This document shows positions 1 through 64,000 of a stretch of DNA of 64,000 bases, piece by piece. The notes under the pieces were generated by a model. That model was not told where the DNA came from, searched no databases, and was given only the letters and a program-made list of their open reading frames with translations. Position 1 is the stretch's first letter; each line of letters starts with the position of its first letter. The stretch is taken from assembly GCF_001530125.1 (NCBI RefSeq), contig NZ_LDUG01000036.1:62001-126000 (forward strand). Reading direction: 5' to 3'. The DNA comes from Thiobacillus denitrificans. GTDB taxonomy: Bacteria; Pseudomonadota; Gammaproteobacteria; Burkholderiales; Thiobacillaceae. Both the position numbers and the translations under genes were made by a program.

Positions 1-1
1 T

Positions 2-68
2 GAGGGGGATTTGAGGTTCTTTGGCACGACTCAAATCCCCCCCGGCCCCCCTTTGAAAAAGGGGGGAG
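2..68. repeat. Nested inverted repeats downstream of mnmA
   Basis: Two inverted repeats are visible. A 12-base arm (gggggatttgag, near position 4) pairs with ctcaaatccccc (near 30), and a C6/G6 hairpin (cccccctttgaaaaagggggg) runs from about 46 to 66. C-run/G-run palindromes of this kind are common dispersed intergenic repeats in proteobacteria. It lies just past the 3' end of mnmA (minus strand) and could also act as a 3' stem for that transcript. No coding potential was seen. Confidence 0.5.
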
Positions 69-84
69 TGGTCAACAACGCCCT

Positions 85-1158
85 TCAGGTAATGATGCCG
101 CCGCCGAGACAGACCTCGCCGTCATACAGAACCACGGACTGGCCGGGGGTGACTGCCCACTGCGCGGCGTCGAACGCCAGTTCCAGGGTGTCGCCGTCGA
201 GCCGGGTGATGCGGCAGGGCGCATCGGTCTGCCGATAGCGGGTCTTCGCAGTGTAGGGCTTGGCTGGGTCGGGCGCTGTGCCGCTGATCCAGTTGAGCTG
301 GCCGGCGGCCAGTGTCGAGCGCTTGAGCAGCGGATGCTCGTGCCCCTGCACCACGACCAGCGTGTTGGTCGCCATGTCCTTGGCGGCGACGAACCACGGC
401 GCGTCGCCGCCGTCCTTTGTTCCGCCGATGCCGAGGCCCTGGCGCTGCCCCAGCGTGTAATACATCAGGCCCTGATGCTGGCCGAGCACGCGGCCGTCGG
501 GCGTTTTCATCTCGCCGGGGTTGCGCGGCAGGTAGCGCTCGAGGAATTCGCGGAAGTTGCGCTCGCCGATGAAGCAGATGCCGGTGCTGTCTTTCTTGGC
601 GGCGTTGGGCAGGCCGATCTTTTGCGCCAGCGCACGCACCTCCGGCTTCGGCAGCTGCGCCAACGGGAACAGGGCAGGGCGGATCTGCGCCTGGCTCAGG
701 CGGTAGAGGAAATAGCTCTGGTCCTTGTTGGCGTCCGCCGCTTTCAATAGCGTGGCGCGGCCGGCGGCGTCCGCGCCCTTGCCGACGTAATGCCCGGTGG
801 CGATGAATTCCGCGCCGCGTGCGATAGCGTCGTCGAGGAAGGCTTTGAACTTGATCTCGGCGTTGCACAGCACGTCGGGGTTGGGGGTGCGGCCGGCCTG
901 GTATTCGGCGAGGAAGTAGCTGAACACGCGTTCCTTGTACTCGGCCGCGAAGTTGACCGCCTCGACCTCGATGCCAAGTACGTCGGCCACCGCCAGCACG
1001 TCGAGGAAGTCCTGCCGCGCGGTGCACTGTTCGGTGTTGTCATCGTCGTCCCAGTTCTTCATGAAGACGCCGAGCACGTCGTAGCCCTGCTGCTTCAAGA
1101 GATAGGCGGCGACGGCGGAATCGACGCCGCCCGACATCCCCACGACGACTTTAGTCAT
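85..1158 (-). CDS. mnmA: tRNA-specific 2-thiouridylase MnmA
   Basis: MnmA puts sulfur on C2 of the wobble uridine (U34) of Lys, Glu and Gln tRNAs, using ATP activation and a persulfide relay. The 357-residue product has the PP-loop SGGVDS at residues 9-14. The two catalytic cysteines are in place: C98 in PDVLCN and C195 in GICFIG. Length is normal for the family. I chose the ATG at 1158 over an in-frame GTG two codons upstream because GGGGAG precedes it at good spacing. It sits at the left window edge and is complete. Confidence 0.96.
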
Positions 1159-1168
1159 GTGCACTCCC

Positions 1169-1253
1169 CGTCATTGCAAGGAACGAAGTGACGAAGCAAT
1201 CCAGCAGCGAACGACCGCAGCCTGGATTGCTTCGGCTTCGCCTCGCAATGACG
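1169..1253. repeat. Dispersed palindromic repeat (CGTCATTGC type)
   Basis: The segment starts cgtcattgcaagg and ends cgcaatgacg. Inner arms gaagcaatccag and ctggattgcttc also pair, so the whole 85 bp folds into a long imperfect hairpin. Elements with cgtcattgc termini are well-known non-coding intergenic repeats in many proteobacteria and chlorobi. It fills the gap between mnmA and the Nudix gene. No other full copy was noticed in this window. Confidence 0.7.
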
Positions 1254-1263
1254 AAATGGGGTT

Positions 1264-1728
1264 TCATTGGTGTGCAACGAAGTCGAGCGGAAAGCGCCGC
1301 CCGGCGAGGTAATCCTGCACGCAGCGCATCACCAGCGGGCTGCGCTGCGGAATTGGACTGGCAGCGAGCTCGCCAGGCGTCAGCCACACAGCGCGCACGA
1401 TGCCGGTATCCAGCGTGCGTTCGGCGTCGAAGCTGCTGACGCTGCAGACATAGGCGAAGCGCAAATAGGTGATGTCGCGCCGCGGGTAGTGGGTGCTGTA
1501 GCAGCCCAGCAATGCGAGCGGCTCGACGTGATGCGCGGTTTCTTCCAGCGCTTCGCGGCGCACCGCGTCTGTCAGCGTTTCGTCGCGCTCCCAGTGGCCG
1601 GCGGGCTGGTTGAGGCGCAGGCCTTCGGCGGTGTGTTCCTCCACCAGCAGGAATTTGCCGTCGCGTTCGACCATGGCGGCGACCACCACGTGCGGGGTCC
1701 ACGGTGTATTCAGGTTTGGCTCAAACAT
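1264..1728 (-). CDS. Nudix hydrolase, NudJ-like
   Basis: A 154-residue Nudix protein. The Nudix box is complete at residues 44-66 (GHWERDETLTDAVRREALEE start), with the metal-binding REALEE core. NudJ-type enzymes hydrolyse nucleoside tri- and diphosphates and thiamine pyrophosphate precursors, and in other proteobacteria lie next to mnmA and rluE, as here. The start codon overlaps the 3' end of the upstream rluE gene by 8 bp, so the two are probably co-transcribed. The exact substrate cannot be read from sequence. Confidence 0.88.
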   Translation of the reverse strand: MFEPNLNTPWTPHVVVAAMVERDGKFLLVEEHTAEGLRLNQPAGHWERDETLTDAVRREALEETAHHVEPLALLGCYSTHYPRRDITYLRFAYVCSVSSFDAERTLDTGIVRAVWLTPGELAASPIPQRSPLVMRCVQDYLAGRRFPLDFVAHQ

Positions 1729-2281
1729 GCCGTTCTTTCCATTCTCCGGGCTGCAGGGCGCCCAGGGTCCATTCGCCGATGGCGGCGCGGATCAGGCGCA
1801 GGGTGGGGAAGCCGATCTTGGCCGTCATCCGTCGCACCTGGCGGTTCTTGCCTTCGGTAATTATCAGTTCGATCCAGCTGGTCGGGATGGCCTGTCTGAA
1901 GCGGATCGGCGGATTGCGCGGCCACAGCCCGGCGGGTTCGTTGATGAGGCGGGCCTTGGCTGGGCGGGTGACGAAATCGCCAAGGTCAATGCCGCGGCGC
2001 AGCGTTTCCAGCGCGGCCTCGTCAGGCGCGCCCTCGACCTGCGCCCAGTAGGTTTTGGGCAGTTTGTGTTTGGGGTCGGCGATGCGGCTCTGGAGTATTC
2101 CGTCATCGGTTAAAATCAGCAGGCCTTCGCTGTCAGCGTCGAGCCGCCCGGCCGCATACACGCCGGGCACGCTGAGGTGGTCGCGCAGACCCTGCCAGCG
2201 CCCCTCGGGGGTGAACTGGCTCAGCACGCCATAGGGTTTGTTGAACAGGATCAATCGCGCCACGCTAGAGACGAACCTCAT
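1721..2281 (-). CDS. rluE: 23S rRNA pseudouridine synthase, RluE/RsuA family
   Basis: A 186-residue RsuA/RluB/E/F-family pseudouridine synthase without an S4 domain, as in RluE, which modifies U2457 of 23S rRNA in E. coli. The catalytic motif GRLDADSEG includes D48. The later GKNRQVRRM segment is the usual RNA-binding signature. An upstream in-frame start at 2320 would run into the icd start on the other strand, so the ATG at 2281 ([10 protein letters not shown]) is preferred. It is divergent from icd, with 37 bp between the start codons. Confidence 0.88.
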
Positions 2282-2318
2282 AAGAAGCACACATTTTAAC
2301 GTTACCCGAGCTCCCCTC

Positions 2319-3575
<1,257 letters not shown>

Positions 3576-3625
3576 GCCCTGTTCCGGCAACATAAACCCC
3601 CGCCAAGGCGGTGCGGTCCAAATGA

Positions 3626-3650
3626 AAACCCCGCCGAGGCGGGGTTTTTT
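3626..3650. terminator. Bidirectional rho-independent terminator
   Basis: The hairpin ccccgcc-ga-ggcgggg has A4 before it and T6 after it, so it can stop icd on the plus strand and the convergent cold-shock gene on the minus strand. It lies 50 bp past the icd stop and 20 bp past the csp stop. Confidence 0.8.
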
Positions 3651-3669
3651 GTTGACCCGCTCAGGGGAC

Positions 3670-3876
3670 TCAATCCTGGGGCTGGATATTGGAAGACTGC
3701 TTGCCCTTGGGACCCTGGGTGACTTCGAAAGAGACCTTCTGACCTTCCCGCAGGGTCTTGAAGCCATTGGACTGGATGGCGGAAAAATGTGCGAACACAT
3801 CCTCGCCGCCGTCATCGGGCGTGATGAAGCCAAAGCCCTTGGCGTCGCTGAACCACTTGACAGTACCTGTTGCCAT
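3670..3876 (-). CDS. Cold-shock domain protein (CspA family)
   Basis: A 68-residue single cold-shock-domain protein that binds single-stranded RNA/DNA as an RNA chaperone. RNP1 is KGFGFI (13-18) and RNP2 is VFAHF (27-31). The start ATG has a strong AAGGAGG site 8 bases upstream. The long leader on its 5' side (to about 4000) is typical of csp mRNAs, but I cannot tell whether this copy is cold-induced. It could be called cspA, cspD or cspE; paralogues cannot be told apart here. Confidence 0.95.
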
Positions 3877-4214
3877 TCAAACTTCCTCCTTGGCGTATAC
3901 GAAACATAACCGCGATAAGCACAATTGCGCTGGCGGATGACGGGGCGGCGGGATTTTTTGCCGTCGGTCTGAATTCAAGCGCGCTACCCGGTGATGTCCT
4001 GCGGTAATGCCAAGCCTTTACGGTTCTTGAAACAAACTCATTTCTTTTTACTATCGGAATGGGTTTTTTCAAGCGGAAAACGTGAAAAAACAAGCGCCTC
4101 GGTCGGACGGTTGTTTCCTGTCAATCCAAGGGGGTGGCGATGGGGAAAGCGGCCACGCGTCCTGGCGTCCGGGAATGACGCAATCACCCGGATCGATGCG
4201 GTAGGATGCGCGGC
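3877..4214. other. Intergenic region between csp and earP
   Basis: There is no convincing gene in these 338 bases. It should hold the csp leader and promoter (minus strand) and the earP promoter (plus strand). The only site I can support is the promoter candidate at 4027-4054. Confidence 0.6.
4027..4054 (+). promoter_or_regulatory. Candidate sigma-70 promoter upstream of earP
   Basis: TTGAAA (4027-4032) and TACTAT (4049-4054) are separated by 16 bases, in an AT-rich patch of otherwise GC-rich DNA. It points at earP, about 160 bases downstream. Only the motif supports it. Confidence 0.35.
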
Positions 4215-5357
4215 ATGCGCACCTGGGACATCTTCTGCAAGGTCGTCGACAACTACGGCGACATCGGCATCGCCTGGCGGCTGGCGCGTGGGCTGGTCAG
4301 CGAGCATGGGCTGGCGGTGCGGCTGTGGGTGGACGATCTGCACGCGTTTCAGCGCATCTGGCCTGCAATCGCCCCGAACGCGGTCGAGCAGTCCTGCGAG
4401 GGGGTGACGGTCTGCGCGTGGCGCACGCCGTTTGCAGCGGCCGCGCCGGCGCAGGTGGTGATCGATGCCTTCGGCTGTACCCTGCCTGAAGCCTACCTGG
4501 CTGCGATGAGCGTGCAGTCGCCGCCGCCGGTATGGATCAATCTCGAATACCTCTCCGCCGAACCCTGGGTGGCCGAACACCACGGCCTGCCGTCGCCCCA
4601 TCCGCGGCTGCCGCTGACGCGGTATTTCTTCTTTCCCGGCTACACGCCGGAAACCGGCGGCCTGCTGGCCGAGGCGGGTCTGGCCGGGCGCCGCGCGGCG
4701 TTCGTGCAGAGCGGGGTCGCCGCGTTCTGGCGCCAGTTGGGGCTGGACGCGCCGCAGCCGGATGAATTGCGGGTGTCGCTGTTCGCCTACGAAAATCCGG
4801 CGCTGCCGGCCTTGCTTGACGCCTGGGCGGCCGACCCACGCCGCATCACCTGTCTGGTTCCAGAAGGCAGGGTCATTCCACAACTGGCGGCCTGGCTGTC
4901 GGTCGCCGACCTGCGGGCGAGCGAGGTGCATCGGCGCGGCGCCCTGCAACTGCACATCCTGCCGTTTCTGGACCAGGATCGGTACGACCATCTGCTGTGG
5001 GCGTGCGGTCTGAATTTCGTCCGCGGCGAGGATTCCTGCGTGCGCGCGCAGTGGGCAGCGCGCCCGCTGGTGTGGCAAGCCTATCCGCAGGCCGACGCAG
5101 CGCACTGGGACAAGACCAATGCGCTGCTGGCGCACTATACGGAAGGGCTGGATGAAGCCGCGGCACGCGCGGTGGGTGGGATCTGGCGGGTCTGGAACGG
5201 CATGCCGGATGTTGAGGACATGTCGGCCTGCTGGGCCGCCTGGCGCGCGCAGCAGGCCGTCATCGAAGCGCATGCGGGGGGTTGGTGCGAGCGCCTCGGG
5301 CTGGCCGGGCGGCTCACCGACAAGCTGGTTGATTTTGTTGAAAATAAGTTAAAATAA
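4215..5357 (+). CDS. earP: EF-P arginine rhamnosyltransferase EarP
   Basis: EarP transfers rhamnose from dTDP-L-rhamnose to an arginine of elongation factor P, activating EF-P for polyproline synthesis. The GT-B-type protein opens with TWDIFCKVVDNYGDIGIAWR, which holds the conserved aspartates (D12, D16 in this numbering). The C-terminal donor-site motif RGEDSCVRAQWA is near residues 268-280. About 380 residues is the usual size. AGGA lies 8 bases before the ATG at 4215; an in-frame ATG at 4206 is the alternative. efp, its substrate, follows after 45 bp. Confidence 0.95.
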   Translation: MRTWDIFCKVVDNYGDIGIAWRLARGLVSEHGLAVRLWVDDLHAFQRIWPAIAPNAVEQSCEGVTVCAWRTPFAAAAPAQVVIDAFGCTLPEAYLAAMSVQSPPPVWINLEYLSAEPWVAEHHGLPSPHPRLPLTRYFFFPGYTPETGGLLAEAGLAGRRAAFVQSGVAAFWRQLGLDAPQPDELRVSLFAYENPALPALLDAWAADPRRITCLVPEGRVIPQLAAWLSVADLRASEVHRRGALQLHILPFLDQDRYDHLLWACGLNFVRGEDSCVRAQWAARPLVWQAYPQADAAHWDKTNALLAHYTEGLDEAAARAVGGIWRVWNGMPDVEDMSACWAAWRAQQAVIEAHAGGWCERLGLAGRLTDKLVDFVENKLK

Positions 5358-5402
5358 TAGGTTTTCTCAATCCCTAACACGCTCTCGCAGCAGGACACAC
5401 CC

Positions 5403-5963
5403 ATGAAAATCGCACAGGAACTCCGCGCCGGCAACGTCGTGATGGTTGGTAAAGACCCGATGGTGGTGTTGAAGGCCGAATTCAGCAAGTCCGGCCGCAA
5501 TTCCTCCGTCGTCAAAATGAAACTGAAGAACCTGCTCACCGGTTCAGGCACCGAGAGCGTCTACCGCGCCGACGACAAGTTCGAAGCCGTCAACCTCGAT
5601 CGCAAGGAATGCACCTATTCCTATTTCGCCGATCCGCTGTACGTTTTCATGGATGGCGACTACAACCAGTATGAAATCGAAGCCGACAACCTCGGCGACG
5701 CGCTGAACTACCTCGACGACGGCATGCCGGTCGAAGTGGTGTTCTACGACGGCAAGGCGATCTCGGTCGAGATGCCCACCACCGTCGTCCGCGAAGTCGA
5801 ATACACCGAGCCGGCCGTGCGTGGCGACACCTCCGGCAAGGTGATGAAGCCGGCACGCATCAAGCCCACCGGGTACGAGCTGCCGGTGGCGGCGTTCGTC
5901 GACATCGGCGACATGATCGAGATCGACACCCGCACCAACGAATTCAAGCGCCGCGCCAACTGA
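5403..5963 (+). CDS. efp: Translation elongation factor P
   Basis: EF-P binds the ribosome between the P and E sites and rescues stalling at consecutive prolines. The product is 186 residues with three OB-type beta domains. The loop tip reads SKSGRNSS with arginine at position 32, the residue rhamnosylated by EarP; EF-Ps that use EpmA/B carry lysine here. This agrees with the adjacent earP. A structured 55-bp repeat begins directly at the stop codon, followed by a terminator. Confidence 0.97.
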
Positions 5964-6018
5964 GCGTGGTTGTTGCCGATTTATCGGCTTTACAACCACG
6001 GCCTGCCCCTTGCGGGTG
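5964..6018 (+). repeat. 55-bp structured repeat, copy 1
   Basis: It starts directly after the efp stop codon. Outer arms cgtggttgt and acaaccacg enclose an inner stem gccga/tcggc; a second small hairpin follows (cctgc/gcggg with one G-U pair). A second copy lies at 55707-55761 on the same strand. The two differ at only a few positions, all in the inner stem-loop, and the stem changes are compensatory. It may be a mobile or RNA-structured element. Confidence 0.8.
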
Positions 6019-6037
6019 AAATCCGGTGTTTGACCAA

Positions 6038-6070
6038 ACAAAAGGCAGCTTCGGCTGCCTTTTGTTTTTT
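6038..6070 (+). terminator. Rho-independent terminator after efp
   Basis: The hairpin aaaaggcagc-ttc-ggctgcctttt is followed by gtttttt. It is placed to end the earP-efp transcript before dnaE. Confidence 0.85.
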
Positions 6071-6122
6071 GCTCGCCCGCCTCCGGCGTTAAAATAGCAG
6101 GCTGCTTTTCTGCTCCTGTCCC

Positions 6123-9100
6123 ATGACCGATCCGCGTTTCATCCACCTCCGCCTGCACACCGAATACTCCGTCGCCGATGGCCTGGTGCGGGTGGGCGAG
6201 GCGGTCGGGCGCGCGCGCGAAATGGCCATGCCGGCGCTTGGGCTCTCCGACCTGTCCAACACCTTCGGCTGGGTGAAGTTCTATCGTGCCGCGCGCGGCG
6301 CCGGCATCAAGCCGATCTTCGGCTGCGACGTGTGGGTGACGAATGCCGCCGACCGTAACCGCCCCTCGCGCCTGTTGCTGCTGGTGCAGCACCGCGAGGG
6401 CTATCGCCGCCTGTGCGACCTGCTGACCCGCGCCTATCTTGAAAACCTCCATCGCGGCCGCGCCGAGATTGATCCTGTCTGGCTGCGTGACGGCACCGAC
6501 GGCCTGCTGGCGCTGTCGGGCGGCGACAGCGGCAACGTCGCGCAGGCGCTGCTCGACGACAAGCCCGCCGCCGCGCGCGCCGCCGCCGAAGCCTGGGCCG
6601 CGCTGTTTCCCGGGCGCTATTACCTGGAACTGCAGCGCTTCGGCCAGCCGCAAGCCGAACGCCTGATCGACGGCCTGCTCGATATCGGCGCGGCGCTGAA
6701 CCTGCCGTCGGTGGCCACCCATCCGATCCAGTTCGTTGCGCCGGACGACTTCAAGGCGCACGAGGCGCGCGTCTGCATCGCAGAAGGCATGATGTTGGGC
6801 GACCCACGCCGCCCGCGTCCGTTCACCGCCGAGCAGTATTTCAAAACGCCGGACGAGATGACGGCGCTGTTCGCCGACCTGCCGGAAGCGCTCGCCAACA
6901 GCGTCGAAATCGCCAAGCGCTGCAACCTCACGCTCGAACTCGGCAAGAGCCGCCTGCCCGCCTTTCCGACCCCGGACGGCATGAGTCTCGACGACTACAT
7001 GCGGCAGCGTTCCTTCGAAGGCCTGCATGAACGCATGGCCCACCTCTATCCCGACCCGGACATCCGCGCTGCCAAGCTGCCCGAATACACCAAACGGCTG
7101 GAGTTCGAACTCGGCACCATCATCCAGATGGGCTTTCCCGGCTACTTCCTCATCGTGGCCGACTTCATCAACTGGGCCAAGCACAACGGCGTGCCGGTGG
7201 GGCCGGGGCGCGGCTCCGGCGCAGGTTCGCTGGTGGCCTACAGCCTCAGCATCACCGACCTCGATCCGCTTGCCTACGACCTGCTGTTCGAGCGCTTTTT
7301 GAACCCCGAGCGGGTGTCGATGCCCGACTTCGATATTGACTTTTGTCAGGATGGGCGCGAACGCGTCATCGATTATGTGAAGCAGCGCTACGGCGCCGAG
7401 TCGGTGTCGCAGATCGCGACCTTCGGCACCATGGCGGCCAAGGCGGTGCTGCGCGACGTCGGCCGCGTGCTCGACCTGCCGTACCTCTTCGTCGACAAGT
7501 TCGTCAAGCTGGTGCCCAACGAGTTGGGGATCAGCCTGGCCGAGGCGCGCGAGAAGGAACCGCAGATCGACGAGCGCGCCCGCAGCGAGGAGGAGCTCGC
7601 CGAGCTGCTGCCGCTGGCCGAAAAGCTCGAGGGCATCACCCGCAACGTCGGCATGCACGCGGGCGGGGTGCTGATCGCGCCGGGCCGGCTCACCGACTTC
7701 TGTCCGCTGTACCGCGCCGAAGGCTCGGAATCGATGGTGTCGCAGTTCGACAAGGACGACGTCGAGGCAATCGGCCTGGTCAAGTTCGACTTCCTCGGCC
7801 TGCGCACGCTGACCATCCTGGCCGAGGCGGTGCGCTTCGTGCAGCGTCACGACGACCGTAAGGATTTCCGCCTGGAAGACCTGCCGCTCGACGATCCGGC
7901 GGTGTACCGGCTGTTCGCCGAGGGCAACACCACCGCGGTATTCCAGTCCGAATCGCGCTCGGCCAAGGATCTGGAAAAGAAGCTGAAGGGCGACTGCTTC
8001 GAGGACATCATCGCGCTGATGGCACTCAACCGCCCAGGCCCGCTCGGTTCCGGCATGGTGGACGACTTCATCGCGCGCAAGCAGGGCAAGCAGAAGCCCG
8101 AGTATTTTCATGTTGACCTCGAGCCGGTGCTGAAGTCGACCTACGGCATCATCGTCTACCAGGAACAGGTGATGCTGGTGGCGCAGATCCTGGCCGGCTA
8201 CAGCCTCGGTGCCGCCGACATGCTGCGGCGCGCCATGGGCAAGAAAAAGCCCGAGGAAATGGCCGTGCAGCGGACGATTTTCCTTGAGGGCGCAGCCAGG
8301 CGCGGGGTCGATACCAAGATTGCCGAGCGGCTGTTCGACCTGATGGAGAAGTTTGCCGAATACGGCTTCAACAAGTCGCACTCGGCGGCCTATGCGCTGA
8401 TCGCGTATCACACCGCCTGGCTCAAGGCCTACTACCCGGCCGAGTTCATGGCGGCGACCATGTCGTCTGAAATGTCCGACACCGACAAGGTGCGGGTGTT
8501 CTACGAGGACTGCCGCGCCAACGGGCTGACCATGCTGCCGCCCGACATCAATTCATCCGGCTACCGCTTCGACCCGGTCAGCAAGACCGAAATCCGCTAC
8601 GGCCTCGGCGCGCTCAAGGGCAGCGGCGAGGCGGCGATCGGCGCCATCGTCGCCGAGCGCGAAGCCAACGGCCCCTACCAGGGCCTGTTCGACCTGGCGC
8701 GGCGCGTCGACAAGCGCTACCTCAACCGCCGCGTGCTCGAGGCGCTGGTGAAGGCGGGCGCATTCGACCGCATCAATGCGCACCGCGCCAGCCTGATGGC
8801 CTCGGTCGGTGCGGCGCTGGAAACCGCCGATCACGCGGCGAGGAGCGGCGGCCAGGTCGGTTTGTTCGGCGAAATGCTCGACGGCGGCGAAGACCTGATT
8901 GTCGTGCCCGAGTGGCCCGAACAGGAAAAGCTGCTGCAGGAGAAATCCGCGCTCGGCTATTTCTTCAGCGGCCATCCGTTTACGTCGTATCTGGCCGAAG
9001 TGTCTGGTTTCGCCAAACGACAGCTCGACAGCCTGGAGCCCGCCCGCGAGCTCCAGATGCTGGCCGGCATGGTCGTCTCGCTGCGCACCCAGATGACGCG

Positions 9101-9560
9101 ACGCGGCAAGATGATGATTTTGCTGCTCGACGACGCGACCGCGCAGGTCGAGGTGGTGATTTTCAACGAGCTCTACGAGCAGAACCGCCATCTGCTGAAA
9201 GACGACACCTTGCTGGTCATCGAAGGCAAGGTCAATCGAGACGATTATTCGGGCGGCCTGCGGGTCACCGCAGAACAGATCTACGACCTGGCCGGGGCGC
9301 GCACCCGCTTTGCCCGAGGCCTGCGGCTGGCGTGCAACGGCCAGTGCCATGCCCAGTCCAGCAGTGGCCGCAAGCTGGCCGAACTGCTCGCGCCCTACAA
9401 GGCGCAGGAGGGCGGCTGCCCGGTCTGGGTGGATTACCACACCCACGACGCGAGCTGTCGCGTGCGGTTGGGCGAGGACTGGCGGGTGCGGCTGGACGAC
9501 CGTCTGCTCGAGTCGCTGGGCGACTGGCTCAAGCCCGAGTCGGTGCAGGTGATTTACTGA
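6123..9560 (+). CDS. dnaE: DNA polymerase III subunit alpha
   Basis: The replicative DNA polymerase catalytic subunit, 1145 residues. The N-terminal PHP domain opens with FIHLRLHTEYS. The polymerase active-site motif PDFDIDF lies at about 400-406, and GPGRGSGAGSLVAY just before it is the conserved palm segment. The beta-clamp-binding motif is QVGLFG near 910, followed by an OB fold (GMVVSLRTQMTRRGKMM). Length and domain order match DnaE1 of proteobacteria. Complete, with no disruption seen. Confidence 0.97.
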   Translation: MTDPRFIHLRLHTEYSVADGLVRVGEAVGRAREMAMPALGLSDLSNTFGWVKFYRAARGAGIKPIFGCDVWVTNAADRNRPSRLLLLVQHREGYRRLCDLLTRAYLENLHRGRAEIDPVWLRDGTDGLLALSGGDSGNVAQALLDDKPAAARAAAEAWAALFPGRYYLELQRFGQPQAERLIDGLLDIGAALNLPSVATHPIQFVAPDDFKAHEARVCIAEGMMLGDPRRPRPFTAEQYFKTPDEMTALFADLPEALANSVEIAKRCNLTLELGKSRLPAFPTPDGMSLDDYMRQRSFEGLHERMAHLYPDPDIRAAKLPEYTKRLEFELGTIIQMGFPGYFLIVADFINWAKHNGVPVGPGRGSGAGSLVAYSLSITDLDPLAYDLLFERFLNPERVSMPDFDIDFCQDGRERVIDYVKQRYGAESVSQIATFGTMAAKAVLRDVGRVLDLPYLFVDKFVKLVPNELGISLAEAREKEPQIDERARSEEELAELLPLAEKLEGITRNVGMHAGGVLIAPGRLTDFCPLYRAEGSESMVSQFDKDDVEAIGLVKFDFLGLRTLTILAEAVRFVQRHDDRKDFRLEDLPLDDPAVYRLFAEGNTTAVFQSESRSAKDLEKKLKGDCFEDIIALMALNRPGPLGSGMVDDFIARKQGKQKPEYFHVDLEPVLKSTYGIIVYQEQVMLVAQILAGYSLGAADMLRRAMGKKKPEEMAVQRTIFLEGAARRGVDTKIAERLFDLMEKFAEYGFNKSHSAAYALIAYHTAWLKAYYPAEFMAATMSSEMSDTDKVRVFYEDCRANGLTMLPPDINSSGYRFDPVSKTEIRYGLGALKGSGEAAIGAIVAEREANGPYQGLFDLARRVDKRYLNRRVLEALVKAGAFDRINAHRASLMASVGAALETADHAARSGGQVGLFGEMLDGGEDLIVVPEWPEQEKLLQEKSALGYFFSGHPFTSYLAEVSGFAKRQLDSLEPARELQMLAGMVVSLRTQMTRRGKMMILLLDDATAQVEVVIFNELYEQNRHLLKDDTLLVIEGKVNRDDYSGGLRVTAEQIYDLAGARTRFARGLRLACNGQCHAQSSSGRKLAELLAPYKAQEGGCPVWVDYHTHDASCRVRLGEDWRVRLDDRLLESLGDWLKPESVQVIY

Positions 9561-9617
9561 GGGGTGTGCCCGGGGTGATATAAAAGTACCGGTTCGCCGC
9601 TTTTGTGCAATAAAGTG

Positions 9618-9646
9618 TTGACAAGCATCAAAGAATATTAGATTAT
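9618..9646 (+). promoter_or_regulatory. Promoter for a candidate small RNA
   Basis: A perfect TTGACA (9618-9623) is followed after 17 bases by GATTAT (9641-9646). The -10 region sits in an inverted repeat, attaga/tctaat (about 9638-9653), that could be an operator. It drives a short ORF-less transcript ending at the hairpin at 9720. Confidence 0.55.
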
Positions 9647-9652
9647 TCTAAT

Positions 9653-9751
9653 AACACTGAAGTCGCCGCAACGGTACTTCGTGTTGTCTCCTCCAATCCT
9701 CCTCCTTTGGTGGATATCTGCCCGGCTCTTTACTGAGCCGGGCATTTTTTT
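9653..9751 (+). ncRNA. Candidate small RNA between dnaE and acyP
   Basis: This stretch of about 100 bases lies between a TTGACA/GATTAT promoter and a strong rho-independent terminator and has no credible ORF. It carries a pyrimidine-rich stretch with two CCTCC-type motifs (ctcctcc and cctcctcc, about 9687-9706), the kind of anti-Shine-Dalgarno segment found in some regulatory RNAs. An alternative is that the terminator simply serves dnaE and the promoter is chance. No known RNA family was recognised. Confidence 0.45.
9720..9751 (+). terminator. Rho-independent terminator
   Basis: A 9-bp perfect stem (gcccggctc/gagccgggc) with a 6-base loop is followed by A and seven T. The T-run is on the plus strand, so it serves dnaE read-through or the small RNA, not the convergent acyP gene. 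Confidence 0.85.
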
Positions 9752-9767
9752 GCCCGGCATTCCGGCG

Positions 9768-10043
9768 CTAGTCGATCCGCTTCTCGAATCCGCTGAACGG
9801 GCCGTGCGTCTCGCAGCGCTCGATATCGATACGGTCCACCCACGCCTGCGGCGGGCCACTGTGCGCCCATGCAACGAGTGCATCGACGGCCCCGTCCGGT
9901 CCCTGAACCACGGCTTCCACCGAGCCTTCGGGCGTGTTGCGGACCCAGCCGGTCACACCCAGCCGCTCGGCCTCGCGACGCATCGATTCGCGAAACCACA
10001 CACCCTGCACTCGGCCATGGATGAGCAGGTGCTGCGTCTTCAT
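9768..10043 (-). CDS. acyP: Acylphosphatase
   Basis: A 91-residue acylphosphatase that hydrolyses carboxyl-phosphate bonds. The phosphate-binding loop HGRVQGVWFR (9-18) and the catalytic pair R18 and N36 are present; GxVxNxxDGSVE is slightly varied (GWVRNTPEGSVE). Standard length. It lies 18 bp past the metG stop on the same strand, so it is probably the second gene of a metG-acyP unit. Confidence 0.94.
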   Translation of the reverse strand: MKTQHLLIHGRVQGVWFRESMRREAERLGVTGWVRNTPEGSVEAVVQGPDGAVDALVAWAHSGPPQAWVDRIDIERCETHGPFSGFEKRID

Positions 10044-10061
10044 GCCAGTATCATTTCAGTA

Positions 10062-12104
10062 TCACTTCACCTTCATGCCCGGCTGCGCGCCGCTGTCCGG
10101 CGACAGGATGAACAGGCCGGGCGCATCGCCCGAGGCGGCCAGCACCATGCCTTCGCTCATGCCGAACTTCATCTTGCGCGGCGCCAGGTTGGCGACCACC
10201 ACGGTGAGCCGCCCCACCAGCGTCTCCGGCGCATAGGCCGACTTGATGCCGGCAAACACCTGGCGCGTGCCGAGTTCGCCGACGTCGAGCGTCAGCCGCA
10301 GCAGCTTGTCGGCACCTTCGACGTGGGAGGCTTCGGCGATGCGCGCGATGCGCAGGTCGATCTTCGCGAAGTCGTCGATGCTAATGGTGTCAGCCACCGG
10401 TTGCGTGGCATTTACCTGGGCTTCAGCGTGGCGCACTGGCGCGGGGGCGGGCGTCGGTTCGAGGTTCTGTTTGTTGGCGTCTACCATGGCTTCGATGGAT
10501 TTGGGGTCGATACGGGTCATCAGGTGGCTGTACTCGTTGATGCGGTGGCGGATGAACAGGCTCTGGGAATCCTCCCAGGCCAGCGGCGGAATGTTGAGGA
10601 AGGCCTCGACCTGCTCCGCGAGCTTCGGTAGCACTGGCTTCAGGTACAGGGTCAGCAGGCGGAAGCAGTTCAGCGCGACCGTGCAGACTTCATGTAATCG
10701 ATAGATGGCTTCGGGCTTCTTCGCCAGTTCCCAGGGCTTTTCGTCGGCCACGTACTGGTTGGCGCGGTCGGCCAGAGCCATGATCTCGCGCAGGGCCTTG
10801 GCGTAGTCGCGCGCCTCGTAATGTGCGGCGATGGTGCCGGCAGCAGCCTGGAAGTCGCCGATCAGTTCGAGGTTGGCCACGCCGTCGGCGAGCTTGCCGT
10901 CGAAGTTCTTGCGGATGAAGCCGGCAGTGCGGCTGGCGATGTTGATGAACTTGCCGACCAGGTCCGAATTCACCCGCGCGACGAAGTCGTCCAGGTTCAG
11001 ATCGATGTCCTCCATCGAGCCGTTGAGCTTGGCGGCGTAGTAGTAGCGCAGCCATTCGGGATTGAGTTTCTGCGCGAGGTAGCTGTCGGCGGTGATGAAG
11101 GTGCCGCGCGACTTCGACATCTTCTGCCCGTTCACGGTGAGGAAACCGTGCGCATACACCGCCGTCGGCAGGCGGTGGCCGGAAAATTTGAGCATCGCCG
11201 GCCAGAACAGGGCGTGGAAATACAGGATGTCCTTGCCGATGAAGTGCACCAGCTCGGTCTTGGATTCCGCGCCCCACCAAGCGTCGAAGTCGAGGCCGTT
11301 GTCCGCAGCGTATTTGGCGAAGCTCGCCATGTAGCCCACCGGTGCGTCCAGCCACACATAGAAATACTTGCCCGGGGCGCCGGGGATCTCGAAGCCGAAG
11401 TAGGGCGCGTCGCGGCTGATGTCCCAGTTGTTGAGGCCGGAGGCGAACCATTCCTGCATCTTGTTGGCGGCCTCGCTTTGCAGCGCGCCCGAGGTCGTCC
11501 ACTCGCGCAGGAAGGCCTCGCAGGCGCCGAGCTTGAAGAAGTAGTGCTCGGAATCCTTGTGCACCGGGGTTGCGCCCGACACCGCCGACACCGGGTTCTT
11601 CAGCTCGGTCGGGCTGTAGGTGGCGCCGCACACTTCGCAGTTGTCGCCGTACTGGTCCAACGCGCCGCACTTGGGGCATTCGCCTTTGATAAAGCGGTCC
11701 GGCAGGAACAGGTTTTTCACCGGGTCGTACAGCTGCGCGATCGTCTTGATCTCGATCAGGCCGGCTTCTTTCAGCCGCAGGTAGATGGTCGACGCCAGTT
11801 CGCGGTTCTCGTCCGAATGCGTCGAGTAGTAGTGGTCGAAGCCGATGTTGAAGCCGGCGAAGTCACGTGTGTGATCAATCCACACCCGGCCGATCAGCGT
11901 TTCCGGCGTGATGCCTTCCTTTTCGGCGCGCAGCATGATCGCGGTGCCGTGGGTGTCGTCGGCGCATAGATAGCGGCAGTCGTGGCCGCACATTTTCTGG
12001 AAGCGCACCCAGATGTCGGTCTGGATGTATTCGACCAGATGGCCGAGGTGGATGCTGCCGTTGGCGTAGGGCAGGGCGGAGGTGACGAGGATCTGGCGGG
12101 ACAT
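10062..12104 (-). CDS. metG: Methionyl-tRNA synthetase
   Basis: MetG charges tRNA-Met. The class I signatures are present: [11 protein letters not shown] near the N-terminus and KMSKSRG mid-protein. A four-cysteine zinc knuckle ([17 protein letters not shown]) lies between them, and a C-terminal EMAPII-like tRNA-binding domain starts near KIDLRIARI. About 680 residues, the dimeric long form. The ATG before [15 protein letters not shown] was chosen; an upstream start adds ten residues unlike the family. Confidence 0.96.
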
Positions 12105-12142
12105 GAACAGGCCGGAAGGCGCAAAAGCCGCCATTTTACCGG

Positions 12143-12745
12143 CTAGAAGCGCGAGCCGGGCTGTTTCAGGAATTCAAGTTCGTCAGGTGTGGAGGGCCGC
12201 TCCAGAATCGCATTGCGATGCGGAAAGTGGCCGAAGCGCGCCACCACGTCGCGATGCTTGCGCGCGTAATCCAGGAAGCCGTCGAACAGCGCGCGTTCGT
12301 CGGCCGCAGCTTCGTGCGCAAGTTGCTCATACAACGACACGGACCGCGCCTGCATGGCGAGCGATTCGGCATGCTCCAGCGGCAGATAGAGAAACACCCG
12401 CTCGATCGCTGCCAGTTGCCGGTCTTCGCTCGCCGCCAGCGCGGCCAGGCTCAGGGCCAGCGCCTGCGGGTCGGTGGCGAAGGCCTGCGGCCGGTCGCGA
12501 TGGATGTGGTGCGGAAACTGGTCGAGCACGATTACCAGCGCCAGCCGTCCGCGCGGCGTGTGTGCCCAGTGATCGAGCTGGCCTGTAGTCGCAGCGACCA
12601 GCGTGGCGGCAAAACGCTCGGTCACCGCCTGGTCGTTCGCGGTCGATTTGCCGAACCACAGCGTGCGCTGCCGTCCGGCAATTTCCGCGGCGTTGCCGGT
12701 CGGCCCGAACCAGAAGTCGAGCACGCTTTCGGGTTCGGCCGTCAT
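12143..12745 (-). CDS. DUF924 family protein
   Basis: A 200-residue protein of the DUF924 family, alpha-helical and of unknown biochemical role. Typical segments are VLDFWFG at the N-terminus, [17 protein letters not shown] mid-protein, [10 protein letters not shown], and a C-terminal [13 protein letters not shown]. It lies upstream of metG on the same strand with a 38-bp gap. Nothing in the context fixes a function. Confidence 0.85.
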
Positions 12746-12765
12746 GATGGATCCGGTTGAACGAC

Positions 12766-13017
12766 TCAGAAAATATCGTCGGGCAGGTTGTTATGCGAAC
12801 CGTCGCAGAACGGCTTGTCCTGGGTGTGCTTGCAGTTGCACAGCCATACCGTGGTTTTTTCTTCGATGACGATCGACATCGGCTCCATGTCGGTGCCTTC
12901 GTGCGAGCCGTCGCAGAACGGTTGCGTCATCGAGCGACCACAGGTACACCACCAGTATTCACCGGCTTCGAGCTCGAGTTCGGCGGGATTGCGGTCGTAC
13001 ACAACGGGTTCAGACAT
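12766..13017 (-). CDS. CDGSH iron-sulfur domain protein (two domains)
   Basis: An 83-residue protein with two CDGSH-type [2Fe-2S] sites: CTCGRSMTQPFCDGSH and CNCKHTQDKPFCDGSH. Both keep the three-Cys one-His ligand set (C-x-C ... C-x2-S-x-H). Tandem CDGSH proteins are small electron-transfer or redox-sensing proteins of poorly known role. The ATG at 13017 has GGAG 6 bases upstream, so the longer in-frame start at 13044 is unlikely. Confidence 0.93.
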   Translation of the reverse strand: MSEPVVYDRNPAELELEAGEYWWCTCGRSMTQPFCDGSHEGTDMEPMSIVIEEKTTVWLCNCKHTQDKPFCDGSHNNLPDDIF

Positions 13018-13087
13018 GCGGGACTCCTGCACAAAAGACGCCATTCTAGCCGCATCGGCTGCTTTGAAAGCCGTACGGTTTGTGTGG

Positions 13088-13705
13088 TTAGGGGGTCTGC
13101 GAAAGCAGATCGTGGATCATGCGCCGGAACACCTGCACCACGGCAGCCTGATTGAGATCCGGGTTGCGGATGGTGCGGATACGCAGGCCCTCGAACATGG
13201 CGATAAGGGCTTCCACCATGCCGGCGATCGTGGCTTCGCTGTCCTGGTGGCCGGCGGCCTGGCGCTGGATGCGAATGGTATCGGCGAGGCTGTCGCGGCA
13301 TGCCTGGTCGGCGGCGCGAACGATTTCTGCGATATGGGGGTTGCGTGCCGCTTCGGCGACGATCTCCAGCTGGAGGCCGGCACTGCTCGGGTCGAGGTTA
13401 TGTTCAACGCCCTCGATGGCGCGCTCGACCATCGCGTCCTTGACGTCGCTCGCCGAGCGCAATTCGGTGGTCAGTGTCAGCGAGCGTTCCAGATCCTGGG
13501 CGACGATATCGGCAATGATCGCTTCCTTGTTCTCGAAGTAGTGATAGATGTGGCCGGTGCTCATGCCGGCCGCTTTCGATATCTGCGCGATGCTGGTGCC
13601 GTGGAATCCGCGCTGGCGAAAGCAGTCCGCCGCGGCAGCGCGGATCTGGACACGCCGCGTTTCGGCGCGCGAGGCTTCGGACGGGTGGTCGAGGGTGACT
13701 GACAT
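13088..13705 (-). CDS. TetR/AcrR family transcriptional regulator
   Basis: A 205-residue TetR-type repressor. The N-terminal helix-turn-helix is clear (AQISKAAGMSTGHIYHYFENKEAI, about residues 40-63); the ligand-binding half is divergent, as usual. It is divergent from an RND efflux operon, with a palindromic operator candidate between them. By analogy with AcrR, TtgR and MexR-type loci it probably represses that pump and itself. The inducer is unknown. Confidence 0.92.
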   Translation of the reverse strand: MSVTLDHPSEASRAETRRVQIRAAAADCFRQRGFHGTSIAQISKAAGMSTGHIYHYFENKEAIIADIVAQDLERSLTLTTELRSASDVKDAMVERAIEGVEHNLDPSSAGLQLEIVAEAARNPHIAEIVRAADQACRDSLADTIRIQRQAAGHQDSEATIAGMVEALIAMFEGLRIRTIRNPDLNQAAVVQVFRRMIHDLLSQTP

Positions 13706-13775
13706 GTTTTCCTCCGGTCAGGGTCCGCAAGAGTTTACGGGCTACGCAAATCTTGCGCTTAAACTAATTCTAATA

Positions 13776-13799
13776 TAGATTGAACGTTCATTCTATAAT
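13776..13799. promoter_or_regulatory. TetR operator overlapping the RND promoter
   Basis: tagattgaacgttcattcta (13776-13795) is a near-perfect palindrome with an exact 10-bp core TGAACGTTCA at 13781-13790. A consensus -10 TATAAT (13794-13799) for the rightward efflux operon overlaps its edge. The spacing suits simple repression by the divergent TetR protein. Confidence 0.6.
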
Positions 13800-13897
13800 G
13801 TTTGTTCGTATTTTGGGTCGCCTGGTCCGGGATGGGCTGGGGGATCAAGCTCAATTTCACCAGCTTAATTTCACCACGCAATTTCAAGAGGCCACCC

Positions 13898-15109
13898 ATG
13901 CAGATCCACCGCAAGCTGATGTTCAAACCCTTAGGCTTCGCGCTGGCGAGCGTCTTTCTGCTTGCCGCATGTGGCGGCAACGAGCAACAGAACGCGGCAG
14001 GCGCAGCGGGTCAGACCGCGCCTGTTGTCACGGTGCTGACGGTGCAGGTCGAGTCGGTGCCGGTTGCGAGCGAGCTGCCCGGGCGCACCACCCCCTATCT
14101 GATCGCCGAACTGCGGCCGCAGGTGACCGGCATCGTCAAGCAGCGCCTGTTCAAGGAGGGCAGCGAGGTCAAGGCCGGCCAGGTGCTGTACCAGATCGAT
14201 CCGGCCACGTATCAGGCGGCCACCGACAGTGCCCGCGCCAGCCTCGCACGCGCCGAGGCGAATCTTGACGCGGCGCGACTGAAGGCTGAGCGTTATGCCG
14301 AGCTGGTGAAGATCGAGGCGGTGAGCAAGCAGGCCAACGAAGAATCCGTCGCCGCGATGAAACAGGCGCAAGCCGACGTCGGTTCAGCGAAGGCCGCGCT
14401 CGACCGGGCGCGCATCGATCTCGGTTACACCCGTGTCGCTTCGCCGATTGCGGGGCGCATCGGCCGCTCGACGGTGACGCCGGGGGCGCTGGTCACCGCG
14501 AACCAGGTTGCAGCACTCGCCACCGTGCAGCAGCTCGACCCGATCTATGTCGACCTGACGCAATCCAGCACCGAGCTGTTGCACATGAAGCGCGACCTCG
14601 AATCCGGCAAGCTGCAGCGTGCCGGTGGCGGCGCCGTGCCGGTGCAACTGGTGCTGGAAGACGGCAGCGTCTACGGTGTCGCGGGCAAGCTGGCATTCTC
14701 GGAAGTGACGGTCGACCAGGACACCGGCAGCGTCACCTTGCGCGCGGTGTTCCCCAACCCGAAAGGCGAGTTGTTGCCCGGCATGTATGTGCGTGCGCGG
14801 CTGGCGCAGGGCGTGCAGGACAATGCCATCCTGGTGCCGCACGCGGCAGTGAGCCGCGACCCGAAGGGCAATGCGACCGTCATGCTGGTCAATGCAGAAA
14901 GCAAGGTCGAGCCACGCATCGTCAAGGCGCCCCAGTCGCTCGGCGACCAGTGGGTGGTGACCGAAGGTCTGGCCGCCGGGGATCGCGTCATCGTGGAAGG
15001 GCTGCAGAAGGTGAAACCGGGCGTGCAGGTTGAGGCGCAGGATGCTGCTGCCGCGCAGGCCCCGCCAGCCGCCCCAGGCGTAGCTCCCGCCGCGAAGCGG
15101 GGAAGCTGA
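13898..15109 (+). CDS. RND efflux periplasmic adaptor lipoprotein (AcrA/MexA-like)
   Basis: The membrane-fusion subunit of a tripartite efflux pump. It has a signal peptide with lipobox LLAAC (acylated Cys about residue 25), a hairpin and lipoyl region ([25 protein letters not shown]) and the beta-barrel/membrane-proximal C-terminus. 403 residues. The chosen ATG is preceded by AAGAGG; a longer in-frame start at 13802 would lie on the promoter. The transporter gene starts 2 bp after the stop. Confidence 0.93.
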
Positions 15110-15111
15110 TC

Positions 15112-18100
15112 ATGGCCAGCTTCTTCATCGACCGACCCATTTTCGCCTGGGTCATTGCCATCGTCATCATGTTGGCCGGTGCGCTGTCCATCCAGCAGTT
15201 GCCGGTGTCGCAATATCCCTCCATCGCACCCCCTGCAGTCGTCATCAACGCCAGCTATCCCGGCGCATCGGCGAAGGCGGTGGAAGACTCGGTGACGCAG
15301 ATCATCGAGCAGAAAATGACCGGTCTCGACGGTCTGCTCTACATGGATTCGTCGAGCGATGCCTACGGCCGTGCCTCGGTGAAGCTGACCTTTGATGCTG
15401 GCACCAACCCCGATATCGCCCAAGTGCAGGTGCAAAACAAGCTGCAGATGGCGCTGCCACTGCTGCCGCAGGCGGTGCAGCAGCAGGGCGTGCAGGTGGT
15501 GAAATCGGCGCGCAACTTCCTCATGGTGATTGGCTTCGTCTCCGAGGACGGCAGCCAGTCCGCCAACGATCTGTCGGATTTTCTCGTTTCCAGCGTGCAG
15601 GATCCGCTGTCGCGCGTCACCGGTATCGGCGAAGTGCAGGTGTTCGGCGCGCAATACGCGATGCGGGTGTGGCTTGACCCGGCCAAGCTGACCAACTTCA
15701 AGCTCACCCCCGCCGACATCCAGGCCGCGATCCAGGCGCAGAACACGCAGGTGTCGGCCGGCCAGCTCGGCGGCACGCCGGCAGTGCCCGGGCAGGGCTT
15801 CAGCGCGACGATCACCGCGCAGAGCCGCCTGCAGAGCGTGGAGGAATTCGAGGCCATCCTGCTGCGCACCTCGGCGCAGGGCGGTGAAGTGCGCCTCAAG
15901 GACGTCGCCCGCGTCGAGATCGGCGCCGAGAACTACGGCACCGTTGCGCGCTTCAACGGCCACCCCGCCGGCGGCGTCGGCGTCAAGCTCGCCGCCGACG
16001 CCAACGCGCTGGAAACCGCCGATGCGGTGCGCGCCAAGCTCGACGAGATGCAGCGTTACTTCCCCGCCGGGGTGAAGATGGTGGTGCCTTACGACACCAC
16101 GCCGTTCGTCAGGATTTCGATCAAGTCGGTGGTGATAACGCTGATCGAAGCCGTCGTGCTGGTGTTCCTGGTGATGTTCCTGTTCCTGCAGAACCTGCGC
16201 GCCACGCTCATTCCCACCATCGCGATTCCCGTGGTGCTGCTCGGCACCTTTGGCGTGATGGCGGCGTTCGGATTCTCGATCAACACCCTGACAATGTTTG
16301 GCATCGTACTGGCGATCGGGCTGCTGGTGGACGACGCTATCGTTGTGGTGGAAAACGTCGAGCGCGTGATGAGCGAGGAAGGCCTGTCGCCGAAGGAGGC
16401 GACCAAAAAATCGATGCGCCAGATCACCGGCGCGCTGGTCGGCATCGGTCTGGTGCTGTCGGCGGTGTTCGTGCCGATGGCCTTCTTCGGCGGCTCTACC
16501 GGCGTGATCTATCGCCAGTTTTCGATCACCATTGTCGCGGCGATGGCGCTGTCGGTGCTGGTGGCGCTCGTGTTCACGCCGGCCTTGTGCGCCACCCTGC
16601 TGAAGCCGGTGGAAAAGGGCCACGGCCACGGCGAGCGCGGTCTGCTGGGCGGCTTCTTCGGCTGGTTCAACCGCATGTTCGCGCGCAACACGCAGCGCTA
16701 TGAATCGGCGGTGGGCGGCATCCTCAAGCGTAGCCTGAGATTTCTCGCCATCTTTCTGGCGATCGTCGCGGTGCTCGGCCTGCTGTTTGTGCGTATGCCC
16801 ACTTCCTTCCTACCGGAAGAAGACCAGGGCGTGATGCTCAATCAAGTCATGTTGCCCGCCGGCGCTACCCAGGAACGCACAGTGGAAGTGCTGAAGAAGG
16901 TCGAACGCCATTATCTCGAGAACGAGAAGGACACCGTGCGCGCGGTGTTCACCGTGGCCGGATTCAGCTTTGGCGGCAGAGGCCAGAATATGGGCATCGC
17001 CTTCGTCAATCTGAAGCACTGGGACGAACGCAAAGCGCCCGGTAAGGATGTGAGATCGGTGGCCGCGCGTGCGACGGACGCGTTCGCGCAGATCCGCGAA
17101 GCCATGGTGTTCGTCTTTGTGCCGCCGGCGGTGGTCGAGCTCGGCCTCTCGAGCGGTTTTGACGTGCAGCTGCAGGATCGCGCCGGTCTCGGCCACGACG
17201 CCCTGAGTGCGGCGCGCAACCAGTTCCTCGGCATGGCGGCGCAGGACAAGCGCCTGGTGAGCGTGCGTCCCAACGGCCAGGAAGACAGCTCGGAGTACCA
17301 GCTCGACATCGACCACGCCAAGGCCGGCGCCTTCGGCGTGACCGTGGCGGACATCAACGACACCCTGTCCACCGCCTGGGGCGGCACCTACGTGAACGAC
17401 TTCCTCGATCGCGGCCGCATCAAGAAGGTGTATCTGCAGGCCGACGCCAGTGCACGCATGACGCCGGAAGATCTCGGCAAATGGTATGTGCGCAACAAGG
17501 CAGGCGAGATGGTGCCGTTCTCCGCCTTCACCCAGGCAAGCTGGCGCTACGGTTCGCCACGCCTGGAGCGCTACAACGGTCAGCCATCGGTCGAGCTGCT
17601 CGGTCAGGCCGCGCCGGGCTTGTCGTCGGGAGAGGCGATGGCGGCGGTAGAAGAGATCATGGCCAAATTGCCGCCCGGCATCGGTTACGAATGGACCGGC
17701 ACCTCCTACGAGGAGCGTCGTTCAAGTGCCCAGGCGCCGGCGCTGTTCGCGCTGTCGCTGCTAGTGGTGTTTCTGTGCCTGGCCGCGCTGTATGAAAGCT
17801 GGTCGGTGCCGTTCGCGGTGATGTTGGTGGTCCCGCTCGGCGTGTTCGGCGCGCTGCTCGCCGCCACTGGGCGCGGACTGTCGAACGACATTTACTTTCA
17901 GGTCAGCCTGCTCGCCACCATCGGCCTGTCGTCGAAGAACGCGATTCTGATCGTGGAATTCGCCAAGGCGCAGATGGAACAGGAGGGCAAGGATCTGGTC
18001 ACCGCCACGATGGATGCAGTGCGCATGCGTCTGCGCCCGATCCTGATGACCTCGCTGGCCTTCGGCCTCGGCGTGCTGCCGCTGGCGCTTGCCACCGGCG

Positions 18101-18276
18101 CCGGATCGGGTAGCCAGAACGCGATTGGCACCGGCGTGCTCGGCGGCACCATCGCCGCGACGCTGCTTGGCATCTTCTTCGTGCCGCTGTTCTACGTGGT
18201 GATCAAGCGCATTTTCAAGGACAAGCCGCGGGCGGATGACTCTTCCCCGGCCCCGACCCCGCAGGAGGTCAACTGA
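15112..18276 (+). CDS. RND efflux transporter, HAE1 family (AcrB/MexB-like)
   Basis: The inner-membrane proton-drug antiporter, 1054 residues and full length. It opens with [20 protein letters not shown], as HAE1 pumps do. The proton-relay aspartates are present in [18 protein letters not shown] (about 407-408), and the relay lysine in [14 protein letters not shown] (about 940). Two large periplasmic loops lie between TM1-2 and TM7-8. It belongs to the hydrophobic/amphiphilic drug class; substrates cannot be predicted. Its stop overlaps the next start (ATGA). Confidence 0.96.
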
Positions 18277-19682
18277 TGAGCAAGCTCCGTACCCTGACCA
18301 TCGTGCTCGCCGCCACCCTGACGAGCGCCTGCACACTGATCCCGGACTACCAGCGCCCCGTGGCGCCGGTGCCGGCGACCTTTCCGAACGCGACGCCGGC
18401 CGAAGCCCCGGCGCTGGTGTCGTTGGCCGACGCCATCGCCTGGCGCGGCTACTTCGCCGATGAGCGTCTGCGCGAGGTGATCGCGCTGGCGCTGACCAAT
18501 AACCGCGACCTGCGTGTCGCCGCGCTCAACATCGAGAAAGCGCGCGCGCAGTATGGCATCCAGCGCGCTGACCTGTTCCCCGCCATCGGCGCGACCGGAA
18601 GCCAGACCGCACAGCGCCTGCCGGGCGATCTCACCCGCAGCGGCGAGGCGGAAACTACCCGCCAGTACAGCGCCACCGTCGGCTTTTCTGCTTTCGAGCT
18701 GGATTTCTTCGGTCGCATCCGCAGCCTCAACGCTCAGGCGCTGGAGCAATACCTCGGCACCGAGGAAGCGCGCCGCAGCGCGCAGATCAGCCTGGTGGCC
18801 GAAGTCGCCAATGCCTGGCTGACGCTTGCCGCCGACCGCGAACGCCTCGCGCTGGCACGCAGCACCTATGAAACACGGCAAAAGTCCCACGACCTGACCC
18901 GCCGCAGTTTCGAAGTCGGCGCGGTGTCGGCGCTCGACCTGCACCAGGCACGGACGCTGATGGAAAGCGCACGCGCCGACGCTGCCCGCTACCGCAGCTT
19001 CGTCGCGCAGGACGAGAACGCGCTCGCGTTCGTCGTCGGCGCGCCCGCGCCGGCCGAACTGCTGCCCGCCAGACTCACCGACACGGTGAGCGCGGTGGCC
19101 GAACTGCCGGCCGGCGTGCCCTCCGAAGTGCTGACGCGCCGCCCCGACGTCCTGCAGGCCGAGCGTTCGCTGCGTGCAGCCAATGCCAGCATCGGCGCGG
19201 CGCGCGCGGCCTTCTTCCCGAGCATCACGCTGACCGCCGCCGCAGGCACCGCGAGCAGCACGCTGGACGGCCTGTTCGGCGGGGGTTCCGGCACCTGGAG
19301 CTTCGTACCGCAGATCCGTATCCCGATCTTCGAGGCCGGCCGGCTGAAGGCGAACCTGAACGTGGCCAGGGTGCAGCGCGACATCAACGTCGCCCAGTAC
19401 GAGAAGGCGATCCAGAGTGCGTTCCGTGAGGTGGCCGATGCGCTCGCCGAACGTGCCACCCTCGTCGAACAGCTCGATGCCCGGCGCAAGCTGGTCGACG
19501 CCACCGCGGCAAGCTTCCTCCTGTCGGAAGCGCGCTACAAAGGCGGCGTGGACAGCTACTTTGGCCTGCTCGACGCGCAGCGCACGCTCTACGGTGCCGA
19601 GCTGGATCTGATCGGCGTGCGCCTGTCCGAAGCTGCGAATCGCGTGGCGCTGTACAAGGTGCTTGGCGGCGGTTGGCAGTGA
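18276..19682 (+). CDS. RND outer-membrane factor lipoprotein (OprM/NodT family)
   Basis: The outer-membrane channel of the pump, 468 residues. A signal peptide ends in TSAC (Cys about 19), followed by LIPDYQRP, a typical NodT-family start. Two OEP (TolC-like) repeats follow; the second has EVLTRRPDVLQAERSLRAANASIGAARAAFFPSI, diagnostic for the family. AGGAGG precedes the ATG inside the transporter's 3' end, showing translational coupling. Confidence 0.95.
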   Translation: MSKLRTLTIVLAATLTSACTLIPDYQRPVAPVPATFPNATPAEAPALVSLADAIAWRGYFADERLREVIALALTNNRDLRVAALNIEKARAQYGIQRADLFPAIGATGSQTAQRLPGDLTRSGEAETTRQYSATVGFSAFELDFFGRIRSLNAQALEQYLGTEEARRSAQISLVAEVANAWLTLAADRERLALARSTYETRQKSHDLTRRSFEVGAVSALDLHQARTLMESARADAARYRSFVAQDENALAFVVGAPAPAELLPARLTDTVSAVAELPAGVPSEVLTRRPDVLQAERSLRAANASIGAARAAFFPSITLTAAAGTASSTLDGLFGGGSGTWSFVPQIRIPIFEAGRLKANLNVARVQRDINVAQYEKAIQSAFREVADALAERATLVEQLDARRKLVDATAASFLLSEARYKGGVDSYFGLLDAQRTLYGAELDLIGVRLSEAANRVALYKVLGGGWQ

Positions 19683-19748
19683 TGGCGGGTGCCTGAGCCT
19701 TGATGGGCTGCGGCCATTGGTTTCGTTCTGTGCTGAAAGGATGTCGAC

Positions 19749-20558
19749 ATGAAACGGTTGCCTACCTACTTCCTGTCCCACGGTGGCGGCCCGTGGCCGT
19801 ACCTCACGGGCGCACTCCGCGAGCACTATCGTCCGCTCGAGGCTTCGCTGAAGGCGCTTGCGCGTGAACTGGGCAGCAAGCCCCGCGCAGTCCTGATGGT
19901 GTCGGGCCACTGGGAGGCAAGTGCGTTCACCGTGATGGCGAGCCCACACCCGTCCATGGTCTACGACTACGCCGGTTTTCCGGAGCACACCTACCATGTG
20001 GAATACAGCGCCCCGGGCTCGCCCGAACTGGCTGCCCGCGTGAAACATCTGCTCGAAGCGGCAGGCATCGAGGCCCGCCTCGACGCGAACCGCGGCTTCG
20101 ACCACGGCTGCATCGCCCCGATGGCCGTGATGTACCCAGAAGCCGACGTCCCGGTCATCCAACTGTCGTTGCAGATTGGCTACGACCCGCAAACGCACTT
20201 CGCGCTGGGCCGGGCGCTTGCGCCTGTGCGCGACGAAGGCGTGTTGATCATCGGAAGCGGCCTGAGCTATCACAACCTGCGGGAGTTCGGCGCTCAGGCC
20301 AAGGTGGCATCGGAGGCGTTCGATGCCTGGTTGCAGCAGACGCTCGTGCACTCACCTCCTGACGCGCGTACACAGCGCCTGCTGCAGTGGGCGCAGGCGC
20401 CATCGGCCCGGCGGGCCCATCCGCAAGCAGACCACCTGATCCCGCTGATGGTCGCTGTCGGCGCAGCCGAGGACGAGGCTGCCGCCTGCATTTACCACGA
20501 GCAGGATTTCTTCGGCGGGGTGACGGCATCGAGCTTTCGCTTCGGGCAGATGAGATAA
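19749..20558 (+). CDS. Class III extradiol ring-cleavage dioxygenase (DODA/YgiD family)
   Basis: A 269-residue LigB-superfamily protein like E. coli YgiD, a 4,5-DOPA extradiol dioxygenase. Iron-binding histidines fit SHGGGPW (start), SGHWEA (about 52-57), NRGFDHGC (about 114-121) and the later GSGLSYHNLREF. The natural substrate here is unknown. It starts 66 bp after the outer-membrane factor gene with its own spacing and may be a separate unit. Confidence 0.88.
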   Translation: MKRLPTYFLSHGGGPWPYLTGALREHYRPLEASLKALARELGSKPRAVLMVSGHWEASAFTVMASPHPSMVYDYAGFPEHTYHVEYSAPGSPELAARVKHLLEAAGIEARLDANRGFDHGCIAPMAVMYPEADVPVIQLSLQIGYDPQTHFALGRALAPVRDEGVLIIGSGLSYHNLREFGAQAKVASEAFDAWLQQTLVHSPPDARTQRLLQWAQAPSARRAHPQADHLIPLMVAVGAAEDEAAACIYHEQDFFGGVTASSFRFGQMR

Positions 20559-20785
20559 GTCTGTAGCGGATTTCAGATCAGCTTGAGCTGCACCCGCACA
20601 TACATACGCGCATACGAGGCGGCAAATGGGTCGGGGTTGCCGGACTGGCAGCCTGGGGATGATCAAGTGGCTAGGCGATGACCGAAGCGGCTCGGCGACG
20701 AAAATCGCGTGCCTTGGATTGCTTGCAGGTGTGTAGGTTTGAGTGAGGACTTGCGGGGGCGCTGCCGTGTGCAGCAGCGTCCGGT

Positions 20786-20815
20786 CCGGTCGTTCCGCCG
20801 TGGCGGGACGACCGG
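20786..20815 (-). terminator. Strong hairpin after the HU gene
   Basis: Arms ccggtcgt/acgaccgg and inner arms ccgcc/ggcgg form a 13-bp stem with one mismatch and a 2-base loop. It ends 8 bases past the HU stop codon. No T-run follows on either strand, so it may be a 3' stabilising stem or a weak terminator. The rest of the 20559-20785 gap shows nothing I can support. Confidence 0.4.
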
Positions 20816-20823
20816 TTACAGAC

Positions 20824-21111
20824 TTACTTCTTCTTGGTGCCGTTTACCAAGCCCTTCAGCGTTGCGCCCGCCTTGAATGCGGGAACCTTGGACGCCTTGA
20901 TCTTCAGCTCTTCGCCGGTCTTGGGGTTGCGGCCGGTACGGGCAGCGCGCTTGCGCACCTCGAACGTGCCGAAGCCAACCAGCGTGAGCGAGTCGCCCTT
21001 TTTCAGCGTGTTAGAGATGATGTCCAGCAGGCCGGCGATGTTGCGCTCGGCATCCGCTTTGGTGGATTGGGTGTGGGTGGCCAGTGCGTCAACAAGTTCT
21101 TTTCTGTTCAT
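20824..21111 (-). CDS. hup: DNA-binding protein HU
   Basis: A 95-residue histone-like protein that bends and compacts DNA. MNRKELVDALA starts the helical dimer body. The DNA-binding beta-arm runs from about 61 to 80 with RNPKTG at its tip, and the C-terminus is lysine-rich (NGTKKK). The start follows a long in-frame open stretch, but family length (90-95) fixes it at 21111. A promoter candidate lies 46 bases upstream. Confidence 0.95.
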   Translation of the reverse strand: MNRKELVDALATHTQSTKADAERNIAGLLDIISNTLKKGDSLTLVGFGTFEVRKRAARTGRNPKTGEELKIKASKVPAFKAGATLKGLVNGTKKK

Positions 21112-21156
21112 GTTTTTAAAGCTCCGTTGGTGTTTGAGTGGGAAACCCCGGTGCAG

Positions 21157-21186
21157 ATTATTGTGGAATACCGCCCCTGCTGGCAA
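21157..21186 (-). promoter_or_regulatory. Candidate promoter for HU
   Basis: Read on the minus strand: TTGCCA, 18 bases, AATAAT, about 46 bases before the HU start codon. Both boxes are near consensus; supported by motif and position only. Confidence 0.4.
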
Positions 21187-21417
21187 TGCCCCAATTTCCG
21201 TGCCTGGCGGGCCGGTACCCGATTTGCTCGATGCCAGGAATCGATACATTACCCGAATCCTGCACCGCGTAGACAATGGGAGATTCGTATCCCCCCATGG
21301 CGAGCAACGCGAGGTAATCCGGAATGCCAGCGGAATCAAATAGTTATCGTTTGCCATGAAGGCGTCGCCGCCCCCTGATCTGAAGGCCATGGGGTACCGC
21401 ATGCCGCGTCCCTGCGG

Positions 21418-21512
21418 GCTTGATCCCTCATTGGGGCATCAAGCCCTGGCCCCTTGCCGGGGCGGATGCAGGCAGTCCCTCGACCTCATTTCCCGCCGAC
21501 GTACGTCGGCGG
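21418..21512. other. Cluster of hairpins, possible structured RNA
   Basis: Three stems lie in 95 bases. They are ggcttgat/atcaagcc with inner ccc/ggg (about 21418-21447), gcccc/ggggc, and a perfect 20-bp palindrome ccgccgacgtacgtcggcgg at 21493-21512. No flanking promoter or T-run was found. It could be an untranslated structured RNA, an operator cluster, or a decayed repeat. Confidence 0.35.
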
Positions 21513-21706
21513 TGTCTGCATCGACCCCGAAAATCTGCGTTGAACATGCCGCTGCGCAAGCTATGCCTGATGGGCGGCCCAATGTCTGCATGCGTTAAAC
21601 TCGGCTCAAAAATGGGCGGTGCAACGCATTCACTTTGGGCGGCATGCACGCCAGGATTGCAGGACCGTAACCGATTTTCTGTAAACAACACGAGCACAGC
21701 CAAGGC

Positions 21707-22099
21707 ATGACCGTATCCACCGACAAACCCTGTCCATTTTGCCACCTAGACCCCATCCGCATCATGGCCGAGGACGAACTCACCGTCGCCTACCGCGACG
21801 GCTTTCCCGTCTCGCTCGGCCACACCGTCATCATCCCGCGCCGCCACTTCGCCACCCTGTTCGACGCCACCGAAGCCGAGCAGGCCGCGCTGTTGAAGGC
21901 GCTGACGCACGCCAAGGACATCCTCGACAAATACCACCAACCGGACGGCTACAACATTGGCATCAACCACGGCCAGGCCGGCGGGCAGAGCGTGCCGCAC
22001 CTGCACATCCATTTGATCCCCCGCTACCGGGGCGACAAGGAAGACCCGCGCGGCGGGGTGCGCTGGGTGCTGCCGGACAAGGCGAAGTACTGGGCGTGA
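21707..22099 (+). CDS. HIT family protein
   Basis: A 130-residue histidine-triad protein of the Hint/HIT hydrolase group, acting on nucleotide phosphoramidates or dinucleoside polyphosphates. The triad HLHIHLIPR is at 98-106, with SLGHTVIIPRRH upstream. An N-terminal CPFC is often zinc-binding in this group. The substrate is not predictable. It is followed by a short possible gene remnant. Confidence 0.93.
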   Translation: MTVSTDKPCPFCHLDPIRIMAEDELTVAYRDGFPVSLGHTVIIPRRHFATLFDATEAEQAALLKALTHAKDILDKYHQPDGYNIGINHGQAGGQSVPHLHIHLIPRYRGDKEDPRGGVRWVLPDKAKYWA

Positions 22100-22156
22100 G
22101 CACCATTGATGTGGCAAAACGTGGCCTGTAGAGATTATTGATATCGAGAACTATTG

Positions 22157-22330
22157 ATGGAATTCGATGATGGCCTCTATGACCAAGTTCTTTCTGAAGC
22201 TCAGTGGTGCGCACTGTCAAAAACGACTGAAGAGAATGGCCGCACGCTAGAGCCTCTTTCACCAGAAGATATTCCCGAACGATTGGCTGATGTATTAGCG
22301 CGCCAATCAGGGCTTGAGCATGCAGCATGA
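22157..22330 (+). pseudogene. 57-codon ORF, possible helicase N-terminal remnant
   Basis: A short open frame starts MEFDDGLYDQVLSEAQ and ends in QSGLEHAA. Its composition is protein-like, and the GLYDQVLSEA plus ERLADVLAR pattern recalls the extreme N-terminus of large DEAD-helicase/PLD-type (DUF3427-like) proteins. Nothing of the rest of such a protein follows; tRNA-Pro comes next. It could be a remnant or a small unrelated gene. No strong ribosome site was seen. Confidence 0.3.
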
Positions 22331-22437
22331 TCGGATTTGGGTAACGGCATTTTGGGGAGGGTGGCGTGTCGCATCGGACGGATGCCCGATCCCCGGGGGT
22401 GTTGGACCCCAGCGTTTCGACTGGATATGACAGAAAA

Positions 22438-22515
<78 letters not shown>

Positions 22516-22592
22516 AGGCAGATGGCGGGTTCAGGTGTGCTGAACCCATTTTGAAGAACTACCGGGAAATCAAAAAAACAAAAACTGCGCGG

Positions 22593-23561
22593 TCAAAAAC
22601 TTCGGTCAACCGCGAAAGCCGCCAATTGTAACAAAGCTGCCTTGGAATTTGAATCCGCCAGGCAAGAAATTGCTGAATTGGCGGTCTGAATTTCGCGCTG
22701 TGCGGCTTCGCGGGTGTACTGCAGGGCGTTGGTGTCCTTGATGGCAGCGAGCACGCTCTGGAATTCGGTGAGGCCGCCGTGTTCGATGGCCTGGCGGATG
22801 CTGGTGGCCTGATCCGGGGTGCCGTGCTTCATCGCGTACAGCAGAGGCAGGGTGGGTTTGCCTTCGGCCAGGTCGTCGCCGATGTTCTTGCCGGTCTTGA
22901 GAAAGTCGCCGGAGTAGTCCAGCACATCGTCGATCAGCTGGAAGGCGGTGCCGAGGTGCATGCCGTAGCGTCCCAGCGCGTCTTTCTCTTCCTCGGTGCC
23001 ATTTCCGATGACGGCGCCCAGCCGGCCTGCGGCTTCGAACAGCTTGGCGGTCTTGTAGCGGATGACGCGCAGGTAGTTCTCTTCGTTGATGTCGGGGTCG
23101 TGGCAGTTGAGCAGCTGCAGCACTTCGCCTTCGGCGATGGTGTTGGTGGCGTCGGACAGGATGCGCATGACTTCCATGTTGTCGACGCTGACCATCATCT
23201 GGAACGCGCGTGAATAAAGGAAGTCGCCGACCAGCACGCTGGCGGCATTGCCGAACAGCGCGTTGGCGGTTTCGCGGCCGCGCCGCAGTTCCGATTCGTC
23301 GACCACGTCGTCGTGCAGCAGGGTGGCGGTGTGGATGAATTCGACCACCGCGGCGAGCTCGTGGTGCGCGCGTCCCGAATAGTTGAAGCAGCCGGCTGAC
23401 AACAGGACCAGCGCCGGTCGCAGCCGCTTGCCGCCGCTGTTGATGATGTATTCGGACACCTGGCGGATGAGCACCACGTCGGAATACAGGCTTTGGCGGA
23501 TGACATGATCGACGGCGAGCATGTCGTCCGCCAGAAAGGATTGCAGGCTCTCCAGAGACAC
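22593..23561 (-). CDS. ispB: Octaprenyl-diphosphate synthase
   Basis: A trans-polyprenyl diphosphate synthase of 322 residues that makes the side chain of ubiquinone. The first Asp-rich motif is DDVVDESELRRG and the second is DDVLDYSGD; GGKRLRPAL lies near the N-terminus. It is divergent from rplU-rpmA-obgE, the usual arrangement in beta- and gammaproteobacteria. The product chain length (probably C40) is inferred from this context. Confidence 0.94.
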   Translation of the reverse strand: MSLESLQSFLADDMLAVDHVIRQSLYSDVVLIRQVSEYIINSGGKRLRPALVLLSAGCFNYSGRAHHELAAVVEFIHTATLLHDDVVDESELRRGRETANALFGNAASVLVGDFLYSRAFQMMVSVDNMEVMRILSDATNTIAEGEVLQLLNCHDPDINEENYLRVIRYKTAKLFEAAGRLGAVIGNGTEEEKDALGRYGMHLGTAFQLIDDVLDYSGDFLKTGKNIGDDLAEGKPTLPLLYAMKHGTPDQATSIRQAIEHGGLTEFQSVLAAIKDTNALQYTREAAQREIQTANSAISCLADSNSKAALLQLAAFAVDRSF

Positions 23562-23734
23562 GATATGGACTTATTATTAGGAAACCTTGCAATGGTAGCA
23601 GTCCGCCGGGCTTTTTCATCGCAATGCATGTGCGCCATGCGTGTATTCAAATAGCCCGTCAAATGGTTTGACTTGTTGCGGCATCACCGTTAAAATCTCG
23701 CGCTTTCCTGGGTTCGAATTGGTTGGAGACCCCC

Positions 23735-24046
23735 ATGTACGCAGTCATCAAAACCGGCGGCAAGCAATATCGCGTGAGCGCCGGTGACAAACTTAAAATT
23801 GAAAAGCTCGAAGCCGACATCGGTAGCGAGATCACCTTTGATCAGGTGCTGATGGTCGGCGACGGTGCCGACATCAAGATGGGCGCGCCCATGCTGCGCG
23901 GCGCCACGGTTACAGCCATTGTGCTGAACCAGGCTCGCGGAGACAAGATCAACATCTTCAAGATGCGCCGTCGCAAGCACTATCGCAAGAGCCAGGGCCA
24001 TCGTCAGCACTTCACTGAAGTGCAAATCGGCGGCATCACCGCATAA
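23735..24046 (+). CDS. rplU: 50S ribosomal protein L21
   Basis: 103 residues starting [14 protein letters not shown], the classic L21 opening. The C-terminal [16 protein letters not shown] is the rRNA-binding tail. A GGAG site lies 8 bases before the ATG, so the in-frame start four codons earlier is rejected. First gene of rplU-rpmA. Confidence 0.97.
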
Positions 24047-24058
24047 GGAGCTCAAAAC

Positions 24059-24322
24059 ATGGCACACAAGAAAGCAGGCGGTAGTTCGCGTAACGGCCGC
24101 GATTCAGAGTCGAAACGTCTGGGCGTGAAGCGCTACGGCGGCGAGCTGGTTCTGGCAGGCAACATTATCGTGCGTCAGCGCGGCACCCAGTTTCACCCGG
24201 GCGACAACGTCGGCATCGGCAAGGACCACACCCTGTTCGCCAAGGCGCACGGCACGGTCAAGTTTGAAGTCAAGGGCGCTTCCCGCCGCCGCACGGTGCG
24301 CATCGAACCGGTCGCAGTGTGA
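24059..24322 (+). CDS. rpmA: 50S ribosomal protein L27
   Basis: 87 residues starting [20 protein letters not shown], the conserved L27 N-terminus that reaches the peptidyl-transferase centre. There is no N-terminal cleavage extension as in Firmicutes. AAGGAG precedes the ATG. It lies 12 bp after rplU, and a terminator follows before obgE. Confidence 0.97.
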
Positions 24323-24370
24323 TTGACTCGACGGTCTGAGTTGATTTGAACTGAATCCGATTCGTTCGCC

Positions 24371-24403
24371 AAAAAGCCCTGTCCGCCGGATGGGGCTTTT
24401 TTG
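24371..24403 (+). terminator. Rho-independent terminator after rpmA
   Basis: A hairpin of agcccTgtcc and ggatggggct arms has A5 before it and T6 after it. It separates the ribosomal pair from obgE, which may need its own promoter or read-through. Confidence 0.75.
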
Positions 24404-24434
24404 TTTGTGCAGAATTAATTAGGCTATTTCCAAT

Positions 24435-25514
24435 ATGAAATTCATCGACGAAGCCAAAATACAGGTCATCGCTGGCAACGGCGGCGATGGCAGCGCTTCG
24501 TTCCGCCGCGAGAAAAACATTCCATTTGGTGGCCCCGATGGCGGCGACGGCGGTCGCGGCGGCAGCGTGATCGCGGTGGCCGACCGCAACATCAATACCC
24601 TGGTCGAGTTTCGCTTCAAGCGCATCTTCAAGGCACAAAAGGGTGAAAGCGGGCGCGGCGCGCAGTGCTACGGCAAGGGCGGCGAGGACCTCATCGTCCG
24701 CGTGCCGGTGGGCACGGTGTTCACCGACATCAACAGCGGCGAAGTGGTGGCCGATCTGGCCGCGGATGGACAGTCGGTTTGCCTGGCCCGTGGCGGCAAG
24801 GGCGGGCTGGGCAACCTGCATTTCAAGTCGAGCACCAACCGCGCACCGCGCCAGCACACGCTGGGCGAACCGGGCGAGGAATGGGAACTGGAGATGGAAC
24901 TGAAGGTGCTGGCCGACGTCGGCCTGCTGGGCATGCCCAACGCGGGCAAGTCGACCTTCATCCGTGCCGTGTCGGCGGCGCGCCCCAAAGTGGCCGACTA
25001 TCCGTTCACCACGCTGGCGCCCAACCTGGGCGTGGTGCGGGTGGACAGCGAGCGCAGTTTTGTCATCGCCGACATTCCGGGACTGATCGAGGGCGCGGCT
25101 GAAGGCGCCGGCCTCGGCCACCAGTTCCTGCGCCATTTGCAGCGTACGCGGGTGCTGCTGCATCTGGTCGACATTTCACCGCGCTGGGAAGGCGGCGATC
25201 CGGTGCACGAGGCGCGCGCCATCGTCGAGGAACTGCGCAAGTACGACCAGAGGCTCTATGACAAGACGCGCTGGCTGGTGCTGAACAAGATCGACATGGT
25301 GGACGAAGCTGAACGCAAGGCCGTGGTGGCCCAGTTCGTGGCGGACTACGCGTGGACCGGGCCGGTGTTCGCGATTTCAGCGCTCGATGGCACCGGCTGC
25401 AGTGCGCTCACCTATGCGGTGATGGATTACCTGGGCACGCAGGCAGCCGTGATCCTGGAGGAAGATAAACCTGCGGCGGGTTTGCCTGCCACCGAGCCCC
25501 CTGCTGCCGATTAA
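24435..25514 (+). CDS. obgE: GTPase Obg/CgtA
   Basis: An essential ribosome-associated GTPase for 50S assembly and stress signalling, 359 residues. The glycine-rich Obg fold ([12 protein letters not shown] ... [11 protein letters not shown]) is followed by the G domain: G1 GMPNAGKST (about 166-174), G2/switch [10 protein letters not shown]3 DIPGLIEGA and G4 NKIDMV. Its last 4 bp overlap the 3' end of the convergent gene at 25511. Confidence 0.96.
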
Positions 25515-25786
25515 GCTGCCTGTGATTCGGCCGGCGCTGCGTCGCCGCCGACCCGCTTCCAGTCGTTTTCCAGCAGCGCCACCTGATACTTGGCCCAGCG
25601 GGCGAATTCCGCCGGGCTGCAATGGCCTTTCTTGCGGCGGCAGGCGCCGGCGATTCCCTTGAAGTGATAAACCATCTCGCCGGTTTCGGCGTCGGCGGCG
25701 ATTTCGGCCAACTGGCGCACGCCCCAGGTGCGGCCGTAGGCGCCGTTGCTGTAGAAAAATCCTATTTTGAGTTCGTCCAGGCTCAT
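25511..25786 (-). CDS. Conserved hypothetical protein at the end of the cbbQO cluster
   Basis: A 91-residue soluble protein ([18 protein letters not shown]...) with no domain I recognise. It has an acidic first half, then a [28 protein letters not shown] segment with two cysteines seven residues apart. Its ATG overlaps the cbbO stop (ATGA), so it is translationally coupled to cbbO and likely related to that function. Confidence 0.7.
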
Positions 25787-27903
25787 GTCGTGATGCGTCG
25801 GTAAATGTCGGTGACTTTCACCGGCAATTGTCGCACGTCATCCAGAATGATGTAACGCGCCGCGCCGTACATATGCGGCAGGTAGTCGCGCGCTTCGCGG
25901 TCGAGGGTGATGCAGAAGGGGTGAATGCCGGTGCGCGCAGCTTCCAGCAGCGCCATGCGCGTGTCCTCGACGCCATAGACGCCGCGATAGACATCGAAAT
26001 AATCGTCCGGACGGCCGTCCGACAGCGTGATCAGCACGCGGGTTTTGGCTTCGACCTGGTTCAGCAGCTTGCTCATGTGGCGCAGCGCAAAGCCCATGCG
26101 GGTGTATTCCTGCGGGCGGATGCCGGAGATGCGCGCCTTCACCTCATCGTCGTAGGTTTCGTCGAAGGTTTTTATGCGGAACAGCTCGCAGCGCTTGCGC
26201 GTCGTCCCGGAAAAGCCGTAGATCGCGTAGCGGTCGCCCAGCAGTTCCAGCGCCTCGCACAGCAGGATCAGTGCCTCACGCTCGGCCTCGTTGATCCAGC
26301 CCTTGGTGGAGCCGCTCATGTCGACCAGAAACGCCACCGCGATGTTGCGCTCGGCGCGGTGCAGGCGGACGAACAGGCGGTCGCTCATTTCGCGGCCGTC
26401 CTTCGCATCGGCGAGCGCCTCGATCAGCGCATCGAGGTCGATTTCGTCGCCCTGGGTCTGGCGCTTGTCGAGACGGTTCTCGTCGCGCAGCGCCTCGAAC
26501 TTCTTGCGCAGGTGCTTCACCACGCCGGCGTGTTTGGCCAGCGTGTCGCGATAGAAGCTGTCGTAGGCCGGGGTGACGGTTTTCTCCCGCATCACGCACC
26601 AGTTCTTGCGGTAGTGCTGGCGGCCGTGGTCCCACTCGGGATACAGCTCGGCGCCGATCTCGTGGTAGGTGCCCTGCCACACGGCATCGGGGTCGTCCGG
26701 CTGGTCGAGCACGCGGTTCGGGTCGTATTCGCCGTCGCCCGCCGGGACGAGGTATTCCGGGGGGATTTCGCCGAAATCGAGATACACCGAGGTGAGCAGC
26801 TGCCTGACGCCGTCGGGCGGGGCGATCGGGGCGTCGTCGAGGGTGATGTCGAAGTCGAGCTGGCCGTTTTCGTCGCGCGGCGTCACGTCCAGTTCGGGCG
26901 GTGTTTCGGCGGCCGCCTGCGGATCGGGCTGCGCGGCCGCGTGCTCTTCCAGCAGTTCGGCCAGCTTGATGCGCAGCCGCGCCTTTTCCTTGTCCAGCCG
27001 GATGGCACGGGCAGCGGCAATCGCATCCGGGCGCAGGCAGCCCTGGTCGCTCCATTGCGGACAGTCGACTTCGTTGTAGGCCGCGCCGAGCAGGGCCAGG
27101 CTGTCATCGAGCGTGGCCTGGTCGGCAGCCAGCGCCGTTTCGAAACGTTGCCAGGCTGGCGGCAGGGCCGGGTCGAGTTGCGTGCGCAGGCGCTGCATCT
27201 GGCGGTGCAGGCCGGGTAGTTCGTGCGCGATGCGCGCGGTCAGCCGCAGCGTTTCCAGGGCGTAAAGACGGGTGAGGGCGCGTTCGGGGTCGGCATAGCC
27301 GGCGGCAATCGCGGCGTGGTCGACGCGCAGGCTGCCGTAGCGGGTCTGCGCCCACAGCAGCGCGACGGTGATTTTGGCGAGTTGAAAATTGTCGTCCAGG
27401 TTCGGCAGCGCGGCGATCAGCGGCGGCAGCACGATACGCTCGCCGTCGGTCCAGGCGGCGTCGCCTTCCTCGATGCGCAGCCGCCGCCCGGAGAGGCCGC
27501 AAACGAAATTGCCCAGCACCGGCGCGATGTCCTCGAACAGCGCGCCAGCGGCATCGTGCTGATGCTGGTCCTCGTCGAACGTGTCGACTTGCTCCATCAC
27601 CCTGAGCGCGTTCTGCAGGCCGGTGCGGTCGAACACGTCGCAGGTATGCACCGCCCACGCTTCGAGCAGGCGCCGTTCCATGCGCGGCAACAGTGCGGGC
27701 GCGCGGCGGCCGAACTGCCAGGCGAGCGTGATGTGGGTGGAGGCGATGCGGCGGATCCACCCGAGGATGAAGTCCTGCTCGTCGCGCGCCAGCGCGGTGA
27801 GTTCGGCGGCGAGTTCCTCGACCTTGAAAAAGGTGAATTCGGTGTCCAGCCAGACGTGGAGGCTGGCCTCCATCTCGGCTGCGGTAAGCGGCTGCTGCGC
27901 CAT
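25783..27903 (-). CDS. cbbO: CbbO/NorD-type von Willebrand factor A protein
   Basis: A 706-residue VWA protein. CbbO acts with the AAA+ ATPase CbbQ as a RuBisCO activase that removes inhibitory sugar phosphates; NorD is the paralogue for nitric-oxide reductase. The MIDAS motif DMSGST is near residue 527, in a C-terminal VWA domain with YGFSGTTRKRCE and SDGRPDDYFD. It lies 20 bp after cbbQ. No RuBisCO or nor gene is present here, so CbbO rather than NorD rests on sulfur-autotroph context. Confidence 0.8.
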   Translation of the reverse strand: MAQQPLTAAEMEASLHVWLDTEFTFFKVEELAAELTALARDEQDFILGWIRRIASTHITLAWQFGRRAPALLPRMERRLLEAWAVHTCDVFDRTGLQNALRVMEQVDTFDEDQHQHDAAGALFEDIAPVLGNFVCGLSGRRLRIEEGDAAWTDGERIVLPPLIAALPNLDDNFQLAKITVALLWAQTRYGSLRVDHAAIAAGYADPERALTRLYALETLRLTARIAHELPGLHRQMQRLRTQLDPALPPAWQRFETALAADQATLDDSLALLGAAYNEVDCPQWSDQGCLRPDAIAAARAIRLDKEKARLRIKLAELLEEHAAAQPDPQAAAETPPELDVTPRDENGQLDFDITLDDAPIAPPDGVRQLLTSVYLDFGEIPPEYLVPAGDGEYDPNRVLDQPDDPDAVWQGTYHEIGAELYPEWDHGRQHYRKNWCVMREKTVTPAYDSFYRDTLAKHAGVVKHLRKKFEALRDENRLDKRQTQGDEIDLDALIEALADAKDGREMSDRLFVRLHRAERNIAVAFLVDMSGSTKGWINEAEREALILLCEALELLGDRYAIYGFSGTTRKRCELFRIKTFDETYDDEVKARISGIRPQEYTRMGFALRHMSKLLNQVEAKTRVLITLSDGRPDDYFDVYRGVYGVEDTRMALLEAARTGIHPFCITLDREARDYLPHMYGAARYIILDDVRQLPVKVTDIYRRITT

Positions 27904-27923
27904 GTCGGATTGCCCGCTTCAGC

Positions 27924-28736
27924 CTAGAAGATCGACGAGGACAGTTCCTGGATGGCCTTGAGCATGTCGTCGTCGTCGGTGACGGCCTGGGCAACCGCGG
28001 CCTTGCAGGCGGAGACGGGGCTCACGCCGTCGGCGATCAGCTTGCCGGCATGCACCAGCAGCCGCGTCGAGGCGCCTTCCTCCAGTCCGCTGCCCTTGAG
28101 GTTGCGCGTCATCTGCGCAAAACGCACCAGATTGCTCGCCACAGCTTCGGACACGCCCGATTCGGTGGCGACGATGCGGCGTTCGAGTTCGGCCGACGGG
28201 TAGTCGAATTCCAGTGCGACAAAGCGCTGCCGGGTCGATTGTTTCAGGTCCTTGAGCACGCTCTGGTAGCCGGGGTTGTAGGAAATGGCGAGGCAGAATT
28301 CGGGCGGGGCTTCGACTTCGAGGCCGAGCTTTTCCATCGGCAGGGTGCGGCGGTCGTCGGCCAGCGGATGGATCACTACCATGGTGTCCTTGCGCGCTTC
28401 GACGACTTCATCCAGGTAGCAAATGCCGCCTGCGCGCACCGCGCGGGTGAGCGGGCCATCGACCCACACGGTTTCGCCGCCCTTCACTAAATAGCGACCC
28501 ACCAGGTCGGAGGCGGTGAGATCGTCGTGGCATGACACGGTGATCAAAGGTCTTTTCAGACGCCACGCCATGTGTTCCATGAAGCGCGTCTTGCCGCAGC
28601 CGGTGGGGCCTTTGAGCAGCACCGGGATCTGTTGTCGCCAGGCCGCTTCAAACAACAGAATTTCGTCGCCGACGGCTTCGTAATAGGGCTCTTTTTCGAT
28701 CAGATGGTGGGCAGGGTCGAGGGTGCGGGCGTTCAT
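27924..28736 (-). CDS. cbbQ: CbbQ/NorQ-type MoxR AAA+ ATPase
   Basis: A 270-residue AAA+ ATPase of the CbbQ/NirQ/NorQ group. Walker A GPTGCGKT is at 43-50 and Walker B is [10 protein letters not shown]. The typical [16 protein letters not shown] follows, then the C-terminal [21 protein letters not shown] stretch. In CbbQO complexes the hexamer threads or remodels RuBisCO with help from CbbO. The start was chosen at [11 protein letters not shown] to match family length; the frame is open far upstream without homology. Confidence 0.87.
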
Positions 28737-28750
28737 GGTCTGGATGGGTT

Positions 28751-29221
28751 TTAAAAGCAGGCGGATTGCTGTTTTTTGCGTTCGAGGTCCTGGACTTCCA
28801 GATTCCACGCGTCCATTTGTTGCTGGGTGTAGCCCTTGCGACGCGCCTGGTCCATTTTGTCGAACACGCGTCCCAGCTTGTCGGACAGCGCGTCGCACTG
28901 GCGTGCCGAGACGCGTGCGGCAGGCTTGCCGGTGGTGCGCTGGGTGTCGAGGCGCAAGGTGGCGGTCTCCTTGGGGGAAACTGCTGCTTTGGGTGCAGCA
29001 GGTTTGACAGGTTCGTCCAGGACGGTCGCTGGCCGCGTCGGATCGGGTGGCTGTGCGGGATCGATTTCCACCTTGCGGGTTTCCTGGGCATTGCGGCAGG
29101 GCAGGTTGGAATAGGTGATCTTGCCTTCTGCGTCGAGGCACTTGTTGAGCGTGGCCTGCGCCGATGTGCCGGTGGGTAGCAGTGTCGGCAACGCGAGCAG
29201 GACAAGTGCAAGAAAACGCAT
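28751..29221 (-). CDS. DUF4124 domain protein, secreted
   Basis: 156 residues. An N-terminal signal peptide ([23 protein letters not shown]) is followed by [16 protein letters not shown], the core of DUF4124. A proline/alanine-rich linker leads to a charged helical tail with two cysteines. It is probably periplasmic and of unknown role. It sits between ykgJ-like and cbbQ with gaps of 6 and 14 bp, so it is part of one transcription unit. Confidence 0.8.
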
Positions 29222-29227
29222 GGGCGT

Positions 29228-30139
29228 TCAGTGTTCGCCTGAATACTTGTCGTCTTCCAGTTCCATCTTTTTCTGGAATCCGGCTTCCTTGTTTTGCTCG
29301 GCCAGGGCGCGCTTGCGCGCCAGACGTTTTTCATACGCTCCCGGGTGCTGCTCGACAAAATCTTCGCCGAATAGCGCGTGGCGCAGGAAGTTCATGCCGA
29401 AGTCGAGCAGGGCTTCGTCGTCGGCGATCAGAGTCGCCATGATCTCGACCGGAATATTGTAGGTGTCGTTGAAGCTCGGGCTCATGACGAACGCACGGAA
29501 ACGGTCGACGTCGTAGCTCGCCATGAAAAACAGCTGGTTGGAAATCGGCGTGGGCGTGCCGATGGCAGGGCCGGCCGACTTGCGCTTGACCACCAGTTGC
29601 CGCCAGGCACGGGCCTTCTCGTCGTATTCGGCGACGCCCTGTTCGGCGCGGTATTGCTCGATGGTCTGCGTCTTGTCTTCGAAATGACCGAGGCAGTGCC
29701 GCTCTTTCACCATGGCATAGGCGCTGCGGTCGACGTATTCGTCGGAGCGGCGCATGGTCAGCAGCGCGACCGGATAGTAACGGCAGGAAGTCGGACGATC
29801 TTCGTAGACGCCGCAGCCTTCCGGGGTCATGAACTGGCAGGCGGTGCCGCCTTCGACCGGCTTCAGCTTGACGCCGGGCATGCCGTCCTTGTCCATCTCG
29901 AACGGCACCGAATACTGGTTGAGAAATTCGCCGGACGACATGTCCAGGCGTTTTTTCAGGCGCAGGATGTCGTAGGGGGTGAGTGGAATGTCGATGTTGC
30001 TGCAGCATGCGTTCCAGCACTTGACGTCGCGATGGCAGCGAAACTGCAGCGTCGCGTCTTCTGTCAGCATGATGGGTTTGACCGGACTGCCCGCAAACGG
30101 GGAGTCTTCGATCATGTCTTTAAATTCGGCTTCGTTCAT
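29228..30139 (-). CDS. YkgJ family cysteine-cluster protein
   Basis: 303 residues. The YkgJ (UPF0153) cluster is complete: [12 protein letters not shown] near residues 35-46, and [23 protein letters not shown] about 100-123. This is a probable metal (Zn or Fe-S) centre. The family has no firm function. An acidic, charged C-terminus ([14 protein letters not shown]) is seen. First gene of the ykgJ-DUF4124-cbbQ-cbbO run, behind the aprA terminator. Confidence 0.85.
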
Positions 30140-30265
30140 GGTTCAACCTCGTGGGGCACGGCCCCTCACTTCAAGAAAACATCAACACACAGACGGGAGT
30201 GCGTAGGGTACGCGTTTTCGGCTGGATGCTAAACCTTGCCTGCCTCGCTGTTATTGAGACCGGAA

Positions 30266-30298
30266 AAAAACCGGGCGCCTGATGGCGCCCGGTTTTAA
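30266..30298 (-). terminator. Rho-independent terminator after aprA
   Basis: On the minus strand, AAAACCGGGCGCC, loop atca, and GGCGCCCGG are followed by a run of T. A second hairpin (gggcgccg/cggcgccc, 30300-30327) lies between it and the aprA stop. It marks the end of the sat-aprBA operon. Confidence 0.85.
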
Positions 30299-30356
30299 AG
30301 GGCGCCGTATTAACACGGCGGCGCCCGGAGTTTACTGCCTGGCTAATTCTTGCGAA

Positions 30357-32378
30357 TTAGTGGGCAGCGGGCTTGAACAGCTTGGACTTGTCGACCAGAT
30401 CCACGTGGGCGCGCTTGAAGCAGTTCCACTGTTTGGATTCCTTGTCGTAGATCGAGTTCACGAAACAATGCCAGTTTTCCTCATCGACAAAGTTTTTGTC
30501 CATGCGGTAGTAGAAGCCGGGGTAACGGCTTTCCTGACGGAACTGGATGTGCTTCATGTGGGCTTCGGCCGTCAGGATGCGGTGATAGTTTTCCCACGCG
30601 CGCAGCAGTTCGTGCAGGTCCTTCGCACGCATCTTCTCGGCGTCTTCCTTCAGCATGTTCAGCTTTTCTTCCGCCACGCCCAGCATGTTGGCGTTGGTCG
30701 TGTAGTAGGTCGCGACACCGGCAACATACTCGTCCATGATCTTCTGCAGACGGAACTGCAGCATCTTGGGCGTGATGTAGTTGGGGTTGACGTCGATCGC
30801 CGTGGTGTAGTCCTTGTGCTCGAGGTAAGTGCGCACCGGCTTGTAGATGTCTTCCACCAGCTGCTCGACGGAGGTGTCGAGTTCGGGTTTCCAATCCTTG
30901 TTGTCGATGCAGTACTTGACCATGGACTTGGCGCACATGCGGCCTTCGGCGTGCGAGCCGGAGGAGAACTTGTGGCCGGATGCGCCCACGCCGTCGCCGG
31001 CGGTAAACAGACCCTTGACGGTGGTCATCGAGCGATAGCCCCAGCTCCAGCCCTTGGGCAGGTGGGCCGGAATCTTGTCCGCTTCGGCGTGGCCTTCATC
31101 GGTCGGCGCGCCCAGATCGGTCGGACCCGACACCCAGATGCCGCAGCAGCCGGAATGCGAACCAAGCAGGTAGGGCTCGGTCGGCATCAGTTCGGAGTTC
31201 TTCTTCTCCGGCTCGATGTTCTCGCCCACCCAGATACCGCACTGGCCGACGCACATGTCGAGGAAGTCTTCCCAGGCTTCGGCTTCGAGGTGCTTCACTT
31301 CGCGCGGGGTCAGGGTCTCGCGCAGCTTGGCGAGCGCGGTCACGGTGTCCATGTAAATGGGGCCGCGGCCTTCCTTCATTTCCTTCAGCATCAGGTGGTT
31401 ACGCAGGCACGATGCGGGAACGGCTGCCTGCCCGTAGGGCGGGTAGTCGTTTAGCATTTCCTTGTTCTTCACCATGTAGACTTCGCCGTAGGCGTTGACA
31501 GCCTGGGCCTTGAACAGCAGGAACCAGGCGCCGACCGGGCCGTAGCCGTCCTTGAAGCGGGCGGGCACGAAGCGGTTTTCCATCATGGTCAGCTCGGCGC
31601 CGGCTTCGGCAGCCATCGCGTAGGTCGAACCTGCGTTCCATACCGGGTACCAGGCGCGGCCGGTACCTTCACCGACAGAGCGCGGACGGAAGATGTTCAC
31701 GCAGCCGCCAGCGGCCAGCAGAATGGCCTTGGCCTTGTAGACGACAACCTTGTGGTCGCGAGTCGAGAAACCGACCGCACCGGCGATGCGGCTCGGGTCG
31801 TTCTTGTCGTTGACCAGCTTGACGATGAAGATACGCTCTTCGATGCGGTCCATGCCGAGCGCTTTTTTGGTGGCTTCAGCAACGATCCATTTATAGGATT
31901 CGCCGTTGATCATGATCTGCCACTTGCCGGAACGCACGGGCTTGCCGCCGTCCTTCAGTGTGGGCAGACCCTGGGCGCCGTCATGACGCTCGCCGTTTTC
32001 GTCTGTTTTCCAGATCGGCAGGCCCCATTCCTCGAACAGGTGCACGGAATCATCCACGTTGCGGCCCAGGTCATAGGCCAGGTCGTCGCGGGTGATGCCC
32101 ATCAGATCGTTGGAGACCATGCGGGCGTAATCGGCGGGGTCCTGCTCGGAGCCGATGTAGGTGTTGATCGCGGACAGGCCCTGCGCAACAGCGCCTGAAC
32201 GGTCCATCGCGGCCTTGTCGACCAGCTTGATTTTCAGATCGATGCCCATCTCGGCCTTGGCAGCATCTGCCCAGCGCATGATTTCGTAGCCGGCGCCGCA
32301 GCACGCCATGCCACCACCGATCAGGAGGATGTCCACATCCTCCTGGACAACTTCGGGATTACCAAATTCTCCAGCCAT
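30357..32378 (-). CDS. aprA: Adenylylsulfate (APS) reductase alpha subunit
   Basis: The FAD subunit of dissimilatory APS reductase. In sulfur oxidisers it runs in reverse, joining sulfite and AMP to APS with release of two electrons. 673 residues. The FAD-binding GGGMACCGAGYE is at 21-32, with conserved RSGAVAQGLSAINTYIG, ENRFVPARFKDGYGPVGAWF and HSGCCGIWVSGP. Third gene of sat-aprB-aprA, 27 bp after aprB. No aprM or qmo gene lies next to it. Confidence 0.97.
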   Translation of the reverse strand: MAGEFGNPEVVQEDVDILLIGGGMACCGAGYEIMRWADAAKAEMGIDLKIKLVDKAAMDRSGAVAQGLSAINTYIGSEQDPADYARMVSNDLMGITRDDLAYDLGRNVDDSVHLFEEWGLPIWKTDENGERHDGAQGLPTLKDGGKPVRSGKWQIMINGESYKWIVAEATKKALGMDRIEERIFIVKLVNDKNDPSRIAGAVGFSTRDHKVVVYKAKAILLAAGGCVNIFRPRSVGEGTGRAWYPVWNAGSTYAMAAEAGAELTMMENRFVPARFKDGYGPVGAWFLLFKAQAVNAYGEVYMVKNKEMLNDYPPYGQAAVPASCLRNHLMLKEMKEGRGPIYMDTVTALAKLRETLTPREVKHLEAEAWEDFLDMCVGQCGIWVGENIEPEKKNSELMPTEPYLLGSHSGCCGIWVSGPTDLGAPTDEGHAEADKIPAHLPKGWSWGYRSMTTVKGLFTAGDGVGASGHKFSSGSHAEGRMCAKSMVKYCIDNKDWKPELDTSVEQLVEDIYKPVRTYLEHKDYTTAIDVNPNYITPKMLQFRLQKIMDEYVAGVATYYTTNANMLGVAEEKLNMLKEDAEKMRAKDLHELLRAWENYHRILTAEAHMKHIQFRQESRYPGFYYRMDKNFVDEENWHCFVNSIYDKESKQWNCFKRAHVDLVDKSKLFKPAAH

Positions 32379-32405
32379 TTCACACCTCTTTCAATTAAAT
32401 CTGGA

Positions 32406-32879
32406 TTACTTACGGATCAGTTCGGCAGGGTTGCCCGGACGGTAACCACCCATCATTTCCCGGGTGAACGAACCCGTGGATTCGATATCGGCCATTTTTG
32501 GCATGGGCTTGCCGCCGTAGCAGTCAATGGAGCCTTCGGGCGTGGTGCGGATCGGGAACTTGAAGCGCTTCAGTGTGCCGTTGCGGAACTTGATCGTCCA
32601 CATGATGGAGTCGGAACCACGCAGCGGCTGCACCATGCCGCCCAGCGGCACGACGTCGGCGTAGTGGCGGACTTCAATCGCCTGCTGCGGACAAATCTTC
32701 ACGCAGGAATAGCACTCCCAGCACTGCTCGGGCTCCTGGTTCCACGCCTTCATCGCATGGCCGGTTTCCGAACCGTCCTTGTCCAGTTTCATCAGGTCGT
32801 GCGGGCAGATGTACATGCAGGCGGTCTTGTCCTGACCCTTGCAGCCGTCGCACTTGTCGGTACGAACATAGGTTGGCAT
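32406..32879 (-). CDS. aprB: APS reductase beta subunit
   Basis: The ferredoxin-like electron-transfer subunit of APS reductase, 157 residues. Two [4Fe-4S] motifs are present: CDGCKGQDKTACMYICP (8-24 region) and CWECYSCVKICP (about 53-64). The C-terminal tail (FKFPIRTTPEGSIDCYGG ...) wraps around AprA in known structures. It lies upstream of aprA in the same operon, 118 bp after sat. Confidence 0.97.
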   Translation of the reverse strand: MPTYVRTDKCDGCKGQDKTACMYICPHDLMKLDKDGSETGHAMKAWNQEPEQCWECYSCVKICPQQAIEVRHYADVVPLGGMVQPLRGSDSIMWTIKFRNGTLKRFKFPIRTTPEGSIDCYGGKPMPKMADIESTGSFTREMMGGYRPGNPAELIRK

Positions 32880-32997
32880 TACAATCTCCTAAAGTGAGCT
32901 AACAATCCGCGTACGTCGCGGTCCGATTAGAACTGAACCCGTCCTTGGCCGGGGCGATTCGCGAATCCGCTTCCGGTAGGCTCGTGTCCTAAAATCT

Positions 32998-34215
32998 TCA
33001 TGCGGCCGAGTGGCCTTTCAACTCGACCTTGACGTTCTGCTCTGAAGAGAGGCCGGCGTAGTATTTCTGCAGCACCTTGGCGACTTCGGGGCGGCTGAAT
33101 TCGACCGGCAGATCCTGCCCTTCGGAAAGCATCGAACGCACCTTGGTGCCGGACAGCAGGATGCGGTCATCCTTGGTGTGCGGACAGGTGCGCTGCGAGG
33201 CCATGCCGCCGCACTTGTTGCACCAGAAGGTCCAGTCGATGTTCATGTTCTTGGTTTCGAGCGCGTCCTTGGGGATCTCGTCGAAAATCTTCTGTGCGTC
33301 GAACGGGCCGTAGTAGTCGCCCACGCCGGCGTGGTCGCGGCCGACGATCAGATGCGAGCAGCCATAGTTCTGGCGGAACAGCGCATGCAGCAGCGCTTCA
33401 CGCGGACCGGCGTAGCGCATGTCCAAAGGGTAGCCAGCCTGGATCACGGTGTTGGGAGCGAAGTAGTTTTCGACCAGCACGCTGATGGCCTCGGAGCGAA
33501 CTTCGGCGGGGATGTCGCCCGGCTTCAGCGCGCCCAGCAGCGAGTGAACCAGCACGCCATCCATGGTTTCGATGGCGATCTTGGCCAGGTATTCATGGCT
33601 GCGGTGCATCGGGTTGCGGGTCTGAAAGGCGGCGATCTTGGACCAGCCCATTTTCTCGAAGGCCGCACGGGTTTCGGCGGGCGTCATGAACTGGTCGCCG
33701 TATTCTTCCTTGAATGTGCCGGTGGACAACACCTTGACCGGACCGGCAAGGTTGACCTGCCCCTGATCCATCACCATCTTTACGCCGGGATGTTCGAGGT
33801 CGGTGGTCTTGTAGACCTGCATGCACTCGTGCGCCTTGTCGATGGCGTACTTCTCGGTGATTGTCATGGTGCCCATGATCTCGCCGGATTCGCCGTCGAC
33901 CAGCGCGACATCGTCGCCGACCTTGATGCTCTGGGCGGTGACTTCGTCGGCGGAAAGGGTGACCGGGATCGGCCAGAACAGGCCGTTGGCCATTTTGTAG
34001 CCATCGCACACGCCTTCCCAGTCGGCGTGGGTCATGTAGCCTTCCAGCGGAGTAAAGCCGCCGATGCCCATCATGATGAGATCGCCGGTTTCGCGTGAGG
34101 TCATCTTGACCTTGGGCAGCGAGGCTGCGCGGGTTTTTTCTGCGGCAAGCGCGGCGCCCGTAAGCAGCAGGGGTTTGAGTTCACCGCCACCGTGTGGGCG
34201 TACCAGTTTGGACAT
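32998..34215 (-). CDS. sat: ATP sulfurylase (dissimilatory)
   Basis: Sat makes ATP and sulfate from APS and pyrophosphate in sulfur oxidisers (reverse of assimilation). 405 residues. The nucleotide motif [11 protein letters not shown] (QxRNPxHxxH type) and [17 protein letters not shown] are intact; [15 protein letters not shown] is a probable zinc site of the homo-oligomeric Sat. First gene of the sat-aprB-aprA operon, with GAGGAG 7 bases before the ATG. Confidence 0.97.
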
Positions 34216-34335
34216 GCTGTCTCCTCAGACTGTGTGGGGGTATTAGAGTCCAAGCAGCATAGCACCGGGTTTGGCGCCTGAATAATCCTTTATTTTTATT
34301 TGAGGATAAGCGGGGTTGATGCTGAATGGTGGGCA

Positions 34336-34370
34336 CAAAAAAGCCCGGGCAAGCCGAGCTTTTTTGTTAT
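34336..34370 (-). terminator. Rho-independent terminator after the 34382 gene
   Basis: On the minus strand, AAAAAAGCTCGG, ttgc-type loop, CCGGGCTTTTTT. It stops transcription of the small gene at 34382-34795 before sat, so sat has its own promoter in 34216-34335. Confidence 0.75.
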
Positions 34371-34381
34371 GGAACAAAGGC

Positions 34382-34795
34382 TTATGCGTCAAAGAAGGCG
34401 GGCATGTCGGTCTGCTCGGTCTTGATGACGTCAACCCAGGCGGGTTTGGTGTCGGCCCCGGCTGCGGCCAGCTTTTTGGTTTCTTCGTAGAGCATCTTCC
34501 AGCGGTTGTAGAGACAGTCGCTGACCTTGCGCATGCCGCCGTCGAAGTAGGAGTTGTGCAGGTCGCCGATGGTGCGGGTGAAGGACTCCATCTGCTCCAG
34601 CAGATGGTGCGGGTAGCCCCGGCGGTTGGGGTCGGCGTATTTGACCATTTCGCGTTTGACCGCGCGCACAAAGACTTTCTGGCCTTCGGTGAGGTCGGCT
34701 TCGGTGCGGGGGGCGCCGCCGAAATTCATGACTTCCTGGATGAAGCCGTTCAGGCGTTCTCCGAAATCGAAGTTGGCGTAATCGACGTTTTGCAT
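34382..34795 (-). CDS. Conserved hypothetical protein upstream of sat
   Basis: 137 residues, mostly helical by composition, with no signal peptide or membrane segment. It starts MQNVDYANFDFGERLNGFIQ and contains EGQKVFVRAVKREMVKYADP, HHLLEQMESFTRTIGDLHNSYFDGGM and a WKMLYEETKKL helix. No family recognised. It ends in its own terminator, so it is a monocistronic gene beside the sulfur-oxidation operon, possibly a small accessory protein. Confidence 0.7.
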   Translation of the reverse strand: MQNVDYANFDFGERLNGFIQEVMNFGGAPRTEADLTEGQKVFVRAVKREMVKYADPNRRGYPHHLLEQMESFTRTIGDLHNSYFDGGMRKVSDCLYNRWKMLYEETKKLAAAGADTKPAWVDVIKTEQTDMPAFFDA

Positions 34796-34905
34796 AGGGT
34801 CTCCATTATCAGGTGGTGCTTACAAACTAAATGTAACGTAACTTAGGTGATTATCCCACGCCGCGCGACACGGCTGTCTAGCGTCTTCTCGGAAGCGTGG
34901 CGCGA

Positions 34906-35616
34906 TTATTGCCTAAGCCCTTGAATCCAGCGGGAATAAATTTTGTCCGCCAACTGGTGCAGTTGGGCGGTGCGGGCGGGCATGTCCACCTGGATGGCGT
35001 CGGCCGATTGTACCCCCGGGCTGTCGCTGGCAGCGATCTCGGAGGCGCCGTTGTCGCACCAGCTGGCGATGAGTTCGGGCGTCATTTCGACATGGCATTG
35101 CATGCCGATATGGCGGTCGTTCAGCACATAGGCCTGGTTGGCGCAAAAGGCGCTGTCGAGGATGCGGGTGGCGCCCGGCGGCAGGCTGAAGGTTTCGCCG
35201 TGCCAGTGAAATGCCAGCATGGGTGTTGTGGCATCGCCCAGCCAGGGGCGCGCGGCGTCGGCATCGGTGATGCGGACGTCGCCCCAGCCGATCTCCTTGA
35301 CCAGGTTGGCGCCGACCGTGCCGCCCAGCGCGCGGGCCATCAGCTGGCCGCCCAGGCAGTGGCCGATCACCGGGATGTCGGACGCGACGGCCTCGCGGAT
35401 CAGGGCCAGCACAGGCGGGATCCAGGGCAGGTCATCGTTCACGCTCATGTGTCCACCCATCAAGCAGACGCCGGAAACGCCGTTAAGGCTTTCAGGCACG
35501 GCGTCGCCGGCGTCGATGCGAACCAGTTGCCAGGGAATGCCGTGGCGATCCAGGAACGTGGTGAAATACCCCGGCCCTTCGGTCGGGGAATGACGAAAAA
35601 TCAGAACAGGATGCAC
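34906..35616 (-). CDS. Class I glutamine amidotransferase (GMP synthase-like)
   Basis: 236 residues from a GTG start. The nucleophile elbow is IGHCLGGQLMA, and the His-Glu pair is in MQCHVEMTPE near the C-terminus. This stand-alone GATase type hydrolyses glutamine or a gamma-glutamyl compound; the partner or substrate is unknown. The GTG at 35616 has GAGAGG upstream and gives normal length; longer ATG starts would overlap the divergent gene at 35618. Confidence 0.85.
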   Translation of the reverse strand: MHPVLIFRHSPTEGPGYFTTFLDRHGIPWQLVRIDAGDAVPESLNGVSGVCLMGGHMSVNDDLPWIPPVLALIREAVASDIPVIGHCLGGQLMARALGGTVGANLVKEIGWGDVRITDADAARPWLGDATTPMLAFHWHGETFSLPPGATRILDSAFCANQAYVLNDRHIGMQCHVEMTPELIASWCDNGASEIAASDSPGVQSADAIQVDMPARTAQLHQLADKIYSRWIQGLRQ

Positions 35617-35617
35617 G

Positions 35618-36268
35618 ATGCCTCTCAAGCGACAATCATTGAATGTGACCATCATAGCGGCAGGCTGGCTGGCCTGCACCCCGGCATGGGCAGCGAGTGT
35701 CTCGGTGGTGGGCTTGTTCAAGGACAAGGCCATCGTCACCATCGACGGCAGCAAACCGCGAACACTCAGCGTGGGACAAGCGGTTCAGGGCGTGGCGCTG
35801 ATTTCAGCCGACTCGGGCAGCGCCAGTTTCGATGTCGACGGCAAGCGCCGCATCCTGAGTATGGGGCAATCATTTGCAGGTGGTGCGGTTGCGAGTGATC
35901 GGCAAAGTGTTTCGCTCACGGCCGATGCGCGCGGTCATTTTGCTGCCGCAGGTTCGCTCAATGGCTATCCGATGAGTTTTCTGGTCGACACCGGTGCAAC
36001 CTCCATCGCCATCAATGCAGCCGAGGCCAGACGGATGGGGCTTGATTACAAGGCCGGTCAAGCTGTGGGTGTCGGCACTGCTGCCGGCGTGGTGCCCGCC
36101 TGGCGCGTCACCTTCAATACCGTCAAGGTGGGCAGTATCACCCTGAATCAGGTTGACGGCATGGTGCTGGAGGCGGGTTTGAATGTGCCGCTGTTGGGGA
36201 TGAGTTTCTTGAACCGGATGGAGATGCGCCGCGACGGGCAGACCATGACGCTGACGCAACGATATTGA
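35618..36268 (+). CDS. Retropepsin-like aspartic protease, clan AA (TIGR02281 type)
   Basis: 216 residues. A signal peptide (SLNVTIIAAGWLACTPAWA) targets it to the periplasm. The C-terminal half carries the single aspartic-protease motif FLVDTGATSIAI (about 122-133) and a later GMSFLNRM that ends the family fold. Such proteins presumably dimerise to form an active site. The N-terminal part is a small beta-rich domain. Divergent from the GATase, with start codons 1 bp apart. Confidence 0.88.
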   Translation: MPLKRQSLNVTIIAAGWLACTPAWAASVSVVGLFKDKAIVTIDGSKPRTLSVGQAVQGVALISADSGSASFDVDGKRRILSMGQSFAGGAVASDRQSVSLTADARGHFAAAGSLNGYPMSFLVDTGATSIAINAAEARRMGLDYKAGQAVGVGTAAGVVPAWRVTFNTVKVGSITLNQVDGMVLEAGLNVPLLGMSFLNRMEMRRDGQTMTLTQRY

Positions 36269-36319
36269 TTTGTTTGCTCTTGTGGGGCGGGTTGGTGCAG
36301 TTGAGGACTTTGCAAGGCC

Positions 36320-36358
36320 ACTGACCGTTGGCCGGGCTACCCCCGGCCAACGGTCAGT
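36320..36358. terminator. 17-bp perfect hairpin between convergent genes
   Basis: Arms actgaccgttggccggg (36320-36336) and cccggccaacggtcagt (36342-36358) pair perfectly around a 5-base loop. It lies between the protease gene and the convergent folE2. There is no T-run, so it is either a factor-dependent bidirectional stop or a repeat. The rest of the 36269-36478 gap holds nothing clear. Confidence 0.55.
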
Positions 36359-36478
36359 AGTCAAGCAAACACCTTCACTACCACAACCAGCCCCACAACA
36401 AGTTCAGGGCGAACGACGCTGGGTGTCCGTAATGAAATAAGGCCTGCGATTGCAGGCCATATTGTTGGTACGGGAGAT

Positions 36479-37288
36479 TTACTGCTTCGACTTGTCGCGC
36501 TCAATCAGCGCATAGGCACTGTGATTGTGGATGGACTCGAAGTTCTCCGCTTCCACCACGTAGGCGTCGATCAGTGGCTCGTCGTTCATCGCGGCGGCGA
36601 CGTCGCGCACGATGTCCTCGACGAATTTCGGATTGTCGTAGGCGCGCTCGGTGACGTATTTCTCGTCCGGCCGCTTCAACAGGCCGAAGAGTTCGCACGA
36701 GGCCTGGTCCTCGACCTTGCGCACCAGATCCTCGATCCACAGGAAGCCGTTTGTTTTGGCGGTGACGGTGACGTGCGAGCGCTGGTTGTGCGCGCCGTAG
36801 TTGGAGATTTTTTTCGAGCACGGGCACAGCGAGGTCACCGGCACCAGCACCTTGGTGGTATGGGTGAATTCGCCGTTTTCGATGGAACCGATGAAGGTGA
36901 CTTCATAGTCCAGCAGGCTCTGCACGCCAGAGACGGGTGCAGTCTTGTTGATGAAGTAGGGGAAGGTCATCTCGATGTAGCCCGATTCGGCTTCCAGGCG
37001 TTCCACCATCTGGCGCAGCATGCCTTCGAAGTTCTCGACCGAAATCTCGCGCTCGCGCGTGTTGAGGATTTCGATGAAGCGCGACATGTGCGTGCCCTTG
37101 AAGTTGTGCGGCAGGTACACGTACATGTTGAAGGTGGCGATGGTGTGCTGGACGCCGTCGTTCTTGTCCGCTACCCGGATCGGGTGGCGGATGCTCTTGA
37201 TGCCGACCTTGTTGATGGCGATTTGCCGCGTGTCGGCCGTACTTTGTACGTCCGGCATGCAAACGGCGGTGTCGCAAATCTGGTTCAT
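36479..37288 (-). CDS. folE2: GTP cyclohydrolase FolE2 (type IB)
   Basis: It makes 7,8-dihydroneopterin triphosphate from GTP for folate (and queuosine-type) pathways, using Zn or Mn/Fe. 269 residues. Family signatures are [21 protein letters not shown], the catalytic cysteine in [12 protein letters not shown], and [13 protein letters not shown] precedes the ATG. It starts 79 bp after dxs on the same strand. Zinc limitation often controls folE2 elsewhere; no Zur site was identified. Confidence 0.95.
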
Positions 37289-37367
37289 AGCAGGCTCCTG
37301 GTTGTGATTTCAGCTAAGGCTGAATGCAATTTAGATCAAGTATAAACCGCCAGAATAGTTGAGTAAA

Positions 37368-39227
37368 CTACTCGGGTAATAAGGTTATCCGCCGGCGGAC
37401 GGCTTGTTCGATCCCCGCCGCGTCCAGCCCACAGCCGGCCAGCATCCTCGCTGCGTTGCCATGTTCGATGAAGGTGTCGGGCAGCCCCAGGTGCAGCACG
37501 GGTACTGGGATGCCGAGTTCGGCGAGCGCCTCGGCCACCCCGGCGCCGGCGCCGCCCGCCACCGCGTTTTCCTCCAGTGTGACCAGCAGGCGATGGCTTT
37601 GTGCCAGTTCGCGCAGCAGGTCGATGTCGAGCGGCTTGACGAAGCGCATGTCGGCCACGCTGGCGTCGAGCGCCTCGGCGGCGGCCAGTGCAGGCGCGAC
37701 CAGGCTGCCGAAGGCGACCAGCGCCACGTCGCGGCCGCTGCGGCGCAGCACGCCCCGGCCGATCTCGAGCGGATCGAGGCCGGGTTCGAGCGCGGCACCG
37801 GCGCCGCTGCCGCGCGGGTAGCGCACCGCCGACGGGCCGTCGTGCAGAAACGCCGTGGTCAGGAGGCGGCGGCATTCATTCTCGTCGGAAGGCGCCGCGA
37901 TCAGCATGTTGGGGATGCAGCGAAGGAAGGACAGGTCAAAGCTGCCGGCATGGGTGGGGCCGTCGGCGCCGACCAGCCCGGCGCGGTCGATCGCCAGCAT
38001 CACCGGCAGGTCTTGCAGCGCGACGTCGTGGATCAGCTGGTCGTAGGCGCGCTGCAGGAAAGTCGAATAGATTGCCACCACCGGCTTCACGCCTTCGCAG
38101 GCGAGGCCAGCGGCAAAGGTCAGCGCGTGCTGCTCGGCGATGCCGACGTCGAAATAGCGCTTCGGATATTCCTGCGAGAAGCGCACCAGGCCGGAGCCTT
38201 CGCGCATTGCCGGGGTGATGCCGACCAGCCGCGTGTCGGCGGCCGCCATGTCGCACAGCCAGTCGCCGAACACCTGGGTATAGGTCGGCTTGCCGTCGGA
38301 TTTTTCGGCGACGCCGGTCGCCGGGTCGAAGCGCGAAACGCCGTGATACAGGCAGGGATTGGCTTCGGCGGGCTTGTAGCCCTTGCCTTTTTTGGTGACC
38401 ACATGGAGGAACTGCGGGCCGCTCAGCTGCTTGATGTTGTGCAGCGTGTCCAGCAACACGTCGAGGTCGTGGCCGTCGATCGGGCCGATGTAGTTGAAGC
38501 CGAATTCCTCGAACAGCGTGCCTGGCGTCACCATGCCCTTCATGTGTTCCTCGGCGCGCTTGGCGAGCTCACGGATCGGCGGTGCGACCGACAACACTTT
38601 CTCGCCGGCGCGACGCGCGGCCGCATAAAACTTGCCCGACATCAGGCGTGCCAGGTAATTGTTGAGAGCACCGACGTTGGGCGAAATCGACATGTCGTTG
38701 TCGTTCAGTACCACCAGCAGCGGCAGGTCGGTGGTGCCGGCGTTATTGAGCGCTTCGAACGCCATGCCGGCGGTCATCGCGCCGTCGCCGATGACTGCCA
38801 CGGCGCGCTGGCTGGAGCCCAGTTGATGGAAAGCCTCGGCCATGCCGAGTGCAGCCGAGATCGAGGTGCTGGAATGACCGACGCCGAAAGCGTCGTACTC
38901 ACTTTCGGCGCGGCGGGGAAACCCGGCGATGCCGCCCGGCTGACGCAGGCCGGCCATCGCCGCGCGGCGCCCGGTCAGGATCTTGTGCACATAGGTCTGG
39001 TGGCCGACGTCCCACACGATGCGATCCGTCGGGGTGTCGAACACGTAATGCAGCGCGAGGGTCAGCTCCACCGTGCCGAGGTTGGAGGCGAGGTGGCCGC
39101 CGGTGTGGGAAACCGATTCCACCAGGAATTCGCGCAGCTCGGCTGCGAGCTGCGGCAGGTCGTCAGGCGCCAGGGCGCGCAGGGCGGCGGGCGTGTCGAG
39201 GGTGTCGAGCAGGGGTGTGGTCGTCAT
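37368..39227 (-). CDS. dxs: 1-deoxy-D-xylulose-5-phosphate synthase
   Basis: The first enzyme of the MEP isoprenoid pathway: thiamine-PP-dependent condensation of pyruvate and glyceraldehyde-3-P. 619 residues. [12 protein letters not shown] near the start, TPP motif [17 protein letters not shown], and [15 protein letters not shown] are all intact. The ATG at 39227 ([10 protein letters not shown]) gives family length. It starts 1 bp after the ispA stop, within xseB-ispA-dxs. Confidence 0.96.
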
Positions 39228-39228
39228 C

Positions 39229-40116
39229 TTAGAATGTCCGCTCGACCACGAAGTCGGCCAGCTGGCGCAGCCGCGCGGCGGGCGTCCCCAAGCTGTCCAG
39301 CGCGGCGTGGGCGTCGGCACGCAGTTCCTGTGCCAGTTCGCGCGCGCGCGCCGCGCCGAGCAGGCTCACGTAGGTGGGCTTGTTGTTGGCTGCGTCCTTG
39401 CCGGCGGTCTTGCCCAGCGTGGCGGTGGGCGCTTCGGCGTCAAGCACGTCGTCGACCACCTGGAAGGCAAGGCCGATGCATTTTGCGTAATGGTCGAGCG
39501 CGGTGCGGGTGGCGTCGGGGACGCTGCCGCATTGCGCGCCGAGCAGCACCGAGGCGCGGATCAGCGCGCCGGTCTTGTGGATGTGCATGAATTCGAGTTC
39601 GGTCAGATCGAGCGGCTTGCCGACGCTGGCCAGATCGATCGCCTGGCCGCCGGCCATGCCGCGCGAGCCGGCCGCCTGCGCCAGCAGCTGCACCATGTTG
39701 AGCTGGGTGGCCGCATCGTCGGCCAGCGGCGTTGATGCGAGGATGTCGAACGCCAGGCTTTGCAGGGCATCGCCCACCAGCAGGGCGGTCGCTTCGTCGA
39801 ACTCGACATGCACCGTGGGTTTGCCGCGCCGCAGTGCGTCGTCGTCCATCGCCGGCATGTCGTCGTGCACCAGCGAATAGGCATGGATCAGTTCCACCGC
39901 GGCGGCGGCGTGCTGCACGCGTTCGGTGTCAGCGCCCGTGACCTCACCTGCGGCAAACGCCAGCAGCGGACGCACCCGCTTGCCGCCGCCCAGCACGGCA
40001 TAGCGCATCGCTTCGTGCAGGCGCTGCGGGGCAATGTGGGCAGGGGGGAGCCACTCGGCCAGCACGCTTTCCATGCGGGTCTGGCAGCCTTGCGTCCAGG
40101 CGGCAAAATCAGTCAT
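39229..40116 (-). CDS. ispA: Farnesyl-diphosphate synthase
   Basis: It joins isopentenyl-PP and dimethylallyl-PP to geranyl- and farnesyl-PP. 295 residues. The Asp-rich motifs are DDMPAMDDD and [15 protein letters not shown] is near residue 45. It supplies ispB (22.6 kb) and other chains. The start overlaps the end of xseB by 8 bp, and dxs follows at once, the conserved xseB-ispA-dxs order of proteobacteria. Confidence 0.95.
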
Positions 40117-40369
40117 CGGTTTCTTCAGTCTTGAAAGGCTGCGCAGCCTTGAACGGGAGCAAGGCTCCGTTTTCCAGAATCTTTACCTGTTGCTCGGCAT
40201 CGGCCAGTTGCTGGCGGCAATACTGCAGCAGTTCGGCGCCGCGCTTGTAGGCGGCGAGCGAGGCCTCCAGCGGCAATTGGCCGGATTCCATTTCGGACAC
40301 AATGGCGTCCAGCTCGGCCAGTGCGGATTCGTAATCTTTAGGAGAGGTGGCGGCGCGGGATTTGGCCAT
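40109..40369 (-). CDS. xseB: Exodeoxyribonuclease VII small subunit
   Basis: 86 residues, the small subunit of ExoVII. The core SPKDYESALAELDAIVSEMESG and the LEASLAAYKRGAELLQYCRQQLADAEQQV coiled helix are diagnostic. The ATG at 40369 (MAKSRAATSP) is preferred to an upstream in-frame start. It leads the operon with ispA and dxs. The xseA partner is not in the window. Confidence 0.93.
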   Translation of the reverse strand: MAKSRAATSPKDYESALAELDAIVSEMESGQLPLEASLAAYKRGAELLQYCRQQLADAEQQVKILENGALLPFKAAQPFKTEETDD

Positions 40370-40407
40370 GAAATCGGACCCGGCGGAGAAAGACCGACAC
40401 TTTAACA

Positions 40408-40437
40408 AATTTAGCCCGGTGCCTTAACAGTAATCAA
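40408..40437 (-). promoter_or_regulatory. Candidate promoter of xseB-ispA-dxs
   Basis: On the minus strand: TTGATT, 18 bases, TAAATT, about 40 bases before the xseB start. Position and motif only. Confidence 0.4.
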
Positions 40438-40642
40438 CATATCGGTGCTTTTCCGGCCGGGGCCTGCTGAAAGCTTGTGCCTTCCCGGCTTTAAATCACC
40501 ATCGTGGCGCGGCTCGCGCTGCATCAGCAGGGCAACCCTGAAACCGGGCCGTGGTTGTCGGCGCTGGAAGATGGCATGATGCATTTCCATGCTTTCCTGC
40601 GGAAATCGAGCTTTAACAATGCGTTTTTTCGAATTCCCCAAC

Positions 40643-40667
40643 GGGCGGCGCACACCGCCCATTTTTT
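40643..40667 (+). terminator. Hairpin with T-run before the EamA gene
   Basis: gggcgg-cgcaca-ccgccc is followed by attttttc. It is a terminator for an unseen upstream plus-strand transcript, or an attenuator in the leader of the EamA gene. Confidence 0.5.
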
Positions 40668-40707
40668 CGCCTATCCGCGATGAGCTGGCGCCAATGAGCT
40701 GCCCCCA

Positions 40708-41574
40708 ATGAAGTCGAGCTGGATGCTGGTGGCGGCGGCGCTGTTCGCGCTGATGGGCGTGCTGGTGAAGCATGCCTCGACTACCTTTTCACCCGCCGAA
40801 CTGGTGTTTTACCGCTCGGCGTTCGGGCTGCTCGCAATCTGGGGAGTGATCGCCGTCGGTCGGCGCCAGTTGCTGGCGCCACTTGCCACGCGTCATTGGC
40901 GTGCTCACTTCTGGCGCGGTCTGTCGGGCTTTGTCGCGCTGGTGCTGTTCTTCTACGCCATCGGTCGGCTGCCGCTGGCCACTGCGGTCACCCTGAATTA
41001 CACCGCCCCGCTGTTTCTGGCGGCGCTGTCCGCGTGGTGGCTGCGCGAACGCCACGGGCGGGGCTTGCTTGGTGCGGTGCTGCTGGGTTTTGTCGGCATC
41101 GTGCTGCTGTTGCGTCCGCAGGTGCAGGGCCAGGACTGGCTGCCCGCGCTGGCCGGGCTGGTGTCGGGTATGCTGGCGGCGGTGGCTTATGTCAACGTCA
41201 AGCAGCTGGGCAAGCTGGGCGAACCCGAATGGCGGGTGGTGTTTTATTTCACCCTGCTGGCGACTGTGGGCGGCGGCGTATGGATGGCGGTGGCCGGCTT
41301 TCATCGTCCGCTGGCGGGCGACTGGCCGTGGCTCGCCGGCATCGGCGTCACCGCCACGCTGGCGCAACTGGCGTTGACACGCGCTTACCATCGCGGCCGC
41401 ACGCTCATGGTCGGCTCGCTCGCCTACACCACGGTGGGGTTTTCTGCCTTGTATGGCGTGCTGCTGTTCGACGAACGGTTGCCGCTGCCGGCCTGGGCCG
41501 GCATGGCGGTGGTAGCGGTAGCTGGCGTATGGGCGGTGCGCGCGTCGACGCCCGCGCAGCCCGATCCGCTATAG
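40708..41574 (+). CDS. EamA/RhaT (DMT superfamily) transporter
   Basis: 288 residues with about ten hydrophobic helices in two EamA repeats, an inner-membrane metabolite exporter type. The first repeat contains FSPAELVFYRSAFGLLAI and GRLPLATAVTLNYTAPLF; the second has TRAYHRGRTLMVGSLAYTTVGFSALYGVLLFDE. Substrate unknown. The preferred ATG is at MKSSWMLVAAALFALMGV. Followed 27 bp later by a SpoIIAA-like gene. Confidence 0.9.
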   Translation: MKSSWMLVAAALFALMGVLVKHASTTFSPAELVFYRSAFGLLAIWGVIAVGRRQLLAPLATRHWRAHFWRGLSGFVALVLFFYAIGRLPLATAVTLNYTAPLFLAALSAWWLRERHGRGLLGAVLLGFVGIVLLLRPQVQGQDWLPALAGLVSGMLAAVAYVNVKQLGKLGEPEWRVVFYFTLLATVGGGVWMAVAGFHRPLAGDWPWLAGIGVTATLAQLALTRAYHRGRTLMVGSLAYTTVGFSALYGVLLFDERLPLPAWAGMAVVAVAGVWAVRASTPAQPDPL

Positions 41575-41601
41575 TGAGAACACCTTAATGAGGAGCGCAC
41601 C

Positions 41602-41970
41602 ATGATCAGCCTGAATACCAAAGACAACCAGATTGCCGTCACCGTGATGGGGCAGTTCACGCTGGACGATTACCGTGAATTCGAGCAGGCGGTGTGCTAC
41701 GGCATCCAGTTTCAGGGCAAGGTCAACTTGCTGTTCGACCTGCGCGACATGCTGTCGTACAGCGTCGACGTGGCGTGGGAAGAGCTGAAGTTTTCGCGCG
41801 AGCACAAGAACGATTTCGGCCGCATCGCCATCCTCACCGGCGACGAGTGGGTGGCGTGGAGCATGTGGGTGAACCGCCTGTTCATGTCGGCGGACATCCG
41901 GCTGTTCGACGAGCTGGAACTGGCGCAGGCCTGGGTGGCCGGCGCTGAACTGCCGGCCGTGGCGGGCTGA
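41602..41970 (+). CDS. SpoIIAA-like (STAS-fold) protein
   Basis: A 122-residue SpoIIAA-like family protein (PF11964 type), with a STAS-like alpha/beta fold. Typical segments are VTVMGQFTLDDYREFE, KVNLLFDLRDM and GRIAILTGDEWVAWSMWVNRLFM. Family members bind membranes or lipids or act as anti-sigma-like adaptors; the role here is unknown. GAGGAGCGCACC precedes the ATG. Confidence 0.82.
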   Translation: MISLNTKDNQIAVTVMGQFTLDDYREFEQAVCYGIQFQGKVNLLFDLRDMLSYSVDVAWEELKFSREHKNDFGRIAILTGDEWVAWSMWVNRLFMSADIRLFDELELAQAWVAGAELPAVAG

Positions 41971-41994
41971 AGCGGGCAGGCAGCTGTTTATTCG

Positions 41995-42735
41995 TCAGCG
42001 CGCCGGCCGGAATATCTCCGGGTTGGCGTAATACGCGTCGCTGGCGTTGGCCGCATCCCAGCCGGGAATCCCCTGCACCGGCAGCGGGGCGAGTTGGCGC
42101 GGGGTGTCGATGGTGGCGAGGGCCGTGGCCGCTTGCGCATCTGCGGCATCGGGGTCGAGCGTGTCCGAAATCAGCATGAGGCATTTGCCGGTCATCGAGG
42201 GGTAGGGCGCAAGCGTCTTTTCCAGCAGCGCATGGCCCACCACCACAAAGCGCATGTCGGTCTCGACGCGCGCGCGGGCTTCCCAGAAAAGTGCGTGCCA
42301 GGCGCGCCTGACCAGCAACTCAGGCAAGGCCGGGTCGCGGCTGATCGCCCACACTCCTGATTCGTCCAGCACCGTCAGCGCGTCGCGGCGACGGCCGCGC
42401 CGGGTGTCGGTCTCGGTTGCGAGGGCCTCGCCGTGGGCCGCATTCAGCGCCGCCTTGAAGCGCGGAAAGCGCAGCCACACCAGCGCGTTCAGCACGTCGT
42501 GCCAGGTATCGGCGCGGGTCGGCACCTGCCCGGTGTGCAGGATATGGGTTTCGTAATCGCGCGCCGACAGGCGGCCGCCGGGAACACAAAAGCGCAGCGG
42601 CAGGCCGCGCGCCTGGGCCGTGCCGCGTGCAGCGGCCAGCGCGTTGAGGGCATCCAGCGCGGGCAGCGCACGCGCCAGTTCAAGCGTTTCGATCAACGCC
42701 CGATAGGGCGCAAATGCGGGGTGATCGAAGTTCAA
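41995..42735 (-). CDS. DUF3025 family protein
   Basis: About 246 residues if started at the TTG that overlaps the upstream thioredoxin-like stop. The DUF3025 pattern is clear: NFDHPAFAPYRAL, LPLRFCVPGGRLSARDYETHILHTGQVPTRADTWHDVLNALVWLRFPRFKAALN, and a C-terminal PVQGIPGWDAANASDAYYANPEIFRP. Function unknown. No ATG fits near the start, and the upstream frame is clearly not this family, so a TTG start with coupling to the previous gene is the best reading. Confidence 0.82.
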   Translation of the reverse strand: MNFDHPAFAPYRALIETLELARALPALDALNALAAARGTAQARGLPLRFCVPGGRLSARDYETHILHTGQVPTRADTWHDVLNALVWLRFPRFKAALNAAHGEALATETDTRRGRRRDALTVLDESGVWAISRDPALPELLVRRAWHALFWEARARVETDMRFVVVGHALLEKTLAPYPSMTGKCLMLISDTLDPDAADAQAATALATIDTPRQLAPLPVQGIPGWDAANASDAYYANPEIFRPAR

Positions 42736-43595
42736 TGCAGCGATTCGGACAAGGCCTGGCGGTATTGCCGCGTCAGCGGATGGGCGCTGCCGAGCAGGTC
42801 GAACAGCGCCAGCAGGCTGATGCGGCCGATGTCGTGGCGAAAGCTGCGGTCCGCAAGGGTGATGAACAGCAGTTCCTCCATCGCGCCGGCAAAGTCGTCC
42901 GCCGCCAGCAGTACCGCCGCGCGCTGGTAGTGCGCGGCGAGGTCGCCGCCATCGTGTGCGAGGTCTGTGTCGAGCTCGGCCAGCGGCGGTGCCAGACGTG
43001 CGGTTTCCGCCAGGCTCAGGTGCGCGTGCAGGCGGGCGATTTCGGGTTCCGCACGCGCTTCCGGCGGCAGGCTGTCGAGCAGCTTCAGCGCCTGTTCGCC
43101 TTCGCCCTCGGCCCACAGCAGCTTGGCAAGGTCGCGCGGGATCGCGAGGTTGTCGGGTTCGGCCATTGCCGCGTTGGCGAGCAGCATGCGTGCCTGCTGG
43201 ACGTTGCCCGATTGCCAGGCGGCCACGCCCAGCGCGTGGGCGCGGTTGGCATCGCCGGCGATGAAGCGATCGAGCACTTCGCGGAAGCTGCTGTCGGGAT
43301 CGGCGCCGTGGATGGTGTGGGCGACTTCGCCGCGCCAGAAGAATTTCACCGTGGGTACCGAATTCACGCCGAAGCGTCGGGCAAGCTCGGGCAGGTCATC
43401 GGTATTCAGCATCACCAGCAGGAACTTGCCGCCGTATTCGGCGGCGAGTTTGACCAGGCGCGGCATCAGGATGAAGCAGGGGCCGGCTTTGGGGGTCCAG
43501 AAGTGCACCAGCACCGGGCCCTTGTGCGAGTTTTCCAGCACCAGCCGGTTGAAGTTCTCCGCACTGGCATCGAATACATAAGGCGACAGGCTCAT
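42732..43595 (-). CDS. Thioredoxin-fold co-chaperone, CnoX/YbbN-like
   Basis: 287 residues: an N-terminal thioredoxin domain, then tetratricopeptide-like helices (about 110-287). The active site reads WTPKAGPC; the first cysteine of CGPC is alanine (A37) and C40 remains. CnoX (YbbN) of E. coli likewise lacks a redox-active pair and works as a chlorine-activated holdase handing clients to GroEL and DnaK. Coupled to pip (ATGA overlap) and to the DUF3025 gene. Confidence 0.87.
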   Translation of the reverse strand: MSLSPYVFDASAENFNRLVLENSHKGPVLVHFWTPKAGPCFILMPRLVKLAAEYGGKFLLVMLNTDDLPELARRFGVNSVPTVKFFWRGEVAHTIHGADPDSSFREVLDRFIAGDANRAHALGVAAWQSGNVQQARMLLANAAMAEPDNLAIPRDLAKLLWAEGEGEQALKLLDSLPPEARAEPEIARLHAHLSLAETARLAPPLAELDTDLAHDGGDLAAHYQRAAVLLAADDFAGAMEELLFITLADRSFRHDIGRISLLALFDLLGSAHPLTRQYRQALSESLH

Positions 43596-44557
43596 TGGTC
43601 GAATGCTCCGGTCTCGGCAAAGCGGTCGCAGGCGGCGACGAGTTCGCGTGCGATGCCCGGTTCAAACGCCGAATGGCCGGCATTCGCCACGATGACATAG
43701 CGCGCCTCGGGCCAGGCGCGCGCCAGTTCGTCGGCCGACACGATGGGGCAGACGACGTCGTAGCGCCCCTGCACGATCACGGCCTGGATGGCGCGGATGC
43801 GGCCGACGTTGGCAAGCAGGCTGTTGTCGGGCAGGAAGATGTGGTTGACGAAATAATGCGCCTCGATGCGCGACAGCGACAGTGCGGTTTTTTCACCGCA
43901 GAATGCAGAAACGAGCTCGGGGTTGGGCAGCAGGGTCGAACAGGACGCCTCGAAGGTGGCCCACTGGAAGGCGGCGGGCTGGTGCACCGCCGGATCGGGA
44001 TCGACCAGGCGGCGATGATAGGCAGTGAGCAGATCATGGCGTTCGTTTTCCGGGATGAATTCCGCCAGCTGCCGCTGCGCCTCGGGGAACAGGGCACGGA
44101 TGCCATGAAGGAACCAGTCGATCTCGCTCTTGCGGCACAGGAAGATGCCGCGCAGTACCAGCCCGCGGCAACGCTCGGGGTGAGTTTCGGCATAGGCGAG
44201 TGCCAGGGTCGAGCCCCATGAGCCGCCGAATATCAGCCAGGTTTCAATGCCGAGTTCGCGCCGCAGCGCTTCCATGTCCGCGATCAGGTGCGGCGTGGTG
44301 TTGTCGGTGAGTTCAGCATGTGGCGTCGAGCGGCCGCTGCCGCGCTGATCGAACAGCACGATGCGGTAACGTGCTGGATCGAAAAAACGCCGCTGAATCG
44401 GCGAGGTGCCGCTGCCGGGCCCGCCGTGCACAAACAGCACCGGGATGCCATCGGGGTTGCCGGAGGTCTCCCAGTAGATGCGGTGGACGCCTGCTGTTTC
44501 CAGCATGCCGCTGGCGTAAGGCGTGATGGGCGGGTGGAGCGGAGCAATGTCTGACAT
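43592..44557 (-). CDS. pip: Proline iminopeptidase
   Basis: An alpha/beta-hydrolase (family S33) that removes N-terminal proline. 321 residues. HGGPGSGTSP (oxyanion), GGSWGSTLALAYAE (nucleophile Ser) and a C-terminal NAGHSAFEP (catalytic His) are intact, as is DQRGSGRSTPH. The ATG at 44557 (MSDIAPLHPP) gives family length; a long in-frame upstream extension lacks homology. Overlaps the CnoX-like gene. Confidence 0.93.
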   Translation of the reverse strand: MSDIAPLHPPITPYASGMLETAGVHRIYWETSGNPDGIPVLFVHGGPGSGTSPIQRRFFDPARYRIVLFDQRGSGRSTPHAELTDNTTPHLIADMEALRRELGIETWLIFGGSWGSTLALAYAETHPERCRGLVLRGIFLCRKSEIDWFLHGIRALFPEAQRQLAEFIPENERHDLLTAYHRRLVDPDPAVHQPAAFQWATFEASCSTLLPNPELVSAFCGEKTALSLSRIEAHYFVNHIFLPDNSLLANVGRIRAIQAVIVQGRYDVVCPIVSADELARAWPEARYVIVANAGHSAFEPGIARELVAACDRFAETGAFDQ

Positions 44558-44790
44558 GGGCGGGCCTTGAGTCGAAGCCCGAATCATATCGCCTGTGCTG
44601 TCGGGTACGAACAGGCGAGGGCCGTGCGTCTGCCAGCAAGTTGGCCGGTATCGACAGGCGGGGGCCGGGACCGTATGCTTCCGGTGCGTTTGCAATCGCC
44701 AGCCGGCAATCCGATGCTTGGGGTGTGCGGGCGGAAAAAACAACAGGTTCTATTGTTGCCAACCATATAACTGATAAGAGGAGTCGTTCC

Positions 44791-45180
44791 ATGAGCCATG
44801 TTGTCAAAGTTGCCCTGCTGGGGCTGGGTGAAGTCGGGGAAAAGTTTGCGGAGCATTTTCTGGAGAAAATTCAGGAAGAGCGTGTCAATGTGGAAATTGT
44901 CGCCGTGGCCTCCCGCGACCTGGAGTCGCCGGTTGCGCTGGGTTTCATCCACAGCAAGGTGCCGGTGTTCCAGGACGCGATGGAAGTGGTGACAATGGGT
45001 GCGAAAGTCGACATTATTTTCGACCTGACCGGCGACCCGGAATTGCGCAAGAAACTGCGTGCCGCGCTTCAGGAAACCCATAACCAGCACACCGTGATTG
45101 CGCCCGAGGTGGTTGCTCATCTGCTGTGGAGTTTCTTTGGCGAAGGCGAGTTGCCGTACAGCGGCCAAACGGGCTACTGA
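44791..45180 (+). CDS. Small Rossmann-fold (NAD-binding) protein
   Basis: 129 residues. The dinucleotide motif VALLGLGEVGEKFAEHFL is at the N-terminus, followed by an acidic EIVAVASRD beta-strand end, as in the N-domains of homoserine dehydrogenase or dihydrodipicolinate reductase. No catalytic C-domain follows; it ends LPYSGQTGY. It may be a stand-alone NAD-binding or regulatory protein. AAGAGGAG 7-14 bases before the ATG fixes the start. Confidence 0.75.
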   Translation: MSHVVKVALLGLGEVGEKFAEHFLEKIQEERVNVEIVAVASRDLESPVALGFIHSKVPVFQDAMEVVTMGAKVDIIFDLTGDPELRKKLRAALQETHNQHTVIAPEVVAHLLWSFFGEGELPYSGQTGY

Positions 45181-45293
45181 TGCAGGGCAGACTGCCGGTT
45201 GAGACGGCACTGGATGCCTGGCTGCGTTGGCAGGGTTGCCGTCTCGATGGCCGGCATACCAGGCCTGCCGTGATTTTTGTTTGATGTGATGCG

Positions 45294-46397
45294 ATGACTA
45301 CCCCCTTCAAGTTTGCCCACGCTGGAGACGCCGACTGGACCCGCGCCGCGCAGGCCTGCATGACGCAGCTGGGCGCGATTCCATCGGCGGCGACGCTGGG
45401 GTTTCTCTACGTGTCGGATGCCTTCGCGGGCGAACTCGACGCGATTCTGGCTTTTTTCAAGAGTGCAACCGGCGTGCCGCACTGGACGGGCAGTGTGGGT
45501 GTGGGGGTCTGCGCCAGCGGCGTGGAATACCTGGAGGCGCCTGCGATGGCAGTGATGCTGGGCGAGTTCGATCCGGCTGATTTCAGCATGCTGCCGCTGC
45601 TGCGAGCCCCGCAGGATCTCGACGCGCGGCAGTTGTCGGATGGCTACTTCGCCATGGTCCATGGTGACCCGGCCAACACCCGCATCCAGGAGCTGATCGA
45701 AGGCCTGAGTGCGCACGTATCGAGCGGTTTCGTCGTCGGCGGCCTGTCGAGCTCGCGCGGCGAGACCGCGCAGATCAGCGATGGCGTGGTGAGCGGCGGT
45801 CTTTCCGGCGTGTTGTTCAGCGAGCGGGTGAAACTGGCGACGCGGCTGACGCAAGGCGTGTCGCCATTGGGGCCGCGTCACCGCATTACCGCCGCCAACA
45901 AGAACGTTGTCGGCAGCCTCGATCATCGTCCCGCGCTCGATGTGATGAAGGAAGAAATCGGCGAGGTGCTGGCACGCGACCTGCGGCGCGCGGCCGGCTA
46001 TATTTTTGTCGGCCTGCCGGTACGCGGCTCGGACACCGGAGACTATCTGGTGCGCAATATTCTGGGGGTCGACCCGCAAAACAACCTGGTGGCGGTCGGC
46101 GAAACCGTCGCGCCGGGAGACGAGCTGCTGTTTTGCCGTCGCGACCAGCAATCGGCCGAAGATGACCTGCAGCGGATGCTCGCCGCCATCGGGGCGCAAT
46201 TGAACGCGCCGATCCGGGGCGGCGTGTATTATTCCTGCCTGGGACGCGGCCAGCATATGTTCGGCGTGCAGAATCGCGAGATGGAGCTGATTCGCGATGC
46301 CCTGGGAGATTTTCCGCTGGTGGGTTTTTTTGCCAACGGCGAGATTTCCCACAACCGTTTATATGGCTACACCGGGGTGTTGACCCTGTTTGGCTGA
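45294..46397 (+). CDS. FIST domain sensory protein
   Basis: 367 residues with FIST_N (to about 200) and FIST_C (about 215-350) domains, a presumed small-ligand sensor linked to signal transduction. Signatures include SVGVGVCASGVEYLE, SSGFVVGGLSSSRGE, and at the C-terminus CLGRGQHMFGVQNREMELI and PLVGFFANGEISHN. A small gene and then the remains of a cyclic-di-GMP enzyme follow on the same strand, so it may once have fed that signalling protein. Confidence 0.9.
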   Translation: MTTPFKFAHAGDADWTRAAQACMTQLGAIPSAATLGFLYVSDAFAGELDAILAFFKSATGVPHWTGSVGVGVCASGVEYLEAPAMAVMLGEFDPADFSMLPLLRAPQDLDARQLSDGYFAMVHGDPANTRIQELIEGLSAHVSSGFVVGGLSSSRGETAQISDGVVSGGLSGVLFSERVKLATRLTQGVSPLGPRHRITAANKNVVGSLDHRPALDVMKEEIGEVLARDLRRAAGYIFVGLPVRGSDTGDYLVRNILGVDPQNNLVAVGETVAPGDELLFCRRDQQSAEDDLQRMLAAIGAQLNAPIRGGVYYSCLGRGQHMFGVQNREMELIRDALGDFPLVGFFANGEISHNRLYGYTGVLTLFG

Positions 46398-46416
46398 CCA
46401 GTATAAGGATACAACT

Positions 46417-46680
46417 ATGCCCTTGCACGCGATGAAAGAAGACGAAATCCGCCTGCTGCGCGGTGAAATCGAAATGTTGATGAACGAACGCCGCCAGCTG
46501 TTGCAGGTGACGGGCGCAGCCGCGGTGTTCGTTGCCAATCTCGATACCGATACCCTGCCCGATGACGCCGACACCATCGGCGCGGCTGAAATGCTGGCCG
46601 AACAACTCAACGGGCTGTCCGAGGAAACCCTCAAGGACGCGTTGGAGTCCGTGCGCGCCGAACTCGATCCCGAGCGATAA
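46417..46680 (+). CDS. Conserved hypothetical protein, helical
   Basis: 87 residues starting MPLHAMKEDEIRLLRGEIEML. A coiled-coil-prone N-terminal helix is followed by a short hydrophobic stretch (GAAAVFVANL) and an acidic helix ending SVRAELDPER. No family recognised. AAGGA lies 7 bases before the ATG. It sits between the FIST gene and the broken MASE1-GGDEF-EAL gene and may belong to that signalling unit. Confidence 0.65.
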   Translation: MPLHAMKEDEIRLLRGEIEMLMNERRQLLQVTGAAAVFVANLDTDTLPDDADTIGAAEMLAEQLNGLSEETLKDALESVRAELDPER

Positions 46681-46694
46681 GCGGGTTTCACCTC

Positions 46695-48000
46695 TTGGCC
46701 CGTTTATCGCTGCCTGGTCCCGCTGAATTCGGGCGCTTTGCACTGATCGTCGGGCTGGCGGCGCTGGCGTATGCGCTGGCAGGCTGGCTTAGTCTCAAGC
46801 TCGCCACGTACGTATCGGGCGTCATCGCCGCCGTCTGGCTGGCGGCCGGCATTGGCGCCGTGGCGAGCCTGCGTTTTGGCGCAGCGGGTGTGGTGGGCGT
46901 GTTGCGTGGTGGGCGTGTTGCTGGGATCGTTGGCGGTCTACAGTTCGATCCTGCCGCTGGAAGACGCGTTCCGCATTGCGCTCGGTGCCGCCGCCGGGGC
47001 ATGGATCATTGGCACCCTGCCGCGCTATCGGCATGCTGGCGCTGACTTGGGTGATGATGGAGTACGCCGATCCCCTGCGGCCTGCCGAAATCATCCTGTT
47101 CGTGATGATGCCGGCCGTGCTGTGGGCGGCATTGCGGTTTTCGGTGACCGGGGCGAGCCTGGCCATTTTTCTGGCGGCGCTCATTGTGATGGGCGTCGTA
47201 CTGGTCTCCTCCGGCGGGATCACCGGCGCCACCACGCCGGGCGACGTGTTTGCCCTGCAGATCAGCATGATGACCATGGCGTTGGGCGGCCTGTTCGTGT
47301 CGGCGGCCCTGACCGAGCGCCGCTACTCCGAAATGCGGCTCGACATGCTGGCCAACCACGACCCGCTGACCGGCTTGCCCAATCGTTATCAGCGTATATC
47401 CGGACGATGGTCTCGACGCCAATACCCTGCTGCGCCAGGCCGATCTGGCAATGTATCAGGCCAAACATAGCCGCAGCGGATTTGAATACTTCAGCAATGA
47501 ACTGAATACCGTGGCGCAGCAGCAGATGGCCCTGGAAAACGGCCTGCGCCAGGCGCTCGAACGCGATGAACTGGCGCTGCTGTATCAGCCCAAGGCCGAT
47601 CTTGCTGACGGTCGGGTGGTGGGGCTGGAAGCCCTGATTCGCTGGCTTCCCCGCTCGGGCAACATCATCGGACCCGATCAGTTCATTGCGGTGGCGGAGG
47701 AAACCGGCCTGATCGTGCCGATCGGACGCTGGGTGGTGCGGGCTGCGTGCATCCAGTGGATTGCCTGGCGCGACGCCGGACTCAACCCGCCACCGGTGGC
47801 GATCAACCTGTCGCCGCGGCAGCTTTCCGACGCGCGCCTGATCGACGATATCGATGCCATCCTGAAGGACACCGGGATGGACCCTGCGCATTTGCAGTTG
47901 GAAGTGACCGAGAGTGCCGCGATGGAGAATCCGGCGCGCACCTTCGATATACTCGATGCACTGCGTCAGCGCGGGCTACACGTTTACATCGATGATTAAA
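46695..48000 (+). pseudogene. Degenerate MASE1-GGDEF-EAL cyclic-di-GMP gene
   Basis: Pieces of one protein lie in three frames. An N-terminal MASE1 membrane sensor (FALIVGLAALAYALAGWLSL) is followed, in other frames, by LLGSLAVYSSILPLEDAF and MMEYADPLRPAEIILFVMM. The GGDEF start HDPLTGLPNR then jumps straight to the domain's end (YPDDGLDANTLLRQADLAMYQAK), so the catalytic core is deleted. The EAL domain (LLYQPKADLADGRVVGLEALIRW) stops at HVYIDD, half-way. At least two frameshifts, one deletion and a 3' truncation: not functional as a cyclase, and the EAL part is incomplete. Confidence 0.9.
46890..46921 (+). repeat. 16-bp tandem duplication causing a frameshift
   Basis: gtggtgggcgtgttgc occurs twice in tandem (46890-46905, 46906-46921), inside the MASE1 segment. 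Sixteen bases shift the frame, and removing one copy restores GVVGVLLGSLAVYSS, so this is probably the first lesion in the gene. Confidence 0.9.
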
Positions 48001-48102
48001 GCCCTTCACCCTCACTCGCCTTGTCCATACAGGGTCTACGCTGTGCGCGCCCTCGGATACCGTCCAGTGTCATGAATGGCAGAAGGTGAGACGAAGGGCT
48101 TT
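47998..48102. repeat. Imperfect inverted repeat at the broken 3' end of the EAL gene
   Basis: Ends aaagcccttc (47998-48007) and gaagggcttt (48093-48102) are exact inverted arms; pairing continues imperfectly inward (ctcac / gtgag). The EAL reading frame stops at its left edge. It may be a small mobile element or a decayed repeat. The remaining bases to 48254 show nothing clear. Confidence 0.5.
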
Positions 48103-48254
48103 GTCTACAAATCAAGGTCAAGGCCTTCAGGGCGGATACAAGCTCACTTCGTCTCGTGTGGTGACAGCTAATTACCACGGGAAACAAGATACAAGGGCGG
48201 ATGAGGCCGCAGGCCGCTATCGGCCGAATGGGCATCCGTCATACGATGCACCGT

Positions 48255-50912
<2,658 letters not shown>

Positions 50913-50967
50913 GATGGCGTGGCCTGAAAAACGGGTAACAGAAGAGGATCGATTTTAGTGGAAGGGC

Positions 50968-52473
<1,506 letters not shown>

Positions 52474-52484
52474 GGTGGCCAGGG

Positions 52485-52913
52485 TCAATCGAAACGGTGG
52501 AGTACGAAACCCAGCTTTTGCGCGGCTTCGGCCTGCTTTTTGTCAGCAGTTGAAAATTCTGGAATGCTATGGCGGCGGGCGACAGCGAGGTGCAGCGCAT
52601 CGAGCGTGCGCAAAGGCAAATCAGCGACCTCGTCCATCAGGTGGTAAGCCAGCGTCAGGTCGTCCTCCAGGAAAGGCGAGACCGCAAGGGCGCCGTCCTG
52701 CACATCAAGTCTGAAGGCTTCGAGCACCTGGGCTTCGAGTTCTGATGAAATCTGCAGGTTGCGACGACGGCGCGCCAGCGCACAACGCATTTCCACGATG
52801 GTCAAACGACTGACCGCGAGTGGCGCCTGGGCCAGAAAGAAAGCGTCGAACGTATCGCTGCCCGCTTCGCTGATGTAGCGTTTCACCAGCGCGCTGGTAT
52901 CGACATAAATCAT
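52485..52913 (-). CDS. vapC: PIN-domain toxin, VapC family
   Basis: A 142-residue PIN ribonuclease. The acidic site is D5 in [12 protein letters not shown]41 in TIVEMRCAL, and a C-terminal [11 protein letters not shown] plus FSTADKKQ. VapC toxins cut tRNA or rRNA. The ATG overlaps the stop of the upstream antitoxin (TGATG), the classic coupling of VapBC pairs. lysS follows closely. Confidence 0.9.
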
Positions 52914-53146
52914 CAGAAACGCTCTTCGCGGTCTTCGCTGATCAGGACTTCGCTGGGAACCTCCTGAAACGGCTGGCTGGCCCGAAATGCCGCGAGCGAG
53001 CGGAAGGGCTTCTTGCGCCGTTCCACCGGCAGAATCCGCGCCACCGGCTCGCCGCGGCACACCACCAGCACCTCGTTGCTGTCGGCGAACATCTGGTCGG
53101 GGTGCGACAGGCCTTCGCGGGCTTCGCGGATGGTCAGGGTTTTCAT
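52913..53146 (-). CDS. vapB: Antitoxin of VapBC pair (Phd/YefM-like)
   Basis: 77 residues starting MKTLTIREAREGLSHPDQMF, with the Phd/YefM N-terminal DNA-binding fold (VLVVCRGEPVARILPVE) and a proline- and acid-rich C-tail that would embrace the toxin (EVPSEVLISEDREERF). A strong AGGAGG precedes the ATG. It is expected to repress its own promoter at 53171-53198. Confidence 0.88.
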   Translation of the reverse strand: MKTLTIREAREGLSHPDQMFADSNEVLVVCRGEPVARILPVERRKKPFRSLAAFRASQPFQEVPSEVLISEDREERF

Positions 53147-53170
53147 GGGCAGCCTCCTGGCGGCAAAAAC

Positions 53171-53198
53171 GTGACACAATTATAGCTGATGTGACACA
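53171..53198 (-). promoter_or_regulatory. Promoter/operator of vapBC
   Basis: A consensus minus-strand -10 TATAAT (53179-53184) is flanked by direct repeats gtgacaca at 53171-53178 and 53191-53198. It lies 25 bases before the antitoxin start and fits autoregulation by the VapBC complex. Confidence 0.55.
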
Positions 53199-53254
53199 CT
53201 GATTTTCCAGCCGGAAAACCAGATTCGACCCGCCCGCCCTAAATTTTTACCCGC

Positions 53255-55057
53255 ATGCCACCTGATTCCGCTCTCGATCTGCTCAACCGTGTCTTCGGCT
53301 ATCCCGCGTTCCGCGGCGAGCAGGCCGCCATCGTCGACACCGTCGCGGCGGGCGGCGACGCGCTGGTGCTGATGCCCACCGGCGGCGGCAAGTCACTGTG
53401 TTTCCAGATTCCCGCGTTGCTGCGCGAAGGCTGTGCGGTGGTGGTGTCGCCGCTGATTGCACTGATGCAGGATCAGGTCGCGGCGTTGAAAGAATTGGGC
53501 ATCGCTGCCGAGTTCCTGAATTCGAGCTTGGATAACGCGGCCGCGATGCGGGTCGAGCGCGAATTCGTTTCCGGGCAATTGAAATTGCTCTACGTTGCCC
53601 CGGAACGCCTGCTCACGCCGCGTTTTCAATCCCTGCTCGAACAGGCCCACGTCGCGCTGTTTGCCATCGACGAAGCGCACTGTGTGTCGCAATGGGGGCA
53701 CGACTTCCGCCCGGAATACCTCGGCCTGTCGGCCCTGCACGAGCGGTTTCCCAATGTTCCGCGCATCGCCCTCACCGCCACCGCCGACACCGCGACGCGC
53801 GCCGAAATCCTCACCCGGCTCGATCTCGGTGCTGCGCGCGTGTTCGTTGCCAGCTTCGACCGCCCCAACATCCGTTATCGGATTTCTGAAAAATCCGAGC
53901 CGCGGCGGCAGCTGCTGGATTTCCTGGGCGAGCACAAAGGCGAGGCCGGCATCGTCTATTGCAGCACGCGCAAGAAGGTCGAGGAAACCGCCGAGGCGCT
54001 CAAGCAGGCTGGCCTCACCGCATTGCCCTACCACGGCGGCATGGACAACGACACGCGCCGCCGTCATCAGGAAAAATTCCTGCGCGAGGACAGCGTCGTC
54101 ATGGTCGCCACCCTCGCGTTCGGCATGGGCATCGACAAGCCCGACGTGCGCTTCGTCGCTCACCTCGACCTGCCGAAATCGGTCGAAGGCTATTACCAGG
54201 AAACCGGCCGCGCCGGCCGCGACGGCGAGCCTGCCGAAGCGTGGATGGCGTGGGGCCTGCAGGACGTCGTCACCCAGCGCCGCTTTATCGACGAGGGCGA
54301 CGCCGAAGACGCGCACAAGCGCGTCGGTCACGCCAAGCTCGACGCCCTGGTTGGACTGTGCGAGGCCGCCAGCTGCCGCCGCGTCGCGCTGCTTTCCTAC
54401 TTCGGCGAAGCCAGCCAGTCCTGCGGCAACTGCGACGTGTGTCTGAATCCGCCGACGCTGTGGGACGGCACCGAAGCCGCGCAGAAACTGCTCTCCGCCG
54501 TTTACCGCACCGGCCAGCGCTTCGGCGCCGGCCACGTCATCGACGTGCTGCTCGGCAAGACCACCGAGAAAACCGACAAATTCGGCCACGGCCAGTTGAG
54601 CGTGTTCGGCATCGGCGCGACGCAAACTGACAAAGTCTGGCGCACCGTGCTGCGCCAGCTCGTGGTGCGCGGCCTGCTCGAAGTCGATCACACTGCCTAC
54701 GGCGCGCTCAAGCTCACTGCCGCCGCGCGGCCGGTGTTGAAAGGCGAGGAAACCGTCATGCTGCGCGCCATTGAAGTGCGCCCCGCACGCAGCAAGAAGT
54801 CGCGCTTCGCGCCCAGCTCCGGCGAAGGCGTCCACAACGACGAAGATCCGCTGTTCCTGTCTCTGCGCGCCTGGCGCCGCGAAACCGCCAACGAAAAAGG
54901 CGTCCCCGCCTACGTCATCCTGCACGACGCCACGTTGCGCGAGATCGCCGCGCGCCGCCCCGCCACGCTGGCGGAACTGGGTGAGATATCGGGGCTGGGG
55001 ACGAAGAAGCTGGAAGCCTACGGCGAGGCGGTGCTGGCGGTGGTTGAGGAGGGCTGA
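53255..55057 (+). CDS. recQ: ATP-dependent DNA helicase RecQ
   Basis: A 3'-5' helicase in recombinational repair. 600 residues: Walker A PTGGGKS, DEAH box DEAHCVSQWGHDFRPEY, motif VI QETGRAGRDGEPAEAW, the RQC zinc cysteines (CEAASCRR ... CGNCDVC), and a C-terminal HRDC domain ending near GLGTKKLEAYGEAVL. Complete. It lies amid toxin-antitoxin modules but is the normal chromosomal type. Confidence 0.96.
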   Translation: MPPDSALDLLNRVFGYPAFRGEQAAIVDTVAAGGDALVLMPTGGGKSLCFQIPALLREGCAVVVSPLIALMQDQVAALKELGIAAEFLNSSLDNAAAMRVEREFVSGQLKLLYVAPERLLTPRFQSLLEQAHVALFAIDEAHCVSQWGHDFRPEYLGLSALHERFPNVPRIALTATADTATRAEILTRLDLGAARVFVASFDRPNIRYRISEKSEPRRQLLDFLGEHKGEAGIVYCSTRKKVEETAEALKQAGLTALPYHGGMDNDTRRRHQEKFLREDSVVMVATLAFGMGIDKPDVRFVAHLDLPKSVEGYYQETGRAGRDGEPAEAWMAWGLQDVVTQRRFIDEGDAEDAHKRVGHAKLDALVGLCEAASCRRVALLSYFGEASQSCGNCDVCLNPPTLWDGTEAAQKLLSAVYRTGQRFGAGHVIDVLLGKTTEKTDKFGHGQLSVFGIGATQTDKVWRTVLRQLVVRGLLEVDHTAYGALKLTAAARPVLKGEETVMLRAIEVRPARSKKSRFAPSSGEGVHNDEDPLFLSLRAWRRETANEKGVPAYVILHDATLREIAARRPATLAELGEISGLGTKKLEAYGEAVLAVVEEG

Positions 55058-55072
55058 GCGCGCTGCGCCCCG

Positions 55073-55159
55073 CGTGTCGAACTGCTCGCGGATGGTGGGG
55101 TCTTTTGGCTACTTCTCTTTGTACTGGTCGAGCACCCAGTCGAGCGCGCAGCGGTTACG
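55073..55159 (-). pseudogene. Remnant of a type ISP-like restriction enzyme C-terminus
   Basis: The minus strand encodes RNRCALDWVLDQYKEK, an in-frame TAG, then PKDPTIREQFDT. This closely resembles the C-terminal NRSALEWVLDQYKEKxPKDPTIREQF segment of type ISP / large helicase-methylase restriction proteins. Only about 29 codons survive, and sequence on both sides is unrelated. Matched from memory of the family, not by a search. Confidence 0.5.
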
Positions 55160-55185
55160 CTAGCCCGCGGGGTTAGACGTCAAGA

Positions 55186-55401
55186 TCACAACGCCGCGAT
55201 GAATTCGTCTGGCGATAGGTCGGCTTGGCGCAGAACACCTGCAAGGGTTCCAACCTTGACTTCGCTGTGCATTGGAACGACGCAGCCTTTGGAACCACGC
55301 CGCATGATGACGTGGCTGCCGGATTGGCGAATTTTCACAAACCCCAACTGTTCAAGTGCCTTGACTATCGTGGCTCCTGAAACGTGCGGCAGCTTAGGCA
55401 T
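55186..55401 (-). CDS. hicA: HicA mRNA-interferase toxin
   Basis: A 71-residue double-stranded-RNA-binding-fold toxin. The catalytic histidine is in RQSGSHVIMRRG, and KALEQLGF precedes it. VPMHSEVKVGTLAGVLRQADLSPDEF is the usual C-terminus. It overlaps the upstream hicB by 8 bp. HicB first and HicA second is the less common order but is seen. Confidence 0.92.
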   Translation of the reverse strand: MPKLPHVSGATIVKALEQLGFVKIRQSGSHVIMRRGSKGCVVPMHSEVKVGTLAGVLRQADLSPDEFIAAL

Positions 55402-55600
55402 GTACGGAAACGCTGAACATGGTGACCAACGGATGCCCGGAAGCAGGTAGGGGAAACTCGGACAAATAGAGTGCCGTCGCCTCTGTCAGGTTGGCAATGG
55501 CCTCCTCGACCGTTTCACCTTGGGTGGTGGTGCCGGTTTCGGGATTGAGGGCAACATATCCGCCTTCTTCGGCGGGGGTAAGAACAGCTGTCAGTTCCAT
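55394..55600 (-). CDS. hicB: HicB antitoxin
   Basis: A 68-residue HicB-type antitoxin with the degenerate RNase H-like fold: MELTAVLTPAEEGGYVALNPETGTTTQGETVEEAIANLTEATALYL. It lacks a separate C-terminal DNA-binding domain, so it may be a short form. Translated before hicA and coupled to it. Confidence 0.9.
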   Translation of the reverse strand: MELTAVLTPAEEGGYVALNPETGTTTQGETVEEAIANLTEATALYLSEFPLPASGHPLVTMFSVSVHA

Positions 55601-55706
55601 GGCTGAATTCCGGGGGAAGGAAAGTTTAATTGTCGCGCATTCCGGGAGTTGGTGCCCAACGAATGAATGTGGGCTTGATTCGGCTCCACCTCGGCGTCTG
55701 GGTGGT

Positions 55707-55761
55707 GCGTGGTTGTTGACGCTTAAGCGTCTTTACAACCACGGCCTGCCCCTTGCGGGTG
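55707..55761 (+). repeat. 55-bp structured repeat, copy 2
   Basis: Same length, outer arms and 3' hairpin as the copy after efp (5964-6018). The inner stem is gacgc/gcgtc instead of gccga/tcggc, with two compensated pairs. It lies immediately downstream (minus sense) of the orphan antitoxin gene, where a toxin gene would be expected. Confidence 0.8.
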
Positions 55762-55772
55762 GAAGACATAAC

Positions 55773-55997
55773 TCATTTTTCGTAGCGCTGGCGGATACGT
55801 TCGAACACCGCCTCGCCAGGGGCGGATTCCACACGACCGGCGCGCAATTCATCAAGGCGGTGCTGGGCCACTTCCATCCAGGCGGAATCAACAGCGCTTT
55901 CCGGTGTGTTCAAACTGCGCAGTAGCGTATCTACCAGACGCGCCCGTTCTTCTATGGGCAGCGAAGCGACTTCATCTATCAACTCAACCGTTTTCAT
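55773..55997 (-). CDS. Addiction-module antitoxin (RelB-like, PF09720 type), orphan
   Basis: A 74-residue acidic helical protein: LIDEVASLPIEERARLVDTLLRSLN and WMEVAQHRLDELRAGRVESAPGEAVFERIRQRYEK, the typical addiction-module pattern. The partner ParE/RelE toxin, normally overlapping the stop, is missing. ATGAGTTATGTCTTC overlaps the stop and would encode MSYVF, but then runs into the 55-bp repeat and a stop codon. It is probably a decayed pair. Confidence 0.8.
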   Translation of the reverse strand: MKTVELIDEVASLPIEERARLVDTLLRSLNTPESAVDSAWMEVAQHRLDELRAGRVESAPGEAVFERIRQRYEK

Positions 55998-56122
55998 CTT
56001 CGACCCCCTTCATGTACGCCCCATCAAAGTTTACGCCCAACATCGTCCATTTCAGTTCGACCATGTCTTGATCCGGTGCCGCATCTCCTCGTTGCCGACC
56101 ACGTGGCGCTTGCCCCCCGCGC

Positions 56123-56332
56123 TTACTTCCAGTTCAGGTCGAGCTTGCGGTGCGTAGCCGCGCAATCCCGCAGATACAGATTGATCAGGCTCTGATAGGG
56201 GATACCCAACTCTTCCGAAATCGTTTTGAAATAAGCGATCGCGTCCTCGTCCAGCCGAATGGTGATTTGTTTCTTCAACTGCGAAGCGTAGGGGTTTTTG
56301 CGGGAGGGGGAGAAGTCATATTCTTTGCGCAT
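56123..56332 (-). CDS. brnA: BrnA/CopG-type antitoxin
   Basis: 69 residues: MRKEYDFSPSRKNPYASQLKKQITIRLDEDAIAYFKTISEELGIPYQSLINLYLRDCA matches the BrnA group with a ribbon-helix-helix core. The partner BrnT gene should lie just upstream, and only its C-terminal part is there (56343-56522). The antitoxin seems intact and may now act alone as a repressor. Confidence 0.82.
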   Translation of the reverse strand: MRKEYDFSPSRKNPYASQLKKQITIRLDEDAIAYFKTISEELGIPYQSLINLYLRDCAATHRKLDLNWK

Positions 56333-56342
56333 GGGGTCATCT

Positions 56343-56522
56343 TCAGGGGTAAGACTTCGATTCGCCCGCCGTTGCCTTGCGCGCGGAGATGATGCGAATG
56401 ACGTTGTCGTCGCTCCGGTAGCCATGGCAGACCAGGAGCAGCCGAAGTGAACTGCTCAGGCCCGCAATTTCTTTTGCCGGGTGAGCTTTAGCGCGATGGA
56501 ATGTCGAGAAAAAGTCCGGCTT
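56343..56522 (-). pseudogene. brnT: Truncated BrnT toxin (C-terminal part)
   Basis: This frame opens after a TGA and has no start codon. It encodes PDFFSTFHRAKAHPAKEIAG..., then LRLLLVCHGYRSDDNVIRI and ISARKATAGESKSYP, the BrnT C-terminus ending 10 bp before brnA. The N-terminal third (with the usual WDPxKAxxNxxKHGVxF) is absent. Its 5' end overlaps the last 35 bp of vapC, so the junction of the vapC module lies here. Confidence 0.7.
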
Positions 56523-56901
56523 TCACGGCTGCAAGTTTTAGCCCGCCATCCCAGCACGCCAGCGGTAAACCGCGCCGCAGAGCAAGCTCAAGGTAAGTCG
56601 CGTCATAGGCCGACAGACCGTAATGATCGGCCAGGGTAAAGAGCCTTTCCGGATCAGGCGTGTGGCGGTCGACTTCCAAACCAAGGGCGGTAAATCGCTG
56701 CACTGCACTTAACGCGAGTTCTGTCGTCAGTTTGCGCTGGCGTGACAGCTTGAGGAATACGTTGCTGAACTCGGAAAGAAATAACGCCGGAACGACGGCA
56801 TCCTGCGCGTTCAACAGCTCGAAAACCGCATCCGTGTAAGGCGTGGCTTCATCCGGTAGCAGCCAGCGCGCCGCCACCGAGCAATCCACCACAAAACTCA
56901 A
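56488..56901 (-). CDS. vapC: PIN-domain toxin, VapC family (second)
   Basis: 137 residues: D6 in FVVDCSVAARWLLPDE, E44 in LFLSEFSNVF, the LSAYDATYLELALRRG acidic motif and LACWDGGLKLAA. A complete PIN ribonuclease. It overlaps the antitoxin gene by 4 bp (ATGA). Its 3' end runs into the brnT fragment, which shows it arrived by recombination into brnT. Not closely similar to the VapC at 52485. Confidence 0.9.
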   Translation of the reverse strand: MSFVVDCSVAARWLLPDEATPYTDAVFELLNAQDAVVPALFLSEFSNVFLKLSRQRKLTTELALSAVQRFTALGLEVDRHTPDPERLFTLADHYGLSAYDATYLELALRRGLPLACWDGGLKLAAVKAGLFLDIPSR

Positions 56902-57134
56902 GGCCGATCCTCGTTAATCAGCGCTTCGATATCCACCTTGCCAGTTTTGCAGGACTTGCGGAAACGCTTGATCTCTTGGAGTGCGCGGGCTTTGTCCTGA
57001 AGGATTCTGGCGGGCGGCACCATCAAGGCGGCGGCCTCACCGCGCCGGGTAATCAGCACGGTCTCGCCCGCCGCGACTTTATCGAGCAGCTCAGCGATTT
57101 TTGCTTTGGCTTCAAATGCGCCTACGGTATGCAT
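56898..57134 (-). CDS. Phd/YefM-type antitoxin
   Basis: 78 residues: MHTVGAFEAKAKIAELLDKVAAGETVLITRRGEAAALMVPP is the classic Phd/YefM N-terminus. The charged C-tail (VDIEALINEDRP) binds the toxin. It pairs with the VapC at 56488. A perfect 12-bp palindrome lies 18 bases upstream. Upstream in-frame sequence is hsdS-derived and not part of the gene. Confidence 0.88.
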   Translation of the reverse strand: MHTVGAFEAKAKIAELLDKVAAGETVLITRRGEAAALMVPPARILQDKARALQEIKRFRKSCKTGKVDIEALINEDRP

Positions 57135-57152
57135 GGCGAGTGTCCTGTCAAA

Positions 57153-57164
57153 CTGGTTAACCAG
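57153..57164. promoter_or_regulatory. Palindromic operator of phd-vapC
   Basis: ctggttaaccag is a perfect 12-bp palindrome, 18 bases upstream of the antitoxin ATG. It fits autoregulation by the Phd-type protein; no clear -10 was assigned. Confidence 0.45.
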
Positions 57165-57225
57165 ATTGTAGAAGCGGGAACAGCGCATGGCAAGGCGATA
57201 TTCTGCACGGCGGCGAGCGCGGCAT

Positions 57226-57349
57226 CGCCCCAGACGCGGGCGAGGGTGGCCTGGATTTTTTGCTCGAAGCGGGCGATCAGTTCGCGGTTGGCGGCGACCA
57301 GCGCCGGCTCGGCTTCGATCTCGGCGACGATGGTTTGCTGGGTGGCGAG
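57226..57349 (-). pseudogene. Duplicated hsdS 3'-end fragment
   Basis: An ungapped 124-bp copy of 59147-59270 with 8 differences (about 94% identical), in the same orientation. It encodes ATQQTIVAEIEAEPALVAANRELIARFEQKIQ and on to RVWGDA, the last conserved region of HsdS. It begins 4 bp after the stop of the HEPN-like gene. The two copies bracket the DUF4917/HEPN cassette, one unit being 1921 bp. Confidence 0.9.
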
Positions 57350-57353
57350 GCAA

Positions 57354-58079
57354 CTATTCACTGGAGTACTGCTTCTGAAGAGTTTGGTAGAGGGACTCGA
57401 TGCCGGGAAAGTTGGGGTGCATCTCATGCTCCGAGATGTCGAAGGCGGCGCACAGCTCGATGTCTTTTTGGGAAAGGTAGTTTCCGTGGATGAGCACTTC
57501 GCGGATTTGATCAGCGTCATCGGAATATTCGCGGGTTTCGGGGTCGTTGCTCTCGGCGAGGAAGCGGGAATAGCAGCGCTGGATCATCGGGGCGGAGTGG
57601 GTTTGGATTTCGTCCACCACGCGGAGGATTTCGCGGATTTTGAGGTCGAGGGCGCTTTGCTCGCTGTAGAAGATATTGCCGTTGGGGTGGGCGGAATCGT
57701 TGCGGTCGTCCACGAGCTTGGCGTACGTGCCGATCTTGCCGTTGTCGCAGGCGATGAGTTTGAGCAGGCGCAGGATACTGCGCTCGTTCACTGAGCTGAA
57801 GACAAAGGGCGAGGTTGCTTCCAGCAGGCTCTTCTCAATGTCCTTGCCAAAGCCGATGAGGCCTTTTTCGAAGTCGCCTGGCTCCGTCTGCTTGATCTGC
57901 CAGATGTTGAAATATACGAAGCTCATGGTGAGCATGTGGTAGGCGAGGAAGGCGAACTGGTATTTGCCGTGTGTGTAGTTCGTCTCAAAGGCGTCCCACA
58001 GAAACTCGATGTATTCCTGCTCCTTCGGCGTCTTGAAGGAGAGAGGCAGGTAGTTGGCGAGTTCGGCGGCTTCTTCCAA
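57354..58079 (-). CDS. HEPN-like protein, partner of the DUF4917 gene
   Basis: 241 residues, helical, no membrane segment. LVDDRNDSAHPNG holds R126-x4-H131, the RNase motif of HEPN domains; the whole has no other domain I recognise. No ATG lies near the start: a TTG 3 bp after the DUF4917 stop fits the coding start (EEAAELANYLPLSF) and implies coupling. It is likely a ribonuclease effector or an antitoxin-like partner; inference from motif and position only. Confidence 0.65.
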   Translation of the reverse strand: MEEAAELANYLPLSFKTPKEQEYIEFLWDAFETNYTHGKYQFAFLAYHMLTMSFVYFNIWQIKQTEPGDFEKGLIGFGKDIEKSLLEATSPFVFSSVNERSILRLLKLIACDNGKIGTYAKLVDDRNDSAHPNGNIFYSEQSALDLKIREILRVVDEIQTHSAPMIQRCYSRFLAESNDPETREYSDDADQIREVLIHGNYLSQKDIELCAAFDISEHEMHPNFPGIESLYQTLQKQYSSE

Positions 58080-58082
58080 GGT

Positions 58083-59114
58083 TTAACCCCACACCTTCGC
58101 GGTTCCGCTGTCGAAGAAGTCCACTTTCAATTGTCTTTGTGTTCTGCGCGCAATAGCCATCGCTTGGGCGCGCCGGATGATAGCCTTATTTGCATCTGAT
58201 GCTGGGTCACCGAACAAACCGACGTAGACATGCGAAAGTTTGCCGCGCTCAATGAGCTTCAGGTAGTGCTCGTCATTTGCTGCAAGAGAGTGCCCATAAA
58301 TGAAGAGACATTGCTGAATCTCCTGAAAGCTCCTATATGCTTTGGCCAAGTAATCGCTGTGTCGAATCCGTTCAAGTTTCTCGGCGCTTGTTCCCTCGGC
58401 AACGAACAACGGAAACAAGTTTTGGCTCAACGCGTCGCGTGTTTGCTCGATGAGACGCACGCCAGTCCGCGTCCACGTATATTTTTGGACTTCGGTGCCA
58501 GAGTCAAACACGTGCAGAGCGCCATGAAGGAACCACATGTTTTGTTCGTGGCTTTGGCCTGCCTCCCAAACCACGTAGTCAGACTCGATGCCGGACTCAA
58601 TGTCTCCTTGCGAGGTGCGAAAGCCGTCATCTGAACTGATATCTCCATCATCGTCGCGATGCATCTGCGTCCAGTAAAGCAAGAGATCATAGTTAAGCGT
58701 ATAGGTCTTCTGAAAATGCGCCAGAAAGGTCTGACAGGCCGCATATTCCTCATCCCTGATATCGCTTGGCCGTTCCGGGTGACTCTTGGCGATGGTCTGG
58801 ACAAGAAGTTCTTTGAGTGAGTCCGCGTCGGCTCGCATTTGATCTGCCTGAGCCGGGGTTAGTCCATATCCTGTGGCAACTGCGGCCGCGTCGCGAATCA
58901 CCTTGATGACACGCTCAAAGTCAGTTGAACCAAGGGCGACAAACGCATTCCGCGCCGCTATAGGTAGCGCCGAAAAATCGGCCTGTTCAAAAAGCTTGTC
59001 GTATCGAAAGATGTTTGGGCGGCAAGCAATGCTAAAGCCGTTGCCGAGAAGCAAGTGCCGTTTGGTGTAATGATTGGAAGCTGTTATTGCCTCTTGGAAG
59101 GTCAGACAGTTCAT
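58083..59114 (-). CDS. DUF4917-type protein with SIR2-like motifs
   Basis: 343 residues. Motifs in order: HLLLGNGFSIACRP (20-33), TYTLNYDLLLYW (137-148), WFLHGALHVF (194-203) and CLFIYGHSLAANDEHYLKLI (269-288). This is the G-x-G-F-S, T-x-NYD, LHG and YGHS series of SIR2-like proteins, seen in NAD-degrading antiviral effectors. It starts 3 bp after hsdMS on the same strand and is coupled to the HEPN-like gene. NADase activity is inferred, not shown. Confidence 0.75.
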   Translation of the reverse strand: MNCLTFQEAITASNHYTKRHLLLGNGFSIACRPNIFRYDKLFEQADFSALPIAARNAFVALGSTDFERVIKVIRDAAAVATGYGLTPAQADQMRADADSLKELLVQTIAKSHPERPSDIRDEEYAACQTFLAHFQKTYTLNYDLLLYWTQMHRDDDGDISSDDGFRTSQGDIESGIESDYVVWEAGQSHEQNMWFLHGALHVFDSGTEVQKYTWTRTGVRLIEQTRDALSQNLFPLFVAEGTSAEKLERIRHSDYLAKAYRSFQEIQQCLFIYGHSLAANDEHYLKLIERGKLSHVYVGLFGDPASDANKAIIRRAQAMAIARRTQRQLKVDFFDSGTAKVWG

Positions 59115-59117
59115 GGC

Positions 59118-61655
59118 TTAGAACTCCGGGTCTAAGGGTGCTGCTTCGCCCCACACGCGGGCGAGGGTGGCCTGGATTTTCTTCTCGAAGCGGGCGATCA
59201 GTTCGCGGTTAGTGGCGACCAGCGCCTGCTCGGCTTCGATCTCGGCAACGATGGCTTGCTGGGTGGCGAGAGGCGGGAGTGGAATCTTGACTCCGCGCAC
59301 GATCTCGCTGTTCAGGTTATTGACCACGCCACCCGTCGCAGCTTGCTCGAACTGCGCGAACACGATGCTTGAGCCGAGGATGTTGTAAAGAAAATCCTTA
59401 TCCAAGCGATCCGACTGGTCGCGCAGCAGAAGCCAGCCGTCATGAATGCATCCCTCAGTAGCCATGATGTATGGTCGTCCAAAACTCATAGAATTAGAGA
59501 GAACGAAATCGCCTGGCTTTACACGGCGCGACTTCGCTGCACCCGCTGGTGTCACGCGCTCCTTGGTTGCAGTGATGTATTTCCCGCCGACCTCCGCGTC
59601 TCCGATCTTGATCCAGTTCACGCCGTCGGTGGCATCGGTGATGAAATCATGGATTGGGCGAGGCGACGCGCCTCTCTCGATGGTGCATAGCTCACCCAAC
59701 TCCACCATCGGCCAGTCGGGGTGGATGGGAATGTGGGGGCGGTAGTGGTCGAGGACGGCGCGGGCGCCGTTGATGACTTTCTGGTAGCCCTCGATCTCCA
59801 CCACGATCTCCTTCTGCACTTCCAGCGGCGGCAGCGGGACTTTTACTCTGTGCGCGTTCTTCCGATCAAGAGATGGAACCGCAGCCGTTTGTGCGCCTAG
59901 CGATTTGAGATCAATCGCCTCTAACAAGAGCTTAACGAACTTCGGATCGTTGCCTTTGAAATCCTTCACGAACAACGACGTGTTGTGAGGCCAGTAGTAA
60001 GCGGATTCGATAAAATGAACTTTGCCGATGGTTCCGCTCCGTCCGGTTACGACACCCGGACCGCTCTCTTTCCATTCTGCATGGTGGCCGATTACTCCGT
60101 TGGAACCTACGATTGGATGTGGCCCTTCCAGCCACGACTGCTTTGGAAGATCGTAACCACGCTGGAGAGTTATCACCTCGCCTAGCTCAACCATCGGGAA
60201 GATGGAGGCGCTGGCAGTTCCCACTCGATACCGTTCCCCGCTGAGGTTGTAGTCGCCATTCGCGGCGATCTTTTCTTTTGGCACGATCAGGCCGAGCGTC
60301 GGCTGGAAGCCCTCACCCTGCGGCTTCGCCCCCCTCGCTTCGCTCTCCCCAGAGGGAGAGGGTTCTACAGTCTCTCCCGCCCGCAGGCGGTGCAGGTATT
60401 CGGCGAGTTCGGCTTTGACCTGCGGCAGGTCGTTCTTGTCGAAGGCGCGGCGCTGGGCACCGAGGCCGAAGCCGTCGTTCTCCACCCTGAAGAAGGCGAT
60501 GCTGTCGCTCTGTTTCGCCAGCGACTTGTCAAGGATGAGGATCGAGGTTTTCACCCCGGAGTAGGGATTGAAACAGCCCGCCGGCAGCGAGACGACGGCG
60601 ATGAGGCTGTTTTCCACCAGCAGCTTGCGCAGTTGTTTGTAGGCGGTCTGGCTCTGGAAGATGACGCCCTCGGGGACGATGATGCCGGCGCGGCCCTGCG
60701 GCGTGAGGTGCTCGGCCATGTAATCCACGAACAGCACTTCGCTGCGCTTGGCCTGGATGGAGAAGCGCTTGTGCGGCTTGATGCCGCCTTTCGGCGACAT
60801 GAAGGGCGGGTTGGCGAGGATGACGTCGGCGAATTCGTTCCAGCGTTCTTCGCTGGTGAGGGTGTCGTACTCAAAAATGTGCGGATCGGTGAAGCCGTGC
60901 AGGTAAAGGTTGACCAGCGAGAGCCGCACCATGTCGGGCGAGATGTCGTAGCCCCTGAAGTTTTGGGCGAGGCGGCCGCGGTCGTCGGGGGTGAGGAGGT
61001 CGCCTGTTCTGCTTCCCTCACCCCCAGCCCCTCTCCCCGAGGGCGAGGGGAGTGATGTGTTGGTTTTGAGGATGTGCTTGTAGGACGAGATCAAAAATCC
61101 GGCGGTGCCGCAGGCAGGATCGAGCACGGTTTCGTTCTTTTTCGGGTCGAGGACCTCGACCATGAAATCAATAATGTGGCGCGGGGTGCGGAACTGTCCG
61201 GCGTCGCCCTGCGAGCCGAGCACCGAGAGCAGGTACTCGAAGGCGTCGCCGAGGCGCTCGCTGTGGTCGTAGCTGAACTCGTCGATGATCTTGAGAAAGC
61301 TTTTGAGCGTCTCGGGATCGCGGTAGGGCAGATAGGCGTTCTTGAAAATGTCGCGGAACAGCGGCGGGATGCCGGGGTTCTCGGGCATCTTGGTGATGCC
61401 TTCGGCGTAGAGCGCGAGCGTTTCGTGGCCGCCCAGGCCGCTGCGCATGAGCTTGGCCCAGCCGTAGCGGGCGAAGTCGCCGGTGAAGAACTTGCGCTTG
61501 CCACCGAGTTCCTCGGATTCGGCGTCCATGTCGTCCATGAACTTATAGATCAGCGCGATGGTGATCTGCTCGACCTGGGATTTGGGGTCGGGCACTTTGC
61601 CGACGAGGATGTCGCGGGCGGTGTCGATGCGGCGTTTGGTGGCGGTGTCGAGCAT
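59118..61655 (-). CDS. hsdM: Type I restriction-modification HsdM-HsdS fusion
   Basis: 845 residues. The HsdM part (1 to about 455) has the N-terminal helical domain, motif I VLDPACGTAGF (about 178-188) and motif IV NPPF (about 281), an N6-adenine methylase. The HsdS part (about 485-845) has two target-recognition domains, each opening PMVELGE (about 486 and 646), each followed by PLPPLxxQ and a coiled-coil arm. Two palindromic repeat units are inserted in frame (about residues 202-214 and 431-448). Normal loci keep M and S separate. Confidence 0.92.
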   Translation of the reverse strand: MLDTATKRRIDTARDILVGKVPDPKSQVEQITIALIYKFMDDMDAESEELGGKRKFFTGDFARYGWAKLMRSGLGGHETLALYAEGITKMPENPGIPPLFRDIFKNAYLPYRDPETLKSFLKIIDEFSYDHSERLGDAFEYLLSVLGSQGDAGQFRTPRHIIDFMVEVLDPKKNETVLDPACGTAGFLISSYKHILKTNTSLPSPSGRGAGGEGSRTGDLLTPDDRGRLAQNFRGYDISPDMVRLSLVNLYLHGFTDPHIFEYDTLTSEERWNEFADVILANPPFMSPKGGIKPHKRFSIQAKRSEVLFVDYMAEHLTPQGRAGIIVPEGVIFQSQTAYKQLRKLLVENSLIAVVSLPAGCFNPYSGVKTSILILDKSLAKQSDSIAFFRVENDGFGLGAQRRAFDKNDLPQVKAELAEYLHRLRAGETVEPSPSGESEARGAKPQGEGFQPTLGLIVPKEKIAANGDYNLSGERYRVGTASASIFPMVELGEVITLQRGYDLPKQSWLEGPHPIVGSNGVIGHHAEWKESGPGVVTGRSGTIGKVHFIESAYYWPHNTSLFVKDFKGNDPKFVKLLLEAIDLKSLGAQTAAVPSLDRKNAHRVKVPLPPLEVQKEIVVEIEGYQKVINGARAVLDHYRPHIPIHPDWPMVELGELCTIERGASPRPIHDFITDATDGVNWIKIGDAEVGGKYITATKERVTPAGAAKSRRVKPGDFVLSNSMSFGRPYIMATEGCIHDGWLLLRDQSDRLDKDFLYNILGSSIVFAQFEQAATGGVVNNLNSEIVRGVKIPLPPLATQQAIVAEIEAEQALVATNRELIARFEKKIQATLARVWGEAAPLDPEF
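60310..60362. repeat. Palindromic repeat inserted in frame in hsdM-hsdS (second)
   Basis: Starts ccctcaccctgcgg and ends agagggagaggg. It encodes the low-complexity EPSPSGESEARGAKPQGEG between the M and S parts of the fusion. GC-rich ccctc...gaggg units of this kind are dispersed intergenic repeats in beta- and gammaproteobacteria; here one is translated. Confidence 0.7.
61015..61051. repeat. Palindromic repeat inserted in frame in hsdM (first)
   Basis: ccctcacccccagcccctct...gaggggagtg encodes LPSPSGRGAGGEG between the motif I segment and the GRLAQNFRGYD block. The methylase core continues on both sides without a frame break, so the insert is tolerated in a surface loop. Same class as the repeat at 60310. 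Confidence 0.75.
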
Positions 61656-61730
61656 GGTTTATCGTTTAATTGTGCTGAAAGCGTGGGTCGTTTGGGCGAA
61701 TGCCGTTCGGGCGAAATGCATCGAGGTGAT

Positions 61731-62270
61731 TTATTCAGGCGGAAACCGCAGGCTGGAAAAATTGCGCCCGGCCTGGATTGCCTGCCGCTCGATTTCGGTT
61801 GCCGATGCCAGCCAGCCTTTTTGCTCCAGAAAAATCAGGAAGGCGCGCGTACTGATCTTGCGGCAGTTGTCGGGCACCAGAAAGCTGGCGCGGGCGATTT
61901 TGTGATCCTCGAACAGGAAAACACCGGTCTTCCGGGGTTGGCCAAGGCTGAATTCTTCCAGGGCAAAGTCATTCATGGTTTCCTGTATCGCCAGTTCGCC
62001 GAGATTCGATTTGCGCACCCCAACGGCTTCTGCCGCCAGCGTCTGCTGGTAGTGCTGGAACGTCCGGGTCGTGCGCACCGACACTTTGTTGGCTTCAACC
62101 CAGCGGGCCAGCTTCTCGCTGGTCGGCGTTTGCTGGCGTGTCACTTCATGCAGCACCATATCGACCAGCACGAGCGGCCAGCCGGGCTTGAACAACAGGT
62201 CGAGCGCGTCCGCGTAGGCCAGGGTAATGAGCGGCCCGGCATCGGGCAGCAGGGCAACGGACGCTGACAT
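61731..62270 (-). CDS. PIN-like toxin nested in the R-M locus
   Basis: 179 residues, PIN-like: LLPDAGPLITLAYADALDLL (D10), VDMVLHEVTRQQ (E42), NLGELAIQE and GVFLFEDHKIARASF supply the acidic residues. It follows an antitoxin-like gene by 12 bp and precedes hsdMS by 75 bp. The pair lies between hsdR and hsdMS in the same direction, so it may be co-transcribed with the R-M genes. Toxicity is inferred. Confidence 0.72.
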   Translation of the reverse strand: MSASVALLPDAGPLITLAYADALDLLFKPGWPLVLVDMVLHEVTRQQTPTSEKLARWVEANKVSVRTTRTFQHYQQTLAAEAVGVRKSNLGELAIQETMNDFALEEFSLGQPRKTGVFLFEDHKIARASFLVPDNCRKISTRAFLIFLEQKGWLASATEIERQAIQAGRNFSSLRFPPE

Positions 62271-62282
62271 GGTGTCTCCCGC

Positions 62283-62630
62283 TTACGCCGACAGCGAATT
62301 CAGTTGATCGACCATGTCACGCGTTACGGCCTCGGGGAGCCTGGGCATCGGCAGGTGCGCTTGCGCCATCAGCAGAAACAGGTCTTCCTCACCATCGATG
62401 CCCAGCGCTTGCATGGCCTCAGCGCCATTGAGCTTGCCGAGCGAAAAATCGAGCAGAACCTTGAAGTTCTGGTTGCCGCTGACCTCTGCCGCTTCGAAGG
62501 TCTCGACCAGATGGCGAAGCTCGGCGTTGAACAGCGCGTTGACCGACGTGTCAGTTTTGGCGGCGATGACCTTGGCGCGCTTGAGCAGGTCGCGATCGAC
62601 CGCGCCGGTGAAATTGACGGTTGTTGCCAT
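62283..62630 (-). CDS. Antitoxin-like partner of the PIN protein
   Basis: 115 residues starting MATTVNFTGAVDRDLLKRAKVIAAKTDTSVNALFNAELRHLVETFEA, a ribbon-helix-helix-like N-terminus followed by an acidic C-half (GEEDLFLLMAQAHLPMPRLPEAVTRDMVD). Two palindromes 21 bases and more upstream fit autoregulation. No named family was assigned. The ATG at 62630 is chosen; an in-frame extension to 62723 would cover the operators. Confidence 0.7.
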   Translation of the reverse strand: MATTVNFTGAVDRDLLKRAKVIAAKTDTSVNALFNAELRHLVETFEAAEVSGNQNFKVLLDFSLGKLNGAEAMQALGIDGEEDLFLLMAQAHLPMPRLPEAVTRDMVDQLNSLSA

Positions 62631-62650
62631 TTTATTGCTCCTTACTGATA

Positions 62651-62684
62651 ACACTTGAATAAGTGTAACACTTAAATATGTGTT
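62651..62684. promoter_or_regulatory. Tandem operators of the antitoxin/PIN pair
   Basis: acacttgaataagtgt (62651-62666) is a perfect inverted repeat with a 4-base spacer, and aacac...gtgtt (62667-62684) is a second, looser one directly next to it. Together they cover an AT-rich patch likely to hold the promoter, 21 bases from the start codon. Confidence 0.6.
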
Positions 62685-62725
62685 ATTGCCCGGCGTTTTG
62701 TGCGCGCCTTTTCTTGCGTGCATAG

Positions 62726-64000
62726 CTATGGAGCAAACTGGTTCAGGGATACATAGTCCTTGATGTAATTGGGGATGAGGGCGCGGTACTTGGCGGGCAC
62801 AGCCGTGAAGTCGCGGGTGGAGAAATAGGGGTTGGTGGCCAGATCGGTGAAGTGGCCGCTTTCGATGATGCCGCGCACGGCATGGCTGGTGGCGTAGGCC
62901 TTGAAGAAGTTTTTGATCGCCGGGATGGCCTCGGCTTCGTCGGGTTTGGCATCACTGACGAACTTGGCGAACTCTTCTTCCAGCAATTCGTCTTTGGACT
63001 TGAAGCGCGGGATGAGGCCGAAAACCTTTTCGAGAATTTCGCGCAGGCCAAGGCGGCGATCCACGGCGGCAGCTTTACGCAGTTTGTCGAGGCTGTAGTA
63101 CTCGGTCGGTTTGTCGAAAACTTCGCGGTTGACGTAGTCGATGACGCGATCCCACTGACCGGCTTCGACGGCATCGGCGATGGTGGCGTTGTCGCGCACG
63201 GCGTCCTCGAATTTCTCGAAAAACATGCGGTCAATCTTCATGCCTTCGGCGGTGATTTGCTCGACTTGGAGCGAGGCGATGAGGTCATCTCCCATGTGCG
63301 CGTAGGTGCCTCCGGGCGGGGGAGGGGGCTGCGGATCATCACTGCCTTTGCTTTGGGGTTTGGGCAGCTTGAGTGTTTCGTCGTAGTTGAATTCGGTCTC
63401 GAAGTATTCGCAGTTGGCGAAGAAATCGAACAGCTTGAAGGCGGACTTGTTCGGCGCGGTGACGCTGTCCTTGATGGCGTCGTCGAAGAGCTGCTCGCGG
63501 AAGTCGTGCTTGCGGGTGCCGCGCCCCTTGATCTGGATGAAATCGGTCGGCGAGAAGATGGGGCGAAACAAGCCAATATTGAGGATGTCCGGACAGTCGT
63601 AGCCGGTGGTCATCATGCCTACGGTGACGCAGACGCGCGCCTTGCTGGTTTTGTAGGCGGGCAGGAAGTTGGCCGAACCGAGCAGGTTGTTGTTGACGAA
63701 ATTGATCGTAAATTGCTGGGCGTCGGCAATTTGTGACGTGACTTGTACGGCGAAGTCGGACTGGTATTTGGCCGGGTACATGCGGTCGGCCATCTGGTTG
63801 AGAATCTGTGCCAGCTTGGCTGCGTGGTGCTGGCTGACCGCGAAGATGATGGCTTTACCTATCTCTCCGCTGATTGGGTCGCGCAGGGCGTTTTCCAGAA
63901 AGGTTTTGCAGAAGAGCTGGTTCGTGGCATCGGAAAAGAAGCGCTTCTCGAACTCGCGCTGTTTGTAGGTTTCTTCCAGTTCGTTGCCCGCGTCGTCGGT
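62726..64000 (-). CDS. hsdR: Type I restriction enzyme R subunit (HsdR), C-terminal part
   Basis: 425 codons are visible; the gene runs off the right edge (5' end missing). The helicase C-half is seen: GKAIIFAVSQHHAAKLAQIL, VTVGMMTTGYDCPDILNIGLFRP (motif V) and FIQIKGRGTRKH (motif VI), followed by the HsdR C-terminal domain ending YIKDYVSLNQFAP. It is the translocation/restriction motor for the HsdMS fusion. The nuclease and DEAD motifs would lie beyond 64000. Confidence 0.92.
   Translation of the reverse strand, partial: TDDAGNELEETYKQREFEKRFFSDATNQLFCKTFLENALRDPISGEIGKAIIFAVSQHHAAKLAQILNQMADRMYPAKYQSDFAVQVTSQIADAQQFTINFVNNNLLGSANFLPAYKTSKARVCVTVGMMTTGYDCPDILNIGLFRPIFSPTDFIQIKGRGTRKHDFREQLFDDAIKDSVTAPNKSAFKLFDFFANCEYFETEFNYDETLKLPKPQSKGSDDPQPPPPPGGTYAHMGDDLIASLQVEQITAEGMKIDRMFFEKFEDAVRDNATIADAVEAGQWDRVIDYVNREVFDKPTEYYSLDKLRKAAAVDRRLGLREILEKVFGLIPRFKSKDELLEEEFAKFVSDAKPDEAEAIPAIKNFFKAYATSHAVRGIIESGHFTDLATNPYFSTRDFTAVPAKYRALIPNYIKDYVSLNQFAP

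Follow-up and report, generated by a model that had tools for sequence, protein, structure and literature searches.

A dispersed 57-nt double hairpin in Thiobacillus denitrificans and its relatives is likely to be a mobile element

Introduction

REPs of the GTAG type—defined, in the part of PMC3733652 drawn on here, as small (20–40 bp) palindromic repeats—and the REPINs occur with RAYT (TnpAREP) and, like the element described below, are short, high-copy and dispersed palindromes. Other sections of the same source that bear on our locus describe REP families with degenerate heads and dinucleotide spacers (section 5), REPs lying within palindromes, exemplified by T. roseum GTAG-23 (section 7), and CGTC-tagged REPs, for which it names no known dedicated transposase (PMC3733652). 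According to the relevant parts of a biochemical account, TnpAREP of E. coli requires GTAG plus a bulge and any change to GTAG abolishes its activity, while the S. maltophilia enzyme barely cut a GCAG substrate (PMC8266576). IS110, IS3 and other insertion-sequence families target REPs, as stated in the portion of PMC1525189 used here.

It is not yet settled how REPs and palindromes of similarly small size move. Tiny hairpin elements that are thought to be mobile include the double-hairpin elements of mitochondria and the PATEs derived from IS200/IS605; they inhabit other hosts and are likened to ours by description only. Here, we describe a repeat family that bears on this question, whose unit of insertion is exact, whose empty sites in relatives are clean and whose many independent targets show structural preference and strand bias. 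As there are also genomes with and without the candidate enzyme, the defined unit and targets render both enzyme and target rule testable. Our literature search, including a term search of the accessible text of PMC3733652 (figures apart), found no account of such a repeat in Thiobacillus or Gallionella.

Materials and Methods

The window is the whole 64,000-nt stretch of Thiobacillus denitrificans DNA analysed here, and its own genome is a 3.29-Mb draft in 86 contigs. Many element-bearing loci were fetched with a pattern fixing the outer arms and GGCCT, with the inner stem and tail outside the pattern. Thirty unbiased efp loci were fetched by efp similarity; L291, a tenth efp carrier, falls outside these thirty since it was fetched for having the element, and L238, whose pattern match is false, was counted among the empty efp loci.

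Results

An earlier note, made from the letters of the window, had described a 55-bp repeat in two copies, one after efp and one at 55707–55761. Both copies are present there, but the unit is two bases longer on its 5′ side, giving a 57-nt element (Table 1). The efp product upstream of copy 1 has three EF-P domains, and the gene after it, which has a PHP domain, is read as dnaE; one of the short ORFs beside copy 2 encodes an Unstab_antitox protein. The arms of the two copies account for four of the five exact matches to CGTGGTTGT in the window. Both copies fold far below dinucleotide shuffles (z −4.3 to −4.9, plus strand, as DNA or RNA), using a stretch displaced by one base from the 57-nt unit. 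Copy 1 has the inner stem GCCGA/TCGGC where copy 2 has GACGC/GCGTC, a C-G to A-T plus an A-T to C-G change, and both changes are paired, just as the note had read them.

Table 1. Positions in the window of the two element copies and of the parts of copy 1
Feature	Position	Strand	Remarks
Copy 1, 57-nt element (GAGC...GGGTG)	5962..6018	+	immediately at efp end
Copy 2, 57-nt element (GTGC...GGGTG)	55705..55761	+	flanked by two short minus-strand ORFs
efp stop codon TGA	5961..5963	+	T from gene, GA from element
Outer stem, 5′ arm	5965..5973	+	pairs with 5992-6000
Inner stem, 5′ arm (covarying stem)	5975..5979	+	pairs with 5984-5988
Inner stem, 3′ arm	5984..5988	+	pairs with 5975-5979
Outer stem, 3′ arm	5992..6000	+	pairs with 5965-5973
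Linker joining both hairpins, columns 40-43	6001..6004	+	invariant in 111/111 distinct copies
Bottom-strand G(T/C/G)AG, here GCAG, read as a REP-like head	6003..6006	-	first two bases within tail stem
Tail hairpin	6005..6017	+	stem 6005-6008 with 6014-6017

Under a mismatch-tolerant rule, 128 of 177 copies are 57 nt long, 168 begin with GTGC or GAGC and 161 end with GGTG, GGTA, GGGA or GGGG. Of the 57 nt in the insertion unit, which comprises two hairpins, the main hairpin takes up 36; an asymmetric bulge of one base against three separates the outer and inner stems. Across 111 distinct 57-nt copies, the inner stem is paired in 96.8% of cases (80.0% when shuffled), with 79 two-sided changes against a mean of 27.6 and a maximum of 37 in 300 shuffles. 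For the outer stem, pairing stands at 98.8% and two-sided changes at 10 (shuffle maximum 2); for the tail hairpin, in the register pairing 44–56 through to 47–53, they stand at 98.9% and 27 (maximum 14). Shuffles overstate the significance of these figures because the copies are related, and conservation of the arms and linker is partly built in because both the outer arms and GGCCT were set in the fetch pattern. For the tail hairpin, the covarying register was adopted in place of the minimum-energy one, which was 84.7% paired and gained nothing over shuffles. On these 111 copies, the proposal that covariation reflects selection for the folded form is upheld: inner-stem covariation goes well beyond shuffles.

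On the bottom strand, GTAG, GCAG or GGAG stands two bases ahead of the bulged hairpin in 110/111 copies (GTAG 50, GCAG 38, GGAG 22, with GAAG in 1). G303, a closed 5.3-Mb genome from another family, has among its inner-stem types GGCGC/GCGCC, GGTGC/GCACC, GCCCC/GGGGC and AGCGC/GCGCT, and 17 of its 19 exact copies, read by eye, are fully paired when T-G is counted as a pair. In five loci (L069, L147, L165, L227 and L291) the tail loop is enlarged by a small TGCCCTTCAGGGCA-type hairpin, a hairpin within a hairpin.

Searching the own genome for further units returned 46 blastn matches at E ≤ 0.001 (best non-self E 9.1e-22), including a few that are halves of interrupted copies; of 72 candidates, 40 were scored. 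The repeat is not a chance recurrence: it has many more copies, with compensatory stem changes among them. Blastn matches occurred in 38/60 genomes: all 36 members of the genus, the own genome included, and 2/24 others. Exact pattern matches were found in 16/399 genomes of the order, representing 10/158 genera and, with rows counted by hand, seven families; the reversed pattern, used as a control, gave none in the same 399 genomes. A scan of named genomes found at least 112 stretches with the element, and the names among the 80 matches listed were Thiobacillus, Hydrogenophilales, Sideroxydans, Gallionella, Sulfuriferula, Nitrosomonadales and less specific ones. Phages and plasmids (searched by blastn) and viral contigs (searched with the exact pattern) showed no match. 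Arrival of the element in G303 by horizontal transfer is suggested because six congeners in the same scan have no exact copies.

Nine of the thirty efp loci carry the element (two with a further copy nested within it and one degenerate), 20 lack it and one ends at a contig border. Without its 57-mer, the window reads GCCAACT-AAATCCGGTG, identical to the empty site of L233, and L216 reads CCAATT-AATACCGG, identical to that of L212. Because these relatives show the efp end uninterrupted, the 57-mer is a precise insertion with neither target duplication nor loss. The short efp stretch yields a tree of poor resolution, with which one gain and several are both compatible. L224 and L228, which share the efp site, have GCGG/CCGC outer arms rather than GTGG/CCAC, so that a paired change is seen at a single orthologous position.

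The frame upstream of copy 1, that of efp, is open for 200 codons and gains its stop codon from the insertion. The element creates T-GA at 18/64 independent left flanks, and at 10 of the 18 the frame so closed had run for 100 codons or more (in L067 a different frame is the longer one), compared with 198/2000 random TGA.

Among 161 copies classified by context, 86 were single, 36 lay in REPs, 24 were tandem and 15 nested. In REPs the element enters at ...GCGCCG^CTCCTAC, with the REP hairpin on one side and the GTAG head on the other; L235 has this site uninterrupted. A single composite may be the ancestor of many of the REP-borne copies. Where one copy is nested in another, it follows CTTTA in the bulge of its host. 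A C-G tail marks 10/10 nested 57-nt copies and 0/24 tandem ones, copies that may share descent.

A palindrome scoring ≥6 spans the junction at 17 of 56 independent single sites, against a mean of 2.33 and a maximum of 7 in 300 flank re-pairings and a rate of 2.6% at 3000 random positions. At scores ≥7 the count is 12/56 (re-pairing mean 0.87, maximum 5) and at ≥8 it is 7/56 (mean 0.39, maximum 4); a smaller, earlier set gave 10/53 at ≥7 (mean 0.92, maximum 5). Counted by hand, the junction is closer to the 5′ arm in 15 of the 17. At the other 39 sites no palindrome reaches a score of 6, and the 17 include neither copy from the window. No sequence rule emerged for the target: across 49 independent left flanks, no tetranucleotide is constant. 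We claim neither a one-base target duplication (base −1 agrees with base 57 in 18/49 cases, with about 14 expected from the margins by hand calculation) nor element-to-flank mutual information (best z of 4.3 among 272 tests).

Orientation within targets, taken over all copies without making them independent, is strongly biased: 29 to 0 in REPs, 11 to 1 in CATTCC palindromes, 6 to 1 in CCCTCCCC palindromes and, by a loose count, 9 to 2 in CCTAC-tailed palindromes. On inspection, the single counter-match in the CATTCC set proved to be a REP site, as did that in the CCCTCCCC set. Directions counted within a genome, and not relative to genes, split into 14 forward and 13 reverse.

RAYT hits occur in 15/16 carriers and 233/383 other genomes (Fisher 0.005), and hits above the curated cut-off in 12/16 and 108/383 (2e-4); both comparisons are uncorrected for kinship, and the non-carriers, defined by exact pattern, may hold diverged copies. 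The association may only mark genomes rich in REPs. Among 92 RAYT/Y1 loci, some overlapping, the element lies near the gene at only two distinct places, and of six loci flagged for a RAYT near the element three are, by eye, chance matches. No RAYT hit was found in 4/19 carriers, each 99–100% complete: G004 (21 blastn and 8 exact copies), G023 (5 blastn, 0 exact), G079 (3 exact) and G066 (4 exact). A Y1_Tnp hit is likewise absent from 16/56 genomes of the genus.

As alternative movers, we rejected IS110, which is found in just 6/19 carriers and missing from 13/19, and an autonomous partner: copy pairs 0.3–4.5 kb apart in the fetched loci enclose no evident transposase gene, judged from truncated ORF starts and, for one pair, from full ORFs, rather than by a per-ORF family scan. 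One such pair in the own genome has a RAYT gene immediately beyond it.

Three transposase genes were seen in passing. L035 encodes at 7294–7770, on the minus strand, a 158-aa REP-associated tyrosine transposase (NF047646, E 3.6e-43) amid REPs, with a REP-borne element on its 3′ side. At 1449–1724 (+) in L066 is the own genome's second RAYT gene, apparently truncated, and at 2283–2786 (+) in L065 an intact-looking IS200-type transposase gene, the sole such gene in that genome.

Discussion

The element resembles GTAG REPs in having what reads as a G(N)AG head on one strand, a stem with unpaired bases, like that of E. coli REPs, and paired stem variants. Unlike them, it is a 57-nt unit whose second hairpin overlaps the head, and the second base of that head is variable; it shows clean empty sites, enters the loops of unrelated palindromes and of its own copies, and lacks a regular RAYT neighbour flanked by the same repeat (2 places among 92 loci). 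CGTC-tagged REPs, to which superfamily we would assign the dRS3-like CATTCC palindromes on their sequence, are also short palindromes in the same genomes, and those palindromes serve as a landing site, with 11 copies of the element inside. When insertion sequences enter REPs, the incoming DNA is a full, gene-bearing transposon; here it is a 57-mer. With IS200/IS605-derived elements it shares the lack of target duplication and the subterminal hairpins, but it has no fixed short target at the left flank. Its distinguishing marks are a double hairpin of 57 nt for which empty sites exist, the range of loops that it enters, its own included, and the strand bias.

The element is likely to be mobile and to move as a folded single strand; we infer the single-strand step because it has two hairpins, strand bias and loop targets. 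Of the two possibilities raised by the earlier note, a hairpin-recognised mobile element has gained support from the empty sites, nested copies and wide spread, while a structured RNA has drawn none specific to it. At about even probability, we read the repeat as a non-autonomous, REP-like mobile element of 57 nt, moved as a single strand in trans by a RAYT-type Y1 transposase. The travelling form would be a folded single strand of DNA; acting in trans, a Y1 (HUH) transposase of RAYT type would recognise the bottom-strand G(N)AG-GC-bulged hairpin and join the element to exposed single strands, such as the loops of extruded palindromes, which would account for the target preference and strand bias. 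The fold would be selected because the enzyme needs it, leaving the inner stem to drift through paired changes. Most copies are probably passengers after insertion, although some give the upstream gene its stop codon, which shows that a mobile hairpin can rebuild the very stop codon that it enters.

Movement of the RAYT (Y1) type is favoured because the main hairpin, read on the bottom strand, resembles a GTAG-type REP, and RAYT is our leading, if unproven, enzyme candidate. A strict GTAG reading of the GCAG copies is weakened because a GCAG substrate was barely cut in the experiments covered by the cited part of PMC8266576, and the G(N)AG head could be a coincidence, as it overlaps the tail stem. 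The same mobile double hairpin might instead be moved by an enzyme outside the RAYT family, such as another single-strand or structure-specific recombinase, or by template switching at hairpins during replication; the RAYTs would then merely reflect the abundance of REPs in these genomes. The carriers with no RAYT hit, the want of a regular RAYT neighbour and the preference of targets by structure rather than sequence all fit such a mover; the greater frequency of RAYT hits in carriers, the REP-like head and bulge and the presence of IS110, one tested alternative, in only 6/19 carriers tell against it, and we consider it possible, at rather less than an even chance. More tentatively still, and in our view unlikely, the repeat may be a minimal element that chooses targets by shape, its folded single strand entering near the 5′ loop border of other hairpins; the loops so chosen would include those of REPs, other palindromes and its own copies, and the tail hairpin would help to set the target.

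Selection of the fold as RNA—a structured RNA or 3′-UTR element acting on mRNA through stability, termination or a small RNA—would be in keeping with the strong RNA fold, the covarying stems, the copies that lie directly 3′ of genes and complete their stop codons, and the paired GCGG/CCGC change at the efp site in L224 and L228. Folding and covariation suit single-stranded DNA as well as RNA, however, and we judge this explanation improbable: the element is missing from 20 of the 30 unbiased efp loci, half of its directions, counted within a genome and not relative to genes, are opposite, and entry into REPs, other palindromes and itself is unexpected for an RNA gene. Nor do the copies match any Rfam family at gathering score: the two window matches at that score are on neither copy, and around copy 1 there are weak sub-threshold hits only. 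A MITE of a DDE transposon would likewise be small, gene-less and dispersed, with inverted arms. The arms here are not terminal, however, and the ends, GWGC and GGGKR, are no inverted repeats; the copy pairs enclose no evident transposase gene, and the usual DDE route is disfavoured because insertions at the empty sites (L233, L212) lack target duplication, all of which makes a MITE highly improbable. A mobile element moving as a folded single strand remains the reading we prefer.

The two Rfam matches in the window concern other features. One, at 9685–9751 (+), is to RF02278, a Betaproteobacteria toxic small RNA (57.4 bits against a gathering score of 50), and is by eye unlike the 57-nt element; the other, at 22442–22515 (−), is a tRNA gene (RF00005, 62.4 bits).
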